From positions 3,658,001-3,722,000 of the forward strand of contig NZ_CP054836.1 of the NCBI RefSeq assembly GCF_013358405.1: a stretch of DNA of 64,000 nt, in the 5' to 3' direction. Source of the stretch: Oricola thermophila (GTDB lineage Bacteria > Pseudomonadota > Alphaproteobacteria > Rhizobiales > Rhizobiaceae). Shown here one piece after another: positions 1 to 64,000 of this stretch (position 1 is the stretch's first letter; the number at the start of each line of letters is the position of its first letter). The position numbers and the translations under genes are program-made. The notes beneath the pieces were generated by a model. It was not told the origin of the DNA. It searched no databases and saw nothing but the letters and a program-made list of their open reading frames with translations.

Positions 1-220
1 GAAAGTCCTTGGCGATTTCCCTCGCCATGGAAATCCCGTCCATGGTCGGCATGCGGATGTCCGACAGGACGAGGTCGTAGCCGCCCCGCTTCTCGATCAC
101 CTTTTCCAGCCCGATATCGCCGTCATCGGCCTGCTCGACGGAGTGACCGTCGATCTGCAATGCGCGCGCGGTGAATGTGCGGACGGAATCGTCGTCCTCC
201 ACGATCAGTATCCTGGCCAT
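1..220 (-). CDS. cpdR: Response regulator CpdR, single receiver domain (3' end outside window)
   Basis: The 73 visible codons begin MARILIVEDDDSVR and form the first part of a receiver domain: acidic pocket at E8-D11 and probable phospho-acceptor D54 in VLSDIRMP. The size and opening match CpdR, a stand-alone receiver that in alphaproteobacteria primes ClpXP for degradation of cell-cycle proteins such as PdeA when unphosphorylated and receives phosphate from the CckA-ChpT relay. The start codon overlaps the stop of hpt (TGATG), so translation is probably coupled. The C-terminus lies outside the window, so absence of an output domain cannot be confirmed; the CpdR name rests on family resemblance and neighbourhood. 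Confidence 0.85.
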   Translation of the reverse strand, partial: MARILIVEDDDSVRTFTARALQIDGHSVEQADDGDIGLEKVIEKRGGYDLVLSDIRMPTMDGISMAREIAKDF

Positions 221-768
221 CAAGCGTCTCCGGCGACTATGCCGACGAAGGGAAGTTCACGGAAGGCGTGGCCGACATCCATGCCGTAGCCGACCACGAA
301 ATGGTCCGGGCATTCGAAACCCGTGAAATCCGCCTGCAGCGGCGTGTCCGCCTGGCGGCGCATGGACTTGTCGAGCAGGACGCAGACGCCGACGCTTCGC
401 GCGCCGCGTTCCAGCATCAGGTCGCGGGCGAAGGTGAGGGTGCGGCCGGATTCGAGAATGTCGTCGACGAGGAGAACGTCACGGCCGGCCACGTCGGAAT
501 CCACGTCGCGCAGTATCTTCACCGCGCCGGGCTCGGTGCCCGCGCCGTAGGTGGAGAGCATGATGAACTCGACATCCGGTTCCAGCCCGGCGTCGTGCAT
601 GGCGCGCACGAGATCGGCGGAAAAGATGAAGGAACCCTTGAGCACGGAAATCACCAGCAGGTCGGTGTAATCGCGCGCCGCGATTTCCTTTGCCAGTTCA
701 AGATTGCGCGCAGCGATGGTGGAGGCGGAATAGAGAACCTCTAACCGCTTGCCCCTTACGACCGGCAT
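220..768 (-). CDS. hpt: Hypoxanthine phosphoribosyltransferase
   Basis: 182 aa, the usual length. It transfers phosphoribosyl from PRPP to hypoxanthine or guanine in cytosolic purine salvage. The PRPP-binding motif DVLLVDDILESGRT lies at residues 97-110 and the flexible-loop region LSTYGAG at 71-77, both typical of type I PRTases. It sits 4 nt behind the stop of the upstream membrane-protein gene and overlaps the start of cpdR by one base, so the three minus-strand genes probably form one operon. Confidence 0.93.
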   Translation of the reverse strand: MPVVRGKRLEVLYSASTIAARNLELAKEIAARDYTDLLVISVLKGSFIFSADLVRAMHDAGLEPDVEFIMLSTYGAGTEPGAVKILRDVDSDVAGRDVLLVDDILESGRTLTFARDLMLERGARSVGVCVLLDKSMRRQADTPLQADFTGFECPDHFVVGYGMDVGHAFRELPFVGIVAGDA

Positions 769-772
769 GATG

Positions 773-1426
773 TCATACTCCGCTGTTGTCGAATGTCAGC
801 CGAGGAGATTCGGCATATCCCGGTTTCTTGGGCATCCTGACGGTAAAGGCAAGGCTCTTGCCCGGTTCGAGCGTCTCGCCGCGCGGGACGCGGTAGACGA
901 GCGTGCGGCCTTCGCCACCGGGCGCGAAGGAAAGCAGCACGTCGGGGACGCGGGCGACGTCGGTCGAGCCGTTGCGAATGGTGGCGCTGACGGTAACGAC
1001 GTCGGCCGTGAGGCCTGTCGCCGGTTCGGGCGGTGCCGGCGTCAGTTCCAGGGCCAGTGGATTTCCTTCCTGCGCCGCGGGCAGGGCGTGGAACAGTACG
1101 TGGCCGCCGGAGATGTAGAAGGCGAAGAAGGCGGAGAACAAGACGGACAGCGCATAGAGGATCTGGGCCTTCCGGCTGGGCGCGGCGTCCTTTTCCCCGG
1201 ATTTGAGGATGCCGATCTGGTCGTCGTCCCCGTCCTTTTCTGGCGCAGCGGCTTTCTCCGCCGCCTTCTGCCGCGCGACCGCGATGCCGGGCGCGGCGAC
1301 GGATTTCGGCTTCGGTGCCGGCTTGCGCTGGTTGGCGGATGAAGCCGCCAGCGCGGCGCGCATCGGGTGCTTGCCGTCGTCGCGATGAATCGTCTCGAAT
1401 TCCGCGTCTATGATGTCTTTCGCCAC
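773..1426 (-). CDS. Single-pass membrane protein with C-terminal DUF3426-like domain
   Basis: 217 aa. Residues 1-85 are hydrophilic, rich in Ala, Lys and Pro and probably disordered. One membrane helix is at about 89-106 (YALSVLFSAFFAFYISGG). Residues 120-217 are predicted beta-rich, with phrases such as VVTVSATIRNGSTDVARVP that resemble the FxLYD/DUF3426 fold placed after MJ0042 zinc ribbons. No CxxC zinc ribbon is present at the N-terminus here, unlike many relatives. It is the first gene of the operon with hpt and cpdR and is divergent from ftsE. The function is unknown; a periplasmic role is inferred from topology only. Confidence 0.7.
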   Translation of the reverse strand: MAKDIIDAEFETIHRDDGKHPMRAALAASSANQRKPAPKPKSVAAPGIAVARQKAAEKAAAPEKDGDDDQIGILKSGEKDAAPSRKAQILYALSVLFSAFFAFYISGGHVLFHALPAAQEGNPLALELTPAPPEPATGLTADVVTVSATIRNGSTDVARVPDVLLSFAPGGEGRTLVYRVPRGETLEPGKSLAFTVRMPKKPGYAESPRLTFDNSGV

Positions 1427-1584
1427 GATTGCGCTCCTCTCAACGCGGAACCGCCATGTTTCCGGTCTACGCCGGTTTCGTTAATCGAAGGTTTCGGCGG
1501 CCTCCGGGGCGCTCTGTCCGGTTCCATTTGCTTCCTGACTGCTCTAATCCTTCACGCGGGCGTTTCACGATTCGGACGGAACGA

Positions 1585-2244
1585 TTGATCAGATTCGAGA
1601 ATGTCGGACTGCGTTACGGGATGGGACCGGAGGTCCTGCGCGATGTCTCGTTCCACATTCCCAGGCAGTCGTTCCAGTTCCTGACCGGGCCGTCCGGCGC
1701 GGGCAAGACGACGCTGTTGCGCCTGCTGTTCATGTCGCTCAGGCCGACACGAGGGCTGATCAGCGTGTTCGGCAAGGACATCGCGACCATCGACGCCGGA
1801 GAATTGCCGCAACTGAGACGGCGGATCGGAATCGTATTCCAGGATTTCCGGCTGCTCGATCACATGACGGTTTACGAGAATGTCGGGCTGCCACTGCGCG
1901 TGCGCGGCAAGGAGGAATCGACCTACCAGCGCGATGTGCTCGACCTGCTCAAGTGGGTCGGCCTGGGCGAGCGCGTGCACGCGCTGCCGCCCGTGCTGTC
2001 CGGCGGCGAGAAACAGCGCGTCGCGATCGCCCGTGCGCTGATCGACCAGCCGGAACTGCTGCTCGCCGACGAACCGACCGGCAATGTCGACCCGCCGATG
2101 GCACGGCGCCTGCTGCGCCTGTTTCTTGAGCTCAACCGCCTCGGCACGGCTGTGGTGATCGCCACGCATGATCTCGGCCTCATGGACCAGGTGGATGCGC
2201 GCCGCATGATCCTTTCCAACGGGCAGCTGGAAATCTATGAGTGA
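1585..2244 (+). CDS. ftsE: Cell division ATP-binding protein FtsE
   Basis: 219 aa from a TTG start preceded by GGACGGAACGA; this start gives exactly the usual FtsE length, whereas the open frame continues upstream to 1429 without family resemblance. It is an ABC ATPase with Walker A GPSGAGKTT (35-43), Q-loop in IVFQDF (83-88), signature LSGGEKQR (138-145) and Walker B LLLADEP (158-164). With FtsX it forms the divisome complex that controls septal peptidoglycan hydrolases. It overlaps ftsX by 8 nt. Confidence 0.93.
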   Translation: MIRFENVGLRYGMGPEVLRDVSFHIPRQSFQFLTGPSGAGKTTLLRLLFMSLRPTRGLISVFGKDIATIDAGELPQLRRRIGIVFQDFRLLDHMTVYENVGLPLRVRGKEESTYQRDVLDLLKWVGLGERVHALPPVLSGGEKQRVAIARALIDQPELLLADEPTGNVDPPMARRLLRLFLELNRLGTAVVIATHDLGLMDQVDARRMILSNGQLEIYE

Positions 2245-3235
2245 GACACTCGACCGGACGAGCGACGAGGCGCCGCAATCGCCGATGCACCGGCGGGAGC
2301 CGGGCCTTCGGCCGCTTGCGCCCATCGTGCCCCGCGCCGGTGTCGCCAGCCAGGCGCTGATCCTGGTCATTGCCATCATGTCCTTTCTCGCCTGCGTCTC
2401 GGTGGGTGCGGTGTCGCTGGTCAACAAGAGCGCGTCGACATGGCAAAGCCAGATCGCGCGCGAGGCGACGATCCAGATACGGCCGGCCGAGAACATGGAC
2501 ATGGAGACGGCGCTGGAGGATGCGCGCACGATCGCCGCGAGCTTCGACGGCGTACGCGACGCCCGCATCATAGGCCTCGACGAGACCGCGGCCCTGCTGG
2601 AACCGTGGCTCGGTTCGGGACTCGGCATCGAGGAACTGCCGGTTCCGCGGCTTGTCGTCGTCACCATCGACGAAACCTCGCCGCCCGATTTCGAATTGCT
2701 GGACAGCACGATCAGGGAGGCCATTCCTGCCGCCTCGCTTGACGATCATCGCGCCTGGGTCGACAGGCTCGTCGCCATGGCGCGCACAACGACGGCGATC
2801 GGGCTTTGCGTGCTGGCACTGGTGATGTCCGCGCTGGTGCTGACCGTGATCTTCGCCACGCGCGGCGCGATGGCCGGCAACCATGCGATCATCGAGGTGC
2901 TGCATTTCGTTGGCGCGGAAGCCGGATTCATCGCGCGACAGTTCCAGATGCGCTTCCTGTTCTCGGGCATATGGGGCGGGCTGATCGGAGGCGGCGCGGC
3001 GACGCTGATGTTCCTTGTCGTGGGCTGGTGGTCGGCGCGCAACCTCACGACCCCGGAAGGAGAGCAGGCGTCGGCCTTCTTCGGCGACTTTTCCATCGGC
3101 CCCGGCGCCTTCGCCGGCGTGCTGGCGGTGATCGTTCTCGTCGGCGTGCTGACCGCCCTCACGACCCGCTACACCGTACTTGGAACCCTGCGTGACATCG
3201 ACGAAAGGCGCGCCGATCCCGGCAGAATCGACTGA
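2237..3235 (+). CDS. ftsX: Cell division permease-like protein FtsX
   Basis: 332 aa. The topology fits FtsX: cytoplasmic tail, first membrane helix at about 40-61, periplasmic domain to about 175, then three helices between 180 and 315, as in other FtsX/MacB-type permeases. It is the membrane partner of FtsE, passing ATPase-driven conformational changes to periplasmic amidase activators or endopeptidases at the septum. The 8-nt overlap with ftsE supports coupled translation. Confidence 0.92.
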   Translation: MSETLDRTSDEAPQSPMHRREPGLRPLAPIVPRAGVASQALILVIAIMSFLACVSVGAVSLVNKSASTWQSQIAREATIQIRPAENMDMETALEDARTIAASFDGVRDARIIGLDETAALLEPWLGSGLGIEELPVPRLVVVTIDETSPPDFELLDSTIREAIPAASLDDHRAWVDRLVAMARTTTAIGLCVLALVMSALVLTVIFATRGAMAGNHAIIEVLHFVGAEAGFIARQFQMRFLFSGIWGGLIGGGAATLMFLVVGWWSARNLTTPEGEQASAFFGDFSIGPGAFAGVLAVIVLVGVLTALTTRYTVLGTLRDIDERRADPGRID

Positions 3236-3329
3236 TTCGGCGTCCCGAACTGCGGAATCTTGCCGCAATGTCTGCGAATTGCAGCATTTTCGCCTATGCC
3301 GCGCCGCAATTGCGGGTTAACGATTCACC

Positions 3330-4052
3330 ATGTTCGATATGCTTGACACCGGGGGGCATGGTGGAACGGCAGGCCGAAACCGGATGTCGGGGGCGGAAAC
3401 GCGCAGCCGCAATCAGCGAATGAAGCGCATCCTGCGCCATCTCTGCGTGGGGCTCGCCGCTGCGGTCGCAATCTATCTTGGCGGCTTTTTCGTATTTCTT
3501 GCGGACGTGGACCAGTATGGCGCCGCGCCGGCCGGCACGCGTGCCGACGGCATCGTCGTGCTGACGGGCGGGCATGCGCGCGTCGACGAGGCGGTGCGGC
3601 TTCTCGATGCCGAGCTTGGCGACCGGCTCCTGATCAGCGGCGTGCATCCCGCGGCCTCCCGGGCGGTGTTGATGAAGACCTTCGCCGTCGACGAAGCGCA
3701 GTTCGCCTGCTGTGTCGACATCGACCGCAAGGCGCTGGACACGGTCGGAAATGCCGAGGAAACCGCGCGCTGGGCCGCGGATCACGGATTCCGTTCCCTG
3801 ATCGTCGTCACCAACGACTATCACATGCCGCGAAGCCTCTTCGAATTGCGCCGCACGATGAAGGATATCTCCCTGATTCCGCATGCCGTCATCGCCACGC
3901 GCGGCGATACGGTGAGCGCCGACATGCAGGCGCGCCGCCTGCGCGTCCTGTTCGGCGAATATGTCAAGTACAGCGCCGCCCGCCTGCGTGCCCTGGTGCT
4001 GCCCCCCAGGTCCGATGCGGGCGTGGAGAGCGCCGCGCTGTCCGGCAATTAG
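3330..4052 (+). CDS. YdcF family protein (DUF218)
   Basis: 240 aa from the first ATG; starts at 3384 (MSGAETR) or 3420 (MKRILRH) are also possible because the first 30 residues show no conservation cues. A membrane anchor lies at about 36-57, followed by the DUF218 fold: GIVVLTGGHARVDEAVRLL near the front, then DTVGNAEETARWA and VVTNDYHMPRS, the usual conserved Asp/Asn/Glu and His-Met-Arg positions. YdcF/SanA/ElyC-type proteins are linked to envelope or undecaprenyl-phosphate metabolism, but the activity is undefined. It lies between ftsX and plsC on the same strand. Confidence 0.8.
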   Translation: MFDMLDTGGHGGTAGRNRMSGAETRSRNQRMKRILRHLCVGLAAAVAIYLGGFFVFLADVDQYGAAPAGTRADGIVVLTGGHARVDEAVRLLDAELGDRLLISGVHPAASRAVLMKTFAVDEAQFACCVDIDRKALDTVGNAEETARWAADHGFRSLIVVTNDYHMPRSLFELRRTMKDISLIPHAVIATRGDTVSADMQARRLRVLFGEYVKYSAARLRALVLPPRSDAGVESAALSGN

Positions 4053-4136
4053 GCCCCGGCGGCGACAGAAGGCTTTGCCTTCGCGGACAGGGCCGTGTAA
4101 TCGGCTGGAAGGCAATTCTCAGACACCGGTGTTCCC

Positions 4137-4940
4137 TTGCTGGCGATCCGATCCCTGATCTTCAACATCCTCTTCTATGCCGTGACACTGGTCTACATGA
4201 TCGTGTTCACGCCCTATTTCTTCCTCGCGCCGCGAAAGCGCGCTTGGGCCGTGCCGAAATTCTGGGCGCGCAGCCTGCTCTGGCTGATGAAGGTGACCGT
4301 GGGGACCGACCACGTGGTGAAAGGGCTGGAGAACCTGCCCGAGGGCAGTTACATCATCGCGCCCAAGCACCAGTCGGCCTGGGACACGTTCGCCTTCCTG
4401 CCGTGGTGGCCCGACCCCGTCTATATCCTGAAACGCGAACTGACCTGGATTCCCCTGTTCGGCTGGTACATCGCCAAGATGCGGATGATTCCCATTGATC
4501 GCGGCAACCGCTTGCGTGCAATCGAGTCGGTCAATCGCGGCGCGAACCGCGTGATCAGGGAAGGCCGGCAGATCGTCATCTACCCGGAGGGCACGCGCCG
4601 GTCGCCGGGCGCCGAGCCTGCCTACAAGATGGGCATAGTCAATCTTTACGAAACGCTCGGCATTCCGGTCGTGCCGATCGCGCACAATGCCGGGCTCTAC
4701 TGGCGGCGGCGGTCATTCATGCGCTATCCGGGCACGATCGAGGTCGAGGTCCTCGAGCCGATCATGCCGGGTCTCGGCCGCGAGGAATTCCGCAAGGAAC
4801 TGATCCGGCGGACCGAGGAGGCCTGCGATCGCCAGTTGCTTGCGCTCGCCGACGACCCGGCCGCGCCGCCCTTTCCGGAAACCGCGAAACGGCGCGTGGC
4901 GGAACTCCGGGCCGGAACGGTCAGCCCTGCCGCTTCCTGA
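4137..4940 (+). CDS. plsC: 1-acyl-sn-glycerol-3-phosphate acyltransferase
   Basis: 267 aa from a TTG start. Membrane-bound LPLAT enzyme making phosphatidic acid from lysophosphatidic acid. Motif I is HQSAWD (H78 to D83, HX4D); motif III is YPEGTRRSPG (near 145-154), the glycerol-phosphate binding block. The N-terminal 30 residues are hydrophobic. It follows the YdcF gene on the same strand and converges on the gamma-glutamylcyclotransferase-like gene, with 20 bp of 3' overlap. Confidence 0.9.
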   Translation: MLAIRSLIFNILFYAVTLVYMIVFTPYFFLAPRKRAWAVPKFWARSLLWLMKVTVGTDHVVKGLENLPEGSYIIAPKHQSAWDTFAFLPWWPDPVYILKRELTWIPLFGWYIAKMRMIPIDRGNRLRAIESVNRGANRVIREGRQIVIYPEGTRRSPGAEPAYKMGIVNLYETLGIPVVPIAHNAGLYWRRRSFMRYPGTIEVEVLEPIMPGLGREEFRKELIRRTEEACDRQLLALADDPAAPPFPETAKRRVAELRAGTVSPAAS

Positions 4941-5448
4941 TCCCGGCGACGACGTTTTCGAGCCAGTGATCCCGGATGCCGAGGGTGCGGATGTGCTCGG
5001 CCGTGTTGATCACGTAATCCTCGTTCGGGCCCATGCCGCCGACGGCGCCGCAGACGCGCTCTACGGCCTCGTCCACCTCGAGCCGGCCGGCATACTGTTC
5101 ATGCCGTCGGTCCGCGACATAGGCGAGCGCCGGCGCCTTGCCGCCGCATTCGAACGTGACCGAGCCGATGCGCTCGAGATAGACATTCGTCACCAGTTCG
5201 CGTTCGCGCAGATAGGCGAGTACCGGCTCGCGATCCTTCCCGGCGACGCGGAAGGCGACGCCGACGCAGGAACCGCCCCGGTCGAGCCCCATGACAAGAC
5301 CTGGCCGTTCCGGCGTGCCGCGGTGTTCAAGCGAAATGATACAAAGGCTGCGGTGATAGCCGTGCAGGCGCGCGCGGCGTCTTTCGACATGGTCGAAACC
5401 GGGCTTCCACATCAGCGACGCGTAGCCGAAGACCCAGAAATCGTTCAT
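4921..5448 (-). CDS. Gamma-glutamylcyclotransferase (ChaC-like)
   Basis: 175 aa from the ATG giving MNDFWVFGYASLMW; the frame extends 6 codons further without resemblance. FGYASLMWKPGF at residues 7-18 is the conserved glycine-rich loop of the ChaC/GGCT family, whose members cleave gamma-glutamyl peptides such as glutathione to 5-oxoproline. Later conserved phrases are GLDRGGSCVGVAFRV and YVINTAEHIRTLGI. The gene ends inside plsC on the opposite strand and is divergent from the DUF2125 gene, with only about 20 nt between starts. Glutathione specificity is inferred from family. Confidence 0.85.
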   Translation of the reverse strand: MNDFWVFGYASLMWKPGFDHVERRRARLHGYHRSLCIISLEHRGTPERPGLVMGLDRGGSCVGVAFRVAGKDREPVLAYLRERELVTNVYLERIGSVTFECGGKAPALAYVADRRHEQYAGRLEVDEAVERVCGAVGGMGPNEDYVINTAEHIRTLGIRDHWLENVVAGIRKRQG

Positions 5449-5468
5449 AGAGCAAACTGTTTCCACAA

Positions 5469-6491
5469 ATGGCGAGCACGGTCCCTAGCATGGCAGAGAA
5501 GAAAGAAAAACAGGTCGGAAACGCGGGGCGGCGGATGCGCTGGATGGCCGCCGGGATCCTTGCCGCGGGCATCGCCTATTCGGCCGGCTGGTACTGGCTG
5601 GCGAACCGGGTCGAGGCGGAAACCGCAAGGTACATCGCAACGCAGCGGCAACAGGGCACCACCATCGGCTGTGCCGACAGGTCGGTGGGCGGATATCCGT
5701 TCCGGCTCGAGGTGTTCTGCACCGCTTTCGATCTCGCCCGTCCTCTCGACGGCCTGACCGTGAAGGCCGGCGCGTTCCGCAGCGCGGCGCAGGTCTACGA
5801 GCCGCGACGCGTCTACACGGAGCTCGACAGCCCGGTCGTCGTGGAAAGCGCCGTTGCCGGCGCCCTGCGCCTCGACTGGTCGCTGGCGCGCGCCACTGCC
5901 TCGCTCGCGCAACCGTTGCCGGAACGTGCGTCTGTGGCCGTGGATGACCTCGACGTCACGCTCGACGGCATTGGCAAGGCGCTCGCGGCAGCCCATGCCG
6001 AGGCGCACATGCGGCTGCGCGAAGGCGATCTCGACATTGCCTGGCGCTACGAGGGACTTGTCTTCGACGAGCGGGTCGCAGGCCGCGCCAACCTGCCGGT
6101 TCTGGCCGGGGATGGCGATGTCACGATCGAGGACGGCGCAGCCAGGGCCGCTTCCGGCCTGCGGACGCTGCGCGGCGCCAGCGGCGAGATCCGCCGGCTG
6201 GCGCTGCTGGTGACGCCAAAACAGGGACTGCTCGTCAGCGGGCCGTTCTCGGTGGATGAAGGCGGGCTGGTGGATGCTACGCTGGAACTGGTCGTCGTCG
6301 ATCCCGCGGGGCTGGCGCAGGCGTTCCGGGCCGCATTCCCCGAACTCGCAGCGCAGATCGACGCGCTGGCCGCCATGTCAGCGGAGAGCGGTCCCGACGG
6401 GACGCCGGAGATCGTGCTGCCGGTCAGCATACGCGATGGCCAGGCCGTTCTCGGCTTCATCCCGCTCGGGCGGCTCCCGGCGCTGATGTAG
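5469..6491 (+). CDS. DUF2125 domain-containing protein
   Basis: 340 aa from 5469, or 333 aa from the ATG at 5490 (MAEKKEKQ); neither has a clear Shine-Dalgarno sequence. A membrane anchor lies at about 25-45 and the rest appears periplasmic. The phrase RSVGGYPFRLEVFC (about 71-84) is the hallmark of DUF2125, a family of large beta-rich proteins common in alphaproteobacteria and related in overall pattern to AsmA-like lipid-handling proteins. No function is established. The gene converges on tyrC with 4 nt between stops. Confidence 0.82.
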   Translation: MASTVPSMAEKKEKQVGNAGRRMRWMAAGILAAGIAYSAGWYWLANRVEAETARYIATQRQQGTTIGCADRSVGGYPFRLEVFCTAFDLARPLDGLTVKAGAFRSAAQVYEPRRVYTELDSPVVVESAVAGALRLDWSLARATASLAQPLPERASVAVDDLDVTLDGIGKALAAAHAEAHMRLREGDLDIAWRYEGLVFDERVAGRANLPVLAGDGDVTIEDGAARAASGLRTLRGASGEIRRLALLVTPKQGLLVSGPFSVDEGGLVDATLELVVVDPAGLAQAFRAAFPELAAQIDALAAMSAESGPDGTPEIVLPVSIRDGQAVLGFIPLGRLPALM

Positions 6492-6495
6492 GCAG

Positions 6496-7437
6496 CTATT
6501 CGCCCGGCTTCGCGATTTCCGGGTGACGGCCGAAATCCGGCGCGTCGACTTCCTGTCCCGCCTCGATGATGGACCGGCGTATGGCACGGGTGCGGGTGAA
6601 TAGATCGAACAGCGCGTCGCCGTCGCCCCAGCGGATCGACCGCTGCAGCGCGGCGAGATCCTCGGAAAACCGGCCCAGCATCTCCAGGATGGCCTCCCTG
6701 TTGGCAAGGCAGACATCGCGCCACATGGTCGGGTCGGAAGCGGCAAGCCGGGTGAAATCGCGGAAGCCTGACGCGGAGTACTTGATGACTTCCGATTTGG
6801 AAACCGTCTCCAGGTCGTCGGCGGTGCCCACGATGTTGTAGGCAATGATGTGGGGCAGGTGCGAGACGATCGCCAGGACCCGGTCATGATGCGCGGGATC
6901 CATCGTGTCGACCTTCGAGCCGCATGCCGTCCAGAACGCGGTCAGCTTTTCCAGCGCTGCCGGATCCGTGCCGGGAAGCGGGGTCAGGATCGCCCAGCGT
7001 CCCTCGAACAGCGAGGTGAATCCCGCGTCGGGGCCCGATTGCTCGGTGCCGGCGATCGGGTGGCCGGGGATGAAGTGCACGCCCTCCGGCACATGCGGCG
7101 CGACATCGCGCACCACCGAAGCCTTGGTCGAGCCGGCATCGGTCAGGATCGCGCCCGTCTTCAGGTGCGGACCGATCCGTTCCGCCACCGCCCCGCAGGC
7201 GCCGACGGGAATCGAAAGGACCACGAGGTCGGCATCCTCGACGGCCCTTGCCGGGTCGGGCTCGAAGCGGTCGCCCAGACCCAGTTCCTCGGCCCGTTTC
7301 AGGGTTTCGGAACTGCGCGTCGAGATGACGATCTCCCCGGCAAGGCCCTGCCGCCGGATCGCGTGGGCCAGCGACGAGCCGATCAGGCCGATACCTATCA
7401 GCGCGACGCGCTCGAACATGGGTTTGGTGTCAGGCAT
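6496..7437 (-). CDS. tyrC: Prephenate/arogenate (cyclohexadienyl) dehydrogenase
   Basis: 313 aa. Oxidatively decarboxylates prephenate or arogenate in tyrosine synthesis. The N-terminal Rossmann motif GIGLIGSSLAHAIRRQG lies at about 15-31; the catalytic-domain phrases HFIPGHPIAGTEQSGP and DPAHHDRVLAIVSHLPHI carry the conserved histidines of the TyrA family. No fused chorismate mutase or ACT domain is present. The start is 3 nt behind the hisC stop, so the two are probably one transcript, a common pairing that puts an aromatic/histidinol-phosphate aminotransferase beside TyrC. Confidence 0.92.
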   Translation of the reverse strand: MPDTKPMFERVALIGIGLIGSSLAHAIRRQGLAGEIVISTRSSETLKRAEELGLGDRFEPDPARAVEDADLVVLSIPVGACGAVAERIGPHLKTGAILTDAGSTKASVVRDVAPHVPEGVHFIPGHPIAGTEQSGPDAGFTSLFEGRWAILTPLPGTDPAALEKLTAFWTACGSKVDTMDPAHHDRVLAIVSHLPHIIAYNIVGTADDLETVSKSEVIKYSASGFRDFTRLAASDPTMWRDVCLANREAILEMLGRFSEDLAALQRSIRWGDGDALFDLFTRTRAIRRSIIEAGQEVDAPDFGRHPEIAKPGE

Positions 7438-7440
7438 GGT

Positions 7441-8556
7441 TCAGGCCCGGCCCATGAAGTCTTTGAGCGCGGCGATCACGCCCTCGTTCGCCTCTGCCGT
7501 CCCGATTGACATGCGCAGCGCGTTCGGCAGGCCGTAGGTACCCAGGGCGCGCAGAACGTAGCCGCGTTCGGTCAGAAAGGCATCGGCCGCGGCGGCGGAC
7601 CTTTCCGGATCGTCCCCGGGGAAATGGATCAGGATGAAGTTGCCGACGCTCGGCGTCACCGTCAGACCGATATCCGTCAGCGCGCCGGTCAGGGCCTGTA
7701 CCCAGGTCTCGTTGAAATGGGCCGCCTCGTCGACATGGGCGCGGTCGCGGATCGCCGCCGCGCCGGCGGCGATTGCCGCCGAGTTCAGGTTGAACGGTCC
7801 GCGAACGCGGTTGAGCGCGTCGACGACATGCGCCGGTCCGTACATCCAGCCGATGCGCAGTGCGGCGAGGCCGTAAATCTTGGAGAAGGTGCGCGTCATC
7901 ACGACGTTCTCGTTGCCGGAGACGAGTTCCACGCCCGCGGAGTAGTCGTTGCGGCGCACATATTCCGCATATGCCGCGTCGAGGACCAGCAGGACATCCT
8001 TCGGCAGGCCGGCATGCAGGCGCCTGACCTCGGCATCGGAAATGTAGGTGCCGGTCGGATTGTTCGGATTGGCGAGGAAAACCATCTTCGTGCGCTCGGT
8101 GACGCGCTCGAGTATGGCGTCGACATCCGTGCGCAGGTCGGTCTCCGGCGCGACGACCGGTGTCGCGCCATTGGCGAGGATCTGGATCCGGTAGACGAGG
8201 AAGCCGTGCTCGGTGATGATCGCCTCGTCTCCGGTATTCAGATAGACATGGGCGAGCAGGCCTAGCAACTCGTCGGAACCGTTGCCGCACAGAAGGTTGT
8301 CGGGGTTGAGGCCGTGCGTCTCGGCCACCGCGTTGCGCAGTTCCCCGGCCGTGCCGTCGGGGTAGAATTCCAGCGTGCCTGCCTCCGCCTTGAATGCCTC
8401 GACGGCCGCGGGGCTGGGCCCGAGCGGCGTCTCGTTGGACGACAGCTTGTGCAGCTTGATGCCCGGCTTGGCCTTGCTCTTGCCCGGCACATAGGCGGCG
8501 ATATCCATCACACCGGGGTTGGGAACGGGACGGGACGGATTTTCGCGAGCGGACAT
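7441..8556 (-). CDS. hisC: Histidinol-phosphate aminotransferase
   Basis: 371 aa from [10 protein letters not shown]; the open frame goes 23 codons further upstream but those residues are not family-like. PLP-dependent fold type I enzyme: [11 protein letters not shown] near the front, GNGSDELL for cofactor phosphate, NPNNPTGTY, and Schiff-base lysine in [15 protein letters not shown]. It converts imidazole-acetol phosphate to histidinol phosphate; paralogues next to tyrC often also transaminate aromatic keto acids or prephenate. Which substrate dominates cannot be read from sequence alone. Confidence 0.9.
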
Positions 8557-8646
8557 CGCCTTGGACTTTCCTTGTTTGGCTTGCGCCTGTTGCAGACGGC
8601 AGGGCAATAGCGCCGCCTGCCGCAAATGTCGAGAAGGGCGGACCGC

Positions 8647-9390
8647 TCAGAATCGGTCGGAGCCGAGCGCGGCGCCTTGCGGAGCGAGAACCGGGACGAA
8701 GACGCGCCGGGACTGGCGTTCGGCGACGGGAAGACCCTGGAACAGCCGCTTCTGCGCCTCGATGATGAGCACGCCGGAAAAGACCGGCCACATGCGCAGC
8801 CCGATGCGCTCGGTATGGTAGGCGATGCGCAGCAGCGACGGGGACCTCACGGGCGGAAAGGCCAGCGCCTCGGTCATCGGACCCGGCGTGAAATTGGCGT
8901 CGCGCAGCAGCTTGGTGATCTGGCCCCGGGAAAAGGGGCGGCCCGTGCCGAAGGGCGTGTGTTCGAAGCGCGCCCATAGGCCCCGCCGGTTGGGCACGAC
9001 GAGCACCAGCCGTCCGTTCGGCGCCAGCACCCGCCAGGCTTCCATCAGCGTCTCGCGCGGGTTCTCCGCGTGTTCGAGCGCGTGGACCATCAGGATGCGG
9101 TCGATGGCGGCATCGGGCAGCGGCAGCTCTTCGTCGAAGACGAGGGCGGAACGCGACGGCCCGGTGCGCGGCCATTTCACCGCACCCTGCGCGGCCAGCA
9201 TGAAGGAGAGCGTGCGCTCGGTATCCGGTTCGAAGCGCTCCAGCCAGGGTCGGGCATAGCCGAGCCCGAGCAGGCGCTCGTTGGGCATGGGTTGCCAGAT
9301 CCGCGTCAGGCCCATGCCGATGGAGCGTGTCGCCATTTTTCCGAGCAGGCTGTGGTAGAACCCCCGGATCTCGACGATATCCATGTACAT
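8647..9390 (-). CDS. Class I SAM-dependent methyltransferase
   Basis: 247 aa (the second ATG, two codons in, is also possible). The SAM domain is of the methyltransferase-11 type, but the glycine-rich loop is poorly defined; recognisable parts are ELPLPDAAIDRILMVHALEH (post-II acidic loop) and EAWRVLAPNGRLVLVVPN (motif IV/V). C-terminal residues 160-247 are less conserved. It is divergent from gloB, a pairing common in rhizobia. The substrate is unknown. Confidence 0.8.
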   Translation of the reverse strand: MYMDIVEIRGFYHSLLGKMATRSIGMGLTRIWQPMPNERLLGLGYARPWLERFEPDTERTLSFMLAAQGAVKWPRTGPSRSALVFDEELPLPDAAIDRILMVHALEHAENPRETLMEAWRVLAPNGRLVLVVPNRRGLWARFEHTPFGTGRPFSRGQITKLLRDANFTPGPMTEALAFPPVRSPSLLRIAYHTERIGLRMWPVFSGVLIIEAQKRLFQGLPVAERQSRRVFVPVLAPQGAALGSDRF

Positions 9391-9491
9391 CGGTTGGCGC
9401 GCTCTCCGGTTGCGTCGTGCCCCTACAGGTGCAACAAATCGCCGCGTGGGGCAATGGCGGCCGCGCCGGCCCGACTTCCAAGGGAGATACG

Positions 9492-10259
9492 ATGACGCTG
9501 CAGATCGAACAGTTCACCTGCCTATCCGACAATTTCGGCGTGCTGCTCCATGATCCGGATACGGGCCGCACCGCCAGCGTGGATGCGCCGGACGCCGCGA
9601 GAATCTCGGATGTGCTGAAGCGCAAGGGCTGGAAACTCACCGACATCATGGTCACCCATCACCACGCCGACCACACGCAGGGCATCGCCGAGCTGAAGAA
9701 GGAGTTCGGCTGCCGCGTGGCCGGACCCCGCGGCGAGGCCGACAGGATCCCGGCCATCGACGAGGCACTGGGCGAGGGGGACGTGTTCGCCTTCGGCGCC
9801 TATGATTTCACGGTCATCGAGACGCCGGGTCACACGGCCGGCCACATCGTTTACCATTCGCCGAAGGCCGGTGTGCTGCTTGCCGGCGACACGCTGTTCT
9901 CGCTCGGTTGCGGCCGGCTGTTCGAGCGCGGCGCAGCGGAGATGTGGGGGGCGCTGAAGAAGCTGAAGGTCCTGCCCGGTGAGACCATGCTCTACTGCGG
10001 GCATGAATACACGCTGTCGAATGCCCGCTTCGCGCTGACCGTCGATCCGGACAACGAGGCGCTGCGGAAACGAGCGGACGAGGTTGAGAAGCTGCGCGAG
10101 AATGGCGCGGCGACGCTGCCGGTGCCGCTGGCGAGCGAGTTCGCGACCAACCCCTTCCTGCGCCCCGACGATCCGGCGATCCGCGCGCATCTCGGCATGG
10201 AAGGCGCGAGCGACGAAGAGGTGTTCGCCGAGATCCGCCGGCGCAAGGACAGTTTCTGA
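9492..10259 (+). CDS. gloB: Hydroxyacylglutathione hydrolase (glyoxalase II)
   Basis: 255 aa from the ATG behind AAGGGAGATACG. Metallo-beta-lactamase fold with THHHADHTQG as the binuclear metal motif THxHxDH, further ligands in ETPGHTAGH and LAGDTLF, and the C-terminal HAGH-domain signature YCGHEYTLSNARFAL. It hydrolyses S-lactoylglutathione to lactate and glutathione in methylglyoxal detoxification. The cupin gene follows 10 nt downstream on the same strand. Confidence 0.93.
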   Translation: MTLQIEQFTCLSDNFGVLLHDPDTGRTASVDAPDAARISDVLKRKGWKLTDIMVTHHHADHTQGIAELKKEFGCRVAGPRGEADRIPAIDEALGEGDVFAFGAYDFTVIETPGHTAGHIVYHSPKAGVLLAGDTLFSLGCGRLFERGAAEMWGALKKLKVLPGETMLYCGHEYTLSNARFALTVDPDNEALRKRADEVEKLRENGAATLPVPLASEFATNPFLRPDDPAIRAHLGMEGASDEEVFAEIRRRKDSF

Positions 10260-10269
10260 AGGTTCCGCC

Positions 10270-10725
10270 ATGCACAATCTTGCCGCCGAGCGGATCAAGA
10301 AGGAACTGGGCCTCAAGCCGCATCCGGAAGGCGGCTGGTATGCGGAGACTTTCCGCGATGCCGCGGGAACCGGCAACGGGCGGTCCCGGTCCACGGCGAT
10401 CTATTTCCTGCTGGAGGCGGGCGACGTGTCGCACTGGCATCGCGTCACCGACGCTGCGGAGGTGTGGCACTTCTATGCAGGGGCCCCGCTGGTGCTGACC
10501 ATGTCGTCGAATGGCCACGACGCCGAGGCGCACCGGCTCGGCCCGAACATTGCCGCCGGCGAACGGCCGCAGATCGTCGTGCCGGCGAACTGGTGGCAGA
10601 CCGCCACATCGCTCGGCGCATGGACGCTGGCCGGCTGTACCGTGGCGCCGGGCTTCGAGTTCGCGAGTTTCGAGATGGCGCCGCCGGGCTGGGAGCCCGT
10701 GCCGCGGCCGCCGAGGGGCGGCTAG
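10270..10725 (+). CDS. Cupin family protein (DUF985, YML079-like)
   Basis: 151 aa from MHNLAAERIKKELGL; the upstream extension of the frame lies inside gloB and is not real. HPEGGWYAETFRD, SHWHRVTDAAEVWHFYAG and VPANWWQTA are the conserved blocks of DUF985 cupins, small beta-barrels that may bind a ligand in the His/Glu pocket. Biochemical function is unknown. Likely co-transcribed with gloB; it faces the YhhN-family gene with stops 1 nt apart. Confidence 0.85.
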   Translation: MHNLAAERIKKELGLKPHPEGGWYAETFRDAAGTGNGRSRSTAIYFLLEAGDVSHWHRVTDAAEVWHFYAGAPLVLTMSSNGHDAEAHRLGPNIAAGERPQIVVPANWWQTATSLGAWTLAGCTVAPGFEFASFEMAPPGWEPVPRPPRGG

Positions 10726-10726
10726 G

Positions 10727-11407
10727 TCACGCGAAAGGCACGGCAAGCACGCCGAACAGGATCATCGCCTGGGCGGCATAGTAGGTGATCCACACGGCCG
10801 GCCCCGCGACGGCGCGCCCCGGTGCGTCCGGCCGCAGCAGGAAGCGCTCGGCGGCGAGTATCGAGTCGGAGACCATGAAGCTCGCGGCGCCCGCTGCGAG
10901 GAGGGCGTTGCCGAAGCCCGCCGCCGCGATGCCCATGGCGAGAATCGCCAGCACGTAGACCATGACCGGAACACGCAGGTCTCCGGCCGCCGGCCACAGC
11001 CGCGCCGCCATTGCCAGCGTGCCGGCGGCCATTGCCGCCAGGAGGGCCGCGCGAATCCACGCCGGGAGGGTGGCGGCGGTGTCGGGCAGCAGCAGGAAAA
11101 GCGCGACATAGGCAAGATGGCCGGCGAGGAACGAGACCAGTCCCGCCAGGAAGAAGCGCCGGTCGAGACCCTCGATGGCGAGGAAGAAGTCCCCGGCCGC
11201 ACAGAGTGCGAGGCCGAGGGTGAGCAGCCACGGCCCGCCGGCAAGGTCGGACAGGCCGGCGAGAAGCGCCACCGACAGGGTCTTGGCGATGACGGTGAGC
11301 GGGGTGGTGCGACGCAGCCCAAAAAGCAGGTAGGCGACCGAAAGCAGGACGGAAAGCAGCAGCGTGCCGTTCTGCGTTCCGGTCACGCCGCCCTCAAACG
11401 GCAGCAT
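10727..11407 (-). CDS. Lysoplasmalogenase family membrane protein (YhhN/TMEM86)
   Basis: 226 aa with about eight hydrophobic helices. The pattern LCAAGDFFLAIEG-FLAGLVSFLAGHLAYVALF matches the YhhN/TMEM86 family, whose conserved acidic residues lie in the GDxxL phrase; a second Asp is in MVSDSILA. Animal members hydrolyse the vinyl-ether bond of lysoplasmalogens; bacterial roles are mostly untested. Its start lies inside the 3' end of the EamA transporter gene (14-nt overlap), so the two are probably co-translated. Confidence 0.82.
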   Translation of the reverse strand: MLPFEGGVTGTQNGTLLLSVLLSVAYLLFGLRRTTPLTVIAKTLSVALLAGLSDLAGGPWLLTLGLALCAAGDFFLAIEGLDRRFFLAGLVSFLAGHLAYVALFLLLPDTAATLPAWIRAALLAAMAAGTLAMAARLWPAAGDLRVPVMVYVLAILAMGIAAAGFGNALLAAGAASFMVSDSILAAERFLLRPDAPGRAVAGPAVWITYYAAQAMILFGVLAVPFA

Positions 11408-12362
11408 TGCGCTTCTCCCTTTGCAGCAGCAGGTCCTTCGCCGCGATCGCCGCGCCGCCAGTGATCAGCAGGCAGGCCAGAGCGATCGTCCATGTCGCGG
11501 TGCCCTGTCCGACTGCGATCAGAATGATCGTCGAAAACAGCGGTGCGGCATAGCTCGACGCGCCGAGCACCTGGATGTCGCCATGCTTCACGCCGTAGTC
11601 CCAGACATAGAACGCAGCGCCGACCGGCAGGGTGCCGAGCGCGGCAACCGCGGCCCACTCCGTGGCATTCCGGGGCCAGACGGTGGATTCCAGCGCCAGG
11701 TGGGCAATCGCCGACAGGATCGCCGTCGCCAGGCAGAACCAGGCGACGATTTCTGTCGGCACGGCGGCGAAGCGGCGCGACAGCAGCGAGTAGGACGACC
11801 AGGTGAATGCCGCGGCGATCGCGATCGCGTAGCCATAGGCGTATTCGGCCTTCAGCGAGAAACCCTCGCCGCCGGTGACGATAAGCGCCGTGCCGAGAAA
11901 ACCGCAGGCGACGCCGACAAGATGGTGCCAGCCGAGCCGCTCGCCCGGCATCAGCGCCGAGCCGGTGACGATCAGCATCGGCCAGAGATAGCAGATCAGG
12001 CTCGCCTCGACGGCCGGCGCATGGCGCAGCGCGGTGAAATAGAGAAAGTGGTAGCCGAAAAGGCCGCCGATGCCGACGAGATAGGCCTGCCACGGGATTT
12101 CCGGGCGCGCCCCGTGGCCCTTCCGCCTGGCGCCCGTGACTGCGAAGCCGATCGCCGCGCCTATGGCGAAGCACATGGCCGACAGCTGGAATGGCGGCAC
12201 GTCGCCGGACGCCGCGGTGAACAGCGCCAGCAGCGCCCACATGAGCACGGCGGAGAACCCGGCCAGAGTGGCAAGGAACCGCTTGCGCTCGGGCAGGGGG
12301 CGGGACGATGAATCGGGCATTTGCTTTCCGTCGCCTTCGCCCGCGACTTTGTCAAGCGCCAT
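11394..12362 (-). CDS. EamA/DMT family exporter (YddG-like)
   Basis: 322 aa from the first ATG, or 308 aa from MPDSSSRPLP. Ten hydrophobic helices in two EamA repeats (about 28-145 and 175-315). The drug/metabolite transporter fold and length fit amino-acid exporters; GYHFLYFTALRHAPAVEASLI and YVWDYGVKHGDIQVLGASSY resemble the YddG aromatic amino acid exporter subgroup, though substrate is inferred only. Lies behind the small ribbon-helix-helix gene and overlaps the YhhN-family gene. Confidence 0.82.
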   Translation of the reverse strand: MALDKVAGEGDGKQMPDSSSRPLPERKRFLATLAGFSAVLMWALLALFTAASGDVPPFQLSAMCFAIGAAIGFAVTGARRKGHGARPEIPWQAYLVGIGGLFGYHFLYFTALRHAPAVEASLICYLWPMLIVTGSALMPGERLGWHHLVGVACGFLGTALIVTGGEGFSLKAEYAYGYAIAIAAAFTWSSYSLLSRRFAAVPTEIVAWFCLATAILSAIAHLALESTVWPRNATEWAAVAALGTLPVGAAFYVWDYGVKHGDIQVLGASSYAAPLFSTIILIAVGQGTATWTIALACLLITGGAAIAAKDLLLQREKRNAAV

Positions 12363-12372
12363 GCCCTGCGCC

Positions 12373-12594
12373 TCAGTCGTCGTTCTCCGATGTCAGGTCC
12401 TGTGGCCGGGTGCCCTGTTCGCGTTCGCTGATGCGCAGGTATCCCTTCGCGCGCAGCCAGTCGTGCACGATCCGGCGAACGGCCTCGTCGCGTGACGTGA
12501 TGCCGTTCTCGGTGGCCGAGTAGGCGTCGATGCCGTCGAGCAAGGCGCGCTCGAGGCGCAGCGTGATTTCCCCGAAGCTTTTGTCGGTCGACAT
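12373..12594 (-). CDS. Small ribbon-helix-helix-like protein
   Basis: 73 aa from MSTDKSFGEITLRLERALL. The first 45 residues look like a ribbon-helix-helix DNA-binding fold: a short beta strand (EITLRLER), then helices ALLDGIDAYSA and SRDEAVRRIVHDWLRAKGY. Similar short proteins are common in rhizobia. It could act as a small repressor or antitoxin, but no toxin gene is adjacent and no target is evident. Ends 11 nt before the EamA exporter start. Confidence 0.7.
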   Translation of the reverse strand: MSTDKSFGEITLRLERALLDGIDAYSATENGITSRDEAVRRIVHDWLRAKGYLRISEREQGTRPQDLTSENDD

Positions 12595-12698
12595 GTCGGC
12601 TACCCCGTTTTCCAGCCTCTGCCGCAGGTTATCCCTTTTCCCGTCCCGTTGAAATCGTATCCCGGCAAAATCATCGCAAGCCCGCCGGAGGGCCCGGT

Positions 12699-13481
12699 CT
12701 ATTGCGCGACGCTCTCGAACCGTCTGGCATGGATCCTGACCGGGCCGATCTGGGTCTGCACGACCGCCTTGACCGGTGCATAGAAACCGGTGCCCTCGAC
12801 CGGCGCGAACGAGACGTAGATGCGGCCCTTGTCCCGCATCCATGCGACCTCGCGCTTGCTTCGCGAATAGCCCGAAACCGGCAGGAACTTCGCCCGGCAG
12901 GTCACGGCGTCTCCCTTGTAGCCCCTGGTCGAGAAGGGAACCGTGCGCAGGTAGGAGAGCCTTATGTCGGCGCGCATCGCGCCGTCATAGACGCTGATCG
13001 TGCGGTCGCAGACCGCGCGGGGGGAGGCGGCCGGCACCAGCATGGCGCTGATCGGGTCCAGCGCGCCGGCCAGATGCGCCGCCTTCACCTCGATCCAGTC
13101 GCCCCGCTTCTTCACGCGGGGCCGGTTGACCGTGCGAGCGACGGCGCCGCGCGCGAAGGCGATCTCGGTGAACTGCCTGCTGCCGCCCGAGACATAGTCC
13201 AGCGTGAAGCGCCGCGCCGCCAGGCCGGATCCGCCGACGCGTCCGGCCGCGACGAGGCTGCCGCTCGTCGGCTGGAACAGGGCGGCGAGGCCGCGCGCCT
13301 TCAGCGTGCCCGTCAGCCGGTAGGACTTTCGCGTGATCGCGGATTCGAATTTGGAGACCCCGACGGGAAGGCCGAGCGCCGAAACGACATATTCGGCGCG
13401 GTAGAGCCGGGTTTCCGCACCGGCGGGAAAGGCGGACAGTGCCGAGAGCGCGAACGCCGTCGCCGCAACCATCATGCGCAT
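12699..13481 (-). CDS. DUF3108 domain-containing periplasmic protein
   Basis: 260 aa from MRMMVAATAFALSALSAFPA, a Sec signal peptide with cleavage likely after PAGA (about residue 22); the frame extends 32 codons upstream without signal character. The mature part begins TRLYRAEYVVSALGLPVG, typical of DUF3108, a beta-rich periplasmic fold. Function unknown. It is divergent from rpmB, an arrangement often seen in rhizobia. Confidence 0.82.
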   Translation of the reverse strand: MRMMVAATAFALSALSAFPAGAETRLYRAEYVVSALGLPVGVSKFESAITRKSYRLTGTLKARGLAALFQPTSGSLVAAGRVGGSGLAARRFTLDYVSGGSRQFTEIAFARGAVARTVNRPRVKKRGDWIEVKAAHLAGALDPISAMLVPAASPRAVCDRTISVYDGAMRADIRLSYLRTVPFSTRGYKGDAVTCRAKFLPVSGYSRSKREVAWMRDKGRIYVSFAPVEGTGFYAPVKAVVQTQIGPVRIHARRFESVAQ

Positions 13482-13582
13482 GGTATGACCTCGCTTGCAG
13501 CGTCCCTTCCTCCCTGCCATCGCGCGCAATAGCGACGATTCTGTGATAAGTGCGGCAGGGCACGCAATTTCGGCCATAACGG

Positions 13583-13611
13583 TTGACGAAAATGTCCCCA
13601 GTCACTATAGG
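13583..13611 (+). promoter_or_regulatory. Probable sigma-70 promoter of rpmB
   Basis: TTGACG (13583-13588) and TATAGG (13606-13611) are separated by 17 nt, close to the vegetative consensus. Transcription would start near 13618, giving a 5' leader of about 105 nt before rpmB. Seen directly; not tested. Confidence 0.55.
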
Positions 13612-13723
13612 ACGCTGACTTTTCCGCGAGAACCGCAATTGTCCGTTGACGACGCCCGGGCGGGCGCGACTGGAAATTGCGTTGGATTTGCGGAACGAGA
13701 AACCGAATTCGAAGGTGATGATC

Positions 13724-14029
13724 ATGTCTCGCGCATGCGAACTGACCGGCAAGTCTGTCCAGTCCGGAAACAATGTGAGCCACGCCAACAACAAGACCCG
13801 GCGCCGGTTCCTTCCCAATCTCTGCCACGTCACGCTGATGTCGGAGACGATGGGCCAGAGCTACCGTTTCCGCATTTCCGCGGCGGCGCTGCGCACCGTC
13901 GAGCATCGCGGCGGCCTCGACGCCTTCCTCGCCAAGGCGAAGGACAACGAGCTGTCGCAGCGCGCTCGCCTGCTGAAGCGCCAGATTGCCAAGAAGGCTG
14001 CCGAGAAGGCAGCAGACCAGGCCGCCTGA
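13724..14029 (+). CDS. rpmB: 50S ribosomal protein L28
   Basis: 101 aa from [10 protein letters not shown], preceded by GAAGGTGAT. Length and C-terminal extension are typical of the alphaproteobacterial L28. Conserved phrases are [20 protein letters not shown] and [15 protein letters not shown]. The last 30 residues are rich in Lys and Ala. Single gene flanked by a clear promoter and a strong terminator. Confidence 0.96.
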
Positions 14030-14059
14030 TTACGGGCGCCGACTGACGGCACTGCATCG

Positions 14060-14085
14060 ACAGGCCGGTTCGCCGGCCTGTTTTC
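14060..14085 (+). terminator. Rho-independent terminator of rpmB
   Basis: Perfect 9-bp stem ACAGGCCGG / CCGGCCTGT around a TTCG tetraloop, followed directly by TTTT. It lies 31 nt after the rpmB stop and separates rpmB from the yhhQ leader. Confidence 0.85.
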
Positions 14086-14095
14086 GTTCCTCTTG

Positions 14096-14126
14096 CTGGT
14101 GGCATCACCCAGGATAAAAAAATGCG
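14096..14126 (+). promoter_or_regulatory. Candidate preQ1-I riboswitch in the yhhQ leader
   Basis: The 31-nt element fits an H-type pseudoknot. P1 is CTGG (14096-14099) with CCAG (14109-14112). Loop 1 holds GCAT (14102-14105), complementary to ATGC (14122-14125), which includes the start codon. The tail between P1 and that segment is GATAAAAAA, like the A-rich tail of Bacillus preQ1-I aptamers. A cytosine (14108) precedes the 3' strand of P1, where preQ1-I aptamers bind ligand. The Shine-Dalgarno AGGA (14111-14114) overlaps P1. The downstream gene imports queuosine precursors, a known preQ1 target. P1 is only 4 bp, so a covariance check is needed. Confidence 0.55.
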
Positions 14127-14763
14127 CGATACACGTACCTTTCTTCCCTTCATCGTCGCGATGTGCGCGGTCGTCGCCGCATCGAACTGGCTCGTCCAGT
14201 TTCCGGTCCGGGCAACGTTCGGCGGCATCGATCTCGCCGACATCCTGACCTGGGGCGCGTTCACCTATCCGGCCGCCTTTCTCGTCACCGACCTGACCAA
14301 CCGCCGCTTCGGTCCTGCCGCGGCACGCGGTGTCGTCGTGGCCGGTTTCGTGCTGGCCGTCGTGCTCTCGGTATGGCTGGCCAGCCCGCGCATCGCGGTT
14401 GCCTCCGGCTCCGCCTTTCTCGTCGCCCAGATGCTTGATGTGGCGGTCTTCGAGAAGCTGCGTCGCCAGGCGTGGTGGAAAGCGCCGCTGGTTTCGTCGC
14501 TGTTCGGTTCCGTGATCGACACCGTGCTGTTCTTCGGCATTGCCTTCTCGGCACGCATGGCCTTCATCGATGCCGGGTTCGGCATGGAGGACAGTTCGCT
14601 CGCCTTCCCGGTTCCCTTCCTCGGGATCGGTGTCGAGGTGCCGCTTTGGGTGTCGCTGGCGGCCGGCGATTTCTGCGTGAAGATCCTGGTCGCGGTCGTC
14701 CTGCTCGCGCCCTACCGGGTGCTTCGCGCTTTCATCGCCGACAGGTCCGCCGTGCCGGCCTGA
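14122..14763 (+). CDS. yhhQ: Queuosine precursor transporter (YhhQ/VUT family)
   Basis: 213 aa with about six membrane helices. NWLVQFP, LTWGAFTYPAAFLVTDLTNR and the later phrase APLVSSLFGSVIDTVLFF are hallmarks of COG1738, the vitamin-uptake-like family that imports preQ0/preQ1 or queuine for tRNA queuosine synthesis. The ATG is 8 nt after AGGA. The leader carries a candidate preQ1 riboswitch, which would repress translation when precursor is plentiful. Monocistronic as far as can be seen, converging on the phytase-esterase-like gene. Confidence 0.9.
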   Translation: MRDTRTFLPFIVAMCAVVAASNWLVQFPVRATFGGIDLADILTWGAFTYPAAFLVTDLTNRRFGPAAARGVVVAGFVLAVVLSVWLASPRIAVASGSAFLVAQMLDVAVFEKLRRQAWWKAPLVSSLFGSVIDTVLFFGIAFSARMAFIDAGFGMEDSSLAFPVPFLGIGVEVPLWVSLAAGDFCVKILVAVVLLAPYRVLRAFIADRSAVPA

Positions 14764-14766
14764 GCG

Positions 14767-15777
14767 TCAGCCGGAACGGTCTTCCGCCCCGACCAGACGG
14801 AACTCCAGCAGCAGGTTGCGCTGCAGGATGGAATGATTGTCGTCGGAGACGATCGTCAGGCGCGGCGTGCCGTCGGGATCGACCGTGATCGACAGGCCTT
14901 CCATGTTGTCGATCTGGTAGAGGAGATCGGCTTCCAGCAACACCTCGCCGTCCACCGTCGCGCCTTCTGCAATGGCGCCGGCGGCGATGCGGCGCAGCCG
15001 CATGGCGACGCCGTCCGTGATGTTGAAGCGGCGTTCGAGCAGCACCAGATCGCCGTCGGGCAGGAACTGGCCGTCGGTGACATCGAACTCGCCGACCCGC
15101 TTCACGGAAAACTCGAAGCTGGAGCCGTCGGGGCGGCGCAGGAAAGCCATGATGTTGCGGTTCCCGTCGAGACTTTTCTCGCTGACGCCCACCAGCGAGC
15201 CTGCCAGCGGCTGGCCGTCGGGCACGATCGCGACGGCCTCGAAGCCGCGATTGGTCCGCAATTCGTGCAACGCCACCGGCGGCGGCGCCTCGCGCCGCAG
15301 AACCGGGAAACCGTCGTCGTCCAGGGCGAATTCGGCGATCCGGTGGGTGCGCTCGTAGCTTACGAAGATCGTGTCCCCCGTCGCCGTCATGCCCTCGGCA
15401 TCGGTTTCCCACTTGCCCGCGCCGTTGGTCATCTCCCACATGGCGACATCCGACAGGCCGACGGGGCGTCCGTCCGGGTCGCGGTCGATGTTTGCGGCAA
15501 GCCAGAACCCGGTGTCCGCGACGGCCATCATGCGTGATCCGCCCGGATGCAGGTGAACGGCCGACAGCGCGCCGAAATGGCGCGACGAGCCCGACAGATC
15601 GAGGCCGCCGGCGAATTCCAGTTCGCCGAAGCGCTGCCGGTCCGAGCCTATGCGGAAATGTTCGATGGGCCGTGCCGTCACCTCGACCGGAATGACATCC
15701 GGCGCGGCCGCGGCGGCGCCGGAAAGCAACAGGGCAGCCAGGCTCACCGCGGCCGGGAGGCGGAACGTCACGCTCAC
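14767..15777 (-). CDS. Esterase-like activity of phytase family protein, exported
   Basis: 336 aa from a GTG start that overlaps the cobT stop by 4 nt (GTGA), so translation is probably coupled. Residues 1-24 form a Sec signal ([14 protein letters not shown]). The mature part is a beta-propeller-like phytase-esterase domain (PF13449 type): [36 protein letters not shown], and IDNMEGLSI. Enzyme activity has not been assigned to most members. The position behind cobT is conserved in rhizobia, but no link to cobalamin is known. Confidence 0.82.
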
Positions 15778-17669
15778 CCCGCCCGGCGGCGGGTGTCGCG
15801 CGCCTTCTGTTCCTCGAACAGGGCTGCCAACTGTTCCGTCATCGCGCCGGCCAGTTCCTCGGCGTCCACGATGGTCACGGCGCGGCGGTAGTAGCGCGTC
15901 ACGTCATGGCCGATGCCGATGGCCAGCAGCTCGACCGCCGAACGGGTCTCGATTTCCTCGATGACGGCGCGCAGGTGGCGTTCCAGGTAGTTGCCGGGAT
16001 TGACCGACAGGGTGGAATCGTCGACCGGCGCGCCATCCGAGATCATCATCAGGATCTTGCGCTGCTCCGGCCGCGCGGCCAAACGGCGCCAGGCCCAGGT
16101 CAACGCCTCGCCGTCGATGTTCTCCTTGAGCAGGCCCTCGCGCATCATCAGGCCGAGATTGCGGCGCGCGCGCCGCCACGGCGCGTCGGCGCTCTTGTAG
16201 ATGATGTGGCGCAGGTCGTTGAGGCGGCCAGGCTCAGCGGGTTTGCCGTTCTTGAGCCATGCCTCGCGCGACTGGCCGCCCTTCCAGGCGCGGGTCGTGA
16301 AGCCGAGGATTTCCACCTTCACGCCGCAGCGCTCCAGCGTACGCGCGAGAATGTCCGCGCAGGTCGCGGCCACGGTTATCGGGCGACCGCGCATCGAGCC
16401 GGAATTGTCGAGCAGAAGCGTGACGACCGTGTCGCGGAAGGTGGTGTCGCGCTCGCGCTTGAAGGAAAGCGGCGCGAATGTGCCGGCCATCTCGTCGATG
16501 ATGATGCGCGGCAGCCGCGCGGGGTCGAGATAGCCTTCCTCCAGGTCGAAATCCCAGGAGCGGTTCTGCTGCGCCATCAGGCGGCGCTGCAGCCGGTTTG
16601 CAAGCCGTCCCACGACGCCCTGGAGATTGGCGAGCTGCTTGTCGAGGAAGGCGCGAAGGCGCTCCAGCTCGGCCTCGTCGCACAGTTCCTCGGCGGCGAT
16701 CGTCTCGTCGAACTCGGTGGTGTAGATATTGTAGTCGATGCCGGACAGGATGTCGTTGTAGGGCTGGTCGGGGCGGATGGCCTCGCCGGGTTCCTCGGCA
16801 TCGGCATCCATGTCCTCGTTCATGTCGTCGGCGGTCGCGTCGGCGGCCTCCATCTCGCCCGATTCCGGCTGCTCGCTCTCGGTCTGGCTTTCCTGCTCCT
16901 CGGATTGCTCGGAACCGGCCTCGTCCTCCGCGCCGCCCTCGGTCTCGTCCTGCTGCTCCTGTTCGTCGTCCTCGTCGTCCTCGGCCTCCTCCGGGTCTTC
17001 GGCGGACATCTCGTCGGCGAGCTCCATGGAGACGAGCATGTCGCGCACGGCCCTGGCGAAGGCGGACTGGTCGTCGATTGCGGTCTCGAGATCGGCGAAG
17101 CTGTCGCCGGCCTTGTTCTCGATCCAGTCGCGCCAGAGATCGGCGACGGCGGCCGCGCCTGGCGGCGTCGGCCGGCCGGTCAGCTTCTCGCGCACGATCA
17201 GGGCGACGGCCTCGGCCAGCGGCGCCTGTTCCTGCTCGGTGACGGCGGCGAGGTTGTTGCGCACGAACTTGTCGTCGATCATGGCCGCGATGTTGTCGCC
17301 GACGCCGGGCATGCGACGCGTGCCGATCGATTCCACGCGGGCCTGCTCCACGGCGTCGAAAACGGCGCGGGCGTCGGCGCCCTCGGGCGCCGAGCGGGCG
17401 TGGATTGCGGGATCGTGGCAGGCGGTACGCAGGGCCATGGAATCGCCGATGCCGCGCGTCACCATGACGTCGTTCTTCGACGCGCGCTTTGGCAGGTCGG
17501 GCAGGCGGGCGTGCTTGCCGGCATAGGCCGGCTTGTCGGCGGCGAAGACGACTTCGAGTTCCGGCTCGCCGGACATGGCGCGCATGCAGGCCGTCACCGC
17601 GCGCTTGAAGGGCTCGGTGTCTGCCGGCTTGCCCGGCTTGGTGCGTGTGTTGTCTCCGGGTCCTGCCAT
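15774..17669 (-). CDS. cobT: Cobaltochelatase subunit CobT
   Basis: 631 aa from [11 protein letters not shown]; the longer open frame upstream runs into cobS and is not translated. Aerobic cobaltochelatase AAA+ partner that helps CobN insert cobalt into hydrogenobyrinate a,c-diamide. Domains: N-terminal helical part (1-210), a strongly acidic linker rich in Glu, Asp and Gln (about 210-310), and a C-terminal von Willebrand A domain with MIDAS motif DNSGS. Its start is 20 nt behind the cobS stop. No cobN is in the window. Confidence 0.93.
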
Positions 17670-17689
17670 CGTTGCCGCCAGCGACGCGC

Positions 17690-18676
17690 CTAGCTCAGCA
17701 CCACGTTGGCAGCGCTTTCCGGCAACTCCTCGCCGAAGCAGCGCTGGTAGAACTCCGCGACCAGGGCGCGCTCGAGGTCGTCGCACTTGTTGAGGAATGT
17801 CAGCCGGAATGCAAAGCCCACATCCTTGAAGATCTCGGCGTTCTCGGCCCAGGTGATGACCGTGCGCGGGCTCATTACGGTGGAGAGATCCCCGTTCATG
17901 AAGGCCTGGCGCGTCATGTCGGCCAGGCGCACCATGTTGTCGACGATTTCGCGGCCCTTGGCGTCCTGGTAGTGCTTGGCCTTGGCCAGCACGATCTCGA
18001 CTTCCTTGTCGTGCGGCAGGTAGTTCAGCGTGGTGACGATGGACCAGCGGTCCATCTGCGCCTGGTTGATCTGCTGGGTGCCGTGGTAGAGGCCGGTCGT
18101 GTCGCCGAGTCCGACCGTGTTGGCCGTGGCGAACAGCCGGAAGGCCGGATGCGGGCGGATGACGCGGCTCTGGTCGAGCAGGGTCAGGCGGCCCGAGGAT
18201 TCCAGCACGCGCTGGATCACGAACATCACGTCCGGGCGGCCGGCATCGTATTCGTCGAAGACAAGCGCGACATTGTGCTGGTAGGCCCAGGGCAGGATGC
18301 CGTCCCGGAACTCGGTGACCTGCTTGCCCTCGCGCACGACGATGGCGTCCTTGCCGACAAGGTCGATCCGGCTGACATGGCTGTCGAGGTTGACACGCAC
18401 GCACGGCCAGTTGAGCCGCGCCGCGACCTGCTCGATGTGGGTCGACTTGCCGGTGCCGTGATAGCCGGAGACCATCACGCGGCGATTGTGCGCGAAGCCT
18501 GCGAGAATCGCCATGGTGGTGGCGCGGTCGAAAATGTAGTCCGGATCGAGCTCGGGCACATAGGCGTCCGCTTCCGAGTAGGCCGGCACCTGCATGTCGA
18601 CATCGATGCCGAACATTTCGCGCACGTCCACCGTGGTGTCGGGCATGTTGGCGATGTCGAGTTCCATCTTGTTCAT
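17690..18676 (-). CDS. cobS: Cobaltochelatase subunit CobS
   Basis: 328 aa. MoxR-type AAA+ ATPase that forms a ring with CobT to drive cobalt insertion in aerobic cobalamin synthesis. Walker [16 protein letters not shown], Walker [15 protein letters not shown], and sensor region [19 protein letters not shown] match CobS closely. The length is standard. It lies directly upstream of cobT on the same strand and behind the J-domain gene, 61 nt away. Confidence 0.94.
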
Positions 18677-18737
18677 CTTGCCTCCTCGATGCGGCGCGCG
18701 GCCCGCATTCGGGATTTCGTCGTTATTCGAAACCGGA

Positions 18738-19358
18738 CTAGCACAGCCCGGCGGTTTTCAACAATTGGTAGGCCTGAACGACCTCGCGGAAGCGCTCCTC
18801 GGAGCCGCGGTCGCCGCCATTCGCGTCGGGGTGGTGCTTCTTGACCAGTGCCTTGTACTGGGTCTTGATGTCCTCGGCGGTGGCGGTCGCCTTGAGACCG
18901 AGCGTCGACATCGCCTTGGCCTCGAGCGGCTTGAGCTTTCGCACCGGGCGCACATAGGCGTCGGGGCGCCAGTTGGGATCGCGCATGCGCATGGAGCGCG
19001 CCGAGCCGGACCGCAGGTCAGAGAAGATCGGCGCCGCGGCGGCATCTTCCACCCGCGCGGTTCCCATCTTCCATGTCGGCCGGTTGCCGACCACGGCATC
19101 CTTCTGGAACTTGGCGATCTCGTCGTCCGACAGGCCGGAGAAGTAGTTGTAGTTCTTGTTGTACTCGCGCACGTGGTCGAGGCAGAAATGCAGGTACTGC
19201 CCCTCGCGGTCGCGTCCCGCCGGCGCCTTGTGGGTGCCCGGCTTGTCGCAGCCGTTCCACTGGCACGTCTGGGAGGCGGTCTCCTCCTCGCGCTTTTTTC
19301 GCTTCTTTCCGCCAGGATTGATGCGTATGGAGTCGAAGTATTTGGAACTGGGTTTCAT
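18738..19358 (-). CDS. J domain-containing protein (DnaJ-like)
   Basis: 206 aa from [13 protein letters not shown], the start typical of this rhizobial family. The J domain is at the C-terminus (about 145-206): [22 protein letters not shown], then the HPD motif in [13 protein letters not shown]. The middle contains a two-cysteine phrase [18 protein letters not shown] and [16 protein letters not shown], a probable small zinc-binding patch with Cys and His residues. Likely co-chaperone that stimulates a DnaK ATPase; client unknown. It is divergent from the bolA-like gene and upstream of cobST on the same strand. Confidence 0.87.
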
Positions 19359-19514
19359 CTGACCAAAGCGAATGCGGCGGTTGTCCACCGCATGAGAACA
19401 TTGACATCGGAAGATTTGACGCGACAAACCGAGCCGCAACGTGCCCCCAAAAGGACGCACTGGTTTACCCGCCATTCCGAACAAGGGCAAGGCAAGATAA
19501 CAGGTAGGACATCA

Positions 19515-19802
19515 ATGGGGCCGATTGAAGAACGCATCACGAGGAAAATAACCGAGGCTTTCGCGCCGGAAAGGCTGGCCGTCATCAACGAAAGCCACCT
19601 GCATGCCAGCCATCACGGCGGCGCGATGAGCGGCGAGGGCGAGACGCATTTTCGCGTCCGCGTGGTCTCGGAGGCCTTCGCCGGCATGAACCGGATCGAG
19701 CGTCACCGCGCGCTGAACGACCTTTTGTCGCAGGAGATCGCGGACGGCGTGCACGCACTGGCGCTGGAACCGGCCGCGCCGGGCGAAACCGTCAGGTGGT
19801 AG
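19515..19802 (+). CDS. bolA: BolA family protein
   Basis: 95 aa from MGPIEERITRKI behind the weak ribosome site GGTAGGAC. The class II KH-like BolA fold is visible: NESHLHASHHG with conserved His, FRVRVVSEAFAGMNRIERHRALNDLL as the signature helix-turn region. BolA proteins pair with monothiol glutaredoxins in iron-sulfur or iron handling and affect stress morphology. It is divergent from the J-domain gene, a conserved pair in rhizobia, and its 3' end overlaps the CPBP protease gene by 11 bp. Confidence 0.92.
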   Translation: MGPIEERITRKITEAFAPERLAVINESHLHASHHGGAMSGEGETHFRVRVVSEAFAGMNRIERHRALNDLLSQEIADGVHALALEPAAPGETVRW

Positions 19803-20598
19803 GCGCCAGCGGTATCGCGTCGGTCACGGCGTCGCTCCGGGTGAACATCGTCCCGCGGTTCAGCCACACGACAATGACCGCCGCCAGGACGAAAAGCCAG
19901 TTGTCGTGGGGCTGCGCGTCCGGCCAGGCCGGCCCGTTGAGCTGGAAGTGAAGAAGCAGCGGCAGGAGAATCGAGCCGCGCGAGGCGTTGAACAGCGGCG
20001 TCACGATGACCGAGACCGATACCGAGCCGGCGAGGAAGGGCAGGAATTCCCAGTTCGACTGGGGCGTGCCGGACAGCAGGAACGCCGGGAGATGCCAGAC
20101 GGCCCAGACGATACCGAGGGCGAGGCCGGCCCAGAACGGGGCCGCCAGCCGCTGCATCAGCGGCAGCGCGAGGCCGCGCCAGCCGAGTTCCTCCATCGGG
20201 CCGAGGATCAGCATGAACGCCGAGGCGGCGAGAAAGTCCCCCGCCGTGTCGAAGGGGAAGATATCGAACGGCTCGCCCTTGATCGCCGCGCCCGCGTAGT
20301 AGATCGCCGGGATGCCCGCCAGCACGAACAGGTACCAGGCAAGTGGCGCCCGCCACAGCAACAGTCGCGACAGGTAGCGGACAAGCCCGCCGGGGCCGGC
20401 GGCGGCCAGGACGAGCGCAACCGCGCCGATCGCCGGTGCCCAGACCGCCAGGAAGAACAGCGGATTGCTTGCCGAGACCGGCCCGAACAGGCCGGCCAGC
20501 GTCTCCGGCATTGCCACGAGCAGGGCGAAGGTGCCCCAGGCTATGCCGAAGGCCAGCAGGAAGAAAATCGGCAGTGCGCGTATGGTCATCCGTAACAT
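19792..20598 (-). CDS. CPBP family intramembrane metalloprotease
   Basis: 268 aa with seven or eight hydrophobic helices. The CPBP/Rce1 motifs are present: EELGWRG (motif 1, Glu-Glu and Arg), WAVWHLPAF (motif 2, His), and a final NGPAW/HFQLN region carrying the third His/Asn. Such proteins act as membrane-embedded endopeptidases or self-immunity factors; the substrate is not known. Start options MLRMTIR and MTIR differ by three codons. The 3' end overlaps bolA. Confidence 0.82.
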   Translation of the reverse strand: MLRMTIRALPIFFLLAFGIAWGTFALLVAMPETLAGLFGPVSASNPLFFLAVWAPAIGAVALVLAAAGPGGLVRYLSRLLLWRAPLAWYLFVLAGIPAIYYAGAAIKGEPFDIFPFDTAGDFLAASAFMLILGPMEELGWRGLALPLMQRLAAPFWAGLALGIVWAVWHLPAFLLSGTPQSNWEFLPFLAGSVSVSVIVTPLFNASRGSILLPLLLHFQLNGPAWPDAQPHDNWLFVLAAVIVVWLNRGTMFTRSDAVTDAIPLAPTT

Positions 20599-20728
20599 CC
20601 CGACCCGGGAACATGCCCGTTCCCCTGCGCAGGAGTATCACGGTCGCGCGTGGTCGCCTTGACCGCGATCAAGGGGCGCTGCCCCGCCTGTGTCACCGCA
20701 GCCGGCCGGCAGACCGCCCCGTCGCCCG

Positions 20729-21985
20729 TCAGACGGGGCGGATGCGAAGCTTGGTGATCCGGTTCTTCTGGCGCTTCATGACGATGAAGCGCTTGTTGTG
20801 GAAGGTGAATGCCTGCTTCTCGGCGGGGATCGTCTGCGCCTCGTGGATGACCAGTCCGGCGATCGTCGTCGCCTCCTCGTCGGGCAGGTCCCAGTCGAGC
20901 GCGCGGTTGAGGTCGCGAATCGGCACCGAGCCGTCGACGACGATCGAGCCGTCCGCCTCCTGGCGAACGCCCTGCACGTCCACGTCGTGCTCGTCGGCGA
21001 TGTCGCCGACGATCTCCTCGATGATGTCCTCCAGCGTGACGAGGCCTTCGACCTCGCCATATTCGTCGACGACCACGGCGACATGGGCCTTGCGACGCAG
21101 GAAGGCGTCGAGCTGGTCGCGCAGCGTCGTGGTATCCGGCACGAACCACGGCTTGTTGGCGACCTTCATGATGTCGATCTTGCTGGCATCGTTGTTGACG
21201 GCATAGAGCGCGCGCAGCATGTCCTTGGCATGGACGATGCCGACGATGTTGTCGGTCTCGCCGCGCCAGACCGGCATGCGGGTATACGGGCTGTCCAGGA
21301 TCTCGGCGACAATGGCCGCGGGCTCCTGGTCCGCATTGACCATCTTCATGTTGGTGCGGTGGACCATGATGTCGGAGACCTCCAGCTCGGCGAGGTCGAG
21401 CAGGCCGCCGAGGCGGTCGCGCTCCTCCTTGACCACCGAGCCCTCCTTGTGCAGCACCTCGACGGCGCCGCGGATCTCCTCCTGCGCGCTCAGCAGGGGC
21501 GCATTGTCGGCGAGATCGACGCCGAAGACCTTCAGGATGCGCCGGACGATGCCGTTGACGAGGCTCGACAGCGGGCCGACCACGACGACGAAGCGGCGGA
21601 TCACCGGGGCGACGAAGAGGGCGAAGCGGTCGGGATTGGAAATCGCCCAGGATTTCGGCAGCACCTCGGCGAAGATCACCAGCAGCACTGTCATGGCGAT
21701 GGTCGCATAGGCGACGCCGCTCTGGCCGAACAGTGCCAGGAACATGCTGGTGGCCAGCGCGGAGCCGAGGATGTTGACCAGGTTGTTGCCGATCAGCAGC
21801 GCGCCGATCAGCCGGTCCTGCCGGGTCAGCAGCCTGTTGACGCTCTCCGCACGCTTGTCGCCCTGGCCCTCCAGGTGGTGCATGCGCGCGCGCGAGGTCG
21901 CGGTCAGTGCCGTCTCGGAGCCCGAGAAGAAGGCCGACAGGACGACAAGGACCAGGACGGTGCCGGCGACGATCCAGATTTCCAT
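20729..21985 (-). CDS. Membrane CNNM/CorC-type protein with CBS pair (HlyC/CorC family)
   Basis: 418 aa. Domain order: DUF21 membrane region with FFSGSETALTATSRARMHHL near residue 15 and three to four helices (1-190), two CBS domains (about 210-335; DIMVHRTNMKMV and LVTLEDIIEEIVGDI), and a C-terminal CorC_HlyC transporter-associated domain (345-418; VPIRDLNRALDWDLPDEEA). The family is linked to magnesium and cobalt efflux or membrane resistance. It is the third gene of the aroK-aroB unit (15 nt behind aroB), an order conserved in rhizobia. Confidence 0.88.
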   Translation of the reverse strand: MEIWIVAGTVLVLVVLSAFFSGSETALTATSRARMHHLEGQGDKRAESVNRLLTRQDRLIGALLIGNNLVNILGSALATSMFLALFGQSGVAYATIAMTVLLVIFAEVLPKSWAISNPDRFALFVAPVIRRFVVVVGPLSSLVNGIVRRILKVFGVDLADNAPLLSAQEEIRGAVEVLHKEGSVVKEERDRLGGLLDLAELEVSDIMVHRTNMKMVNADQEPAAIVAEILDSPYTRMPVWRGETDNIVGIVHAKDMLRALYAVNNDASKIDIMKVANKPWFVPDTTTLRDQLDAFLRRKAHVAVVVDEYGEVEGLVTLEDIIEEIVGDIADEHDVDVQGVRQEADGSIVVDGSVPIRDLNRALDWDLPDEEATTIAGLVIHEAQTIPAEKQAFTFHNKRFIVMKRQKNRITKLRIRPV

Positions 21986-22000
21986 GATTTCGCTCCCTGC

Positions 22001-23125
22001 TTACTGACCGATCTTGTCGACAAGGAAGCCGCGCACTTCCGATTCCGGCACGTCTTTCGCGATGAAGGACCGGCCGACCCCGCGCGTCAGGATGAAATTG
22101 AGCGCGCCGCGCGTGACCTTCTTGTCCTGGCGGATGAAGCCCAGCATGCTATCGGCATCGCGCAGATGCGTTTTCATTCCATCGAGATTTGTCGGCAGGC
22201 CCGCATTTTCAAGATGGGCGGCGACGCGCCTCGCGTCGTCGGGGCTGGCCAGGTTCATGCGGGCCGAAAACTCGTGCGCCAGCACCATGCCGATGGCAAC
22301 GCCCTCGCCATGCACCAGGATCGCCGGGTCGTATTTCGCGGCCGCCTCCAGCGCGTGGCCGAAGGTGTGGCCGAGATTGAGCAGCGCGCGGTCTCCGGCC
22401 TCGCGCTCGTCGCGGGCGACGACATCGGCCTTGGCGCGGCACGATTCGGCGATCGCGCGGATGCGTTCCGGCCCGCCGTCCCGGATCGCCGGCCAGTTTC
22501 CCTCCAGCCAGGCGAAGAAATCCGGCCGGTCGATCAGGCCGTACTTGACGACCTCGGCATAGCCGGCGCGGAACTCGCGCGCGGGCAGGGTGTCCAGGGC
22601 CGCAGTGTCGGCCAGCACGAGGCGCGGCTGGTAGAAGGCGCCGACAAGGTTCTTGCCGTGCGGGGCGTTGATCCCCGTCTTGCCGCCGACCGAGGAATCG
22701 ACCTGCGCCAGCAGCGTCGTCGGCATCTGCACGAAATTCATGCCGCGGCGCACGATTGCCGCGGCGAAACCGGCCAGGTCGCCGATCACGCCGCCGCCGA
22801 GCGCGATCACGGCGTCGCCGCGCTCCAGCCGGGCGTCGAGTATGCGCGAGACGACCTCCTGCAGCGTCGCGAAGCTCTTGGACGGCTCGCCCGCGGGCAC
22901 GACGATCTCGGCGGTCTCTATGCCTGCATCGGCGAGACTTTGCCGCACCGTCTCCAGGTGGTGCTGGGCGACATTGTCGTCCGTGACGATCGCCGCGCGG
23001 ATGCCGGGAAGAACGGTTGAGACGTGGCGGCCGGCGTCGCCCAGCAGGCCGGGGCCGATCAGGATGTCGTATGAACGGTCGCCGAGTTCGACGCGGACGG
23101 TCTCGGCGGCATCGGATGCGGTCAT
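22001..23125 (-). CDS. aroB: 3-dehydroquinate synthase
   Basis: 374 aa from [19 protein letters not shown]; the frame continues upstream inside aroK but is not used. Converts DAHP to 3-dehydroquinate, the second step of the shikimate pathway. Visible: NAD-binding [35 protein letters not shown], and metal-binding Glu and His in [11 protein letters not shown] and [13 protein letters not shown]. The start overlaps the aroK stop by 4 nt (ATGA). Confidence 0.95.
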
Positions 23126-23748
23126 TGCTCTGCTTTTCCCGTTGTCTTGGCGGTCTCGGCGGCCTTGCCGCGCGCATGCCCGCCGGCTTCCAGCCATTCG
23201 GCGACGGCAGCCACGACATTGGCCGCCATCTCCTCCTTGGTGATGTCCCGCGACTGTACATCGATATCGGCCGTGGCATAGACCGGGTAGCGTTCCTCCA
23301 TCAGCCGCTGCATAACCCCGCGCGGGTCGGGATCGCGCAACAGCGGCCGGTTCTGGCGGCGCGAGACGCGCTCCATCAGCAGGTCGAGATCGGCCGACAG
23401 CCAGACGGAGATGCCGCGCCGCCCGATGGCCTGGCGGGTCGATTCGTTGATGAAGGCGCCGCCGCCGGTCGCCAGCACCTGCGGTCCGCTTTTCAGGAGC
23501 CGCGTCACCACGCGCCGTTCCAGCGCGCGAAATTCGGGCTCGCCATATTGCTCGAACAGGTCCGGAATCGTCATGGCGGAGACCCTCTCGATCTCGGTGT
23601 CCGCGTCGACGAAAGGCAGGTCCAGCATCGCGGCCACCTTCCTGCCGACGGCGGACTTGCCCGCTCCCATGAGGCCGACAAGCACGATCGAACGCTGGCC
23701 GATAAGGCCGCGCACGGTCTCGCAATTGGCTTTTGCTTCAGGAGTCAT
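23122..23748 (-). CDS. aroK: Shikimate kinase
   Basis: 208 aa. Phosphorylates shikimate at O3. Walker [16 protein letters not shown] (about 25-39), substrate Asp in DADTEIE, glycine-rich GGGAF, and LID arginines in RRQNRPLLR. The C-terminal 30 residues are an Ala/Lys-rich tail of no known role. First gene of the aroK-aroB-CorC-like operon, divergent from the small membrane-protein gene at 23898. Confidence 0.94.
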
Positions 23749-23897
23749 CGCTTGTCTTGTCCGTTTTCCGCTTAGCGCATGAACGCCGCGGCGCTGTCAA
23801 GAATTGTCACGAAACGCGCTTTAGGGTTTGATTTTGCCGGCGTTGCACCGCATATCGCGGGGACGAAGGTCCGAATTGCTTCGGAGGTCGGGGGGAA

Positions 23898-24047
23898 ATG
23901 CCAAGCCTGATCCGGTTCCTGTTCACGATCGGCGTGCTTGCCGGCATCGTCTATGCCGGCATGTGGGCGCTGGTCTTCTATGTCGATCCGACGCCGCGCG
24001 AGATGCAGGTGCGCATCCCCGCAAACCGGATCAATCCCGATTTCTAA
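23898..24047 (+). CDS. Conserved small single-pass membrane protein (49 aa)
   Basis: 49 codons, ATG to TAA, behind GGGGGGAA. It begins MPSLIRFLFTIGVLAGIVYA, giving one membrane helix (about 5-27), and ends with a short polar tail containing DPTPREMQVRIP. Homologues of this size between aroK and xerD are usual in rhizobia, sometimes mislabelled as histidine kinase. Function unknown. It is 36 nt upstream of xerD and may be co-transcribed with it. Coding is supported by the signal-anchor pattern, the ribosome site and its position. Confidence 0.7.
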   Translation: MPSLIRFLFTIGVLAGIVYAGMWALVFYVDPTPREMQVRIPANRINPDF

Positions 24048-24083
24048 ACCGGCGGGAAACCATCGGCGCCTATTCTCGGCGCC

Positions 24084-25004
24084 ATGATCGACGCGTTCCT
24101 TGAAATGATGAGTGCCGAGCGCGGCGCCGCGGACAACACGCTGGCGTCCTACCGGCTCGACCTGGAGGATGCCGAGCGATTCGTGCGCACGGCCCGCTCC
24201 AGGCGGCTCCGCGAGGCGGTGCCCGCAGACATCTCGGCATATCTGCAAAGCCTCGATGCTGCAGGCTACGCGGCCTCGTCGCAGGCGCGAAAGCTGTCGG
24301 CGCTCCGGCAGTATTTCCGCTTTCTCTACTCGGAAGGGCTGCGCGGCGACGATCCGACCGGGGTGATCGCCTCGCCGAAGAAGGCGCGGACCCTGCCCAG
24401 GGTGCTGGGCGAGGAGGAGGTCGGCCGGTTGCTCGACCGCGCCGCAGAGGAGGCAGCCGACCCGGAACGGGACGACAGGGCGCGGGCGGTTGCCCTGCGC
24501 AACCGGGCGTTGCTCGAACTTCTCTACGCCACGGGCATGCGGGTCAGCGAGCTGGTGTCCCTGCCGGTCAGCGTCGCCTGGCGCAACGAGCCCTTCTTCA
24601 TGGTAAAGGGCAAGGGCGGCAAGGAGCGCATGGTGCCGGTTACGGAAACGGCGCGGGAGGCGGTGCAGGCCCATCTGGAGAGGCGAAACCGCGATCCGCG
24701 TGCCGACGACTGTCCCTGGCTGTTTCCGGCGGAGAACTACGCCGGCCATCTCGCCCGCCAGGTCTTCGCACGCGACCTGAAGGCGCTTGGCGCGCGCTGC
24801 GGCATAGCGGCGGCGAAATTGTCGCCGCACGTGCTGCGCCATGCCTTCGCCAGCCATCTCCTTCAGAACGGGGCGGACCTGCGCGCCGTGCAGCAATTGC
24901 TGGGCCACGCTGACATTTCCACCACGCAGATTTACACCCACGTGCTGGAAGAACGGCTGCACCGGCTGGTCACGGAGCATCATCCGCTTGCCGGCGCGTC
25001 CTGA
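24084..25004 (+). CDS. xerD: Tyrosine recombinase XerD
   Basis: 306 aa. Resolves chromosome dimers at dif with XerC and FtsK. N-terminal SAM-like core-binding domain (1-100) and catalytic domain with Arg in ATGMRVSEL, Lys in [12 protein letters not shown], His-Arg in [12 protein letters not shown], His in LLGHADIS and nucleophile Tyr in TQIYTHV. The Arg-Lys-His-Arg-His-Tyr set is complete. Chromosomal position between aroK and accA is the housekeeping one, so this is not an island integrase. Confidence 0.93.
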
Positions 25005-25076
25005 TCGCCGCGCTTGACAATGACCGTTTTTGCCTCCACGTGACCGCCAAACGAAATGCCATCGGACCGCTCTTCA

Positions 25077-26036
25077 ATGTACAGCTATCTCGAGTTTGAA
25101 AAGCCGATTGCCGACCTGGACGGCCAGATCATGGAGCTGAAGAAGCTCTCGGAGGCCGAGGGCGGCGGCGTCGATGTCGCCGAGGAAGTGGCGCGGCTGG
25201 AAAAGCGTTCCGCCGAGGCCCTGGTCGAGATCTACAAGAAGCTGTCTCCGTGGCAGAAGGCCCTGGTCGCGCGCCACCCCGACAGGCCGCACTGCAAGCA
25301 GTATGTCGACGCGCTGTTCGACGAGTTCACGCAGTTGGCCGGCGACCGGAAATTCGCCGAGGATGCCGCGATCGTCGCCGGCTTCGCCCGGTTCGGCGGC
25401 CAACCGGTTGCGGTGATCGGCCAGGAGAAGGGCACCGACACCAAGAGCCGCCTGAAGCACAATTTCGGCATGGCGCGGCCGGAGGGATACCGCAAGGCGG
25501 TCAGGATCATGGAAATGGCCAACCGCTTCGGCCTGCCGGTCATCTCGCTGGTCGACACGGCGGGCGCCTATCCGGGCATCGGCGCGGAGGAGCGCGGCCA
25601 GGCGGAGGCCATCGCCCGGTCGACCGAGATGTGCCTCAACCTGGAAGTGCCGGTCGTGTCCGTCATCATCGGCGAGGGCGGGTCGGGCGGCGCCATCGCC
25701 ATCGCCACGGCGAACCGGGTCTACATGCTCGAGCACTCGATCTACTCGGTGATCTCGCCGGAAGGCGGCGCCTCGATCCTTTGGCGCGACGCGGCGCGCG
25801 CCAAGGATGCGGCCACCGCGATGAAGATCACGGCGCAGGACCTGCTGTCGCTGAAAGTGATCGACGGCATAGTGAAGGAGCCGATCGGCGGCGCGCATCG
25901 CGATCCCGAGGCGGTATTCGAGGAGACGCGCAAGACGATCTCGGCGGCGCTAAGCGATCTCGCAAAGCTCGACGGACCCGCGGTGAAGCAGGAAAGGCGC
26001 GAGAAATTCCTCGCCATCGGACGCAATCTCGGCTGA
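25077..26036 (+). CDS. accA: Acetyl-CoA carboxylase carboxyltransferase subunit alpha
   Basis: 319 aa from MYSYLEFEKPIADLDGQI, the usual alphaproteobacterial start. It works with AccD to move carboxyl from biotin carboxyl carrier to acetyl-CoA. Crotonase-fold signatures: GQEKGTDTKSRLKHNFGM, DTAGAYPGIGAEERGQ, and EGGSGGAIAIATANRV, with the oxyanion glycine pair. A near-perfect -35 box TTGACA lies at 25014-25019, but no clear -10 is seen. Confidence 0.95.
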   Translation: MYSYLEFEKPIADLDGQIMELKKLSEAEGGGVDVAEEVARLEKRSAEALVEIYKKLSPWQKALVARHPDRPHCKQYVDALFDEFTQLAGDRKFAEDAAIVAGFARFGGQPVAVIGQEKGTDTKSRLKHNFGMARPEGYRKAVRIMEMANRFGLPVISLVDTAGAYPGIGAEERGQAEAIARSTEMCLNLEVPVVSVIIGEGGSGGAIAIATANRVYMLEHSIYSVISPEGGASILWRDAARAKDAATAMKITAQDLLSLKVIDGIVKEPIGGAHRDPEAVFEETRKTISAALSDLAKLDGPAVKQERREKFLAIGRNLG

Positions 26037-26170
26037 CGCGACCGGGGTCCTGTCACAGGGATGCCGCAATCTTTCCCGATTCCGTCTATGGGACAGGCGC
26101 GGGAAACCTGCGGTAAACATTTGTCAACTATGATCCGGGCGTTACATCTCGGCATCGGGGAGCCGTTTAC

Positions 26171-27103
26171 ATGTCGTTTCGGCGGATCGTGATCGCAATC
26201 GCACTGGCGGGACTCTCGGCGCTGGCCGGGTGCCAGGCAAGCGACGTGCTGTCGCTGAAGGCCAATGCTCCCCTGCCCAAGGACGCGCTGGCCTTCATGA
26301 AGGCCAACGGCATGACCCCGGCGTCGCCGATCTTCATGCGCATCTTCAAGGACGAGAACGTTCTGGAGGTGTGGAAGCAGAAGGATACCGGCAAGTTCGC
26401 GCTGGTGAAAAGCTACGAGATCTGCGCCTATTCCGGGAAGCTCGGGCCGAAGTTCAGGGAAGGCGACCGGCAGGCCCCGGAGGGCTTCTACTTCGTCTCG
26501 CGCAGGCTGCTGAACCCGAACTCGAGATATCACCTCGCCTTCAACACGGGCTATCCCAACGCCTATGACCGGGCGCACGGCCGCACCGGCTCCGACCTGA
26601 TGGTGCATGGCGCGTGTTCCTCCGCCGGTTGCTATTCCATGACCGACGAGAACATCGCCGAGATCTACGCCTTCGCCCGCGAGGCGCTCACGGGCGGCCG
26701 GCAGGATGCCTTCCAGGTACAGGCCTTCCCGTTCCGCATGACGCCGGAGAACATGGCGAAGCACCGCGACAGCCCCCATTTCGAATTCTGGAAGATGCTC
26801 AAGGAAGGCTACGACCATTTCGAACTGACGCGCGTGCCGCCGAAGGTCGATGTCTGCGAGCGGCGCTACGTGTTCAACCGTGTGGCCGAGCAGGGCGAAT
26901 TCCGGCCGGCGGCGGCCTGCCCGCCGATGAGGATGCCGGAAAACCTGGCGCTCGCCTACCGGCAACTGCAATCGCAGCACACGCTGGCGTTCGAGCAGGC
27001 GGTCGCGAAGCTGGAAGGCAGGGCGGCGGCAGAGAGCATGCAGTCGCTGCCAGCGGCTCCGATCTCGGAACTGCTGGGCAGGACGCGCGCCGCGGCGGAA
27101 TGA
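26171..27103 (+). CDS. L,D-transpeptidase-family lipoprotein (YafK-like)
   Basis: 310 aa. Signal peptide with lipobox LAGC (lipidated Cys21). YkuD/ErfK domain spans about 50-185 with catalytic motif HGACSSAGCYSM (His146, Cys154). The family cross-links or trims peptidoglycan or releases Braun-type lipoproteins; YafK/DpaA acts as an amidase of peptidoglycan-lipoprotein links in E. coli. The C-terminal third is helical and unassigned. TusA gene follows 7 nt downstream. Confidence 0.85.
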   Translation: MSFRRIVIAIALAGLSALAGCQASDVLSLKANAPLPKDALAFMKANGMTPASPIFMRIFKDENVLEVWKQKDTGKFALVKSYEICAYSGKLGPKFREGDRQAPEGFYFVSRRLLNPNSRYHLAFNTGYPNAYDRAHGRTGSDLMVHGACSSAGCYSMTDENIAEIYAFAREALTGGRQDAFQVQAFPFRMTPENMAKHRDSPHFEFWKMLKEGYDHFELTRVPPKVDVCERRYVFNRVAEQGEFRPAAACPPMRMPENLALAYRQLQSQHTLAFEQAVAKLEGRAAAESMQSLPAAPISELLGRTRAAAE

Positions 27104-27110
27104 CGGCGCA

Positions 27111-27350
27111 ATGAGCGAAACCGAGCCGGCGGAAACCTACGACCTGCGTGGTCTCAACTGCCCGATGCCCGTGCTGAAGACGCAGAGACGGATGCTCGAC
27201 ATGGCGCCGGGCGAGCGTCTGCGGGTGCGCACCAGCGATCCGCTCGCCGTCATCGACATTCCCAACTGGTGCCGGGAAAGCGGCCACCGGCTGATCGAAT
27301 CGGAGAAGGCCGAGGACGGCCACCTCTTCCTCATCGAGCGCGGCGCCTGA
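27111..27350 (+). CDS. TusA/SirA family sulfurtransferase-like protein
   Basis: 79 aa. The CPxP motif is present in DLRGLNCPMPVLKTQRRM, with the active-site Cys at about residue 17. TusA proteins relay sulfane sulfur for tRNA thiolation, molybdenum cofactor or sulfur metabolism. The exact partner cannot be told; no TusBCDE genes are here. Overlaps no neighbour but ends directly against the stop codon of the CobW gene on the other strand. Confidence 0.88.
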   Translation: MSETEPAETYDLRGLNCPMPVLKTQRRMLDMAPGERLRVRTSDPLAVIDIPNWCRESGHRLIESEKAEDGHLFLIERGA

Positions 27351-28460
27351 TCACGTCCCCGGTATGGCCAGCGGGTTGTCCGTCAGCGCCTGCGCGTCCG
27401 GCCGGTCGGGCGCGATGCCCCCGGTGAACGCCTCGAACAGGTCCTCGACATTGGCACGGCTGCCGTTCTTCGCGATCACGACAAGCCGTGTCTGCGGCCG
27501 CCGCCCGTTCCAGCCGTCGAGGCGGACAGGCGGGTGGAACACCGAGCGCACGCCGTGGATGACCAGCGGGCGGTCCGGCGTCCCGGCCGTTTGCACGATC
27601 CCCTTCACGCGCAGCAGCCGGTCGGCCATGGAGCCGCGCAGCAGATCGCAGAACATCTCGACCGTGGCGAAGGGGATCGGCCTGTCATGGGTGAGCGTGA
27701 AGGCCTCGATCGCCGCATCGTGGCGGTTCACGTCGTGCCCGTGCCCGTGCCCGTGCCCGTGCCCATGTCCGTGGTCATGGTCATGGTCGTGGTGATGGTG
27801 GTCGTGATGGTTGTGGTGGTGATGGTGGTGCGGCTCTTCCCCGGGCACGTCCGCCGCCGTCAGCGCGCTGTCGTCGAGCGTCAGCGAGAAGCCCTCTGCC
27901 TGCGCGTCGACGGGTGCCACGAGCGGGTTGAGCGCGCGCAGCACGGAAATCAGTTCGTCGGAGGGGGCGGCGACATCCGTCTTGGTCAGCACGATGCGGT
28001 CGGCGAGCGCCACCTGGCGCCGTGCCTCCTCGTGGTCCGCGAGGCTGGCAAGCCCGGTCTGCGTGCAGACCACGGTGACAACGCTGGCTACTCGGAATCG
28101 GGCGGCGATCTCCGCCGAGGCAATGATCGCCTGCAGGACCGGCACCGGGTCGGCAAGTCCAGTCGTCTCGATGATGACGCGGTCCACGGTCGCGCCCTCT
28201 TCCGCGCGTTCCGCGATCCGGGCCAGCGTGTCGACGAGATCGCCGCGGACCGTGCAGCACAGGCAGCCGTCTGACAGCTCGATCATCTGGTCGCCGGCCT
28301 GCGTCGACTCGACAAGCAGGTGGTCGATGCCGACATCGCCGAACTCGTTGACGATGACCGCGGTGTTGGCGAAGGCGCCGGAAGCAAGCAGCCGGTTGAG
28401 CAGCGTCGTCTTGCCCGCGCCGAGAAAGCCGGTGACGATGTGAACGGGAACGGACTTCAT
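27351..28460 (-). CDS. CobW/ZNG1-type GTPase with histidine-rich loop
   Basis: 369 aa. G3E GTPase: Walker A GFLGAGKTTLLNRLLA (11-26), CxCC metal motif DGCLCC (64-69), then ETTGLADPVPVL, and a CobW C-terminal domain (about 250-360). Residues 211-242 are a histidine-rich stretch with alternating His/Asp and His/Gly, a metal-binding buffer. It is more likely a zinc metallochaperone of the ZNG1 type than a cobalamin gene, although cobST is 9 kb away. The start is 8 nt from the carboxypeptidase stop, so the two are probably one transcript. Confidence 0.87.
   Translation of the reverse strand: MKSVPVHIVTGFLGAGKTTLLNRLLASGAFANTAVIVNEFGDVGIDHLLVESTQAGDQMIELSDGCLCCTVRGDLVDTLARIAERAEEGATVDRVIIETTGLADPVPVLQAIIASAEIAARFRVASVVTVVCTQTGLASLADHEEARRQVALADRIVLTKTDVAAPSDELISVLRALNPLVAPVDAQAEGFSLTLDDSALTAADVPGEEPHHHHHHNHHDHHHHDHDHDHGHGHGHGHGHGHDVNRHDAAIEAFTLTHDRPIPFATVEMFCDLLRGSMADRLLRVKGIVQTAGTPDRPLVIHGVRSVFHPPVRLDGWNGRRPQTRLVVIAKNGSRANVEDLFEAFTGGIAPDRPDAQALTDNPLAIPGT
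27735..27830. repeat. Short tandem repeats encoding the His-rich loop
   Basis: Five consecutive copies of GTGCCC (27735-27764) are followed by degenerate six-base and three-base units (GTGGTC, ATGGTC, GTG, ATG) up to 27830. On the minus strand they encode Gly-His, Asp-His and His runs of the CobW-family protein. Such tracts are prone to slippage in multiples of 3 or 6 nt, which keeps the frame. Confidence 0.75.
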
Positions 28461-28468
28461 AGCGTCTT

Positions 28469-29674
28469 TCAGGCTCCCCCGTCCGGGCGCGATTGCGGAA
28501 CCGGGATCATTCCCTCCACCAGCCCGGCCTGCTCGCGCCGTTCCGCGACCTCGTCGGACAGTCGCATCGGGCGGACGGCCGGCACCGGCAGGCTGTCGAA
28601 ATACTGGCCGGCAAACAGCACGGCCGATTTCGAGATGCCCTCGGCGCCGCCCGTGAAGACCGCCACCGGCACCGGGGCGCGGGTCATCGGGGTGAGCGCG
28701 TCGGTGGCGAAATGGTCAAGCGAACGGTCGGCCCAGCGTGCGTCGTTGGCTTCCTGCGAACAGACGGTGGCGCGCAGGTCGGCGACCTCGGTGGTGCGGT
28801 CGGCCGGCGGCGCCAGCGAGGCGAGAAGCGGGAGGCTGTCCAGCATGGGAAGGCGCGAAAAGCCCAGTTCCAGCAGGTCGGCGGCGCGCTCGGCACGGCT
28901 CTTCGAGCTCATCTCGCCCAGCACGACGGCGATCAGCGTATGGCCGTCGCGCGTCGCCGACCCTACCAGGTTGAAGCCGGACTCGCAGATATAGCCGGTC
29001 TTCATGCCGTCGGCGCCGGGGAAGCGGCCGAGCAGCAGGTTGTAGCTGCTGTATGTCCTTTCCCCCGCCTGCAGCGCCTCGATGGAGAAATAGCGGTCGT
29101 ATTGCGGGAATTCGCGGCGAATCGCGCGCGCCAGCACCGCAAGATCATGGGCGGATGAAACCTGGCCGTCCGCGTGCAGGCCGTGCGGGTTCACGAAATG
29201 GCTGTCATTCATGCCCAGCCGCGCGGCCTCGGCATTCATGCGCTTCGCGAATTCCGCCTCGGAACCGGAGACCGATTCGGCGATCGCGACGGCGATGTCG
29301 TTGGCCGATTTCGCCAGCAGCATCTTCAGCGCGTTGTCGAGATTGACGATCGTGCCGACGGGATAGGCCATGTGGCTCGGCGGCTTGCGTGCCGCGTTGG
29401 ACGAGATGCGCACCGGCGATTTCAGCGTCAGCGCCCCGGACTCGATCTCCCGGAAGGCGACGTAGGCGGTCATCAGCTTGGTCAGCGAGGCCGGCTGCCA
29501 GCGGTCGAACTCCCGCTGCGCGTGCAGTACGCGGCCGCTTTCGACATCCACGACAATCGAGGGCATCGTGCTCGATGCGGCGGCCGCCGCATGTGCGACA
29601 AGCATGAAGAGCGCGATCACGGCAAGGTGAAGCGGGGCTGGGCGGATTGCTGGGCGCATCGTCTCTCTCGGCAT
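28469..29674 (-). CDS. D-alanyl-D-alanine carboxypeptidase (penicillin-binding protein, DacF-like)
   Basis: 401 aa from MPRETMRPAIRP (or MRPAIRP at 29659); the frame runs on far upstream into the M20 peptidase gene but has no resemblance there. Signal peptide to about residue 37 (AVIALFMLVAHAAAAA). S11 peptidase motifs: SxxK in ASLTKLM, SxN in AKSANDIA, and KTG in MKTGYICESG. Trims peptidoglycan side chains in the periplasm. The C-terminal region past 280 has no clear PBP5_C fold and ends with a proline-rich tail. Upstream of the CobW gene in one transcript. Confidence 0.9.
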   Translation of the reverse strand: MPRETMRPAIRPAPLHLAVIALFMLVAHAAAAASSTMPSIVVDVESGRVLHAQREFDRWQPASLTKLMTAYVAFREIESGALTLKSPVRISSNAARKPPSHMAYPVGTIVNLDNALKMLLAKSANDIAVAIAESVSGSEAEFAKRMNAEAARLGMNDSHFVNPHGLHADGQVSSAHDLAVLARAIRREFPQYDRYFSIEALQAGERTYSSYNLLLGRFPGADGMKTGYICESGFNLVGSATRDGHTLIAVVLGEMSSKSRAERAADLLELGFSRLPMLDSLPLLASLAPPADRTTEVADLRATVCSQEANDARWADRSLDHFATDALTPMTRAPVPVAVFTGGAEGISKSAVLFAGQYFDSLPVPAVRPMRLSDEVAERREQAGLVEGMIPVPQSRPDGGA

Positions 29675-29809
29675 CAATGCCGGGTTGGATTGGTTCGGGT
29701 TGCGGGCTAGACAGTGATTGTGCCGTCTAGATGACGGAATGTCGATGGCAAGCGTTTTTTGCGGTGTCCTTCCCGGCAGGCAGGCACACGACCACCAGGG
29801 ACAAGATGA

Positions 29810-30976
29810 ATGCCGATACTCAACCGTGCCCATGACATGCAGGCGGAAGTCGCTGCCTGGCGGCAGCACCTGCACCGCCATCCCGAACTTCTGTTCGACG
29901 TACACCAGACCGCGGCCTTCGTGGAGGAGAAGCTGAAATCCTTCGGCTGCGACGAGGTGGTGACCGGGCTCGGGCGCACCGGCGTCGTCGGTGTCATCAG
30001 GGGCAGCCGCGGCCCCGGCGAGACTCTCGGCCTGCGCGCCGACATGGACGCGCTGCCGATCAGCGAGATGACCGGCAGGGACTACGCGTCCACCGTGCCC
30101 GGAAAGATGCATGCCTGCGGCCATGACGGGCATACCGCCATGCTGCTCGGCGCGGCGCAGCATCTTGCCGAGACGCGCAATTTCGCCGGCACGGTGGTCG
30201 TCGTCTTCCAGCCGGCGGAGGAGGGCGGCGGCGGTGGCCGCGAGATGGTCGAGGACGGGCTGATGGACCGTTTCGGCATCGACCGCGTCTACGGCATGCA
30301 CAACATGCCGAACCTGCCGGTCGGGCAGTTCTCGATCCGCACCGGGCCGTTCTTCGCGGCAACCGACGAGTTCCGGGTGCGAATCACGGGGCGCGGCGGC
30401 CATGCCGCCTGGCCGAACCAGACAATCGACCCGATCGTCGTCGGCGCGCAGCTCGTCCAGGCGCTGCAGACCATCGCCTCGCGCAATGTCGACCCGGTGT
30501 CGTCCATCGTGGTCTCGGTGACGCAGTTCCACGCAGGCTCGGCGCACAACGTCATTCCCGAGGAGGCGGAGATCGCGGGCACGGTGCGCACGCTGTCGCC
30601 GGAGAACCGGGAGCTCGGCGAGCGCCGCCTCAAGGCGCTGTCGGAGAACGTCGCCGCAGCCCATGGCGCGACGGCGGAAGTCACCTGGCGGCGGGGCTAT
30701 CCGGTGACGGTCAACCACTCAGCCGAGGCCGACATCTGCGCCCGGGTGGCGCGCGAGGTCGCCGGCGAGAACGCGGTCGAGACCGAGGCGCGGCCGATGA
30801 TGGGCGGCGAGGATTTCGCCTACATGCTGGAGGCGCGGCCGGGTGCGATGATCCTGATCGGCAACGGCGATTCGGCGGGGCTGCATCACCCGGCCTACGA
30901 TTTCAACGACGAGATCATCCCGCTCGGCATCAGCTACTGGGTGGCGCTGGCCGAGGCCAACGGCAAGGCCGTCTGA
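29810..30976 (+). CDS. M20 family amidohydrolase (hippurate hydrolase-like)
   Basis: 388 aa. Zinc aminoacylase fold: metal-binding GLRADMDALP, MHACGHDGHTAMLLG, EEGGGGGREMVEDGL and MMGGEDFAYMLE, plus dimerisation domain (about 185-300; GRGGHAAWPNQTIDPIV). Members cleave N-acyl amino acids, amide conjugates or N-acetyl-diaminopimelate. The specific substrate is not readable. It is divergent from the carboxypeptidase gene and ends 56 nt before tRNA-Arg. Confidence 0.88.
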   Translation: MPILNRAHDMQAEVAAWRQHLHRHPELLFDVHQTAAFVEEKLKSFGCDEVVTGLGRTGVVGVIRGSRGPGETLGLRADMDALPISEMTGRDYASTVPGKMHACGHDGHTAMLLGAAQHLAETRNFAGTVVVVFQPAEEGGGGGREMVEDGLMDRFGIDRVYGMHNMPNLPVGQFSIRTGPFFAATDEFRVRITGRGGHAAWPNQTIDPIVVGAQLVQALQTIASRNVDPVSSIVVSVTQFHAGSAHNVIPEEAEIAGTVRTLSPENRELGERRLKALSENVAAAHGATAEVTWRRGYPVTVNHSAEADICARVAREVAGENAVETEARPMMGGEDFAYMLEARPGAMILIGNGDSAGLHHPAYDFNDEIIPLGISYWVALAEANGKAV

Positions 30977-31032
30977 GGGCGTCACTTGCCGGTTTTCAAA
31001 GCCGCCGGGTTTTGTTATCTAGCGCTTCGCGC

Positions 31033-31109
31033 GGTCCCGTAGCTCAGCAGGATAGAGCATCAGATTCCTAATCTGAGGGTCACAGGTTCGAATCCTGTCG
31101 GGATCGCCA
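31033..31109 (+). tRNA. tRNA-Arg (CCU)
   Basis: 77 nt with a complete cloverleaf: acceptor GGTCCCG / CGGGATC (one G-T pair), D arm with TAGCTCAGCAGGATAGAGCA, anticodon stem TCAGA/TCTGA with loop TTCCTAA (anticodon CCT), T arm ACAGG-TTCGAAT-CCTGT, discriminator G and encoded CCA at the end. It marks the left edge of the accessory catabolic region. No duplicate of its 3' end was found downstream. Confidence 0.97.
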
Positions 31110-31220
31110 GTTGTTCTTCACGACATTTGACCGGGAGCCGCCTGGTCTCGGGACATGCCTCGTCGGTCGGCTTTCAACCGGGTGCGATCGGGCCGAAACG
31201 CACGGAGGCAACTTGCACAG

Positions 31221-31970
31221 TCAGTCTCCGAAATGCGCCATTCCGGCGTTCGTGGTGTCGCGGATATGGTGTTCGATCAATTCCATGGCCTTGGCGGCAT
31301 CCCGGTCCAGCGTTGCCTGCATGATGAGCCTGTGCTCCTTCGATTTCTGCTTGCCGAGACCTTCCGGGGTCATTTTGGAAAGAAATCGGTAGCGATCCAG
31401 CTGATCGAACATCATCGAGCGAAGCCTGAACAGCCAGTATCCCTGGCAGGCCGATACGAGCGACTCGTGGAATTCCCGATGCCGCTGCAGCCATTCGGCG
31501 TGGCGTTCCATTCTCTCCGGCCAGGGCAGGTTCTCGATCAGGCTGAGGCGGTGGTGCGCGGCGACGATCTGGCTCTCCCAGACATCGTCGCCATGTTCGA
31601 TCGCATCCGCAATGGCGCGTTTTTCGAGGTCCACGAAATGATCGGTGATCTCCAGCAGTTCCTCGCGTGAAACCCTGGCGACCTTGAATCCCTTTCCGGA
31701 TTCCAGCGTTACGAAACCCTCCGAGACGAGCTGGGACAGGGCTTCGCGCAAGGTGCCGATGCCGACATCATAGCGTTTAGTCAGTTCCGCGAACTTCAGC
31801 TTGGCTTCCGGCAGGAACACATTGCTGACGATATCCGCCCTCAGGCGCGATACGATATCCTGTCCGGCAGAGGACCCGGTCCTCGTGAGGTCGCGCTGCC
31901 CTGACTTTTTGGGTTCGATATTCAGGTCGAAATCCTCGCGGCGGCGGTTGATTCGTGTGCCGGCCGTCAT
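31221..31970 (-). CDS. GntR family transcriptional regulator (FCD domain)
   Basis: 249 aa from the ATG (MTAGTRINRR); a TTG start at 31994 would add 8 codons. Winged helix-turn-helix at about 40-98 (VGIGTLREALSQLVSEGFVTL), then an all-helical FCD ligand-binding domain with the metal-type residues in DHFVDLEKRA, HREFHESLV and IEHHIRD. It is divergent from the FAH-family gene and probably controls module A; FCD regulators usually bind a carboxylated pathway metabolite. A short palindrome at 31974-31984 overlaps its start region. Confidence 0.88.
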   Translation of the reverse strand: MTAGTRINRRREDFDLNIEPKKSGQRDLTRTGSSAGQDIVSRLRADIVSNVFLPEAKLKFAELTKRYDVGIGTLREALSQLVSEGFVTLESGKGFKVARVSREELLEITDHFVDLEKRAIADAIEHGDDVWESQIVAAHHRLSLIENLPWPERMERHAEWLQRHREFHESLVSACQGYWLFRLRSMMFDQLDRYRFLSKMTPEGLGKQKSKEHRLIMQATLDRDAAKAMELIEHHIRDTTNAGMAHFGD

Positions 31971-31973
31971 ATT

Positions 31974-31984
31974 ACACCCGGTGT
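31974..31984. promoter_or_regulatory. Palindrome at the GntR start, possible operator
   Basis: ACACC-C-GGTGT is a perfect inverted repeat with one central base, 4 nt before the GntR start codon. FadR-type regulators often bind short palindromes of this size near their own promoter. Autoregulation is inferred. Confidence 0.35.
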
Positions 31985-32057
31985 GGATATTCAATAATTA
32001 TCATTTTTTCGAAGAAATAATTTTCCGCGACCCGCGCTGTTTCGAAAGGCTCTTTGT

Positions 32058-32073
32058 AGCGGCTCAAGCCGCT
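32058..32073. promoter_or_regulatory. Inverted repeat in the GntR-FAH intergenic region
   Basis: AGCGGCT-CA-AGCCGCT is a perfect 7-bp inverted repeat in the middle of the 212-bp, AT-rich gap between the GntR gene and the FAH-family gene. It could be a regulator site or an RNA hairpin in the divergent leader. Not followed by a T run in either direction, so not a terminator. Confidence 0.35.
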
Positions 32074-32182
32074 GGGGCATCCCTATCACAACGTAACGTC
32101 ATTCCGCGAGGTGATCCTTGTGGCTTCCCATTGACCAATTTTCCATTATACAAAATCTTTCGAAAAAAAGGCGGAGGTTCGA

Positions 32183-33031
32183 ATGAGGTACGTGTCGTTT
32201 ATGGATTCCGGAGTTTCTGCCTGGGGAGCTTTGACGGAAGATGGCGGCATCGTGAAGGGAAACCGTATCTGCGGGACGTGTCCGGACTTGCGGTCCTATA
32301 TCGAGGTAGGCTTTCCGGACAGTCACCTGTTTCTGGACATGAAGCCGGATCTCGCCATGGAAGATGCCGTGCTGGAGCCGGTTATTCCCAATCCCTCGAA
32401 GATCGTCATGGCCGCGCTGAACTATTTCGAAGAGGGCGATGACAGATCAAACCCTCCTGCCTATCCGGTACTTTTCCTGCGTTTGCCGTCATCGCAAATC
32501 GGTCACAGGGCTCCGCTGGTCAAACCCCGCGTTTCCGAAAAGCTCGATTTCGAGGGAGAGCTTGCAGTGATAATCGGCAAGCCCGGCCGCCATATCGCGC
32601 GCGGCGATGCCATGGCGCATGTGGCCGGGTACTCGATCTACAATGACGGCAGCGTGCGGGACTGGCAGAAGCACAGTCACCAGTTCACCCCCGGCAAGAA
32701 CTTCCAGGGCACGGGTGCATTCGGGCCGTGCATGGTCACCGCGGACGAGATCTCCCTGTCCGGCGGTGGGCTGTCTCTGGTCACGCGCGTCAATGGAGTC
32801 GAGAAGCAGCGAACCGACACGTCCCGCATGATTTTCGACGTGCCCTATCTGGTTTCCTACATCTCGACGTTCACGGTTCTCAATGCCGGCGATGTCATCG
32901 TGACGGGCACGTGCAAGGGCTTCGGCTCCACCAGAACGCCGCAGGAATTCCTGTCGGCGGGCGATGTCGTCGATGTCGAGATCGAGGGAATTGGCGTTCT
33001 GTCCAATCCTGTCGAAGACGAAGCCGGCTGA
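32183..33031 (+). CDS. Fumarylacetoacetate hydrolase family protein
   Basis: 282 aa with ribosome site GGCGGAGG. FAH fold: metal ligands E124 and E126 in LDFEGELAVIIGK and D155 in YSIYNDGSVRDWQ; K172 region TPGKNFQGTGAFGPCMV. The family includes 2-hydroxy-muconate-type hydratases/decarboxylases, fumarylpyruvate hydrolases and 2-keto-3-deoxy sugar acid dehydratases. Beside an extradiol dioxygenase and a 2-oxoglutarate-semialdehyde-type dehydrogenase, it may hydrolyse or isomerise a ring-cleavage product or dehydrate a keto-deoxy acid. First gene of the module, with regulator divergent. Confidence 0.88.
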   Translation: MRYVSFMDSGVSAWGALTEDGGIVKGNRICGTCPDLRSYIEVGFPDSHLFLDMKPDLAMEDAVLEPVIPNPSKIVMAALNYFEEGDDRSNPPAYPVLFLRLPSSQIGHRAPLVKPRVSEKLDFEGELAVIIGKPGRHIARGDAMAHVAGYSIYNDGSVRDWQKHSHQFTPGKNFQGTGAFGPCMVTADEISLSGGGLSLVTRVNGVEKQRTDTSRMIFDVPYLVSYISTFTVLNAGDVIVTGTCKGFGSTRTPQEFLSAGDVVDVEIEGIGVLSNPVEDEAG

Positions 33032-33034
33032 TTT

Positions 33035-33069
33035 GCCGCGACTCGTCGGTGCACCGCGCTGCGGCTTTT
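33035..33069 (+). terminator. Possible terminator after the FAH-family gene
   Basis: GCCGC at 33035-33039 pairs with GCGGC at 33061-33065, with the palindrome CGGTGCACCG in the loop and TTTT following directly. The outer stem is short, so this is a weak call. It would separate the FAH gene from the dioxygenase gene, which has its own 154-bp leader. Confidence 0.3.
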
Positions 33070-33185
33070 GCCCTCAGAAAAATGCCCAATGTTTCAATGA
33101 AGCCTAGATTTTCGAAATTTATTGCAGTTTGAGAGCCTGCATGCTAGAGGGGCGTTGGATCTCGGGAGACGAGTTGGGAGGGGTT

Positions 33186-34091
33186 ATGAGCTATCTCGTG
33201 AACACGATCGGACATGTTCAGCTTAACGTGACCGTTCGGGAGGCGCTCGTCGAAGAGGCGACGAATGTTCTCGGACTGCACGTGACGCGAAACGACGATA
33301 CCGCGACATGGCTTTCGTCGAACGGTCGCGAGGCAGAGCTCGTCTTGCACGATTTCGAGGAGAACTCGGTTCGCTCGGTAGGTTTTGAAGCGGTCTCCGA
33401 GGCGGCCGTGGAAGAGGCGGCGCGCCGGATCCCGGCCGTGGGTTGCCGCATCGTTTCGGAGCGGCCAAGTCTGGATTGCTGCGCGGCCGGCGTCGTATTC
33501 GTCACCCCGCAAGGCCACACATTCGAGATACACACCCCGGTCAAGGACGACATCACCAGGCGGCGTCACTACGGCGCGGGTGTCGGTCCGCTGCGCTTGG
33601 ACCATGTCAACATCACCTCGCCCGAGCCGGCTGAAACGCGTGCTCAGCTGCAGGAAATCATGGGGCTGAAGCTCTCCGAGCGGATGGTCGATGACGGTTT
33701 GAGCTGGATGCGCGGCGGCAATCGGCTTCACCATATCCTCGGTATCGTGCGCGGCGACACCGGGTTGCACCACTACTCGTTCGAGCTGGCCGAATTTTCA
33801 GATTATTGCCGGCTGGGCGATCGCCTCGACCAGATCGACAAGGAGTTCATCTGGGGGCCGGGCCGGCATCGGCCGGGTGACAACACTTACGCCTATTACG
33901 TCGATGCCTGCGGCGCGATGGTTGAATGTTCCGGCGGCATGGCGGCAATCGCCGATGACGAAGCCTTTGAGCCCAATGTGATCACCGCGCTCAAGCGCCC
34001 GGAAAATGTGCGCGTCATGAATGTCTGGGGTACCCCGGCGCCCGCCGTCTGGCTGGAGCACAAGTTTCCGTTTGCCCGGCCCGCTGCCTGA
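33186..34091 (+). CDS. Type I extradiol ring-cleavage dioxygenase (VOC family)
   Basis: 301 aa from the ATG behind GGGAGGGGTT; the frame begins 19 codons earlier without family resemblance. Two VOC repeats (1-120 and 130-250). The C-terminal repeat carries a full extradiol set by pattern with BphC: iron ligands H140, H196 and E247, and second-shell H183, H228 and Y237 (phrases LDHVNI, NRLHHILG, LHHYSFEL, GPGRHRPG, MVECSGG). It should open a catecholic ring next to the hydroxyls. Substrate unknown. Start of a co-directional run with the reductase, hydrolase, Ldh2 and Tct genes. Confidence 0.85.
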   Translation: MSYLVNTIGHVQLNVTVREALVEEATNVLGLHVTRNDDTATWLSSNGREAELVLHDFEENSVRSVGFEAVSEAAVEEAARRIPAVGCRIVSERPSLDCCAAGVVFVTPQGHTFEIHTPVKDDITRRRHYGAGVGPLRLDHVNITSPEPAETRAQLQEIMGLKLSERMVDDGLSWMRGGNRLHHILGIVRGDTGLHHYSFELAEFSDYCRLGDRLDQIDKEFIWGPGRHRPGDNTYAYYVDACGAMVECSGGMAAIADDEAFEPNVITALKRPENVRVMNVWGTPAPAVWLEHKFPFARPAA

Positions 34092-34129
34092 GGCGGCCGG
34101 AATTCGACTGATCCGACAACAAGGGAAAA

Positions 34130-34696
34130 ATGAGTTTCATGACTTCGGTAGGTATCCTCGAGGGGTCGCTTCGCAAGGCATCCCTGTCCCGCGCGGTCGC
34201 ACGCTCCGCGCCGGGTCTCGCGCCGGACGGCCTCGCGGCGCAAATGCTCCCGAGCCCGGGCACGTTGCCCCTGTTCAACCAGGATGTCCTCGACGAGGGC
34301 CTTCCGGAGAGCGTCGGCACGCTGGAGGCGGCCATCAGGGCGTCGGATGCGGTGCTGATCGTTACGCCGGAATACAACTGGTCGTTTCCCGGCGTGTTGA
34401 AGAACGCCATCGACTGGCTGTCCCGCATCAGCCCAAACCCGCTGGAAGGCAAGCCCGTCGCCATCTGGAGCGTGTCTCCCGGGGCGCTGGGGGGCGCACG
34501 GCTGCACGAGGGGCTGCGCCAGGTACTCCACAGCCAGGACGCCAGGATCATGGCCAAGCCCGAAGTGCAGGTCGCGCTGGCGAAGTCGAAGGTTGATGTC
34601 GCCGAGAGCCGCATTGTCCATGCCGACACGGAAGCCTTCCTGCGGGCTCATCTCGCCAGGTTCATGGAATTCGCCAACGCGTGCAGGAGCGACTGA
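34130..34696 (+). CDS. NADPH-dependent FMN reductase family protein
   Basis: 188 aa. Flavodoxin-like fold with GSLRKASLSRAVA (phosphate loop) and TPEYNWSFPGVLKNAIDWLSR (flavin loop), the signature of the ChrR/SsuE-like reductases. It may reduce quinones or supply FMNH2 to a partner monooxygenase, but none is present in the module. Preceded by AAGGGAAAAA and 38 nt after the dioxygenase stop. Confidence 0.88.
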   Translation: MSFMTSVGILEGSLRKASLSRAVARSAPGLAPDGLAAQMLPSPGTLPLFNQDVLDEGLPESVGTLEAAIRASDAVLIVTPEYNWSFPGVLKNAIDWLSRISPNPLEGKPVAIWSVSPGALGGARLHEGLRQVLHSQDARIMAKPEVQVALAKSKVDVAESRIVHADTEAFLRAHLARFMEFANACRSD

Positions 34697-34750
34697 GCAA
34701 GCCGGTTGGGCGATCCGCGCCCGAACCGTGACCGACAACGGGAAAGCAAG

Positions 34751-35638
34751 ATGGAATATCCTCTCAACTTCATGTCGGACGGCCTGAAACTGGCAGGCGT
34801 GCTGCACGTGCCCGAGGGCAGAAAGCCCGGCCAGCGGCTTCCGACGTTCATCGTCCTCCACGGTTTCGTGGGTACCAAGGACAAGTCGCATGTCGAGCTC
34901 CTTTCCCGGATGCTCGAGGAATTCGGCTACTGCGTGTTCCGGATCGACTTCCGCGGTTGCGGCGAGAGCGAGGGGGCGCGCGGCGAAGTCCGGTGCTTCG
35001 ACCAGGTGGCCGATACCAAGAACGCACTTTCCTTCATCGCCGAGCGCGAAGAGGTCGATCCCGAGAGGATTGGCGTCACCGGCCATAGCTTCGGCGCGGC
35101 GGTGGCGATCTTCGCTGGCGGCATCGACGAGCGTATCGCCTGCGTGATGTCGTTCTGCGGCTGGGGTGACGGCGAGCGCAAGTTCCGCGGCCAGCACCCC
35201 ACGCCGGAAGCCTGGGCAAGGTTCACCGACCTCCTCGAAAGGGGGCGCCGGCAGAAGGAAGAGACAGGCGAGAGCCTCTGGGTCTCACGCTTCGATGTCG
35301 TTCCCATTCCCGAGGAGTTGCGCAAGAACCTGTCGCCCAAGGCGCAGTTCGAGGTTCCGGTCGAGACGGCGTTCAGCATGTACAAGTTCAGGGCAGAGGA
35401 CGTCGTCGCCGACATCGCGCCAAGGCCTCTGCTCCTGTTCCACACGGCCGGCGACGTCATCACGCCCATGGAGCAGTCGATCCGGCTGTTCGAGAAGGCC
35501 GGCAAGAATGCCGAGCTGATGATCCCGACCGGCGTTTCCCATTTCCCGCTGTCGGAGGAGGACGCTCCCTACACGCGGATCCTGGTGAAGGCGTGGCTCG
35601 ACAAGTTCTTTCCCACGCCGCTTGCGAACGCGAAATGA
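34751..35638 (+). CDS. Alpha/beta hydrolase
   Basis: 295 aa from MEYPLNFMSDG; the 15 residues upstream are not family-like. Catalytic triad visible: nucleophile S113 in GHSFGAAVA, Asp in FHTAGDVITP and His in TGVSHFPL; oxyanion loop LHGFVGTKDK. Resembles cinnamoyl/feruloyl esterases and meta-cleavage-type C-C hydrolases in outline; specificity not determined. Its stop overlaps the next start by 4 nt (ATGA), so co-translated with the Ldh2-type gene. Confidence 0.87.
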   Translation: MEYPLNFMSDGLKLAGVLHVPEGRKPGQRLPTFIVLHGFVGTKDKSHVELLSRMLEEFGYCVFRIDFRGCGESEGARGEVRCFDQVADTKNALSFIAEREEVDPERIGVTGHSFGAAVAIFAGGIDERIACVMSFCGWGDGERKFRGQHPTPEAWARFTDLLERGRRQKEETGESLWVSRFDVVPIPEELRKNLSPKAQFEVPVETAFSMYKFRAEDVVADIAPRPLLLFHTAGDVITPMEQSIRLFEKAGKNAELMIPTGVSHFPLSEEDAPYTRILVKAWLDKFFPTPLANAK

Positions 35639-36693
35639 GCACGTATCGCGCAACGGACCTCGAGCAATACGCCGCCACGCTCCTCGCAGCCGGCGGGTTC
35701 GCCGCGCCTCACGCCGAGAAGACCGCCAGCGTGCTGGTCTGGGCCAATGCGCGCGGTGCGGAGTCTCATGGCGTGCTCCGGATCCCGCGCTATCTCGAGA
35801 TGGTGGAGCAGGGCAGGATAAACCCTGTTGCCGAACCTGCCGTCGTCAGGCGTGAAGGTGCCATTTCCATCCTGGAAGCCGATCGGGCGCCGGGCGGTTC
35901 CTCGATGTCGATGGCGATGGAGGAAGCTGTCCGCAACGCCTTCGCCAGCGGCATAGGGTGGTGTTCGGCGCGAAACATCTCGCATGCCGGCGCCATCGGC
36001 TACTACGCGCTGGAGGCCGCGCGGCAGGACTGCATCGGAATCGTCATGACGGCCTCCGGCCCGCTGATGGCCTATCATGGCTCGGCTGTCGCGGGTGTCT
36101 CGACCAATCCGCTGGCGATCGCGGCACCGGGGCGGGACCGTCCGCTCCTGCTCGACATGTCGACTTCGACCGTCGCGCTCGGGAAGATCCTTGCCGCCCG
36201 CGACGCGGGCGTCGCGATCCCCGAGGGATGGGGGCTCGATGCAGACGGCCGTCCCACTACCGATCCGAACGCGGTCTCGACCGTGACGCCGCTCGGCGGG
36301 CCCAAGGGCTCGGGCCTGTCTCTGATGGTCGAGGTACTTTCGAGCATCCTGGTGTCGAACCCGGTAATCGCCGCCATCCTCGATGGCGAGGAGGCCCGGA
36401 TGAACGGCGCGGCAATCGCGATCAGACTGTCGGCATTCGGAGCGCCGGAGGCGTTCCGCGACGAGGTCGAGCGCGTGGCGGACCGAATTCGCGCTCTGCC
36501 CCGCTCGCCGGGAACGGACCACATCCTGATGCCGGGCGAGCGCGGATTCACCATGGCCGAGAAGCGCATCAGGGAAGGCATTCCGATGGCTGCCGGAACC
36601 GAAAGGAGGCTCGCCCGGCTGGCGGAGCGCCTCGGGGTCGAGATTCCGAAGCCTCTGGAAAACCCGCCGCCCTCGGGCGCGGACACGAACTAG
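35635..36693 (+). CDS. Malate/L-lactate (Ldh2) family dehydrogenase
   Basis: 352 aa from the ATG overlapping the hydrolase stop. Ldh2/YlbC/YiaK superfamily: RGAESHGVLRIPRY with His45, NISHAGAIGYYALEA, STNPLAIAAPG and GGPKGSGLSLMVEVL. These enzymes use NAD(P)H to interconvert 2-hydroxy and 2-keto acids such as malate, sulfolactate, ureidoglycolate or diketogulonate. In this module it may reduce or oxidise a pathway hydroxy acid. Followed at 24 nt by tctB. Confidence 0.87.
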   Translation: MSTYRATDLEQYAATLLAAGGFAAPHAEKTASVLVWANARGAESHGVLRIPRYLEMVEQGRINPVAEPAVVRREGAISILEADRAPGGSSMSMAMEEAVRNAFASGIGWCSARNISHAGAIGYYALEAARQDCIGIVMTASGPLMAYHGSAVAGVSTNPLAIAAPGRDRPLLLDMSTSTVALGKILAARDAGVAIPEGWGLDADGRPTTDPNAVSTVTPLGGPKGSGLSLMVEVLSSILVSNPVIAAILDGEEARMNGAAIAIRLSAFGAPEAFRDEVERVADRIRALPRSPGTDHILMPGERGFTMAEKRIREGIPMAAGTERRLARLAERLGVEIPKPLENPPPSGADTN

Positions 36694-36717
36694 CAAGCTT
36701 GCCGGGAGGAGGACAGA

Positions 36718-37182
36718 TTGCAGAAAGCCCAAAGCACGGAGGTGCCCCTGTGGCGACGCGTCACCGGCGGCGCGGCGCTGGTCGCATTCGGCGCGGCGAT
36801 GCTGGCGATCTCCTGGTCCTACCCGGCCGGAACCGTCGTGCAGATGGGCCCCGGATACATGCCGCATCTCATCAGTGCCGGGATCATGCTGTTCGGGGCG
36901 GTGATCGTGCTGGCGGATCTGCGCGGGATGGAGGCCTTCGATGCCGGGCCGATGCAGTTTCGGGCGCTCGGCTTCGTGTCTGCCGCGATCGCGATCTTCG
37001 TCGTCCTGATAGAGCCGGCCGGCTTGGTGCCGGCGATGTTCTGCGCGGTTGCCGTGTCCATGCTGGCCGACAACCGAACAAGGCTGCCGGGAATACTGAT
37101 CTATTCGTCCGCGGTCACCCTGGCGGGCTGGTTCCTGTTCATCGTGGCGCTCGGCCTGCCCCTGTCTGTGTTCGGGAGGTGA
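36718..37182 (+). CDS. tctB: Tripartite tricarboxylate transporter small membrane subunit TctB
   Basis: 154 aa from a TTG start behind the strong site GGGAGGAGG. Four helices, with phrases SWSYPAGTVVQMGPGYMPHLI and VLIEPAGLVPAMFCAV typical of TctB. It pairs with TctA in the inner membrane. The order here is B-A-C rather than the commoner C-B-A. Confidence 0.85.
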   Translation: MQKAQSTEVPLWRRVTGGAALVAFGAAMLAISWSYPAGTVVQMGPGYMPHLISAGIMLFGAVIVLADLRGMEAFDAGPMQFRALGFVSAAIAIFVVLIEPAGLVPAMFCAVAVSMLADNRTRLPGILIYSSAVTLAGWFLFIVALGLPLSVFGR

Positions 37183-37186
37183 AGCG

Positions 37187-38698
37187 ATGACCGAGCAGTT
37201 CATGCTAGGCCTCTCCGTCGTCCTGCAGCCCGGCGTGCTGATGTACGCCTTCCTCGGCGTATTGCTCGGGCAGGTGATCGGCGTGCTGCCCGGCGTCGGC
37301 GCGATCACGGCGATCTCGCTTCTTCTGCCGGTCACCTTCTACCTCGACCCGACCAGTTCCGTGATCCTCCTCGCCGGGATCTACTACGGCTCGCAATATG
37401 GCGGCGCCATCGCCTCCATCCTGCTCAACCTGCCGGGGACGCCGTCCTCGGTCGTCACCTGCCTTGAGGGCTATCCGCTGGCGCAGGGCGGGCGTGCCGG
37501 ATTCGCGCTGCTGGTGACGGCGCTGTCTTCCTTCGTCGGCAGCATGATCGGCGTGGCGGCCGTGGTCCTTGTCGCTATCCCAATGGCCGCCTTCGCGCTG
37601 AAGTTCGGCGCCCCCGAATACACGATGCTCGTCATGCTCGGGCTGATCGCCGCGTCGCTGATCAGTTCGGGCTCGCAGATGCGTGCCTTTGCCATGGCCC
37701 TGCTCGGGATTGCGCTGGGAATGGTCGGCGCGGACGCGACCACGGGCCAGTACCGTTTCGTTGCCACCGAGTCGCTCGCGGACGGGATCAGCCTGGTCTC
37801 CCTCGCGATGGGACTCTTCGGTGTGTCCGAGATCATCAAGAACGCGGGCGCCAAGGCAACGGTGCGCCCGACGATCAACCTGTCCTTCAAGGACATCTTT
37901 CCCAGCTGGGCAGAGATCCGCGAGATGGGGGGACCCGTGACACGCGGCGCGACGACGGGTGCCTTCTTCGGCGCATTGCCGGGCACGGGCGCGGCAATCG
38001 CTTCCTTCATGGCCTACGCGGTGGAGCGCCGCTTGTCCCGCACACCGGAAAAATTCGGCAAGGGCCACCTGCCAGGGCTGGCCGCGCCCGAAGCGTCCAA
38101 CAACGCCGCGGCACAGACCAGCTTTATCCCGACGCTGACGCTGGGCATTCCCGGCGATGCCGTTCTGGCACTGATCATCGGTGCGCTGATCCTGAACGGG
38201 ATAGTTCCCGGCCCGCGTCTGATCGTCGATCAGCCGACCCTTTTCTGGGGCGTGATCGCCAGCTTCTTCGTCGGCAACATCATCCTGCTGATCATCAACA
38301 TTCCCCTGATCGGACTGTGGGTCCGCCTGCTGAGCATTCCCTACCACCGGCTCTACCCGGCCATCGTCCTGCTGATCTGCGTGGGCGTCTATTCTCACCG
38401 CAATAGCGGGCTCGACGTGATCATGACGCTGGCGTTCGGGCTGCTCGGCTATGTGATGAAGCGGTTCCGGTTCGAACCGGCGCCAGTCCTTCTGGGCTTC
38501 GTGCTCGGGCCGATGCTGGAAGACAATTTCCGCCGGACCATGCTTCTTCATGGCGGGGATTTTTCCGTCTTTGTCACCCGTCCCATCAGCGCCACGCTGG
38601 TGTTCTTCGTGGTTGCGCTGATCGCATTCACCGCGTTTTCCGCGTTCAGAACACATCGAGATTCGTCGAGATCCCCACCGGGAGATAGCGGGCCTTAA
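37187..38698 (+). CDS. tctA: Tripartite tricarboxylate transporter large permease TctA
   Basis: 503 aa, about 12 helices. TctA signature GVLPGVGAITAISLLLPVTF and the pore phrase GALPGTGAAIASFMAYAVE occur at about 30-49 and 265-283, plus NNAAAQTSFIPTLTLGIPGD. Starts 4 nt behind tctB. Sodium- or proton-coupled uptake of a carboxylate delivered by TctC. Confidence 0.92.
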   Translation: MTEQFMLGLSVVLQPGVLMYAFLGVLLGQVIGVLPGVGAITAISLLLPVTFYLDPTSSVILLAGIYYGSQYGGAIASILLNLPGTPSSVVTCLEGYPLAQGGRAGFALLVTALSSFVGSMIGVAAVVLVAIPMAAFALKFGAPEYTMLVMLGLIAASLISSGSQMRAFAMALLGIALGMVGADATTGQYRFVATESLADGISLVSLAMGLFGVSEIIKNAGAKATVRPTINLSFKDIFPSWAEIREMGGPVTRGATTGAFFGALPGTGAAIASFMAYAVERRLSRTPEKFGKGHLPGLAAPEASNNAAAQTSFIPTLTLGIPGDAVLALIIGALILNGIVPGPRLIVDQPTLFWGVIASFFVGNIILLIINIPLIGLWVRLLSIPYHRLYPAIVLLICVGVYSHRNSGLDVIMTLAFGLLGYVMKRFRFEPAPVLLGFVLGPMLEDNFRRTMLLHGGDFSVFVTRPISATLVFFVVALIAFTAFSAFRTHRDSSRSPPGDSGP

Positions 38699-38751
38699 TC
38701 GGTCTGAGGCCTTCGAATTCAAGTCAGACCATCTATCAAGGGAGGAACATC

Positions 38752-39711
38752 ATGCTGAAGAAACTGCTATTGGCACTGTCGGTCGTCGGACTGGCAGCGG
38801 GCACGGCACAGGCGGACGACTATCCGTCGCGTTCGATCCGTTTCATCATCGGCTTTGGCGCCGGCGGCAATGCCGACACGGTCGCACGCATCCTGGCCGA
38901 ACCAATGACGAAGAGTCTGGGACAGCCGGTCGTGGTAGAATCGAAGCCCGGTGCAGGCGGAAACGTGGCTTCCGATTTCGTGTCAAAATCCGACCCGGAC
39001 GGTTACACCATCCAGCTAATGGTAGGCGGCCATGCCGTGTCGGCGGCTCTGTACAAGTCGCAGCCGTTTGATCCGCTGGAGGACTTCACCTTTGTCTCCA
39101 CGATCGGCCAGTTTCCGTTCTTCGTCGCCGCGCGTGCCGGTGCCTACGAGTCCATCGAGGACGTGATCGCCAAAGCTAAGGCGGCGCCCAACACGATCAA
39201 GATCGGACATTCGGGTGTCGGTTCGACCCAGCACCTGTCGGGCGAATTGCTGGACCTGGAGACGGGCGCCGAGTTCATCCACGTCCCCTACAAGGGTGGT
39301 GCCGCGGCGGCGACCGCGCTGCTGGGCGGCGAGGTTGACCTGGTTATCGATACCGGGACCGTCATCTCGCCGCAGGCCGATGCCGGTGAATTCGACATTC
39401 TGGCGGTGACCTCGAAGGATCGCTGGCCGTCCCAGCCGGATGTGCCGACGCTTGCCGAAACGGTCGCGCCGGACATCGACATCGTTTCGTGGACCGGGGT
39501 CGGCATGCCGGCGGGCGTCTCCGGCGAGATCGCCGACAAGGTTCGCGCCTCGGTTCATGCCGCCCTGGCCATGCCGGACGTCGCGGAACGCATCTCGGCG
39601 CTGGGCGCCAGACCTTCGCCTTCTTCGGGTGAGGACATGCGCGGGATGATCGCGCGCCAGATCGAGGTCTGGAAGAAGGTCGTCGAGGCATCCGGTATCG
39701 AGAAGCGCTGA
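38752..39711 (+). CDS. tctC: Tripartite tricarboxylate transporter substrate-binding protein TctC (Bug family)
   Basis: 319 aa. Sec signal with cleavage near AQA-DDYPSR (about residue 22). Bug-family phrases: SIRFIIGFGAGGNADTVAR, ESKPGAGGNVASDFVSKS, HVPYKGGAAAATALLGGEVDL. Bug proteins bind carboxylates, including aromatic acids such as terephthalate, via ordered water bridges; specificity cannot be read here. Completes the B-A-C transporter and suggests the module's substrate is an anionic carboxylate. Confidence 0.9.
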   Translation: MLKKLLLALSVVGLAAGTAQADDYPSRSIRFIIGFGAGGNADTVARILAEPMTKSLGQPVVVESKPGAGGNVASDFVSKSDPDGYTIQLMVGGHAVSAALYKSQPFDPLEDFTFVSTIGQFPFFVAARAGAYESIEDVIAKAKAAPNTIKIGHSGVGSTQHLSGELLDLETGAEFIHVPYKGGAAAATALLGGEVDLVIDTGTVISPQADAGEFDILAVTSKDRWPSQPDVPTLAETVAPDIDIVSWTGVGMPAGVSGEIADKVRASVHAALAMPDVAERISALGARPSPSSGEDMRGMIARQIEVWKKVVEASGIEKR

Positions 39712-39798
39712 TACCGGAGAGGCTGGTCCGCCGGTCCGCCGGCGGGCCTTGGCACATGCAAATCCGACCAAAACGGGTCAACTGCCAGGGACCGGGCG

Positions 39799-40173
39799 AT
39801 GAGCGAAATGACACCAGACCAGTTGACGGCAGACATGCTCCGGCAGGAGTTCTTCGTCGTAAACACGACGCCTGCGCGATCGCCGGAAATACAGCGGCTA
39901 TTGCCAAGGCACCTGGAATACCAGGTCAGGCTGGAGCGCGAGGGCAAGCTGTTCGGTGCCGGACCTGTATATGAGGAAGGAGACGACCTTCCGTCAGGCG
40001 GCATGATCATACTGCGCGCTCGTTCATACGACGAGGCGCGGGCGCTGGCCGATGCCGACCCGCTCCATGCCGCGGGATTGCGCAGCTACACGATCCGGAA
40101 ATGGGTGATGAACGAGGGCTCGATGACCGTAACGATCCGGTATTCCGACCAGAGCGTCGCGATCGTCGATTGA
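39799..40173 (+). CDS. YciI family protein
   Basis: 124 aa. YCII dimeric alpha/beta-barrel: RHLEYQVRLEREGKLFGAGPV and ADADPLHAAGLRSYTIRKW hold the conserved His and Asp-Pro pair. Catalytic members remove HCl from halogenated muconolactones; most are uncharacterised. In a ring-cleavage module it could isomerise or hydrolyse a lactone. An upstream 87-bp gap separates it from tctC. Confidence 0.82.
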   Translation: MSEMTPDQLTADMLRQEFFVVNTTPARSPEIQRLLPRHLEYQVRLEREGKLFGAGPVYEEGDDLPSGGMIILRARSYDEARALADADPLHAAGLRSYTIRKWVMNEGSMTVTIRYSDQSVAIVD

Positions 40174-40253
40174 ACCCGACAGCCGGGCACCCGAAACACG
40201 AGAATTCCATCGCTTGCCACCGGCCGGCATGAGCGGCCGCCAGGGAATGACAC

Positions 40254-41693
40254 ATGAACGAGTTGCACAGGAATCTGATTGCCGGCGAGTGGGCTGGCGG
40301 CGAAGCCGTAGCCAATATCAATCCTTCCGATACCGATGACGTTATCGGCCATTATGCGCGTGGGACGGCGGACGACGCCCGGTCGGCGATTGCGGCGGCA
40401 AAAGCCGCTTTTCCCGGCTGGGCGCGGTCCGGGCCGCTTGAACGCAACGCGGTGTTGCGCAAGGCGGCGGACGAGATTCTCGCCCGCAAGGAGGAACTGG
40501 GGCGGCTGCTTTCGCGCGAAGAGGGCAAGACGCTTGCCGAGGGAATCGCGGAAACGGTGCGCGCCGGGCAGATATTCGATTTCTTCGCCAATGAGGCATT
40601 GAGGCTTTCCGGGGAGCTGGTTCCCTCGATACGCCCCGGCGTCGGCGTCGAGATCACGCGCGAGCCGGTCGGGGTCATCGGCGTCATCACGCCGTGGAAT
40701 TTTCCGATTGCCATTCCCGCTTGGAAGATCGCGCCGGCGCTGTGCTACGGCAACACCGTGGTGTTCAAGCCGGCCGAACTGGTTCCTGGCTCGGCCTGGG
40801 CCCTTGTCGATATCCTGCACCGCGCCGGGCTTCCCGAAGGGGTTCTCAACCTGGTCATGGGCAAGGGGTCCGTCGTCGGCCAGGCGATGGTGGACAGTCC
40901 GGATATCGATGCGCTCACTTTCACCGGTTCTCAGCAGACTGGCCGGCATCTGGCCGTTGCTTCGGCGACGCATCTGAGAAAGATCCAGCTCGAAATGGGC
41001 GGCAAGAATCCGCTGGTCGTGCTGGACGATGCCGATCTGGACACCGCGGTTGAATGCGCGGTCAATGGCGCCTTCTTTTCGACCGGGCAGCGCTGTACCG
41101 CCTCGTCGCGCCTCATCGTGACCGATGGCATTCATGACAGGTTCGTCTCCGCACTGATCGAGCGCCTTGGCCGCCTCGTTGTCGACAACGCGCTGCTGCC
41201 CGGCACCGACATCGGGCCGGTTGTGGATCAGGGGCAGTTTGAGCGGGATCTGGACTATATCGAAATCGGCACGGCTGAGGGGGCGAAGCTCGCTTTCGGC
41301 GGCGAACGCCTCAACCGGCGAACGCCGGGTTTCTATCTGCAACCGGCACTTTTCACTGAAACGACCAACCAGATGCGCATTTCGCGCGAAGAAATTTTCG
41401 GGCCGGTCGCATGCGTCATCCGGGTGAAGGATTACGATGAGGCTCTTTCGATCGCCAACGACACGCCGTTCGGCCTGTCGGCGGGCATTTGCACGACGAG
41501 CCTCAAGCACGCGTCGCACTTCAAGCGCGAGGCGCAGGCCGGGATGGTGATGATCAACCTGCCGACGGCAGGCGTCGATTTCCACGTGCCTTTCGGCGGG
41601 CGCAAGGGATCAAGCCACGGTTCCCGCGAGCAGGGACGCTACGCGGCGGAGTTCTTCACGACCGTCAAGACCGCATATCAGCTACCGGTCTGA
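40254..41693 (+). CDS. Aldehyde dehydrogenase, 2-oxoglutarate-semialdehyde dehydrogenase-like
   Basis: 479 aa. NAD(P)-dependent [23 protein letters not shown], catalytic Glu in LEMGGKNP and Cys in [14 protein letters not shown]. Phrases [21 protein letters not shown] and [19 protein letters not shown] resemble the alpha-ketoglutaric semialdehyde dehydrogenases of sugar-acid and hydroxyproline routes. It would feed the tricarboxylic acid cycle from the end of the module's pathway. Succinate- or other semialdehydes remain possible. Confidence 0.87.
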
Positions 41694-41755
41694 CTTGAAT
41701 ATCTGGCGAGGTTGTACCTTCGATTGCCGCGAAGGGCGTGCAGGGGAGAAAATCG

Positions 41756-42085
41756 ATGATCTACGAGATGCGGGTATATCGCTGCATTCCGGGCGGCCTT
41801 CCGGCATTGCTCGAGCGTTTCGAACAGACGACGCTGGGTATCTGGAAGCGTCTCGGTATCGAGCCGGTGGCGTTTTTCACGACCGTAATCGGCGAGTCGA
41901 ACAACGATCTCACCTATTTTCTCGCCTGGAAAACGCTCGACGAGCGGGAGCGCAAATGGTCTGAATTCATGGTGGACCCGGAATGGATAGAAGCCCGCAA
42001 GGCCCACTTCGCCAAGTATGGCGAAGTTGTCGCGAACGTGTCGAGCCAGCTTGTCGCGCCGACCGCGTTTTCGCCGAAACTATAG
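41756..42085 (+). CDS. NIPSNAP family protein
   Basis: 109 aa from MIYEMRVYRCIPG; RBS GGGGAGAAAA. The NIPSNAP dimeric alpha-beta barrel fold is indicated by this opening, FEQTTLGIWKRLGI and FLAWKTLDERERKWSEFM. Such small proteins often sit in catabolic clusters, with no settled activity. Last gene of module A. Confidence 0.82.
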   Translation: MIYEMRVYRCIPGGLPALLERFEQTTLGIWKRLGIEPVAFFTTVIGESNNDLTYFLAWKTLDERERKWSEFMVDPEWIEARKAHFAKYGEVVANVSSQLVAPTAFSPKL

Positions 42086-42123
42086 CCGCGAGACATCCTC
42101 CCGGCCGGCGGGGCTTGCCGGTA

Positions 42124-42540
42124 TCAGGCCGCGTCCGGGTCTATGGTCACCGGCAGCGCGGTTGATGTGGCGCGGGCAAGCAGCCGCCCGCCGGGTTCGT
42201 ACAATTCGGCCTCGAGATAGGCGACCGATCTGCCGTGCCTGATCACGCGGCCCTTGGCGATCACGCGACCGGGACTGACCGGCCTGATGTAGCTCACCGT
42301 CAGGTCGAGGGTGGAGGCCGCGAAGGCGCCCTTGGTCATCGACAGCAGCGCCGGCCCCATGGCCTCATCCAGCATTGCGGCGATAAAACCGCCCTGGACC
42401 GTGCCGTGCGGATTGATCATGCGCTCGTCGGGATTGAAGGCGATTTCTATCTCGCCGATATCGGGGCGTTCCGAGACAAGTTCCCAACCCAGCAACCGGG
42501 CGGAGGGCGGTGGAGGAAACCGTGAGAAAACATCGCTCAT
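42124..42540 (-). CDS. PaaI/YdiI-type hotdog thioesterase
   Basis: 138 aa. Hotdog fold with NPHGTVQGGFIAAMLDEAMG, in which the Asp/Glu of the active site and the His-Gly turn are present. Removes CoA from acyl- or aryl-CoA esters, releasing CoA held in dead-end intermediates. Lies between module A and the LysR gene on the minus strand, 86 nt from LysR, so it may share a transcript with it. Confidence 0.85.
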   Translation of the reverse strand: MSDVFSRFPPPPSARLLGWELVSERPDIGEIEIAFNPDERMINPHGTVQGGFIAAMLDEAMGPALLSMTKGAFAASTLDLTVSYIRPVSPGRVIAKGRVIRHGRSVAYLEAELYEPGGRLLARATSTALPVTIDPDAA

Positions 42541-42626
42541 GAAGTTCTAATCCATTGAAAATGCTATTCTTTCATAGCGTTCTGGCCGATTTCGCACAAC
42601 CGTAAAACAAAGCGATTTCTCGTCTT

Positions 42627-43538
42627 CTACAGATCCGGATGGCTGGGTTTTCCGCCTTCGGCGCAACGCACGATCCAGTCGCGAAAGGCGCGCAGGGGCT
42701 GGTAGTCGTCCTTTACCTTGGGCCATGCCAGCCAATAGCTGCCGGTCCCCGGCACGCCCGTTCGCAGTATCGGCGCCAGTCGCCCTTCCTCGATCTCGGT
42801 CCTTGCGAGGTAGTCGGGAAGCAGGGCGATGCCAAGGCCGGAAATCGCCGCCTGTATCATCATGGAAAACTGGTCCATCAGCATTCCCGATGTCTTGGGC
42901 ATCGCCGCGCCTTGCGCCCGGAACCAGACGTTCCATGCGTTCGGCCTGGATTCGAGTTGCAGAAGCGGCAGGCCTGCGAGGTCGCTGGCGTCGCTGACCG
43001 GATGGCGCTCGAGAAAGGCGGGCGACGCGCAAGCGGTGATGTGTTCCTCGAACAGCCTGCTGTGATTTGCGCCCGCCCAATCGGCCTCGCCGAAGAATAT
43101 GACCGCATCGAAGGCTTCGTGCTCGAAACTGAAACGCTGGATGCGGGTGGCAAGGGTCATCGAGATGCCGGGGTTCGTATCGAGAAATTGCCCCAGTCTC
43201 GGGCTGAGCCAACGTGTGCCGAATATCGGCAGCACGGCCAGCGACAGGGAGCCGCCGCCGGGATTGGCGACGAGCGACATGCTCGCGCGCTGGATGATGT
43301 CGAGTGCCTGCGTCACGTTGCGGCTGTAGGCGAGGGCTGCATCGGTCGGATGCAGCCGTTTTCGTTCACGAACGAACAGGGCCTGGCCCAGCTGGTGTTC
43401 GAGATTGTTGACCAAGCGGCTGACGGTGCTCTGGGTCAGGTTCAGCTCTCCGGCAGCCGAGGTGACGGTCTTGTGACGCATGACGGCCTCGAAAGCGAGC
43501 AGCTGAGTGACAGAGGGCAGAAAACGGCGAGGGCGCAT
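42627..43538 (-). CDS. LysR family transcriptional regulator (GcvA-like)
   Basis: 303 aa from MRPRRFLPSVTQLL; an ATG at 43556 would add six codons but lies in a palindrome (43553-43566) that more likely serves as operator. Winged HTH at about 6-60 (TSAAGELNLTQSTVSRLVN), then a LysR substrate domain with EHITACASPAFLERH. Divergent from the glutaryl-CoA dehydrogenase gene; probable activator of module B. Family operators often lie 60-100 bp upstream of the regulated start, as here. Confidence 0.87.
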   Translation of the reverse strand: MRPRRFLPSVTQLLAFEAVMRHKTVTSAAGELNLTQSTVSRLVNNLEHQLGQALFVRERKRLHPTDAALAYSRNVTQALDIIQRASMSLVANPGGGSLSLAVLPIFGTRWLSPRLGQFLDTNPGISMTLATRIQRFSFEHEAFDAVIFFGEADWAGANHSRLFEEHITACASPAFLERHPVSDASDLAGLPLLQLESRPNAWNVWFRAQGAAMPKTSGMLMDQFSMMIQAAISGLGIALLPDYLARTEIEEGRLAPILRTGVPGTGSYWLAWPKVKDDYQPLRAFRDWIVRCAEGGKPSHPDL

Positions 43539-43552
43539 AACATTCACAAAAT

Positions 43553-43566
43553 GCATCAGGTGATGC
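43553..43566. promoter_or_regulatory. Palindrome between LysR and glutaryl-CoA dehydrogenase genes
   Basis: GCATCA-GG-TGATGC is a perfect 6-bp inverted repeat in the 129-bp divergent region, flanked by AT runs. It lies about 100 bp before the gcdH start and 15 bp before the LysR start, fitting a LysR recognition site that controls both. Binding is inferred. Confidence 0.4.
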
Positions 43567-43667
43567 GATTTTAGGCCGTTTATCTGCAACTTCAAAGTTT
43601 TTATGCATGAACTTGTCAGCCTGTTATGGCGGCTGGCGCAGGGCTCGACCAAACCGGAGACCACGCA

Positions 43668-44855
43668 ATGGCGGGTGGACAAGACTTTTCATGGGCTGAT
43701 CCTTTCTTGCTCGAAACGCAGTTGGCCGAGGACGAGCGAATGATCCGCGACAGCGCGGCGGCCTATGCGTCGGATCGGCTTCTGCCACGCATCGAGCGGG
43801 CTTACGCAGACGAGGTCACCGATCCGCAAGTTTTCCGCGAAATGGGCGAGTGCGGCCTGCTGGGCGTGACGCTGCCCGAACGGTATGGAGGCGCGGGCGC
43901 GTCCTATGTCGCCTATGGCCTCGTGGCGCGCGAGATAGAGCGCGTCGATTCCGGCTACCGTTCGATGATGTCCGTCCAGTCGAGCTTGGTAATCCATCCG
44001 ATCCACGAATACGGCTCGGAGGAGCAGAAACAGAAATACCTGCCGGGGCTGGCTTCGGGCGAATTGATCGGTTGCTTCGGGCTTACGGAACCGGATGCCG
44101 GATCCGATCCCGGCGGGATGAAGACGCGTGCGGTCAAGACGGCGAACGGCTACCGGCTGACCGGTTCGAAAACATGGATCACCAATGCGCCCATCGCGGA
44201 TGTGTTCGTCGTCTGGGCAAAGTCGGATGCGCATGGCGGGAAGGTGCGCGGCTTCATACTCGAAAAGGGCATGAAAGGCCTGTCGGCGCCGAAGATCGAT
44301 GGCAAGCTTTCGCTCAGGGCATCGATCACCGGCGAAATCATCATGGATGACGTCGAGGTCGGCGAGGATGCCCTGCTGCCGCTCGTCGAGGGCATGAAAG
44401 GCCCGTTCGGCTGTCTCAACCGGGCGCGCTACGGCATCAGCTGGGGCGCCATGGGGGCGGCCGAGGACTGCTGGATCCGGACGCGCGCGTATGGTCTCGA
44501 ACGCAAGCAGTTCGATCGCCCGCTGGCGGCAACGCAGCTCTACCAGAAGAAGCTGGCCGACATGCAGACGGAGATCGCGCTGGGGCTTCAGGCCAGCCTG
44601 CGGGTCGGCCGGCTCATGGATGACGGCCGCCTTGCGCCCGAAATGGTCTCGGTGGTGAAACGCAACAATTGCGGCAAGGCACTGGATATTGCGCGCATGG
44701 CTCGCGACATGCATGGTGGCAACGGCATCCATATCGGTTTCCACGTGATGCGGCATGCCCAGAATCTCGAAACCGTGAATACCTACGAGGGGACGCATGA
44801 CGTCCACGCACTGATCCTCGGCCGTGCGCAGACCGGCATCCAGGCTTTCGTCTAG
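43668..44855 (+). CDS. gcdH: Glutaryl-CoA dehydrogenase
   Basis: 395 aa from [13 protein letters not shown] behind CGGAGACC; the 14 codons before it are not conserved. FAD acyl-CoA dehydrogenase that also decarboxylates glutaryl-CoA to crotonyl-Co[35 protein letters not shown] and the C-terminal block [20 protein letters not shown] are typical of GcdH, with the catalytic Glu in YEGT. Neighbouring CoA transferase could supply glutaryl-CoA. Confidence 0.92.
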
Positions 44856-44891
44856 CGGGTACTTCCGCTCACCGAGACAGGGGAGGCAGAC

Positions 44892-46061
44892 ATGGAAACT
44901 CGCGACGAACAGCCGCCGCTGGCCGGACTGAAGGTCGTTGAACTGGCACGTATCCTCGCGGGGCCGTGGATCGGTCAGACGCTGGCCGATCTCGGTGCGG
45001 AGGTCATCAAGGTCGAAAGCCGGCAGGGCGACGATACGAGGACTTGGGGGCCGCCCTTCTTTACCCGGCCCGACGGGAAGGGCGGGACGGAAGAGGTCGC
45101 GGCGTATTTCCAGGCGGCGAACCGGGGCAAGAGCTCGATCGTCTGCGACCTGACCGATCCGGAGGACCTGGAAAGGCTCAAGAGCCTGATCGACGATGCG
45201 GATGTGCTGATCGAGAATTTCAAGGTCGGCGGCCTGGCCAAATACGGCCTGGACTACGAGAGCGTGGCCAGGTCCAATCCGGGGCTGATCTATGCCTCGA
45301 TCACGGGATTCGGCCAGACGGGACCGCGCGCGTCGCAGCCGGGATACGACTTCCTGATCCAGGGCATGTCAGGGATCATGGACCTGACCGGCGAGCCGGA
45401 TGGCGAGCCGCAGAAAGTCGGTGTTGCCTGGATCGACATCTTCACCGGCCTATACGGGGTCATCGGCATCCAGGCGGCGCTTGCCGAGCGGCAGCGATCG
45501 GGAAGGGGCCAGCAGATCGACCTTTCGCTCCTGGACAGCGCCATCGCCGTGCTGGCCAACCAGGCGATGAACTATCTCATCGGCGGCCGGAATCCCCGCC
45601 GGCTCGGCAATGCGCATCCCAACATCGTGCCCTACCAGGTGTTCCCGGCGCTGGACGGGCACCTGATCATCGCCTGCGGCAACGACCGGCAATTCCATGC
45701 ACTTTGCGAGGTGCTCGATCTCGACGACCTGAAGGAGGATCCGGATTTCGCCAGCAATTCGCGCCGGGTGGTCAACCGCGAGGCGCTCTGCGCCCGGCTG
45801 TCGGAAAGGACGTCGAAACGAAACAAGCAAGACATGGTCGCGGCGCTCGGGGCCGTGGGCGTGCCGTGCGGTTCCATAAACTCGGTCGAGGAGGCGTTGA
45901 GCGACCCGCAGGTGAAGGCGCGCGAACTGGTGGTATCGCCCGAGGGCGTTCCGGGTTTGCGCACGCCGCTGAAGTTCTCGCGCAGCAGGCTGGCGCTGGA
46001 CCGGGCCGCGCCGGTCCTCGGCAGCGGGGATGCGCGCTTCGGGACCGGCAAAACGCCGTAG
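44892..46061 (+). CDS. CaiB/BaiF (class III) CoA-transferase, probably glutarate-specific
   Basis: 389 aa with RBS GGGGAGGCAGAC. Class III family: VVELARILAGPWIGQTLADL, EVIKVES, NRGKSSIVCDL, and catalytic Asp in AWIDIFTGLYG. In humans the SUGCT/C7orf10 enzyme uses succinyl-CoA to activate glutarate, and pairing with GcdH in bacteria suggests the same. Starts 36 nt after gcdH on the same strand. Confidence 0.88.
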   Translation: METRDEQPPLAGLKVVELARILAGPWIGQTLADLGAEVIKVESRQGDDTRTWGPPFFTRPDGKGGTEEVAAYFQAANRGKSSIVCDLTDPEDLERLKSLIDDADVLIENFKVGGLAKYGLDYESVARSNPGLIYASITGFGQTGPRASQPGYDFLIQGMSGIMDLTGEPDGEPQKVGVAWIDIFTGLYGVIGIQAALAERQRSGRGQQIDLSLLDSAIAVLANQAMNYLIGGRNPRRLGNAHPNIVPYQVFPALDGHLIIACGNDRQFHALCEVLDLDDLKEDPDFASNSRRVVNREALCARLSERTSKRNKQDMVAALGAVGVPCGSINSVEEALSDPQVKARELVVSPEGVPGLRTPLKFSRSRLALDRAAPVLGSGDARFGTGKTP

Positions 46062-46140
46062 CGCCCGGCCCGCGGGTGCGAAGCGGGCAGCGATTGCAAC
46101 GCAATTCGTTACCGGCGCGGCGAAGACGCCGGGCCGGTCG

Positions 46141-46890
46141 TCACGCCCGGCCCGGAAGGTTCGCGCTTGCCGCCCGGGCGGCACCGGGATGCGGGCCGGA
46201 TTCGGTCAGGAGCTGGCGGACCATTCGCTTGAGCATCTCCAGTTCCTCTTGCCAGGTGGCATTAGACCCGATCGACACGGTGCGCAGGGCAAGGCCGCGC
46301 AAGCTGGAAAGCACCACGTGGCGCAGCGCCACGATTTCCCTTTCGCTCAGGCCGGAATCCTCCAGTGCGCTCGCCCATTGGCTGTCGAGATAGTTCTCCA
46401 CTTCGCGGACCATCAGCTGGATCTGGGGAAACAGCTTGGCGTTTCCCCGCTCGGCCATCCAGATCTGGATGACCGCGAGGAACTGAGGGCTGCTGAACAC
46501 CGCCCAGTCCCTGTCGATCGCCTTGTCGAGGCGTCTCAGAAGCGGCAGGTCGTTGTCGATCGGATCGCCCGCGGTGAGAGCCTGCCCGAGGTCGGAGACC
46601 ACGGCAGCGAGGAGGTTTTCGCGCGAACCGAAATGGTGCTGGACGGCGCCGCGCGAGACCTTTGCATTGGCGGCAATCAGCTCGACGGTCAAATGCTGGT
46701 AGCCGACCTTCGTCAGGGAATCGACAGCGGCATCGAGCAGTTTGCGGATGGTGCTGGCGCTGCGTTCGGCCTGCTGGCGACGCGGCTTGCGACGCGCCGG
46801 CGTGCTGCCGCCACGCTTCGACCCGCCGTCAAAGCTGCTTGTCTCGCCGATCGGGGGCTCGCCTATTTCGTCTGCTTTTCTTTCCGCCAT
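46141..46890 (-). CDS. TetR family transcriptional regulator
   Basis: 249 aa from MAERKADEIG; ATGs at 46944 and 46983 are possible but give a basic tail without conservation. The HTH covers about 48-93 (LIAANAKVSRGAVQHHFGSRENLLAAV). The C-terminal ligand domain has no diagnostic motif. It is divergent from module C, where two matching inverted repeats (47196-47217 and 48201-48222) precede the SDR and hydratase genes and fit TetR operators. The inducer is probably a CoA ester or free aromatic acid. Confidence 0.85.
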   Translation of the reverse strand: MAERKADEIGEPPIGETSSFDGGSKRGGSTPARRKPRRQQAERSASTIRKLLDAAVDSLTKVGYQHLTVELIAANAKVSRGAVQHHFGSRENLLAAVVSDLGQALTAGDPIDNDLPLLRRLDKAIDRDWAVFSSPQFLAVIQIWMAERGNAKLFPQIQLMVREVENYLDSQWASALEDSGLSEREIVALRHVVLSSLRGLALRTVSIGSNATWQEELEMLKRMVRQLLTESGPHPGAARAASANLPGRA

Positions 46891-47317
46891 GGTCTGTTTT
46901 CTTGCGGTCTGGGCTTCGTTTTTCAGGAATGAGTCTCTTTTCATATCCGGCGGAAACGAGCGTGCCGTAGGGACCATTTTCACCCGTTGATGAGGTTCAT
47001 GCCTCCATATGTCAAGGCAGGGGACAGGTTTGGGGGCGCAGTAAATTGTGGTCAGCGGCTCGCACCGGCTCGACGGGGCGAGGCCGGGACGCGGCGGGCC
47101 TCTTCGGCGCAGCCGAGGGCTGTTCGGGATTTTCCAGCGGTTTTGCAGGGCCGGACGAGTTGCGCCCTGCGGGCATGTGGGCTAGCCTGACTTACAAACA
47201 TTCATAAATGTATGTTTTTGCGGGCGGCATGGTCCGACGGAAAGTGCGGAGCGGCTGCTGTGGCCCGGACTCTCGTGGGGGCGGAGCGGTTTCCAATGAT
47301 ACTGGCGGAGGGAAAAC
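46891..47317. other. 427-bp intergenic region between TetR and SDR genes
   Basis: No open frame with coding character beyond possible N-terminal extension of the TetR gene (to 46983). It holds the first TetR-type inverted repeat at 47196-47217 and the ribosome site GGAGGG before the SDR gene at 47318. The part 47020-47190 is GC-rich with no clear motif; no tRNA, IS end or small RNA was recognised. Confidence 0.6.
47196..47217. promoter_or_regulatory. Probable TetR operator upstream of the SDR gene
   Basis: A 22-bp inverted repeat in which 18 of 22 positions match the reverse complement. Its core shares the segments ACAAACATTCA and AATGTATGT, separated by two bases, with the second site at 48201-48222. 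It is about 100 bp upstream of the SDR start and on the TetR side of the gap. Confidence 0.65.
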
Positions 47318-48103
47318 ATGACGACTAGGCGCACCGCGCTTGTGACGGGTTCGGTTCAGGGTATCGGGCTGGCGATTGCCCGTCGGCTTGCCCGGCAGGG
47401 GAACAATGTCGTCCTGACCGGATTCGGTGCAGAGGAGGACGAGGCGGCCATCTCCCGGCAGCTGGAACGGGATCACGGCGTAGAGGCGATGTTCCACCCG
47501 GCCGACCTGGCCAGTACCGGGGACATCGAGGCCCTGGTGGCCGCCGCGCGAAAGCGTTTCGGCACGGTGGACATACTGGTTAACAACGCCGCGGCGCCGC
47601 GCCGGCCCGTCACGGTGCTCGAAATGGGCGTCGAGGAGTGGGAGCAGACGCTGGCGATCAACCTGAATGCGCCGTTCCACCTGGTGCGGGCGTTCCTGCC
47701 GCAAATGCTGGACAATGGCTGGGGGCGGATCGTGAATGTCTCGTCGGTTTTCGGCGTGGTGGGAACGGCCAACCGGGCCGGCTACGTCACGACCAAGCAC
47801 GGACTGATCGGGTTTACCCGCGCGGTCGCCGCGGAGACGATGGGCAGCGGGGTAACCAGCAACGCGGTCTGTCCCGGCCTGACGATGACGCCGCGCCTGG
47901 AAAAGGAAGCCGCCCTGATCGCGGAGACGCAGGGCGTTTCCCCGGAGGAGGCGGAGAAGCTGCTCGCGCGCCGGCTGGTCGCCGAGCGGTTCCTGTCGGC
48001 GGAAAGCACCGCGTCGGCGGTCGGCTATTTCTGCAGCGACGATGCCGGGGACACGACCGGCGTCGCCCTGCCGGTCGATGGAGGGCAGTCGGCCGTGCGC
48101 TGA
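47318..48103 (+). CDS. Short-chain dehydrogenase (3-hydroxybutyrate dehydrogenase-like)
   Basis: 261 aa. Classical SDR: cofactor motif TGSVQGIGLAIARRLA, NNAA (88-91), catalytic Ser in VNVSSVFG and Tyr-Lys in YVTTKHG, and the C-terminal phrase TGVALPVDGGQSA. Overall layout matches 3-hydroxybutyrate dehydrogenase. In module C it could oxidise a 3-hydroxyacyl (3-hydroxy-3-arylpropanoyl-type) intermediate, but the substrate is not known. It has its own operator and a ribosome site GGAGGGAAAAC. Confidence 0.87.
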   Translation: MTTRRTALVTGSVQGIGLAIARRLARQGNNVVLTGFGAEEDEAAISRQLERDHGVEAMFHPADLASTGDIEALVAAARKRFGTVDILVNNAAAPRRPVTVLEMGVEEWEQTLAINLNAPFHLVRAFLPQMLDNGWGRIVNVSSVFGVVGTANRAGYVTTKHGLIGFTRAVAAETMGSGVTSNAVCPGLTMTPRLEKEAALIAETQGVSPEEAEKLLARRLVAERFLSAESTASAVGYFCSDDAGDTTGVALPVDGGQSAVR

Positions 48104-48200
48104 TCCCGTTTGGCCCGGGCCGCGGGCAGGAGCGCCCGTGTCTCATCCTCGCGGTCGCTTTCTATTCTCCTTGTAAGGCAACCGCGCACATGTTATTAAC

Positions 48201-48222
48201 AAACATTCACGAATGTATGTAA
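48201..48222. promoter_or_regulatory. Probable TetR operator upstream of the hydratase/lyase operon
   Basis: Second copy of the repeat at 47196-47217: ACAAACATTCA and AATGTATGT with two different central bases (20 of 22 identical in the shared core). It lies about 75 bp before the hydratase start at 48295, in the 191-bp gap after the SDR gene. It gives the downstream genes their own regulated promoter. Confidence 0.65.
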
Positions 48223-48294
48223 ATTGTCGAAGAATGCCGACACCGCCCGCGAAGCGAATGAACGCCCGGCCGGGATGAACAAGAAGGGGGAGGA

Positions 48295-49122
48295 ATGAAT
48301 TTCGAGACGCTCAAGGTCGATATCAGCGATCACATCGCGCGGATCACGCTGAACCGGCCCGACAAGAAGAACGCGATGAATCCCCGGCTGCATGTCGAAA
48401 TGACGGAGCTGCTGGAAACCCTTCGCTACGAGGATGATGTCAAGGTCCTCGTAATCACCGGGTCCGGAAACGCGTTCTGCGCGGGCATGGATCTCAAGGA
48501 GTTCTTCCATGAGCTCAAGGTGAAGAACCCCAAGGAATTCCGAAGGGTTTTCCGGATGGCCGGCGAGTGGCGCGGCCGGACGCTTCGCCAGTATCCGAAG
48601 CCGACCATCGCCATGGTGAACGGCTACTGTTTCGGCGGGGCGTTCTCGATCGTCGAGGGCTGCGATCTCGCGGTCGCCGCGCAGGAGGCGACGTTCGGCC
48701 TGTCCGAGGTCAATTTCCGCGGATTTCCCGGCGGACCGGTTTCCAAGTCGCTCGCCAATATCATGCATCCGCGCGACGCCCTGCTTTACGCCATGACGGG
48801 ACGGACCTTCAGCGGCAGCGAGGCGGAAAAGATGAAGTTCGTGAACTTCGCGGTGCCGCTTGCAGATCTGGAGCGCGAGACAATGGCGCTTGCGCGCGAA
48901 ATCGCGGCCAAGGACGCGACAGCGTTGCGCGCCTGCAAGGATGGCTACCGCTATTCGCTCGAAATGTCCTGGGATGCCTCGATCAGCTACACGGCAGCCA
49001 AGGAAGACGAGGTCTATATGGCCCAGAAGGGCGGCTGGATCGAAAGCGGGATCGGCGATTTCGTCGAGGGCAAGTACAAGCCCGGCCTCCAGGGCAACGA
49101 GGAAGTGGGGGGCGGCCGGTGA
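48295..49122 (+). CDS. p-Hydroxycinnamoyl-CoA hydratase/lyase homologue (crotonase family)
   Basis: 275 aa behind AAGGGGGAGG. Crotonase fold: NRPDKKNAMNPRLHVEM (20-36), AFCAGMDLKEFF (60-71), and YPKPTIAMVNGYCFGGAFS (100-118). Resembles HCHL (feruloyl/p-coumaroyl-CoA hydratase-lyase), including S118, E138 and Y232 at the positions of its S123, E143 and Y239, and the tail KYKPGLQG. HCHL converts hydroxycinnamoyl-CoA to an aldehyde and acetyl-CoA. Ordinary enoyl-CoA hydratase activity is an alternative. Its stop overlaps the next start. Confidence 0.87.
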   Translation: MNFETLKVDISDHIARITLNRPDKKNAMNPRLHVEMTELLETLRYEDDVKVLVITGSGNAFCAGMDLKEFFHELKVKNPKEFRRVFRMAGEWRGRTLRQYPKPTIAMVNGYCFGGAFSIVEGCDLAVAAQEATFGLSEVNFRGFPGGPVSKSLANIMHPRDALLYAMTGRTFSGSEAEKMKFVNFAVPLADLERETMALAREIAAKDATALRACKDGYRYSLEMSWDASISYTAAKEDEVYMAQKGGWIESGIGDFVEGKYKPGLQGNEEVGGGR

Positions 49123-50288
49123 ACCTGGGGCTGACCGAACGCCAGGCCACCCTGCAGAGGGAAATGCGGGCCTATGTGAGCGGATTCGATCCGGAGGAAG
49201 TCAAGCGCTGCGACATCGAGAGCGAATTTCCCTTCGAGTTCTATCGCGGGCTGGCGGCAAACGGCTGGACCGGGATCATGGTGCCCGAGGAGTATGGCGG
49301 CCGGGGATGGGGCGCGGTGGAGATGACCATCGCTGCCGAGGAATGCGCTGCTGCCGGCGTCTCGACGCTCGCGCTGACGCTGCACGGGCAGCGCACGCTG
49401 CTGGTGCTCGGAACGCCAGAGCAGCGCGCGAAATACCTGCCCGGTCTGGCCCGTGGCGAGATCCTGTCGGCGATCGTCGTTTCCGAACCGACCGTCGGCT
49501 CCAGCCTGAAGGACATGCGGACCACGGCACGGCGGGACGGCGATGACTATGTCGTCAACGGCCACAAGACACACATAACCCTGGCGGCGGAAGCGGACCT
49601 TCTGGTGACGTTCGTCATGACCGAGAAGGGTCTCACGACGCTTCTCATCGACGCGGACACGCCCGGCATCACCCACCGCAAGATGGACGCGGTGGGGTGG
49701 CGCCTGGAGCCGCATTACGACGTCGAGTTCAACAATGTGCGGGTGCCGGCCTCGAACCTTCTCGGCGAAGAGGGCGGGGGGATGAAAACGTTCTTTGCGA
49801 GTTTCAACATTACTCGCCTGTGCAACGCCTCGCACCTTCTGGGGATCGCCCGCGAGGCGATTTCCCGCTCGGTCGACTATGCCACCAAGAGGGATGTCGG
49901 GAGCAACAAGATCGCCGACTTCCAGGGCATCCAGTGGATCATCGCCGATCTGGCGACCAAGTACGAGGCGGCCAGCCTGGTGCGTTTCAAGGCCGCGTGG
50001 ATGGAGGACCAGGGCCTTCCCCACGAGAAGGAAACCGCGATGACTAAGCTCCTGGCGGTTGAAGTCTGCGACGCCGCCACCAACCAGGCATTCTCGATCG
50101 TCGGCAGCCATGCGAGCTATCGCGACCAGCCGTTCGAGCGGTTCCTGCGCGACGCGAAGATCGGGCATGTCACCGGCGGCTCGGCCGAAATCATGAAGAA
50201 CAACATCGCAAGGTCGGTGCTGAGCGAACACGGCTTCAAGCCGTCGCGCCCCGCCGGCGGATCAAATCCCGGTTCCGGATCGAAATGA
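49119..50288 (+). CDS. Acyl-CoA dehydrogenase-family protein lacking the usual catalytic glutamates
   Basis: 389 aa from a GTG start overlapping the upstream stop (GTGA). FAD acyl-CoA dehydrogenase fold, with VSEPTVGSSLKDM replacing the more usual E-P-x-A-G-S-D. Glycine 353 sits where MCAD-type enzymes have the base of YEGT (here VTGGSAEI), and T232 sits at the IVD-type position (NITRLCNASHLLG). Neither standard base site is Glu. It may use another base, act as a reductase partner, or oxidise an arylpropanoyl-CoA. Mid-operon with the hydratase and ligase. Confidence 0.85.
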   Translation: MNLGLTERQATLQREMRAYVSGFDPEEVKRCDIESEFPFEFYRGLAANGWTGIMVPEEYGGRGWGAVEMTIAAEECAAAGVSTLALTLHGQRTLLVLGTPEQRAKYLPGLARGEILSAIVVSEPTVGSSLKDMRTTARRDGDDYVVNGHKTHITLAAEADLLVTFVMTEKGLTTLLIDADTPGITHRKMDAVGWRLEPHYDVEFNNVRVPASNLLGEEGGGMKTFFASFNITRLCNASHLLGIAREAISRSVDYATKRDVGSNKIADFQGIQWIIADLATKYEAASLVRFKAAWMEDQGLPHEKETAMTKLLAVEVCDAATNQAFSIVGSHASYRDQPFERFLRDAKIGHVTGGSAEIMKNNIARSVLSEHGFKPSRPAGGSNPGSGSK

Positions 50289-51832
50289 TGCTCGACACAC
50301 TTGGATCTTTCTTTGTCTACAATGCCAGGAATTTTCCTGACAAGCCCGCCTATATTCACCCCTCCGGCGTTCTGACATTCGCCGAGCTCAACGCACGGGT
50401 GAACCGGCTGATCAACGCGCTGACCGCACTCGGCATGAAGAAGGGTGACCGGCTTGGCATATTGTCGGCCAACTACCTGGAAATGGTCGAGGCCTACGGC
50501 GCCGCGGAGAAGGGGGGCTTCATCGCGGTCCCGCTCAACTTTCGCTACCAGGCCTCGGACGTGGAATATGTGGCGAATGACGCGGACCTGTTCGCGCTGG
50601 TTGTCCAGCATGACTACGCCCATCTTGTGGAAGGCGTATCGATCGACAACAAGTTCGTCTTCGGCGGCGAAGGCGAGGAGGGCAACAGTTACGAGCGCCT
50701 GCTTGCCTCCGCGAGCGCCGAAGAGCCCGCTATTCTCGCCGCCCCGTCCGATATCGTTTACATGATGTATACCGGGGGCACGACCGGGAGACCCAAGGGC
50801 GTCCTGCTCGATCATCGCGGCCAGATCGCCAACGCCAAGTCCACCATGGCGGACGCCGCCATCGGGCCGGATGACCGGCTGCTGACGGTGATGCCGCTGT
50901 TTCATATCGGCGGCAAGAACTTCACCACGGTCCATTTCCACCGGGCCTGCACCAACGTGCTCGTGCCGTCGTTCCAGGCGAATGACGTGCTGGATCTGTT
51001 GAGCAGGCATGAGATCACCTGCGTCCTGCTTGCGCCCACCATGATCAAGATGCTGGTGGACGAGTTGGGCGGAAAGCCCTTCACGTCGGGATGCCTGAAG
51101 AATGTCTACTATTCTTCAGCGCCAATGCCGGTCGCGCTGCTGCGTCAGGCGATCCGGGCTTTCGGGCCCGTTTTCATGCAGTTCTACGGGCTGACCGAAT
51201 CCGGGCCGAGCGGCTCATGCCTGCGCAAGGAGGACCACAAGCCGGACGGGACCGATGAAGAACAGCGCCGGTTGATGTCGGCGGGCCGGGCGATGGCCTA
51301 CAATGAAGTTTGCGCCTTCGATGATGACGGCCGGGAATTGCCGCGCGGCGAGGTCGGCGAGATCTGCATTCGCGCCGAACAGGTCATGCGCGGATACTGG
51401 CGCAATGACGAGGCCACGAAAGAGACAATGAAGGACGGCTGGGTCCACTCCGGCGATCTCGGCTTCGTCGACGAGGACGGGTATATTTTCGTCGTCGGCC
51501 GCAAGAAGGACGTGATCATCAGCGGCGGCGAGAACATCTATCCGCGGGAAATCGAGGAACTGCTCGGACATCATCCGGCGATCCGGGAGGTCGCCGTTAT
51601 TGGCGTGCCCGACGAGAAATGGGGCGAGGCGGTCGCTGCCCTGGTGGTGGTCAATGACGGTCATTCGCTGAGCGAGACGGACGTTATCGACTACTGCCGC
51701 GAGAATTTGGCGAGCTACAAGAAGCCGCGCCAAGTGCATTTCCGCGAGGCGTTGCCGCGGAGTTCACTGGGAAAAATCGTGAAAACCGCACTACGCGACG
51801 AGTTCTGGGCCGGGCGGGAGCGGAAAATCTAG
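50285..51832 (+). CDS. AMP-forming acyl-CoA ligase
   Basis: 515 aa, ATG overlapping the stop of the dehydrogenase (ATGA). ANL superfamily: P-loop YMMYTGGTTGRPKGVLLDH, YGLTESGPSGSC, VHSGDLGFVDEDGYIFVVGR, and C-terminal lysine in PRSSLGKIVKTALR. Activates a carboxylic acid to its CoA ester using ATP; it resembles long-chain/cinnamate-type FadD proteins. With the hydratase/lyase and the TRAP transporter, it probably activates the imported acid. Confidence 0.9.
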   Translation: MMLDTLGSFFVYNARNFPDKPAYIHPSGVLTFAELNARVNRLINALTALGMKKGDRLGILSANYLEMVEAYGAAEKGGFIAVPLNFRYQASDVEYVANDADLFALVVQHDYAHLVEGVSIDNKFVFGGEGEEGNSYERLLASASAEEPAILAAPSDIVYMMYTGGTTGRPKGVLLDHRGQIANAKSTMADAAIGPDDRLLTVMPLFHIGGKNFTTVHFHRACTNVLVPSFQANDVLDLLSRHEITCVLLAPTMIKMLVDELGGKPFTSGCLKNVYYSSAPMPVALLRQAIRAFGPVFMQFYGLTESGPSGSCLRKEDHKPDGTDEEQRRLMSAGRAMAYNEVCAFDDDGRELPRGEVGEICIRAEQVMRGYWRNDEATKETMKDGWVHSGDLGFVDEDGYIFVVGRKKDVIISGGENIYPREIEELLGHHPAIREVAVIGVPDEKWGEAVAALVVVNDGHSLSETDVIDYCRENLASYKKPRQVHFREALPRSSLGKIVKTALRDEFWAGRERKI

Positions 51833-51884
51833 GCCTGACGGGAGCAACGGTGCGCGATCTCGAATTGCAAAGGGAGGAATGACA

Positions 51885-52928
51885 ATGATTCAACGAAAAG
51901 TACTGCGCAGGACCCTGCTGAAAATGGGGGCACTCGCCACTGCGATCTCGGTTGGGGTGGCTTCCGCGCCGGCCCAGGCCGAGACCGTTACGCTTCGGAT
52001 GTCGACATGGCTTCCGCCGCAACACCACCTGGTTTCCGACACGTTGCCGGCATGGTTCGCCGCGGTCGAGGAGGCGTCGGGCGGCACGCTGAAGATCGCG
52101 CTGGATCCCGCGCCGATCGCGAAGCCGCCGGCACAGTATGACGTCGTTCGCGACGGTGCGGCGGACATGGCCTATCATGTTGCCGGCTATACGCCGGGTC
52201 CGTTCGAGGTCCTCAGGGGTATCGAGCTGCCGTTCCTTTCGCCAAACGGCGAAACCGGTTCCCAGGCCGTCTATGACTGGTACGACCGCAACATCGGATT
52301 CGACAAGGAATTCAAGGATGTGAAGGTCGTCACCATCATGGTCGCGGGGCCTGGCGCAGTCCACTCGAAAAAGGAGATCAAGTCGCTCGAGGATATCACC
52401 GGCGTCAAGCTGCGTGTCGGCGGCGGCGGTGTCCGGATCGCGGAGGCGCTGGGCGCCGTTCCGGTCGCGCTGCCGTCGACCCAGTCCTATGAATCCATCC
52501 AGAAGGGCGTTGCAGACGGCACCATGTTCCCCATGGAAGCGGTCAAGGGTCACCGTCTTTTCGAGGTGGCGAAATACCACCTGCAGGTTCCCGGCGGACT
52601 CTACACCACGCCGTTCGCGATCGTCATGAACCGCAAGAAATACGAGTCGCTTTCCGACGAGCACAAGAAGGTGCTGAACGAGGTGGGCGGAATCGCAGGT
52701 GCAAGGATACTCGGTGCCGGCTGGGATCGTGCCGATGTGGCCGGCACGAAGGCCGCCAATGACAATGGCGACACGATCAATGTCCTGTCCGATGGCGAAG
52801 TCGAGCGCTGGAAGGAGAAACTCGCCGTTCTCAACGACGACTGGATTGCCCATGCCGACTCCGTAGGGTTGGATGGCAAGGCGCTGCTGGACGATCTGAA
52901 AGCCACGATCGCCAAGTACAGCAAATAG
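51885..52928 (+). CDS. dctP: TRAP transporter substrate-binding protein DctP
   Basis: 347 aa from the second ATG, 6 nt after AGGGAGGA; the ATG at 51879 lies too close to that site. Twin-arginine-like signal LRRTLLKMGA with cleavage near AQA (about 29). DctP phrases LRMSTWLPPQHHLVSDTLPA, GAADMAYHVAGYTPG and the substrate arginine in GVKLRVGGGG. Takes up an organic anion, with Arg binding the carboxylate. First of three transporter genes. Confidence 0.9.
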   Translation: MIQRKVLRRTLLKMGALATAISVGVASAPAQAETVTLRMSTWLPPQHHLVSDTLPAWFAAVEEASGGTLKIALDPAPIAKPPAQYDVVRDGAADMAYHVAGYTPGPFEVLRGIELPFLSPNGETGSQAVYDWYDRNIGFDKEFKDVKVVTIMVAGPGAVHSKKEIKSLEDITGVKLRVGGGGVRIAEALGAVPVALPSTQSYESIQKGVADGTMFPMEAVKGHRLFEVAKYHLQVPGGLYTTPFAIVMNRKKYESLSDEHKKVLNEVGGIAGARILGAGWDRADVAGTKAANDNGDTINVLSDGEVERWKEKLAVLNDDWIAHADSVGLDGKALLDDLKATIAKYSK

Positions 52929-52998
52929 TCAGATGTCCGGCGCCGTGCCCCGTTGCACGGCGCCGTTCACATTCGGAAAGTGGAACGTGGGTGCGCTT

Positions 52999-53490
52999 AT
53001 GAAATCGCTGTCACGATGGTTGGCGGGCCTCGCATGCGTGGCTCTGCTGTTCATTCTGTGCGTGACATTCGTCGACGTGGTCGGCCGTTACGTTTTCGAT
53101 GCGCCTCTCACCTTCGCGGTGGAACTCGTGCATCTCGGCATGGGGCTGCTCGTCCTGTTCGCGCTGCCGCTTACCACGATCGAGCGCGGCCATGTCGCGG
53201 TCGATATCGCAGATAGTCTCCTGCCCCGGAGCGGCAGACGGATCCTCGCCCTCATAGCGGGGATATGCGGGTTCCTGTTCCTGTCCATCGTCGCATGGCG
53301 GCTGTGGGACCGAGCCGTGAATTTCCTCGGCGACGGCCTGGCAACGGATATCCTCTTCCTTCCCGTCTGGCCGGTCGCCTTCCTGATGGCTTTCGCGGCC
53401 GGAGCGGCCGCGCTCGTCGCGTTCGCCCAGATCTTCGCGCCGGACGCCGAGTGTCAGGATTCTCCTCCCATTGTGAACAGTGAAGACTGA
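52999..53490 (+). CDS. dctQ: TRAP transporter small permease DctQ
   Basis: 163 aa from MKSLSRWLAGLAC; the frame begins at 52933 but the first 22 residues are not typical. Four helices; VVGRYVFDAPLTFAVELVH is the family signature. Ends one base inside the dctM start (TGATG). Confidence 0.87.
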   Translation: MKSLSRWLAGLACVALLFILCVTFVDVVGRYVFDAPLTFAVELVHLGMGLLVLFALPLTTIERGHVAVDIADSLLPRSGRRILALIAGICGFLFLSIVAWRLWDRAVNFLGDGLATDILFLPVWPVAFLMAFAAGAAALVAFAQIFAPDAECQDSPPIVNSED

Positions 53491-54800
53491 TGGATTCGAT
53501 TTCAGTAGGCGCCCTGTCCTTTCTGGCGCTGTTCGCTCTCCTCCTGCTTTCGGTTCCGATCGGCTTTGCCATGGGGCTTTGCGGACTGGCCGGCATGGCG
53601 CTGATCATCGGCCCGATGCCGGCCCTGTCGCTGTTCGGCACCACGGTCTACGAAACGGTCGTAACCTATGACCTGTCGATCATACCGCTCTTCGTTCTCA
53701 TGGGGTCCGTGGCCTCGCGCTCCGGGCTGAGCAAGGAACTCTACGGCGCATTCAATGCATGGTTCGGCGCGTTTCGCGGCGGGCTGGCGCTCGCCACCAT
53801 CGGCGCCTGCGGGGCATTTGCCGCCATTTGCGGCTCGTCGGTGGCAACTGCTGCCACGATGAGCCAGGTCGCCCTGCCGGAAATGCAGCGCTACAAATAT
53901 GCCGAGAGCCTTTCGACGGGATCGGTCGCGGCGGGGGGCATCATCGGCATCCTGATTCCGCCTTCCGTGGTGCTGGTGCTCTACGGGGTCCTCACGGAAA
54001 CCTCGATCGGCGACCTGTTCATTGCCGGTTTCCTGCCCGGCTTGCTGACAATCGTCGGTTTCATGCTGGTGGTGGCGCTGATTACCCGCCTCCATCCCGA
54101 TATGGGCCCGGTCGGCGAACGCGCGTCGGCCAGGCAGAAAATCAACGCGCTCGGGCGGACATGGGCGATCCTGCTCCTGTTCCTGATCGTGATCGGGGGC
54201 ATCTATGTCGGCATATTCACGCCGACGGAAGCGGCGGGCGTCGGCGCCGTCGGGGCGATGGGCGTTTCGGCGATGCGGCGGCGGCTGAGCTACGCAAACC
54301 TGGTCGATGCATTGATGGAAACCGTCAAGACGACGGCGATGATATTCACCATCCTGATCGGCGCGCTGACCCTGAACAACCTGATGGTCTTTTCCGGCAT
54401 TGCGGGAACGCTGTCCGGCTATGTCGCGGGGCTGGACATGCATCCCGCGGCGATCATGGCCGCCATCCTGGTGATCTACCTCGTGATGGGGTGCTTCCTC
54501 GACTCGCTGGCGATGATCCTGCTGACCGTGCCGATTTTCTTCCCCATCGCCTCCAATCTCGGATTCGACCCGGTCTGGTTCGGCGTGATTGTTGTGATGG
54601 TGGTGGAACTAGGCCTCATCACCCCACCCGTCGGCATGAATGTATTTGTTATCAAAGGTATGGCGCCGGATGTGAAGCTGACGTCGATCTATGCGGGGGT
54701 AATCCCTTTTGTCATCGCCCAGATGATACTGATCGTGCTTGTCTTCATCTTTCCGGAAATCGCCCTTTGGCTGCCGGAAACAGCCAGGGCGTTTCAATAG
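53490..54800 (+). CDS. dctM: TRAP transporter large permease DctM
   Basis: 436 aa with about 12 helices. DctM signatures GACGAFAAICGSSVATAATM and GILIPPSVVLVLYGVLTETS, plus LITPPVGMNVFVIKG. Sodium-coupled translocation of the substrate held by DctP. Start overlaps dctQ by one base. It ends the TetR-controlled operon. Confidence 0.93.
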   Translation: MDSISVGALSFLALFALLLLSVPIGFAMGLCGLAGMALIIGPMPALSLFGTTVYETVVTYDLSIIPLFVLMGSVASRSGLSKELYGAFNAWFGAFRGGLALATIGACGAFAAICGSSVATAATMSQVALPEMQRYKYAESLSTGSVAAGGIIGILIPPSVVLVLYGVLTETSIGDLFIAGFLPGLLTIVGFMLVVALITRLHPDMGPVGERASARQKINALGRTWAILLLFLIVIGGIYVGIFTPTEAAGVGAVGAMGVSAMRRRLSYANLVDALMETVKTTAMIFTILIGALTLNNLMVFSGIAGTLSGYVAGLDMHPAAIMAAILVIYLVMGCFLDSLAMILLTVPIFFPIASNLGFDPVWFGVIVVMVVELGLITPPVGMNVFVIKGMAPDVKLTSIYAGVIPFVIAQMILIVLVFIFPEIALWLPETARAFQ

Positions 54801-54927
54801 AAGGTGTCCAGGTACGTATATGTCGTGCCGGCAGGGAATTTGGGTCGTGCCGAAGGGCTGATTTCGTCCCAATAGGCTTGAGATATTCGGCATCCCGGAG
54901 GGGCCGATTCATACAAGGGAAAAAGAT

Positions 54928-55914
54928 ATGCGGGCATGTGTAGTGGGCGCCGGTGCGGTCGGAAGCCATATCGCGGTCAGGCTGGCCCGGGCGGGGCACG
55001 ATGTATCGGTCATCGCACGCGGGGCCCATCTGGAAGCCATCCGGGCGAGGGGACTGGTGCTTCAGGCAGGCGAAGAATCCTGGATCGCAGAGGTGGCCGC
55101 CGACGCGGACCCTTCCGGCTTCGGTACCCAGGACCTGGTCATCGTCGCCGTGAAGTCGACGGGGTTGGCGACAATGGCCGACATGCTTGCGCCACTGCTT
55201 GCACCGGGGACGGCCGTGCTGTTCCCCCAGAACGGAATCCCGTGGTGGTATCCGGTCGGGCTGGATGACAAGCCCGAGCCGCCGGCGCTCGACCTGTTCG
55301 GGCTAGGCGGAAAATTCCTGTCTCTCATGACTCCCTCTCAAATCATCGGTGCCAGTATCTATTCGGCCAATGAAGTCGTTGAACCTGGCGTCGTGAAGAA
55401 CAACACGCCGCAGAGAAACCAGCTGTCCATCGGCCCGATCGCGCCGGATTGCGCCGTCGATGTTGCTGGCCTGCGCAGCGCTTTGGAGGAAGCTGGGATC
55501 GCCTCGCCCGCGCTGGATGGCGATATCCGCGAAACCGTCTGGATGAAGCTCCTGCTCAACATGAGCGGTTCGACCATTGCGCTTGCGACCTCGAACAAGT
55601 CGTCGATTTCGCGTACCGACCCGGAACTCGAGACGATATACCGGCGAATCGTCGCGGAAGGACTGCAGATCGCGGCCGCGCATGGTTTTCCGGTCAACCA
55701 TTTGGTCGATATCGACCGACTCGTGGCGAGTCTTCCCGATCACCGGCCATCCCTGCTGCAGGACTACGAGGCGGGCCGCCCGATGGAAATCGGCGAAATC
55801 GTCCGCGCGCCGCAGGCCTTTGCGCAGGTTGCCGGTATCGATACGCCGGCCCTTGACGTCTTGGCGGCCATCGTCACGCGACTGGCACGGGATCGCGGGC
55901 TCTATTCCGGCTAG
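54928..55914 (+). CDS. Ketopantoate reductase (PanE/ApbA) family protein
   Basis: 328 aa behind AAGGGAAAAAG. Rossmann start GAGAVGSHIAVRLARAGHDV and C-terminal helical domain with WMKLLLNMSGSTIAL, where the Lys is at the catalytic position of PanE. NADPH-dependent reduction of a 2-keto acid such as ketopantoate; paralogues next to catabolic genes may act on other keto acids. It has its own leader (127 bp after dctM) and ends 49 bp from the RND pump stop, convergent. Confidence 0.85.
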   Translation: MRACVVGAGAVGSHIAVRLARAGHDVSVIARGAHLEAIRARGLVLQAGEESWIAEVAADADPSGFGTQDLVIVAVKSTGLATMADMLAPLLAPGTAVLFPQNGIPWWYPVGLDDKPEPPALDLFGLGGKFLSLMTPSQIIGASIYSANEVVEPGVVKNNTPQRNQLSIGPIAPDCAVDVAGLRSALEEAGIASPALDGDIRETVWMKLLLNMSGSTIALATSNKSSISRTDPELETIYRRIVAEGLQIAAAHGFPVNHLVDIDRLVASLPDHRPSLLQDYEAGRPMEIGEIVRAPQAFAQVAGIDTPALDVLAAIVTRLARDRGLYSG

Positions 55915-55963
55915 AAGCCGGCTCGCGATCGCATGGCGCCGGAAGCACTTGCCACCTACTTGC

Positions 55964-58900
55964 TCATTCGGCCGGCGCCATCGCCTGCTTCTCGGTCTCC
56001 AGGCGATGGGCGGCCTTGCCCGGCTCGCCGCCCAGAGGGGCGATGAGGCGGTAGAAGACCGGGGTCAGGAACAGGGTGAAGATCGTGGAGAAGCCCAGTC
56101 CGCCGACGATGACCCAGCCGACGGCGGCGCGCGCCTCCGCGCCGGCGCCGGAGGACAGCACCAGCGGCAGGCCGCCGACCACCGTCGAGACCGCGGTCAT
56201 CATCACCGGCCGGATGCGCAGCCGCACGGCGTTGCGGATGGCGCTGTCGACGTCCTGGCCGCGCTCGCGCAGCTGGTTGGCGAATTCCACGATCAGGATG
56301 CCGTTCTTGGCCATGATGCCGATCAGGATCACCAGGCCGATCTGGCTGTAGTAGTTGAGCGTGCCGCCGCTCAGCCAGATCGCCATCACCGCCGCGCCGA
56401 GCCCGAAGGGAACCGTCAGCATGATGACCGTGGCCGAGGCGAAGCTCTCGAACTGGGCGGCCAGCACCAGCAGCACGACCAAGAGCGCAACACCGAAGAC
56501 CAGCGCCGTGCCGGACTGGCTTTCCTCCAGCGCCGCCGCCTCGCCCCGGAATATCAGGCGCGCATCGTCCGAAAGGACCTCGGCGGCAAGTTCCTCGGCC
56601 CGCGCCGCCGCCTCGCCGAGGCTTACCCCGGCGCCGAGATTGGCCTCGCCGGGCACGGCGCGGGACCGTTCCTCGCGGGCGAGGGTCGAGGCGGTGGAGG
56701 TCTGGGTCAGCATCACCATCGAGGACAGCGGCACGTAGTCGCCGTCGCTGCTGCGGACATGGACATTCTCGATGTCCGTCGGATCGGTGATCGGCTTGCC
56801 GCCCGGAACCAGGGTGACATCGGTTTCCGTTCCGTCGACGAAGACCTCCGTCGCCGTCACGCCCTCGGTCAGCGCGCTGATGGTGGTGGCGATGCTTTCG
56901 GGCGAAACGCCCAGCTCGGTCGCCATCTCGCGGTCGATGTCGACGCTCAGCATCGGCGTCGTCGTGTCGTAGGAAAGCGTCGGGTTGGAGAAGGCCGGGT
57001 CCTCGGCCATCGCGGCCACGAGGGCATCGCCTTCCTCGGCCAGCCGGTCGTAGTCGTCGCCGAGCAGGGCGAACTGCAGGCCGCGCCCGGCGCCGCGGAT
57101 GCCGAGGCTGTTGGGCGAAATGGCAAAGACCGAGATGCCCGGAATGCGGGCCAGTTGCGGATTCAGCTCGGCAAGGAGTTCCTGCTGGCTGCGGTCGCGC
57201 TCGTCCCAGTCGGCCAGCCGGGCGATGACGAAGGCGCTGGACGAGCCGCCGAATCCGACAAGCGCCTGCACGGCCTCGATTTCGCCGCTGTCGACATAGG
57301 GCTGCAGCAGTGCCTCGACCTGGGAGACCTGCGATTCGGTGAAGCCGAGGCTTGCGCCCGACGGGGCGGTGCCACGGATCAGGAAGGCGCCGCGATCCTC
57401 CGCGGGGGTCAGGGCCGAGGTGAGGCCCGAGAAGGTGCCGTAGGAGACGATGGCGAAGGCGACCGCCGCGCCGATGGTCAGGGCCGGGGCGGCGAGCGCG
57501 CGGTCGACCAGCTTCAGATAGAGGCCGGTCACGCCCCGGCGGCTGCGCTTCTCGTCTTCCTCCTCGGTCACCCGTCCCGTGCCGCCGGGATCGAGCCGGG
57601 CGGCCAGTGCGGGGGCAAGGGTCAGCGCCACGAAGGAGGACAGCGTCACGCAGAAGGCCAGCACGAAGCCGAACTCGGCGAAGATGCCGCCGGCCTGTCC
57701 CGGCAGGAAGGAGATCGGAATGAAGACCGCGGCCAGCGTCGCCGTGGTCGATATGACGGCGAAGAACACCTCGTTGGTGCCGGCGGCGGCGGCCGCGTGG
57801 GCGCCCAGCCCGAGATGGCGCCGGCGAACGATGTTCTCGACCACCACGATCGAGTCGTCCACCACCATGCCCGTGGCGAGCACAAGGGCCAGCAGCGTGA
57901 TGGTGTTGACCGAGAAGCCGGCGAGCCAGATCGCCGCGATCGTTCCGGCGAGGGAGAGCGGGATGGTGACAGTGGGAATCAGCACCGCGCGCCAGGACCG
58001 CAGGAAGGCGAAGATCACCGCGACGACGATCAGGACGGCCAGCGCGATGGTGGCCGTGACTTCGTCGATCGACTGCTCGACGAAAATGCCGTCGTCGGCC
58101 ACGATGACGAGGCGGACGCCGTCGGGCAGCTCGGTCTGGAGATCCTCGACCGCCTCGCGGGCCTGTTGCGAGATCGCCAGCGTGTTGCCGAGCGATTGCC
58201 GCACCACGCCGATGCCGACAGAGCTCTGGCCGTCGACGCGCGCGATCACGTCCTTCTCGTCGGCGGTATACTGGACGAGCGCGATGTCGCCCACGCGGGT
58301 ATGGGTGTCGATGCGCAGGTCGGCGATCGTGTCGGCGGTCACTTCCGGGTCGGCGCTGCGCAGCAGCACCGACTGGCTGTCGGAATCCAGGTCGCCCAGT
58401 GCCGTGTCGATGCGCAGCGTCTGCAGCGCCGCCTCGACGTCATCCAGCTCCAGCCCGCGTCCGACCATCGCCGTGAGGTCGACCTCGACGCGGAACTCGT
58501 TCTCCTGGCTGCCCATCACCTGGACCTCGGCCACGCCCTCGATGGCGGAAAGCCGGTCGGAAACGATGCCCTCGGCCAGCTCGGTCAGTTCCGCCATGGA
58601 GGCGGTGCCGAGCAGGGCAAGGCGCATGATCGGCTGGGAATCGGAATCGTTCTTGGTCACCGTCGGATCGTCGATCCCGTCCGGCAGCTGCCGCTCGGCG
58701 CGGGTCAGCAGTTCGCTCACCTCGTTGGCAGCGGTGTCGATGTCGGTGCCGTCGGCGAGGTCGATCGTCAGGCGGCTGCGGCCGTAGCTTGAGGTCGAGG
58801 AGATCCCTTCCAGGCCGTCGAGCTGGGTCAGGGCGTCCTCGACGACGGAGGTTACCTCGGTGTCCACGGTTTCCGGGGCGGCGCCGTCCCAGTCGATGGT

Positions 58901-59062
58901 CACCGAGAGGACGGGCTGGTCCACGTCGGGCATTTCCCGCACCTCGACCGACGACAGGGCGGCCAGTCCGGCAATTGCGATCAGCAGGTTGAGAACGATG
59001 GCGAGAATGGGCCGCGAGACGAAGAGGTCGGCGATCCCGGAGCGAATCTGGCTTTGCGACAT
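55964..59062 (-). CDS. RND-type efflux transporter (AcrB/MexF family, inner membrane)
   Basis: 1032 aa, start overlapping the adaptor gene stop (TGATG). Twelve helices and two periplasmic loops; TM4 carries the acidic pair in GMVVDDSIVVVENIV and the C-terminal half repeats the pattern (ILIGIMAKNGILIVEFAN). Proton-driven tripartite exporter of toxic or hydrophobic compounds. The adaptor is upstream; no outer membrane channel gene is in the window, so a TolC from elsewhere is implied. Confidence 0.92.
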   Translation of the reverse strand: MSQSQIRSGIADLFVSRPILAIVLNLLIAIAGLAALSSVEVREMPDVDQPVLSVTIDWDGAAPETVDTEVTSVVEDALTQLDGLEGISSTSSYGRSRLTIDLADGTDIDTAANEVSELLTRAERQLPDGIDDPTVTKNDSDSQPIMRLALLGTASMAELTELAEGIVSDRLSAIEGVAEVQVMGSQENEFRVEVDLTAMVGRGLELDDVEAALQTLRIDTALGDLDSDSQSVLLRSADPEVTADTIADLRIDTHTRVGDIALVQYTADEKDVIARVDGQSSVGIGVVRQSLGNTLAISQQAREAVEDLQTELPDGVRLVIVADDGIFVEQSIDEVTATIALAVLIVVAVIFAFLRSWRAVLIPTVTIPLSLAGTIAAIWLAGFSVNTITLLALVLATGMVVDDSIVVVENIVRRRHLGLGAHAAAAAGTNEVFFAVISTTATLAAVFIPISFLPGQAGGIFAEFGFVLAFCVTLSSFVALTLAPALAARLDPGGTGRVTEEEDEKRSRRGVTGLYLKLVDRALAAPALTIGAAVAFAIVSYGTFSGLTSALTPAEDRGAFLIRGTAPSGASLGFTESQVSQVEALLQPYVDSGEIEAVQALVGFGGSSSAFVIARLADWDERDRSQQELLAELNPQLARIPGISVFAISPNSLGIRGAGRGLQFALLGDDYDRLAEEGDALVAAMAEDPAFSNPTLSYDTTTPMLSVDIDREMATELGVSPESIATTISALTEGVTATEVFVDGTETDVTLVPGGKPITDPTDIENVHVRSSDGDYVPLSSMVMLTQTSTASTLAREERSRAVPGEANLGAGVSLGEAAARAEELAAEVLSDDARLIFRGEAAALEESQSGTALVFGVALLVVLLVLAAQFESFASATVIMLTVPFGLGAAVMAIWLSGGTLNYYSQIGLVILIGIMAKNGILIVEFANQLRERGQDVDSAIRNAVRLRIRPVMMTAVSTVVGGLPLVLSSGAGAEARAAVGWVIVGGLGFSTIFTLFLTPVFYRLIAPLGGEPGKAAHRLETEKQAMAPAE

Positions 59063-60267
59063 CAGTTCGCGCTCCCCTCGGCGGCGGCCGTGGCTGCATT
59101 GCGGCGCCCGGAGCCGGGATTGCCGGCCTCGGCCATCTGCCCGGCCGTGGTGACCTGGCTGCCTTCGCGCAGTTTCTGCACGCCCTCGACAACCACCTGC
59201 CGGCCTTCCTCCAGCTCCGCGTCGAGCCAAACCATGTCATCGGCGCGATGGCGGATGGTGACGCTCACGGGTTCCGCCTTGCCCTGTTCGACGGCCCACA
59301 CGCTTGCCCCGTCGCGGCTCCACGTGATGGCGGTGGCCGGAACCCTGGGCAGCGGCTCGTTCTCGTGCGCCAGGAGCACGTTGAAGATCATGCCGGGCAG
59401 CAGGAGACCGTCGGTATTGTCGATGCCTGCGCGCACCTTGATCGTCCGGGTGGTGCTGTCGATCTGGCCGTCATAGCCCTCGACCGTTCCCTCGAACACG
59501 CGGCCCGGCAGCGAACCGGTGATCAGGCGCACCGGCTGGCCGACCTGCACGATATTCGCGGCGCGATCCGGCAGGCCGAACTCGATGGTCAGGTGCGTCT
59601 GGTCGGTGATGGTGACGATCTCGGAGGCCGCGGCCAGGTAGACGCCGGGTTCCACGTCGGTCAGCCCCAGCGTGCCGGAGATGGGCGCGCGTATCGTCTT
59701 CTGCTCGAGGTCGTATTCGGCCCTGGCGACATCCGCTTCGGCGATCTCCACCTGTGTCTCGGCCTCGGCGACGTTGACGGCGGAGACCGCGCCCGAATTC
59801 ATGTCCATGAGCGCGGTGTAGCGCTCCAGCGTCGCCTTCGCCTCGGCGAGGTTGGCGCGCGCCGTGCGCAGCGCGATCTGCTCGACCCGGTCATCGAGGG
59901 AGACCAGCGGATCGCCGGCCTCGATTTCCTGGTTGGCGCCGAAATGCACCTCGGTCACCTTGCCGGCGACCTCGGTCTCCACGGTCACGCTGGCCTGCGC
60001 CCTGGCCGTGCCGACGGAACGGAAGACTTCCGTGAAGGGCAGCACTTCCACTTCGGCCAGCGTCACCACGGTCGCGCCCGCGCCGCGTCCGCGCGGACCG
60101 CCGCCGGGAGGCCCCCCGGCCGGCGGAACGGATGCGGATGCCGCGCCCTGCGTTCCGGTGTCCGGATCCTGTTCCATGAAGGGCATGCCGAATGTCGCAA
60201 ACCAGGCCAGTGCCACGATGGCGATCCCGGCAAGGGGGGGAAGAAACCGTTTCAACTTCGTCTCCAT
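59062..60267 (-). CDS. RND efflux adaptor (membrane fusion protein, HlyD/MexE type)
   Basis: 401 aa from METKLKRFLPPLAG; a second start at 60321 would add 18 residues. Membrane anchor about 9-29, then a Pro/Gly-rich linker (about 45-60), lipoyl and hairpin region (TVETEVAGKVTEVHFGANQEIEAGDPL) and beta-barrel (LTIEFGLPDRAANIVQVGQPV). Bridges the pump to an outer membrane channel. The two genes are co-translated. Confidence 0.9.
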   Translation of the reverse strand: METKLKRFLPPLAGIAIVALAWFATFGMPFMEQDPDTGTQGAASASVPPAGGPPGGGPRGRGAGATVVTLAEVEVLPFTEVFRSVGTARAQASVTVETEVAGKVTEVHFGANQEIEAGDPLVSLDDRVEQIALRTARANLAEAKATLERYTALMDMNSGAVSAVNVAEAETQVEIAEADVARAEYDLEQKTIRAPISGTLGLTDVEPGVYLAAASEIVTITDQTHLTIEFGLPDRAANIVQVGQPVRLITGSLPGRVFEGTVEGYDGQIDSTTRTIKVRAGIDNTDGLLLPGMIFNVLLAHENEPLPRVPATAITWSRDGASVWAVEQGKAEPVSVTIRHRADDMVWLDAELEEGRQVVVEGVQKLREGSQVTTAGQMAEAGNPGSGRRNAATAAAEGSAN

Positions 60268-60323
60268 GGATAGCGGAGCGCGGACGCGCCACGCAGCCTT
60301 GTCGCGCAATGACTGGGCCATGC

Positions 60324-60337
60324 TGCACTGCGGTGCA
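60324..60337. promoter_or_regulatory. Small inverted repeat before the efflux adaptor gene
   Basis: TGCAC-TGCG-GTGCA, a 5-bp inverted repeat about 60 bp upstream of the adaptor start. It could be a regulator site for the pump, but no regulator gene is adjacent. Confidence 0.25.
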
Positions 60338-60457
60338 AGTTAAGGTTTTGTCATGTTGCGGTGCGCAAGGAGTCGCCGCCAATCTCGAACGGGCGCGGCC
60401 CGCGTGGCGGAGTCCGTGGCGGGACCGGTCGGGAAATGCCGGCGGGACGGCGCCCGC

Positions 60458-61153
60458 CTAGCGCCGGGTCTTCTCGAATTTCGACCAGGCGTGTTCCAGT
60501 TTCGCGATGTCGAAGCCGGGCTCGCGGGCGGCGTCGACCAGCGCCCTCTCGGCGCCGACGAGGTGGGTGATCGCCTCGTGCAGGGCGGGCACGGCGTCGG
60601 GCGGGATCACCACGGCGCCGTGGCGGTCGGCATGGACGAGATCGCCGGGCTTCACCTCCAGGCCGAAAACCTTCACCGGCGTGCCGAAGCCGGTGACATG
60701 GGCGAAGGCGAGGCTCGGCCCGACGGAGCCGGCGATGATCGGAAAATCGTCCGGCAGAACGCCGAGATCGCGCACCACGCCATTCGTCAGCACGCCGGAG
60801 ACGCCGACCGCCCTGTGCAGCGTCGCGTTGATCTCGCCCCAGAAGGCGCCGACGGCCTCGTTGCCGTCCAGGTCCTCGACCACGGCGATGGCCGGCTTCG
60901 GCGCGGCGGCCATGTAGCGGTAATAGGCAAGCCGGCGCTCGCGCACCGATTCCGGCTGTTCCACCGACGGCGTCCTGCCGGCGATCTTGCCGGTGCAGGC
61001 ATAGCCGACCAGCGGCGGCGCGTCGGGCGCGGTGGCCAGCGGCGTGCCCTGCGTGTAGGCGGTGAAGGCGCGGTTCGGGTGAAGGTTTGCCAGCGCGTCG
61101 CAGACGGTCGGCGTGTTGACCGACCTCAGAAGCTCGAACAAGGCGTTGTCCAT
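60458..61153 (-). CDS. RraA family protein / 4-hydroxy-4-methyl-2-oxoglutarate aldolase-like
   Basis: 231 aa from MDNALFELLRSVNTP behind CGGAGGGTAAC; the upstream frame is not family-like. The RraA fold with NGVVRDLGVL, which holds the Arg-Asp pair of the HMG/CHA aldolase active site, and FHADRHGAVVIP-like phrase VHADRHGAVVIPPDAVP near the end. The family also includes the RNase E inhibitor RraA. Aldolase activity toward protocatechuate-pathway keto acids is possible; no partner genes are adjacent. Confidence 0.85.
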   Translation of the reverse strand: MDNALFELLRSVNTPTVCDALANLHPNRAFTAYTQGTPLATAPDAPPLVGYACTGKIAGRTPSVEQPESVRERRLAYYRYMAAAPKPAIAVVEDLDGNEAVGAFWGEINATLHRAVGVSGVLTNGVVRDLGVLPDDFPIIAGSVGPSLAFAHVTGFGTPVKVFGLEVKPGDLVHADRHGAVVIPPDAVPALHEAITHLVGAERALVDAAREPGFDIAKLEHAWSKFEKTRR

Positions 61154-61333
61154 GTTACCCTCCGGCGTCATGAGCGGAACCGTCCGTCGCGGAAGCAGAA
61201 TGCCGCGCCGCGCCGGCAAAGGCCAGCGGGCCCGGCCCATGCCGCGGTGCGGCAGACAGCCGCATTCTGGCCGCAATGACCGCCGACTCATGGCGCGGGG
61301 GACGACGGGTCCCGAATCGATTCTCGCAGGGGG

Positions 61334-62110
61334 ATGTCCGACGTGGCGGCAGGCAAGGCAGCGCATCGCATTTCCGGCTCCGCGGCGCTGCCGGGACTGG
61401 CCGCCATGCTGCTGCTGGCCGGGCTGGCGGCGGCCGGCTGCACCTCGAAAACGGCGGCCATCGACGCGGTCCCGACCGGTTCCGTCGCCGCGGCCCCCGC
61501 ACCGGCCGCCTTCGGCGACGATGCGCGCGAATATTCCATGCTCGGCACGGTGCCGGTGGCCTTCACCAACCGCAAGTGGCTGTTCAAGTGGTGGCGCGCG
61601 CGCGAGCCGCGGGCGGCGGCCTACCTGCAGGGCTACTGCGCCGGCGAGGATGTGTGCGCCGATCCCCGCCTGGCCCGCCTGCGCGGGGCCGTGACGAAGG
61701 CGCGGTCCATGGACCCCGAACGGCGGATCGCGGCGGCCAACGCGGCCGTCAACGGGATCCTCGCCTATCGGGAGGAGGACCCGTCGGCCGCCGATTCCGA
61801 CCGCTGGCAGTCCTTCATGGAGACGCTGGAGCGCGGCGCGGGCGACTGCGAGGACTATGCGATCATGAAGTACCACGTGCTGCGCGCCATGGGCGTGCGG
61901 CCGGAGGCGATGACGCTGCTCGTCCTGAAGGATGCCACGACCGGCGCCTACCACGCCGTTCTCGCCGTCAGCATCGACGGCCGCAACCTGATCCTCGACA
62001 GCCTGACCGACCGGATCCTCGTCGACGACACGGCGGGAGACTACCGGGTCCTGTTCTCCTTCAACGGCGAGGACATGCGCATCCACGGCACCCGCACCGC
62101 CGCCGGCTGA
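61334..62110 (+). CDS. Transglutaminase-like cysteine protease lipoprotein (BTLCP/DUF920)
   Basis: 258 aa. Signal peptide with lipobox AAGC (about residues 33-36). Catalytic Cys in GAGDCEDYAIMKYHVLRAMG, His in AYHAVLAV and Asp in LDSLTDRILVD, the Cys-His-Asp triad of the LapG-related family. These proteases cut secreted adhesins or act on envelope proteins; no LapD or adhesin gene is close. It has its own leader and is divergent from the RraA-family gene. Confidence 0.85.
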   Translation: MSDVAAGKAAHRISGSAALPGLAAMLLLAGLAAAGCTSKTAAIDAVPTGSVAAAPAPAAFGDDAREYSMLGTVPVAFTNRKWLFKWWRAREPRAAAYLQGYCAGEDVCADPRLARLRGAVTKARSMDPERRIAAANAAVNGILAYREEDPSAADSDRWQSFMETLERGAGDCEDYAIMKYHVLRAMGVRPEAMTLLVLKDATTGAYHAVLAVSIDGRNLILDSLTDRILVDDTAGDYRVLFSFNGEDMRIHGTRTAAG

Positions 62111-62113
62111 CGT

Positions 62114-62779
62114 TCAGCCGAGCTCGTACAGGAAGCGCCACAGCGGCATCAGCTTCTCGAAGCGTTCGAGGCAGCGGTCCGCGAGACCGGGCCGCGTCGC
62201 CGCCTCCGGCCCGTCGAAATCGCACCAGGCGCCAAGCCCCTTGCGCAGCGCCAGTTCCGCCCAGGGATGGTCGGCCGGAAAGCCGGCCGGAAGCCGCTTG
62301 AGCGCCGGTTCCGACAGGCGGCAGCCGCCGGCTTCGAGCTCCGCCAGCAGCGCGCCCAGGTCGTCGCCCGCCGAGCCGGCGATGGCCTGGCGATAGGCCT
62401 CCAGCACCGGCGCGGCGAACTCGAACACGCCGCAGCCGACGGTGCAGTAGTCCGGCGAGAGACCGAACATGAAGGCCGGCGGGCTCATGCCGTCGTCGGC
62501 CGGTAGCCATGCCATGTGGAGATGGGTGTTGTAGGGCGTCTTGTCCTTCGAGAAGCGGATGTCGCGGTTGATGCGGAAAATCTTCGGCTTCAGCGCCGTT
62601 CCCGACATCGCCTCCAGCGCGACCGCCATCGTCCCGGCGAAGGCCGACGCCGGCGCCTTCACATGCGCCTCGTAGTCTTCTCCGTGCTCCCGGAACCATT
62701 CACGCGTGTTGTTGTCCCGCAGATCCGACAGGAAGCGCAGGGTCTCTCCGGTGAAACCGGCGTGTTCCTCGTCCGTCAT
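62114..62779 (-). CDS. DUF2461 family protein
   Basis: 221 aa. GFTGETLRFLSDLRDNNTREWF opens the DUF2461 (TIGR02453) domain, and IFRINRDIRFSKDKTPYNTH follows. Nothing is known of its biochemistry. The start overlaps the TfoX-like gene stop by 4 nt, so they are co-translated. It converges on the protease gene 3 nt away. Confidence 0.87.
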   Translation of the reverse strand: MTDEEHAGFTGETLRFLSDLRDNNTREWFREHGEDYEAHVKAPASAFAGTMAVALEAMSGTALKPKIFRINRDIRFSKDKTPYNTHLHMAWLPADDGMSPPAFMFGLSPDYCTVGCGVFEFAAPVLEAYRQAIAGSAGDDLGALLAELEAGGCRLSEPALKRLPAGFPADHPWAELALRKGLGAWCDFDGPEAATRPGLADRCLERFEKLMPLWRFLYELG

Positions 62780-63129
62780 CGCTCTCTCCCCGGCTTCGGC
62801 GGCAGGGTGGTGACGAAGGCGAGCGCCATGGAGACCAGTTCGCGCATCGTGGCGTCGTCCACCGCTTCGCCGGCATGGACGAAGCCGCCCATGCGGCGGC
62901 CGCCATTCACCATCGGCACGGTGCCGGGCAGGGCGAGCGCCGCTTCCTGCTGCGCCTTGCCGACGCGGAACAGCAGCTTGCCCTCGCCGGTCCTCTCGCG
63001 ATGCGCGCCGCCGATCATGTTGCCGTCGAGCATGAAGCAGATGCCGCCCATCATGCGCCTTTCCGAAAGGCCGGGCAGGCCGTCGAGTGAATTCCGCATG
63101 CGCGAGGCGAGTTCTTCGTCATGGGCCAT
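62776..63129 (-). CDS. TfoX N-terminal domain protein
   Basis: 117 aa from MAHDEELASRMRNSLDGLPG. TfoX_N fold: LSERRMMGGICFMLDGNMIGG and LLFRVGKAQQEAALALPG, with MGGFVHAGEAVDDATMRELV at the C-terminus. Full TfoX/Sxy proteins regulate competence, but single N-terminal domains like this are widespread and uncharacterised. Possibly an unusual small ligand-binding protein. It is divergent from the glycerate kinase gene. Confidence 0.85.
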   Translation of the reverse strand: MAHDEELASRMRNSLDGLPGLSERRMMGGICFMLDGNMIGGAHRERTGEGKLLFRVGKAQQEAALALPGTVPMVNGGRRMGGFVHAGEAVDDATMRELVSMALAFVTTLPPKPGRER

Positions 63130-63262
63130 GCGACAGTCTAGCGCGAAACGGGGCCGCCGCACAGCCGCGCGGTAATGGTGCGGCCGGGTTTGACTTCGCG
63201 GCGAAACGGGGCGACAGACAGGCGGCCGGCGGACGGGCCGTCGAGGAGGACGGAGAGACGCG

Positions 63263-64000
63263 ATGACGAAGGAGACGGAAAGCACGACGCTGGCCGGGGA
63301 CGCGGAGACGATTTTCAGGGCGGGCGTGGCCGCGGCCGATCCGTTTCATGCCGTCGCCGCCGCGCTGGAGGCGCATGACGGCGAGTGGTCGCAGGCCGGA
63401 CGGATCCACCTCGTCGCCGCCGGCAAGGCCGCGGTTCCGATGATGCGCGCCGCGCTCGACACCCTGCCGCATGCCAAGGTGGCGCAGGCCTTCGCCGTCA
63501 CCAATTACGAGAATGTCGCCGAAATCGAGGGCGCCGAGGTCGCCGGCGCGTCGCACCCGCTGCCCGACGAAAACGGCGCCGCCGCCGCGCGACGGATCGA
63601 GGAAATCGCGCATGATGCGGCGACGAGCGATCTCGTCATCTGCCTTGTTTCCGGCGGTGCCTCGGCGCTGCTGCCCGCGCCCGCCGACGGCATCACGCTC
63701 GCCGAGAAGATCCGTGCCAACGACCTGCTGCTGAAATCCGGTGCCGACATCGTCGCCATGAACACGGTGCGCAAGGCCCTGTCGCGGCTCAAGGGCGGCG
63801 GGCTGGCGCGCGCCATCCACCCGGCGCAGGGGCTGGCGCTGATCCTCTCCGACGTGCCGGGCGACGACCTCGCCATCATCGCCTCGGGGCCGACCGTGCC
63901 GGACCCGGCGGCACCCGGCGAGGCGCTGGAGATCGTCAGGCGCTTCGGCCTCGAGGCGGACATGCCGGCCAGCGTCATGGCGCACCTGGAAAAGCGCGCC
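63263..64000 (+). CDS. Glycerate 2-kinase (DUF4147/MOFRL, GckA-like), truncated by the window
   Basis: 246 codons are visible, behind CGGAGAGACGCG. N-terminal DUF4147 domain: IHLVAAGKAAVPMMRAAL, DLVICLVSGGASALLPAPADG and MNTVRKALSRLKGGGLARAI. The family phosphorylates D-glycerate to 2-phosphoglycerate, and older annotations name it TtuD hydroxypyruvate reductase. The C-terminal MOFRL domain lies beyond the window. Confidence 0.85.
   Translation, partial: MTKETESTTLAGDAETIFRAGVAAADPFHAVAAALEAHDGEWSQAGRIHLVAAGKAAVPMMRAALDTLPHAKVAQAFAVTNYENVAEIEGAEVAGASHPLPDENGAAAARRIEEIAHDAATSDLVICLVSGGASALLPAPADGITLAEKIRANDLLLKSGADIVAMNTVRKALSRLKGGGLARAIHPAQGLALILSDVPGDDLAIIASGPTVPDPAAPGEALEIVRRFGLEADMPASVMAHLEKRA

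Follow-up and report, generated by a model that had tools for sequence, protein, structure and literature searches.

A probable preQ1 riboswitch with the yhhQ start codon in its pseudoknot, in Oricola thermophila and its family

The start codon of the queuosine-precursor transporter gene yhhQ in the window (the whole 64,000-nucleotide stretch of Oricola thermophila DNA that was analysed) belongs to a compact element that is most probably a translational preQ1 riboswitch, a class I H-type pseudoknot that comes closest to type III and in which the start codon itself serves as the 3' strand of P2. This reading, to which a probability of roughly 0.84 is assigned, is based in this analysis on position, conservation, covariation and match to a solved switch, while the identity of the ligand, the direction of regulation (off with preQ1) and the base contacts are proposed by analogy. 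It further seems fairly likely that both the aptamer pocket and the pseudoknot are built on the initiator codon, so that the base before the AUG touches the ligand, the AUG and the first base of codon 2 make up P2, and the sensor constrains the second amino acid. Within one family, by the same proposal, the P2 strand alternates between the start codon, with the Shine-Dalgarno sequence kept in P1, and the Shine-Dalgarno sequence, with the start moved downstream; the platform would have been interchanged and the aptamer left unchanged. If these proposals hold, one of the smallest kinds of riboswitch would extend to a large bacterial family in which the present Rfam scans gave no match, and a platform would have been swapped from masking of the Shine-Dalgarno sequence to masking of the start codon with the compensatory changes still visible. 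The constraint on codon 2 that they predict is testable by simple reporter mutants.

The element and its gene

The 30 nucleotides at 14096-14125 of the forward strand, read directly, are CTGG TGGCATCAC CCAG GATAAAAAA ATGC, and an H-type pseudoknot of P1, P2 and a 9-nucleotide A-rich linker can form within them (Table 1). The preliminary description had proposed this fold from the bare sequence, with P1 as CTGG/CCAG, P2 as GCAT/ATGC including the start codon, a cytosine just before the 3' strand of P1 and an AGGA overlapping P1, and on all four points it agrees with the letters at the coordinates it gave. The cytosine, which is the specificity base, is 14108; the ATG spans 14122-14124 and is followed by C14125; and the AGGA, half of it in P1, is the sole obvious Shine-Dalgarno sequence of yhhQ. 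The gene directly 3' had also been named correctly as a queuosine-precursor transporter, the open reading frame coding for 213 amino acids and scoring 94.9 bits against TIGR00697 (cut-off 50.95), with a further match to PF02592 (Vut_1). That the AUG is the start site is borne out in relatives as well. A search of related genomes with the sequence pattern gave 165 matches, comprising 113 distinct full reading frames (170-330 amino acids, read to the stop), 35 without a stop, one of odd length (L084) and otherwise duplicates, and the AUG of the element opens yhhQ in 112 of the 113.

Table 1. Parts of the element and the gene it precedes, in positions of the window
Feature	Position	Strand	Basis or remark
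P1 5' strand, CTGG	14096..14099	+	All cells paired across 43 aligned variants; one pair changes from UA to CG in 1 of 43
Aptamer loop, TGGCATCAC, 9 nt	14100..14108	+	T at the first and C at the last position never vary in alignment A3
P2 5' strand, GCAT, within the loop	14102..14105	+	Covaries with the AUG/AGG and +4 positions
P1 3' strand, CCAG	14109..14112	+	Sequence; alignment of variants
Shine-Dalgarno AGGA, half within P1, 7 nt 5' of the ATG	14111..14114	+	Sequence
A-rich L3 linker, GATAAAAAA	14113..14121	+	Sequence; alignment A3
P2 3' strand, ATGC: yhhQ start codon and first base of codon 2	14122..14125	+	Covariation
yhhQ/QPTR queuosine-precursor transporter gene	14122..14763	+	TIGR00697, PF02592

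A descriptor drawn up post hoc (a 4-bp P1, a loop of 8-10 nucleotides ending in C, a linker of 8-10 nucleotides ending in AAAAA and a 4-bp P2) has a single match in the window, against two in 60 dinucleotide shuffles, and the sequence pattern with at most three mismatches occurs once in the window and in none of 100 shuffles. The folding energy of the 30-mer, computed from nested pairs only, is ordinary and no better than that of shuffles (z -0.86); the support for the element is comparative. Folding energy was dropped as evidence, the forms of the element ranging from z -0.86 to -0.03 and the leader of E. coli reaching +0.77. Among relatives, conservation drops abruptly at the edge of the element: most of its columns reach 2 bits, whereas the six that immediately precede P1 have 0.26-0.61 and those further upstream less than 0.3, in a profile of 105 rows that were picked by the motif and are hence conserved partly by construction.

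Covariation of P2 with the start codon

Covariation among yhhQ leaders, to which the preliminary description had looked for support of its two helices, is found in P2 at two places, between loop base 8 and the +4 position and between loop base 10 and AGG or AUG. For the first of these, 116 rows were compared, one per distinct protein; L231 was first removed from the 113 because its AUG is out of frame, and L084, L231, L232 and L236 were then entered with a downstream start. Loop G7G8 goes with C at +4 in 49 of 49 rows and loop G7C8 with G in 10 of 10, and the 57 rows with loop U7C8 have A (32), C (17) or T (8) at this position and never G. Fisher tests of loop class against the +4 base give 1.6e-11 and 4.0e-12, values that ignore kinship. 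Because the search expression fixed the CAU of the loop and the AUG that follows the A-run, mismatches within the family cannot show there; it placed no demand on loop bases 7 and 8, on the linker or on +4. Since G does follow the ATG elsewhere in the window (A 18, G 18, C 16 and T 5, a rough count over ATGs preceded by a Shine-Dalgarno sequence and opening frames of at least 120 codons), its absence in the U7C8 class is not a general habit.

On a quick tree of the YhhQ proteins, parsimony requires 12 changes of loop class, and two to three per class are forced by branches with good support. Independent pairs across such branches number three per class, too few for significance alone; the G7C8 pairs are as expected in three of three and the G7G8 pairs in a mean of 2.6, the remainder showing no difference and none going against. 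In alignment A3, which has 43 rows (the 49 rows of A2 minus L024, L070, L072, L090, L100 and L108, removed mostly for register shifts), 92.4% of cells are paired compared with 90.4% in shuffles, and the covariation score exceeds that of all 500 shuffles and of the slid controls. Further pair types are fewer in A3 than in the shuffles, 499 of 500 of which are at least as high. The pair between loop base 8 and +4 is open in 26 of the 43 rows, all of them of the U7 (U7C8) class.

The ten rows of the G7C8 class all show CCAU together with AUGG, the last G of which was not demanded by the search expression. Five of them, with the linker CCAGGAU, keep the AUG in frame with yhhQ; in the other five, whose linkers are CCAGC, the Shine-Dalgarno sequence in P1 is lost. 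Four of these (L084, L231, L232 and L236) retain both CCAU and AUGG although the AUG lies out of frame, and in them yhhQ can start 7-8 nucleotides 3' of a GGA or GGAG whose first base falls within AUGG; for L084 the start would be the second of two ATGs in frame. In L235, which has a CCAGC linker, the AUG is in frame with a GTG 10 nucleotides downstream. Judging from these sequences, AUGGA(G) could act as the Shine-Dalgarno sequence in the five C8 relatives that lack the copy in P1. The AUG seems not to be kept only as a start codon, since CCAU and AUGG are retained where it is out of frame.

Relation to known preQ1-I switches and to more distant leaders

Type III of the preQ1-I class was reportedly defined by McCown et al. 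in 2014. PMC11625349 counts 293 sequences, almost exclusively from Pseudomonadota, and has the switch occlude AAGG; PMC10622847 places the type almost exclusively in gamma-proteobacteria and gives its P1 three highly conserved G-C pairs. The yhhQ leader of E. coli, TTGGG TTCCCTCAC CCCAA followed by AAAAAGG, matches the type III switch of known structure (PDB 8fza; PMC10622847). In that report, U11-A28, C10-G29 and C9-G30 pair, U7 takes part in a U7-A27-preQ1 triple, C8, A28 and U11 form a second triple, and the A before the specificity base is a proposed gatekeeper. The window element has in common with it the gene family, the H-type pseudoknot, a 9-nucleotide loop, the specificity C, the A before P2 and the poly-A before P2, and alignment places T14100 on U6, A14107 on A13, C14108 on the specificity base C14 and A14121 on A27. 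The two differ in the partner of P2, which is AGG, the Shine-Dalgarno sequence, in E. coli but AUG, the start codon, in the window. P1 has five base pairs in E. coli and four in the window element, where the Shine-Dalgarno sequence is shifted into P1 and L3, and the window form has GG at loop bases 7-8 and a fourth P2 pair that reaches into codon 2.

The U7C8-class loop of the family, UUCCAUCAC, differs from that of E. coli, UUCCCUCAC, by a single base, C10 to A, and the change from AGG to AUG restores the P2 pair. A pattern that allowed A or C at loop base 10 and A, G or T at the tail base was run across the phylum and matched 59 of 398 genomes. Among the 53 places with yhhQ just 3', C10 stands with AGG in 43 and A10 with AUG in 10, and there is no mismatch; four of the six matches without yhhQ break the pair. 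The AGG follows a longer A-run in 4 of the 43, and the ten A10-AUG places all come from the window's family. In the gamma-proteobacterial leaders the AGG lies about 6-9 nucleotides 5' of the start codon, as expected for a Shine-Dalgarno sequence; in the window's family the AUG is the start codon.

The window copy has a G in place of the conserved second loop U of type III and another at loop base 8, so that its loop reads UGG where the U7C8 class (57 of 116 rows) keeps UU. Base 8 of this form could pair with +4 in place of the C8-A28-U11 triple, and since no U7C8 loop occurs with G at +4, the two ceilings may exclude one another. The A before the specificity C is present in the window and replaced by T or C in several relatives, the C itself being invariant. 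Further traits of type III found here are the AC before the 3' strand of P1, AAAAAA before the AUG, yhhQ as the gene 3', and, of the highly conserved G-C pairs of P1, two next to the loop in the aligned variants. The partner of P2 is AUGC at the start codon and not AAGG, and the UU or pyrimidine-rich loop is absent from the window form, so the element is filed as a variant related to type III and not as a member. The name preQ1-I that was first given to it is supported and also refined: type III is the closest relative, and the window copy departs from the consensus of that type in the partner of P2 as well as at loop bases 7 and 8.

Type II switches, represented by those of T. tengcongensis and B. 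subtilis, also have AC before the 3' strand of P1, readout by a C and an A-rich L3, but P2 takes only the first two Shine-Dalgarno bases in the former and feeds a transcriptional platform in the latter, and the sections consulted of PMC10622847 and PMC11625349 describe no start codon in P2. Other riboswitches, such as the add adenine switch, have also been drawn with a hidden AUG. In the literature searched, which took in passages of PMC10907184, PMC12519234 and PMC11570991 and few subscription papers, no preQ1 switch is described that places the start codon in P2 or that comes from this family. The kind is thus known; by these sources, the variant in which P2 takes in the start codon is new.

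Comparison with the Rfam PreQ1 model (RF00522), which had been suggested as a check, gave no preQ1 match, the window element and six loci of the family falling below the gathering score. This outcome is uninformative because Rfam also misses the crystallised type III switch of E. coli, and the model was dropped as a judge. Rfam 15 gave no preQ1 match on the type III leader of E. coli K-12 (L031) at E up to 10, nor, at gathering scores, on 19 type III-like yhhQ leaders of gamma-proteobacteria (L182-L200). The missing type III leaders are apparently a gap in the Rfam library.

Covariation in P1, the other helix for which it had been sought, is present but weaker than in P2. Within the family P1 is CTGG/CCAG throughout except for CCGG/CCGG in a single genome, Candidatus Tokpelaia RhiAcro1 (L158; Hyphomicrobiales), and GG/CC stands next to the loop in 43 of 43 aligned variants, with 100% of P1 cells paired. 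The outer pairs vary among gamma-proteobacterial leaders (TTG/CAA, ATG/CAT, GCG/CGC, GAG/CTC), and CAGG/CCTG is found in Clostridia. When named genomes were scanned for variants of P1, 28 stretches came up, one of them (L158) before yhhQ and three clostridial with the loop TGCCATNAC; the remaining 24, chance-like or lacking an assignment, were set aside.

The three clostridial stretches, which come from this one pattern scan with mostly chance matches, consist of CAGG TGCCATNAC CCTG and then an A-run (L149 5448-5475, L166 1110-1137, L169 167-194 (minus strand)). AUGG follows the linker directly in L166 and L169; L149 has AUGA as its nearest tail, with AUGG 9 nucleotides further on. The gene is queT (PF06177), of a different queuosine-precursor transporter family, in L149 and L166, and is truncated where the stretch ends in L169. 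These leaders resemble the window element in the 4-bp P1, the A-rich linker and the loop, but differ in the sequence of P1, in a GGAGG-type Shine-Dalgarno sequence that overlaps or follows and in a start codon that lies downstream and is not that of the AUGG. None of the three loci has an Rfam match at gathering score.

Distribution, host pathway and competing explanations

The element is a real, family-wide RNA element, the family presumably being the broad Rhizobiaceae of GTDB. Among 61 relatives, own genome included, 49 have yhhQ, and among the 30 loci returned the element stands in 23 of 23 from the family and 0 of 7 from other families; two more other-family yhhQ leaders (L127, L129) are likewise without it. 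Model R1, built from the 23 elements of the family, matches 261 of 297 genomes of the family, once per genome except in G294, where each of two yhhQ paralogues (L033, L260) is preceded by its own copy. A follow-up sample took 52 of the weaker R1 matches, those whose best E was no lower than 2.1e-9, together with 20 of the 36 non-matching genomes; yhhQ is present in 52 of 52 and 12 of 20 respectively, and 56 of the 64 leaders carry the element, including four that R1 had missed (L084, L107, L108, L119). Located via yhhQ, 82 of 90 leaders of the family carry it, the 90 being made up of the 23, the 64 (one genome common to both) and four more, with the 64 picked for a weak or absent R1 match. The wider model R2, from 43 variants, matches 12 of 297 genomes in a sample of the order, all of the same family, and 1 of 289 in a sample of the class, the window's own. 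The scans of family, order and class used stricter filters that lose weak copies, as with the four real ones in the family. A search of plasmids gave no match.

Upstream of the yhhQ element lies rpmB (ribosomal protein L28). A hairpin at 14059-14082, ending 13 nucleotides 5' of P1 and extended by a T-rich stretch to 14088 (fold z -3.89), is possibly the rpmB terminator; a consensus scan of 13400-14200 listed neither a terminator nor a promoter. Either yhhQ would be transcribed by read-through from rpmB or it would have a very short leader. Of the 89 yhhQ loci tested (L001-L090 minus L031), none longer than about 3.7 kb, 88 also contain a match to L28, as do 6 of 7 yhhQ loci from the sampled families without the element, so that this gene order seems to predate the switch there.

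The genes for TGT and QueA are adjacent in the host genome (contig C1 1417555-1419716). Its match to QueF is below threshold (21.6 bits, cut-off 27.3) and those to QueC are marginal (21.5 bits, 22.6 with neighbours; cut-off 22), where clear members of either family score about 100 bits or more in the same searches. With the first two enzymes present and the latter two sub-threshold or marginal, the host probably lives by preQ1 salvage only and depends on imported preQ1, and feedback on the importer would fit such dependence.

By analogy with the solved switch, the AGGA and the AUG would be open in the absence of preQ1 and the transporter would be made; the loop may instead form a nested GGUG/CACC hairpin. 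Abundant preQ1 would stack on the top G-C pair of P1, pair with C14108 and contact U14100 and A14121, thereby locking GCAU onto AUGC, burying the AUG and half of the Shine-Dalgarno sequence and stopping import. P2 would comprise A14122-U14105, U14123-A14104 and G14124-C14103 together with the fourth pair C14125-G14102. Roles mapped from E. coli would make G14099 the floor of the pocket and A14107 its ceiling, with U14100 as the contact to N9, C14108 as the Watson-Crick readout and A14121 as the minor-groove contact.

It is unlikely that the same pseudoknot has as its natural ligand another queuosine precursor, such as preQ0 or queuine, or several of them. Members of the YhhQ family do import preQ0 and, in some species, queuine, according to published work, and the window form alters two loop bases near the pocket. 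The element nevertheless keeps the specificity C, the U that opens the loop and the A that precedes P2, preQ0 is probably unusable in a genome whose QueF match is sub-threshold, and the E. coli type III switch strongly favours preQ1 over preQ0 according to PMC10622847. Less probable still is a conserved initiation region with no ligand at all, in which a strong ribosome-binding site and an autonomous repressive hairpin would be held by codon and Shine-Dalgarno constraint only. Such a region would account for a Shine-Dalgarno sequence and start codon inside the element and for the ordinary energy of nested folding, but would leave unexplained the loop bases that change with the +4 base, the AUGG that stands out of frame where the Shine-Dalgarno sequence of P1 is lost, the exchange of C10-AGG for A10-AUG relative to the crystallised riboswitch and the occurrence of the same loop before clostridial queT. 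A leader site for a protein or small RNA, tied for example to the neighbouring rpmB and thus not a metabolite aptamer, is hardly credible: the near-constant presence of rpmB is shared by loci of families without the element, a similar element precedes queT in Clostridia, and the second yhhQ of G294 has a copy of its own.

An intact copy of the putative preQ1 switch is missing, on inspection by eye, from 8 of the 90 yhhQ leaders of the family. The idea that its loss tracks loss of the pathway was rejected as not clean, since G009, G085 and G110 keep yhhQ, TGT and QueA with no element. Leaders L094 and L102 carry what appear to be decayed remnants of the element; their genomes, which belong to the same genus and are small at 1.1 and 1.5 Mb, still have yhhQ.
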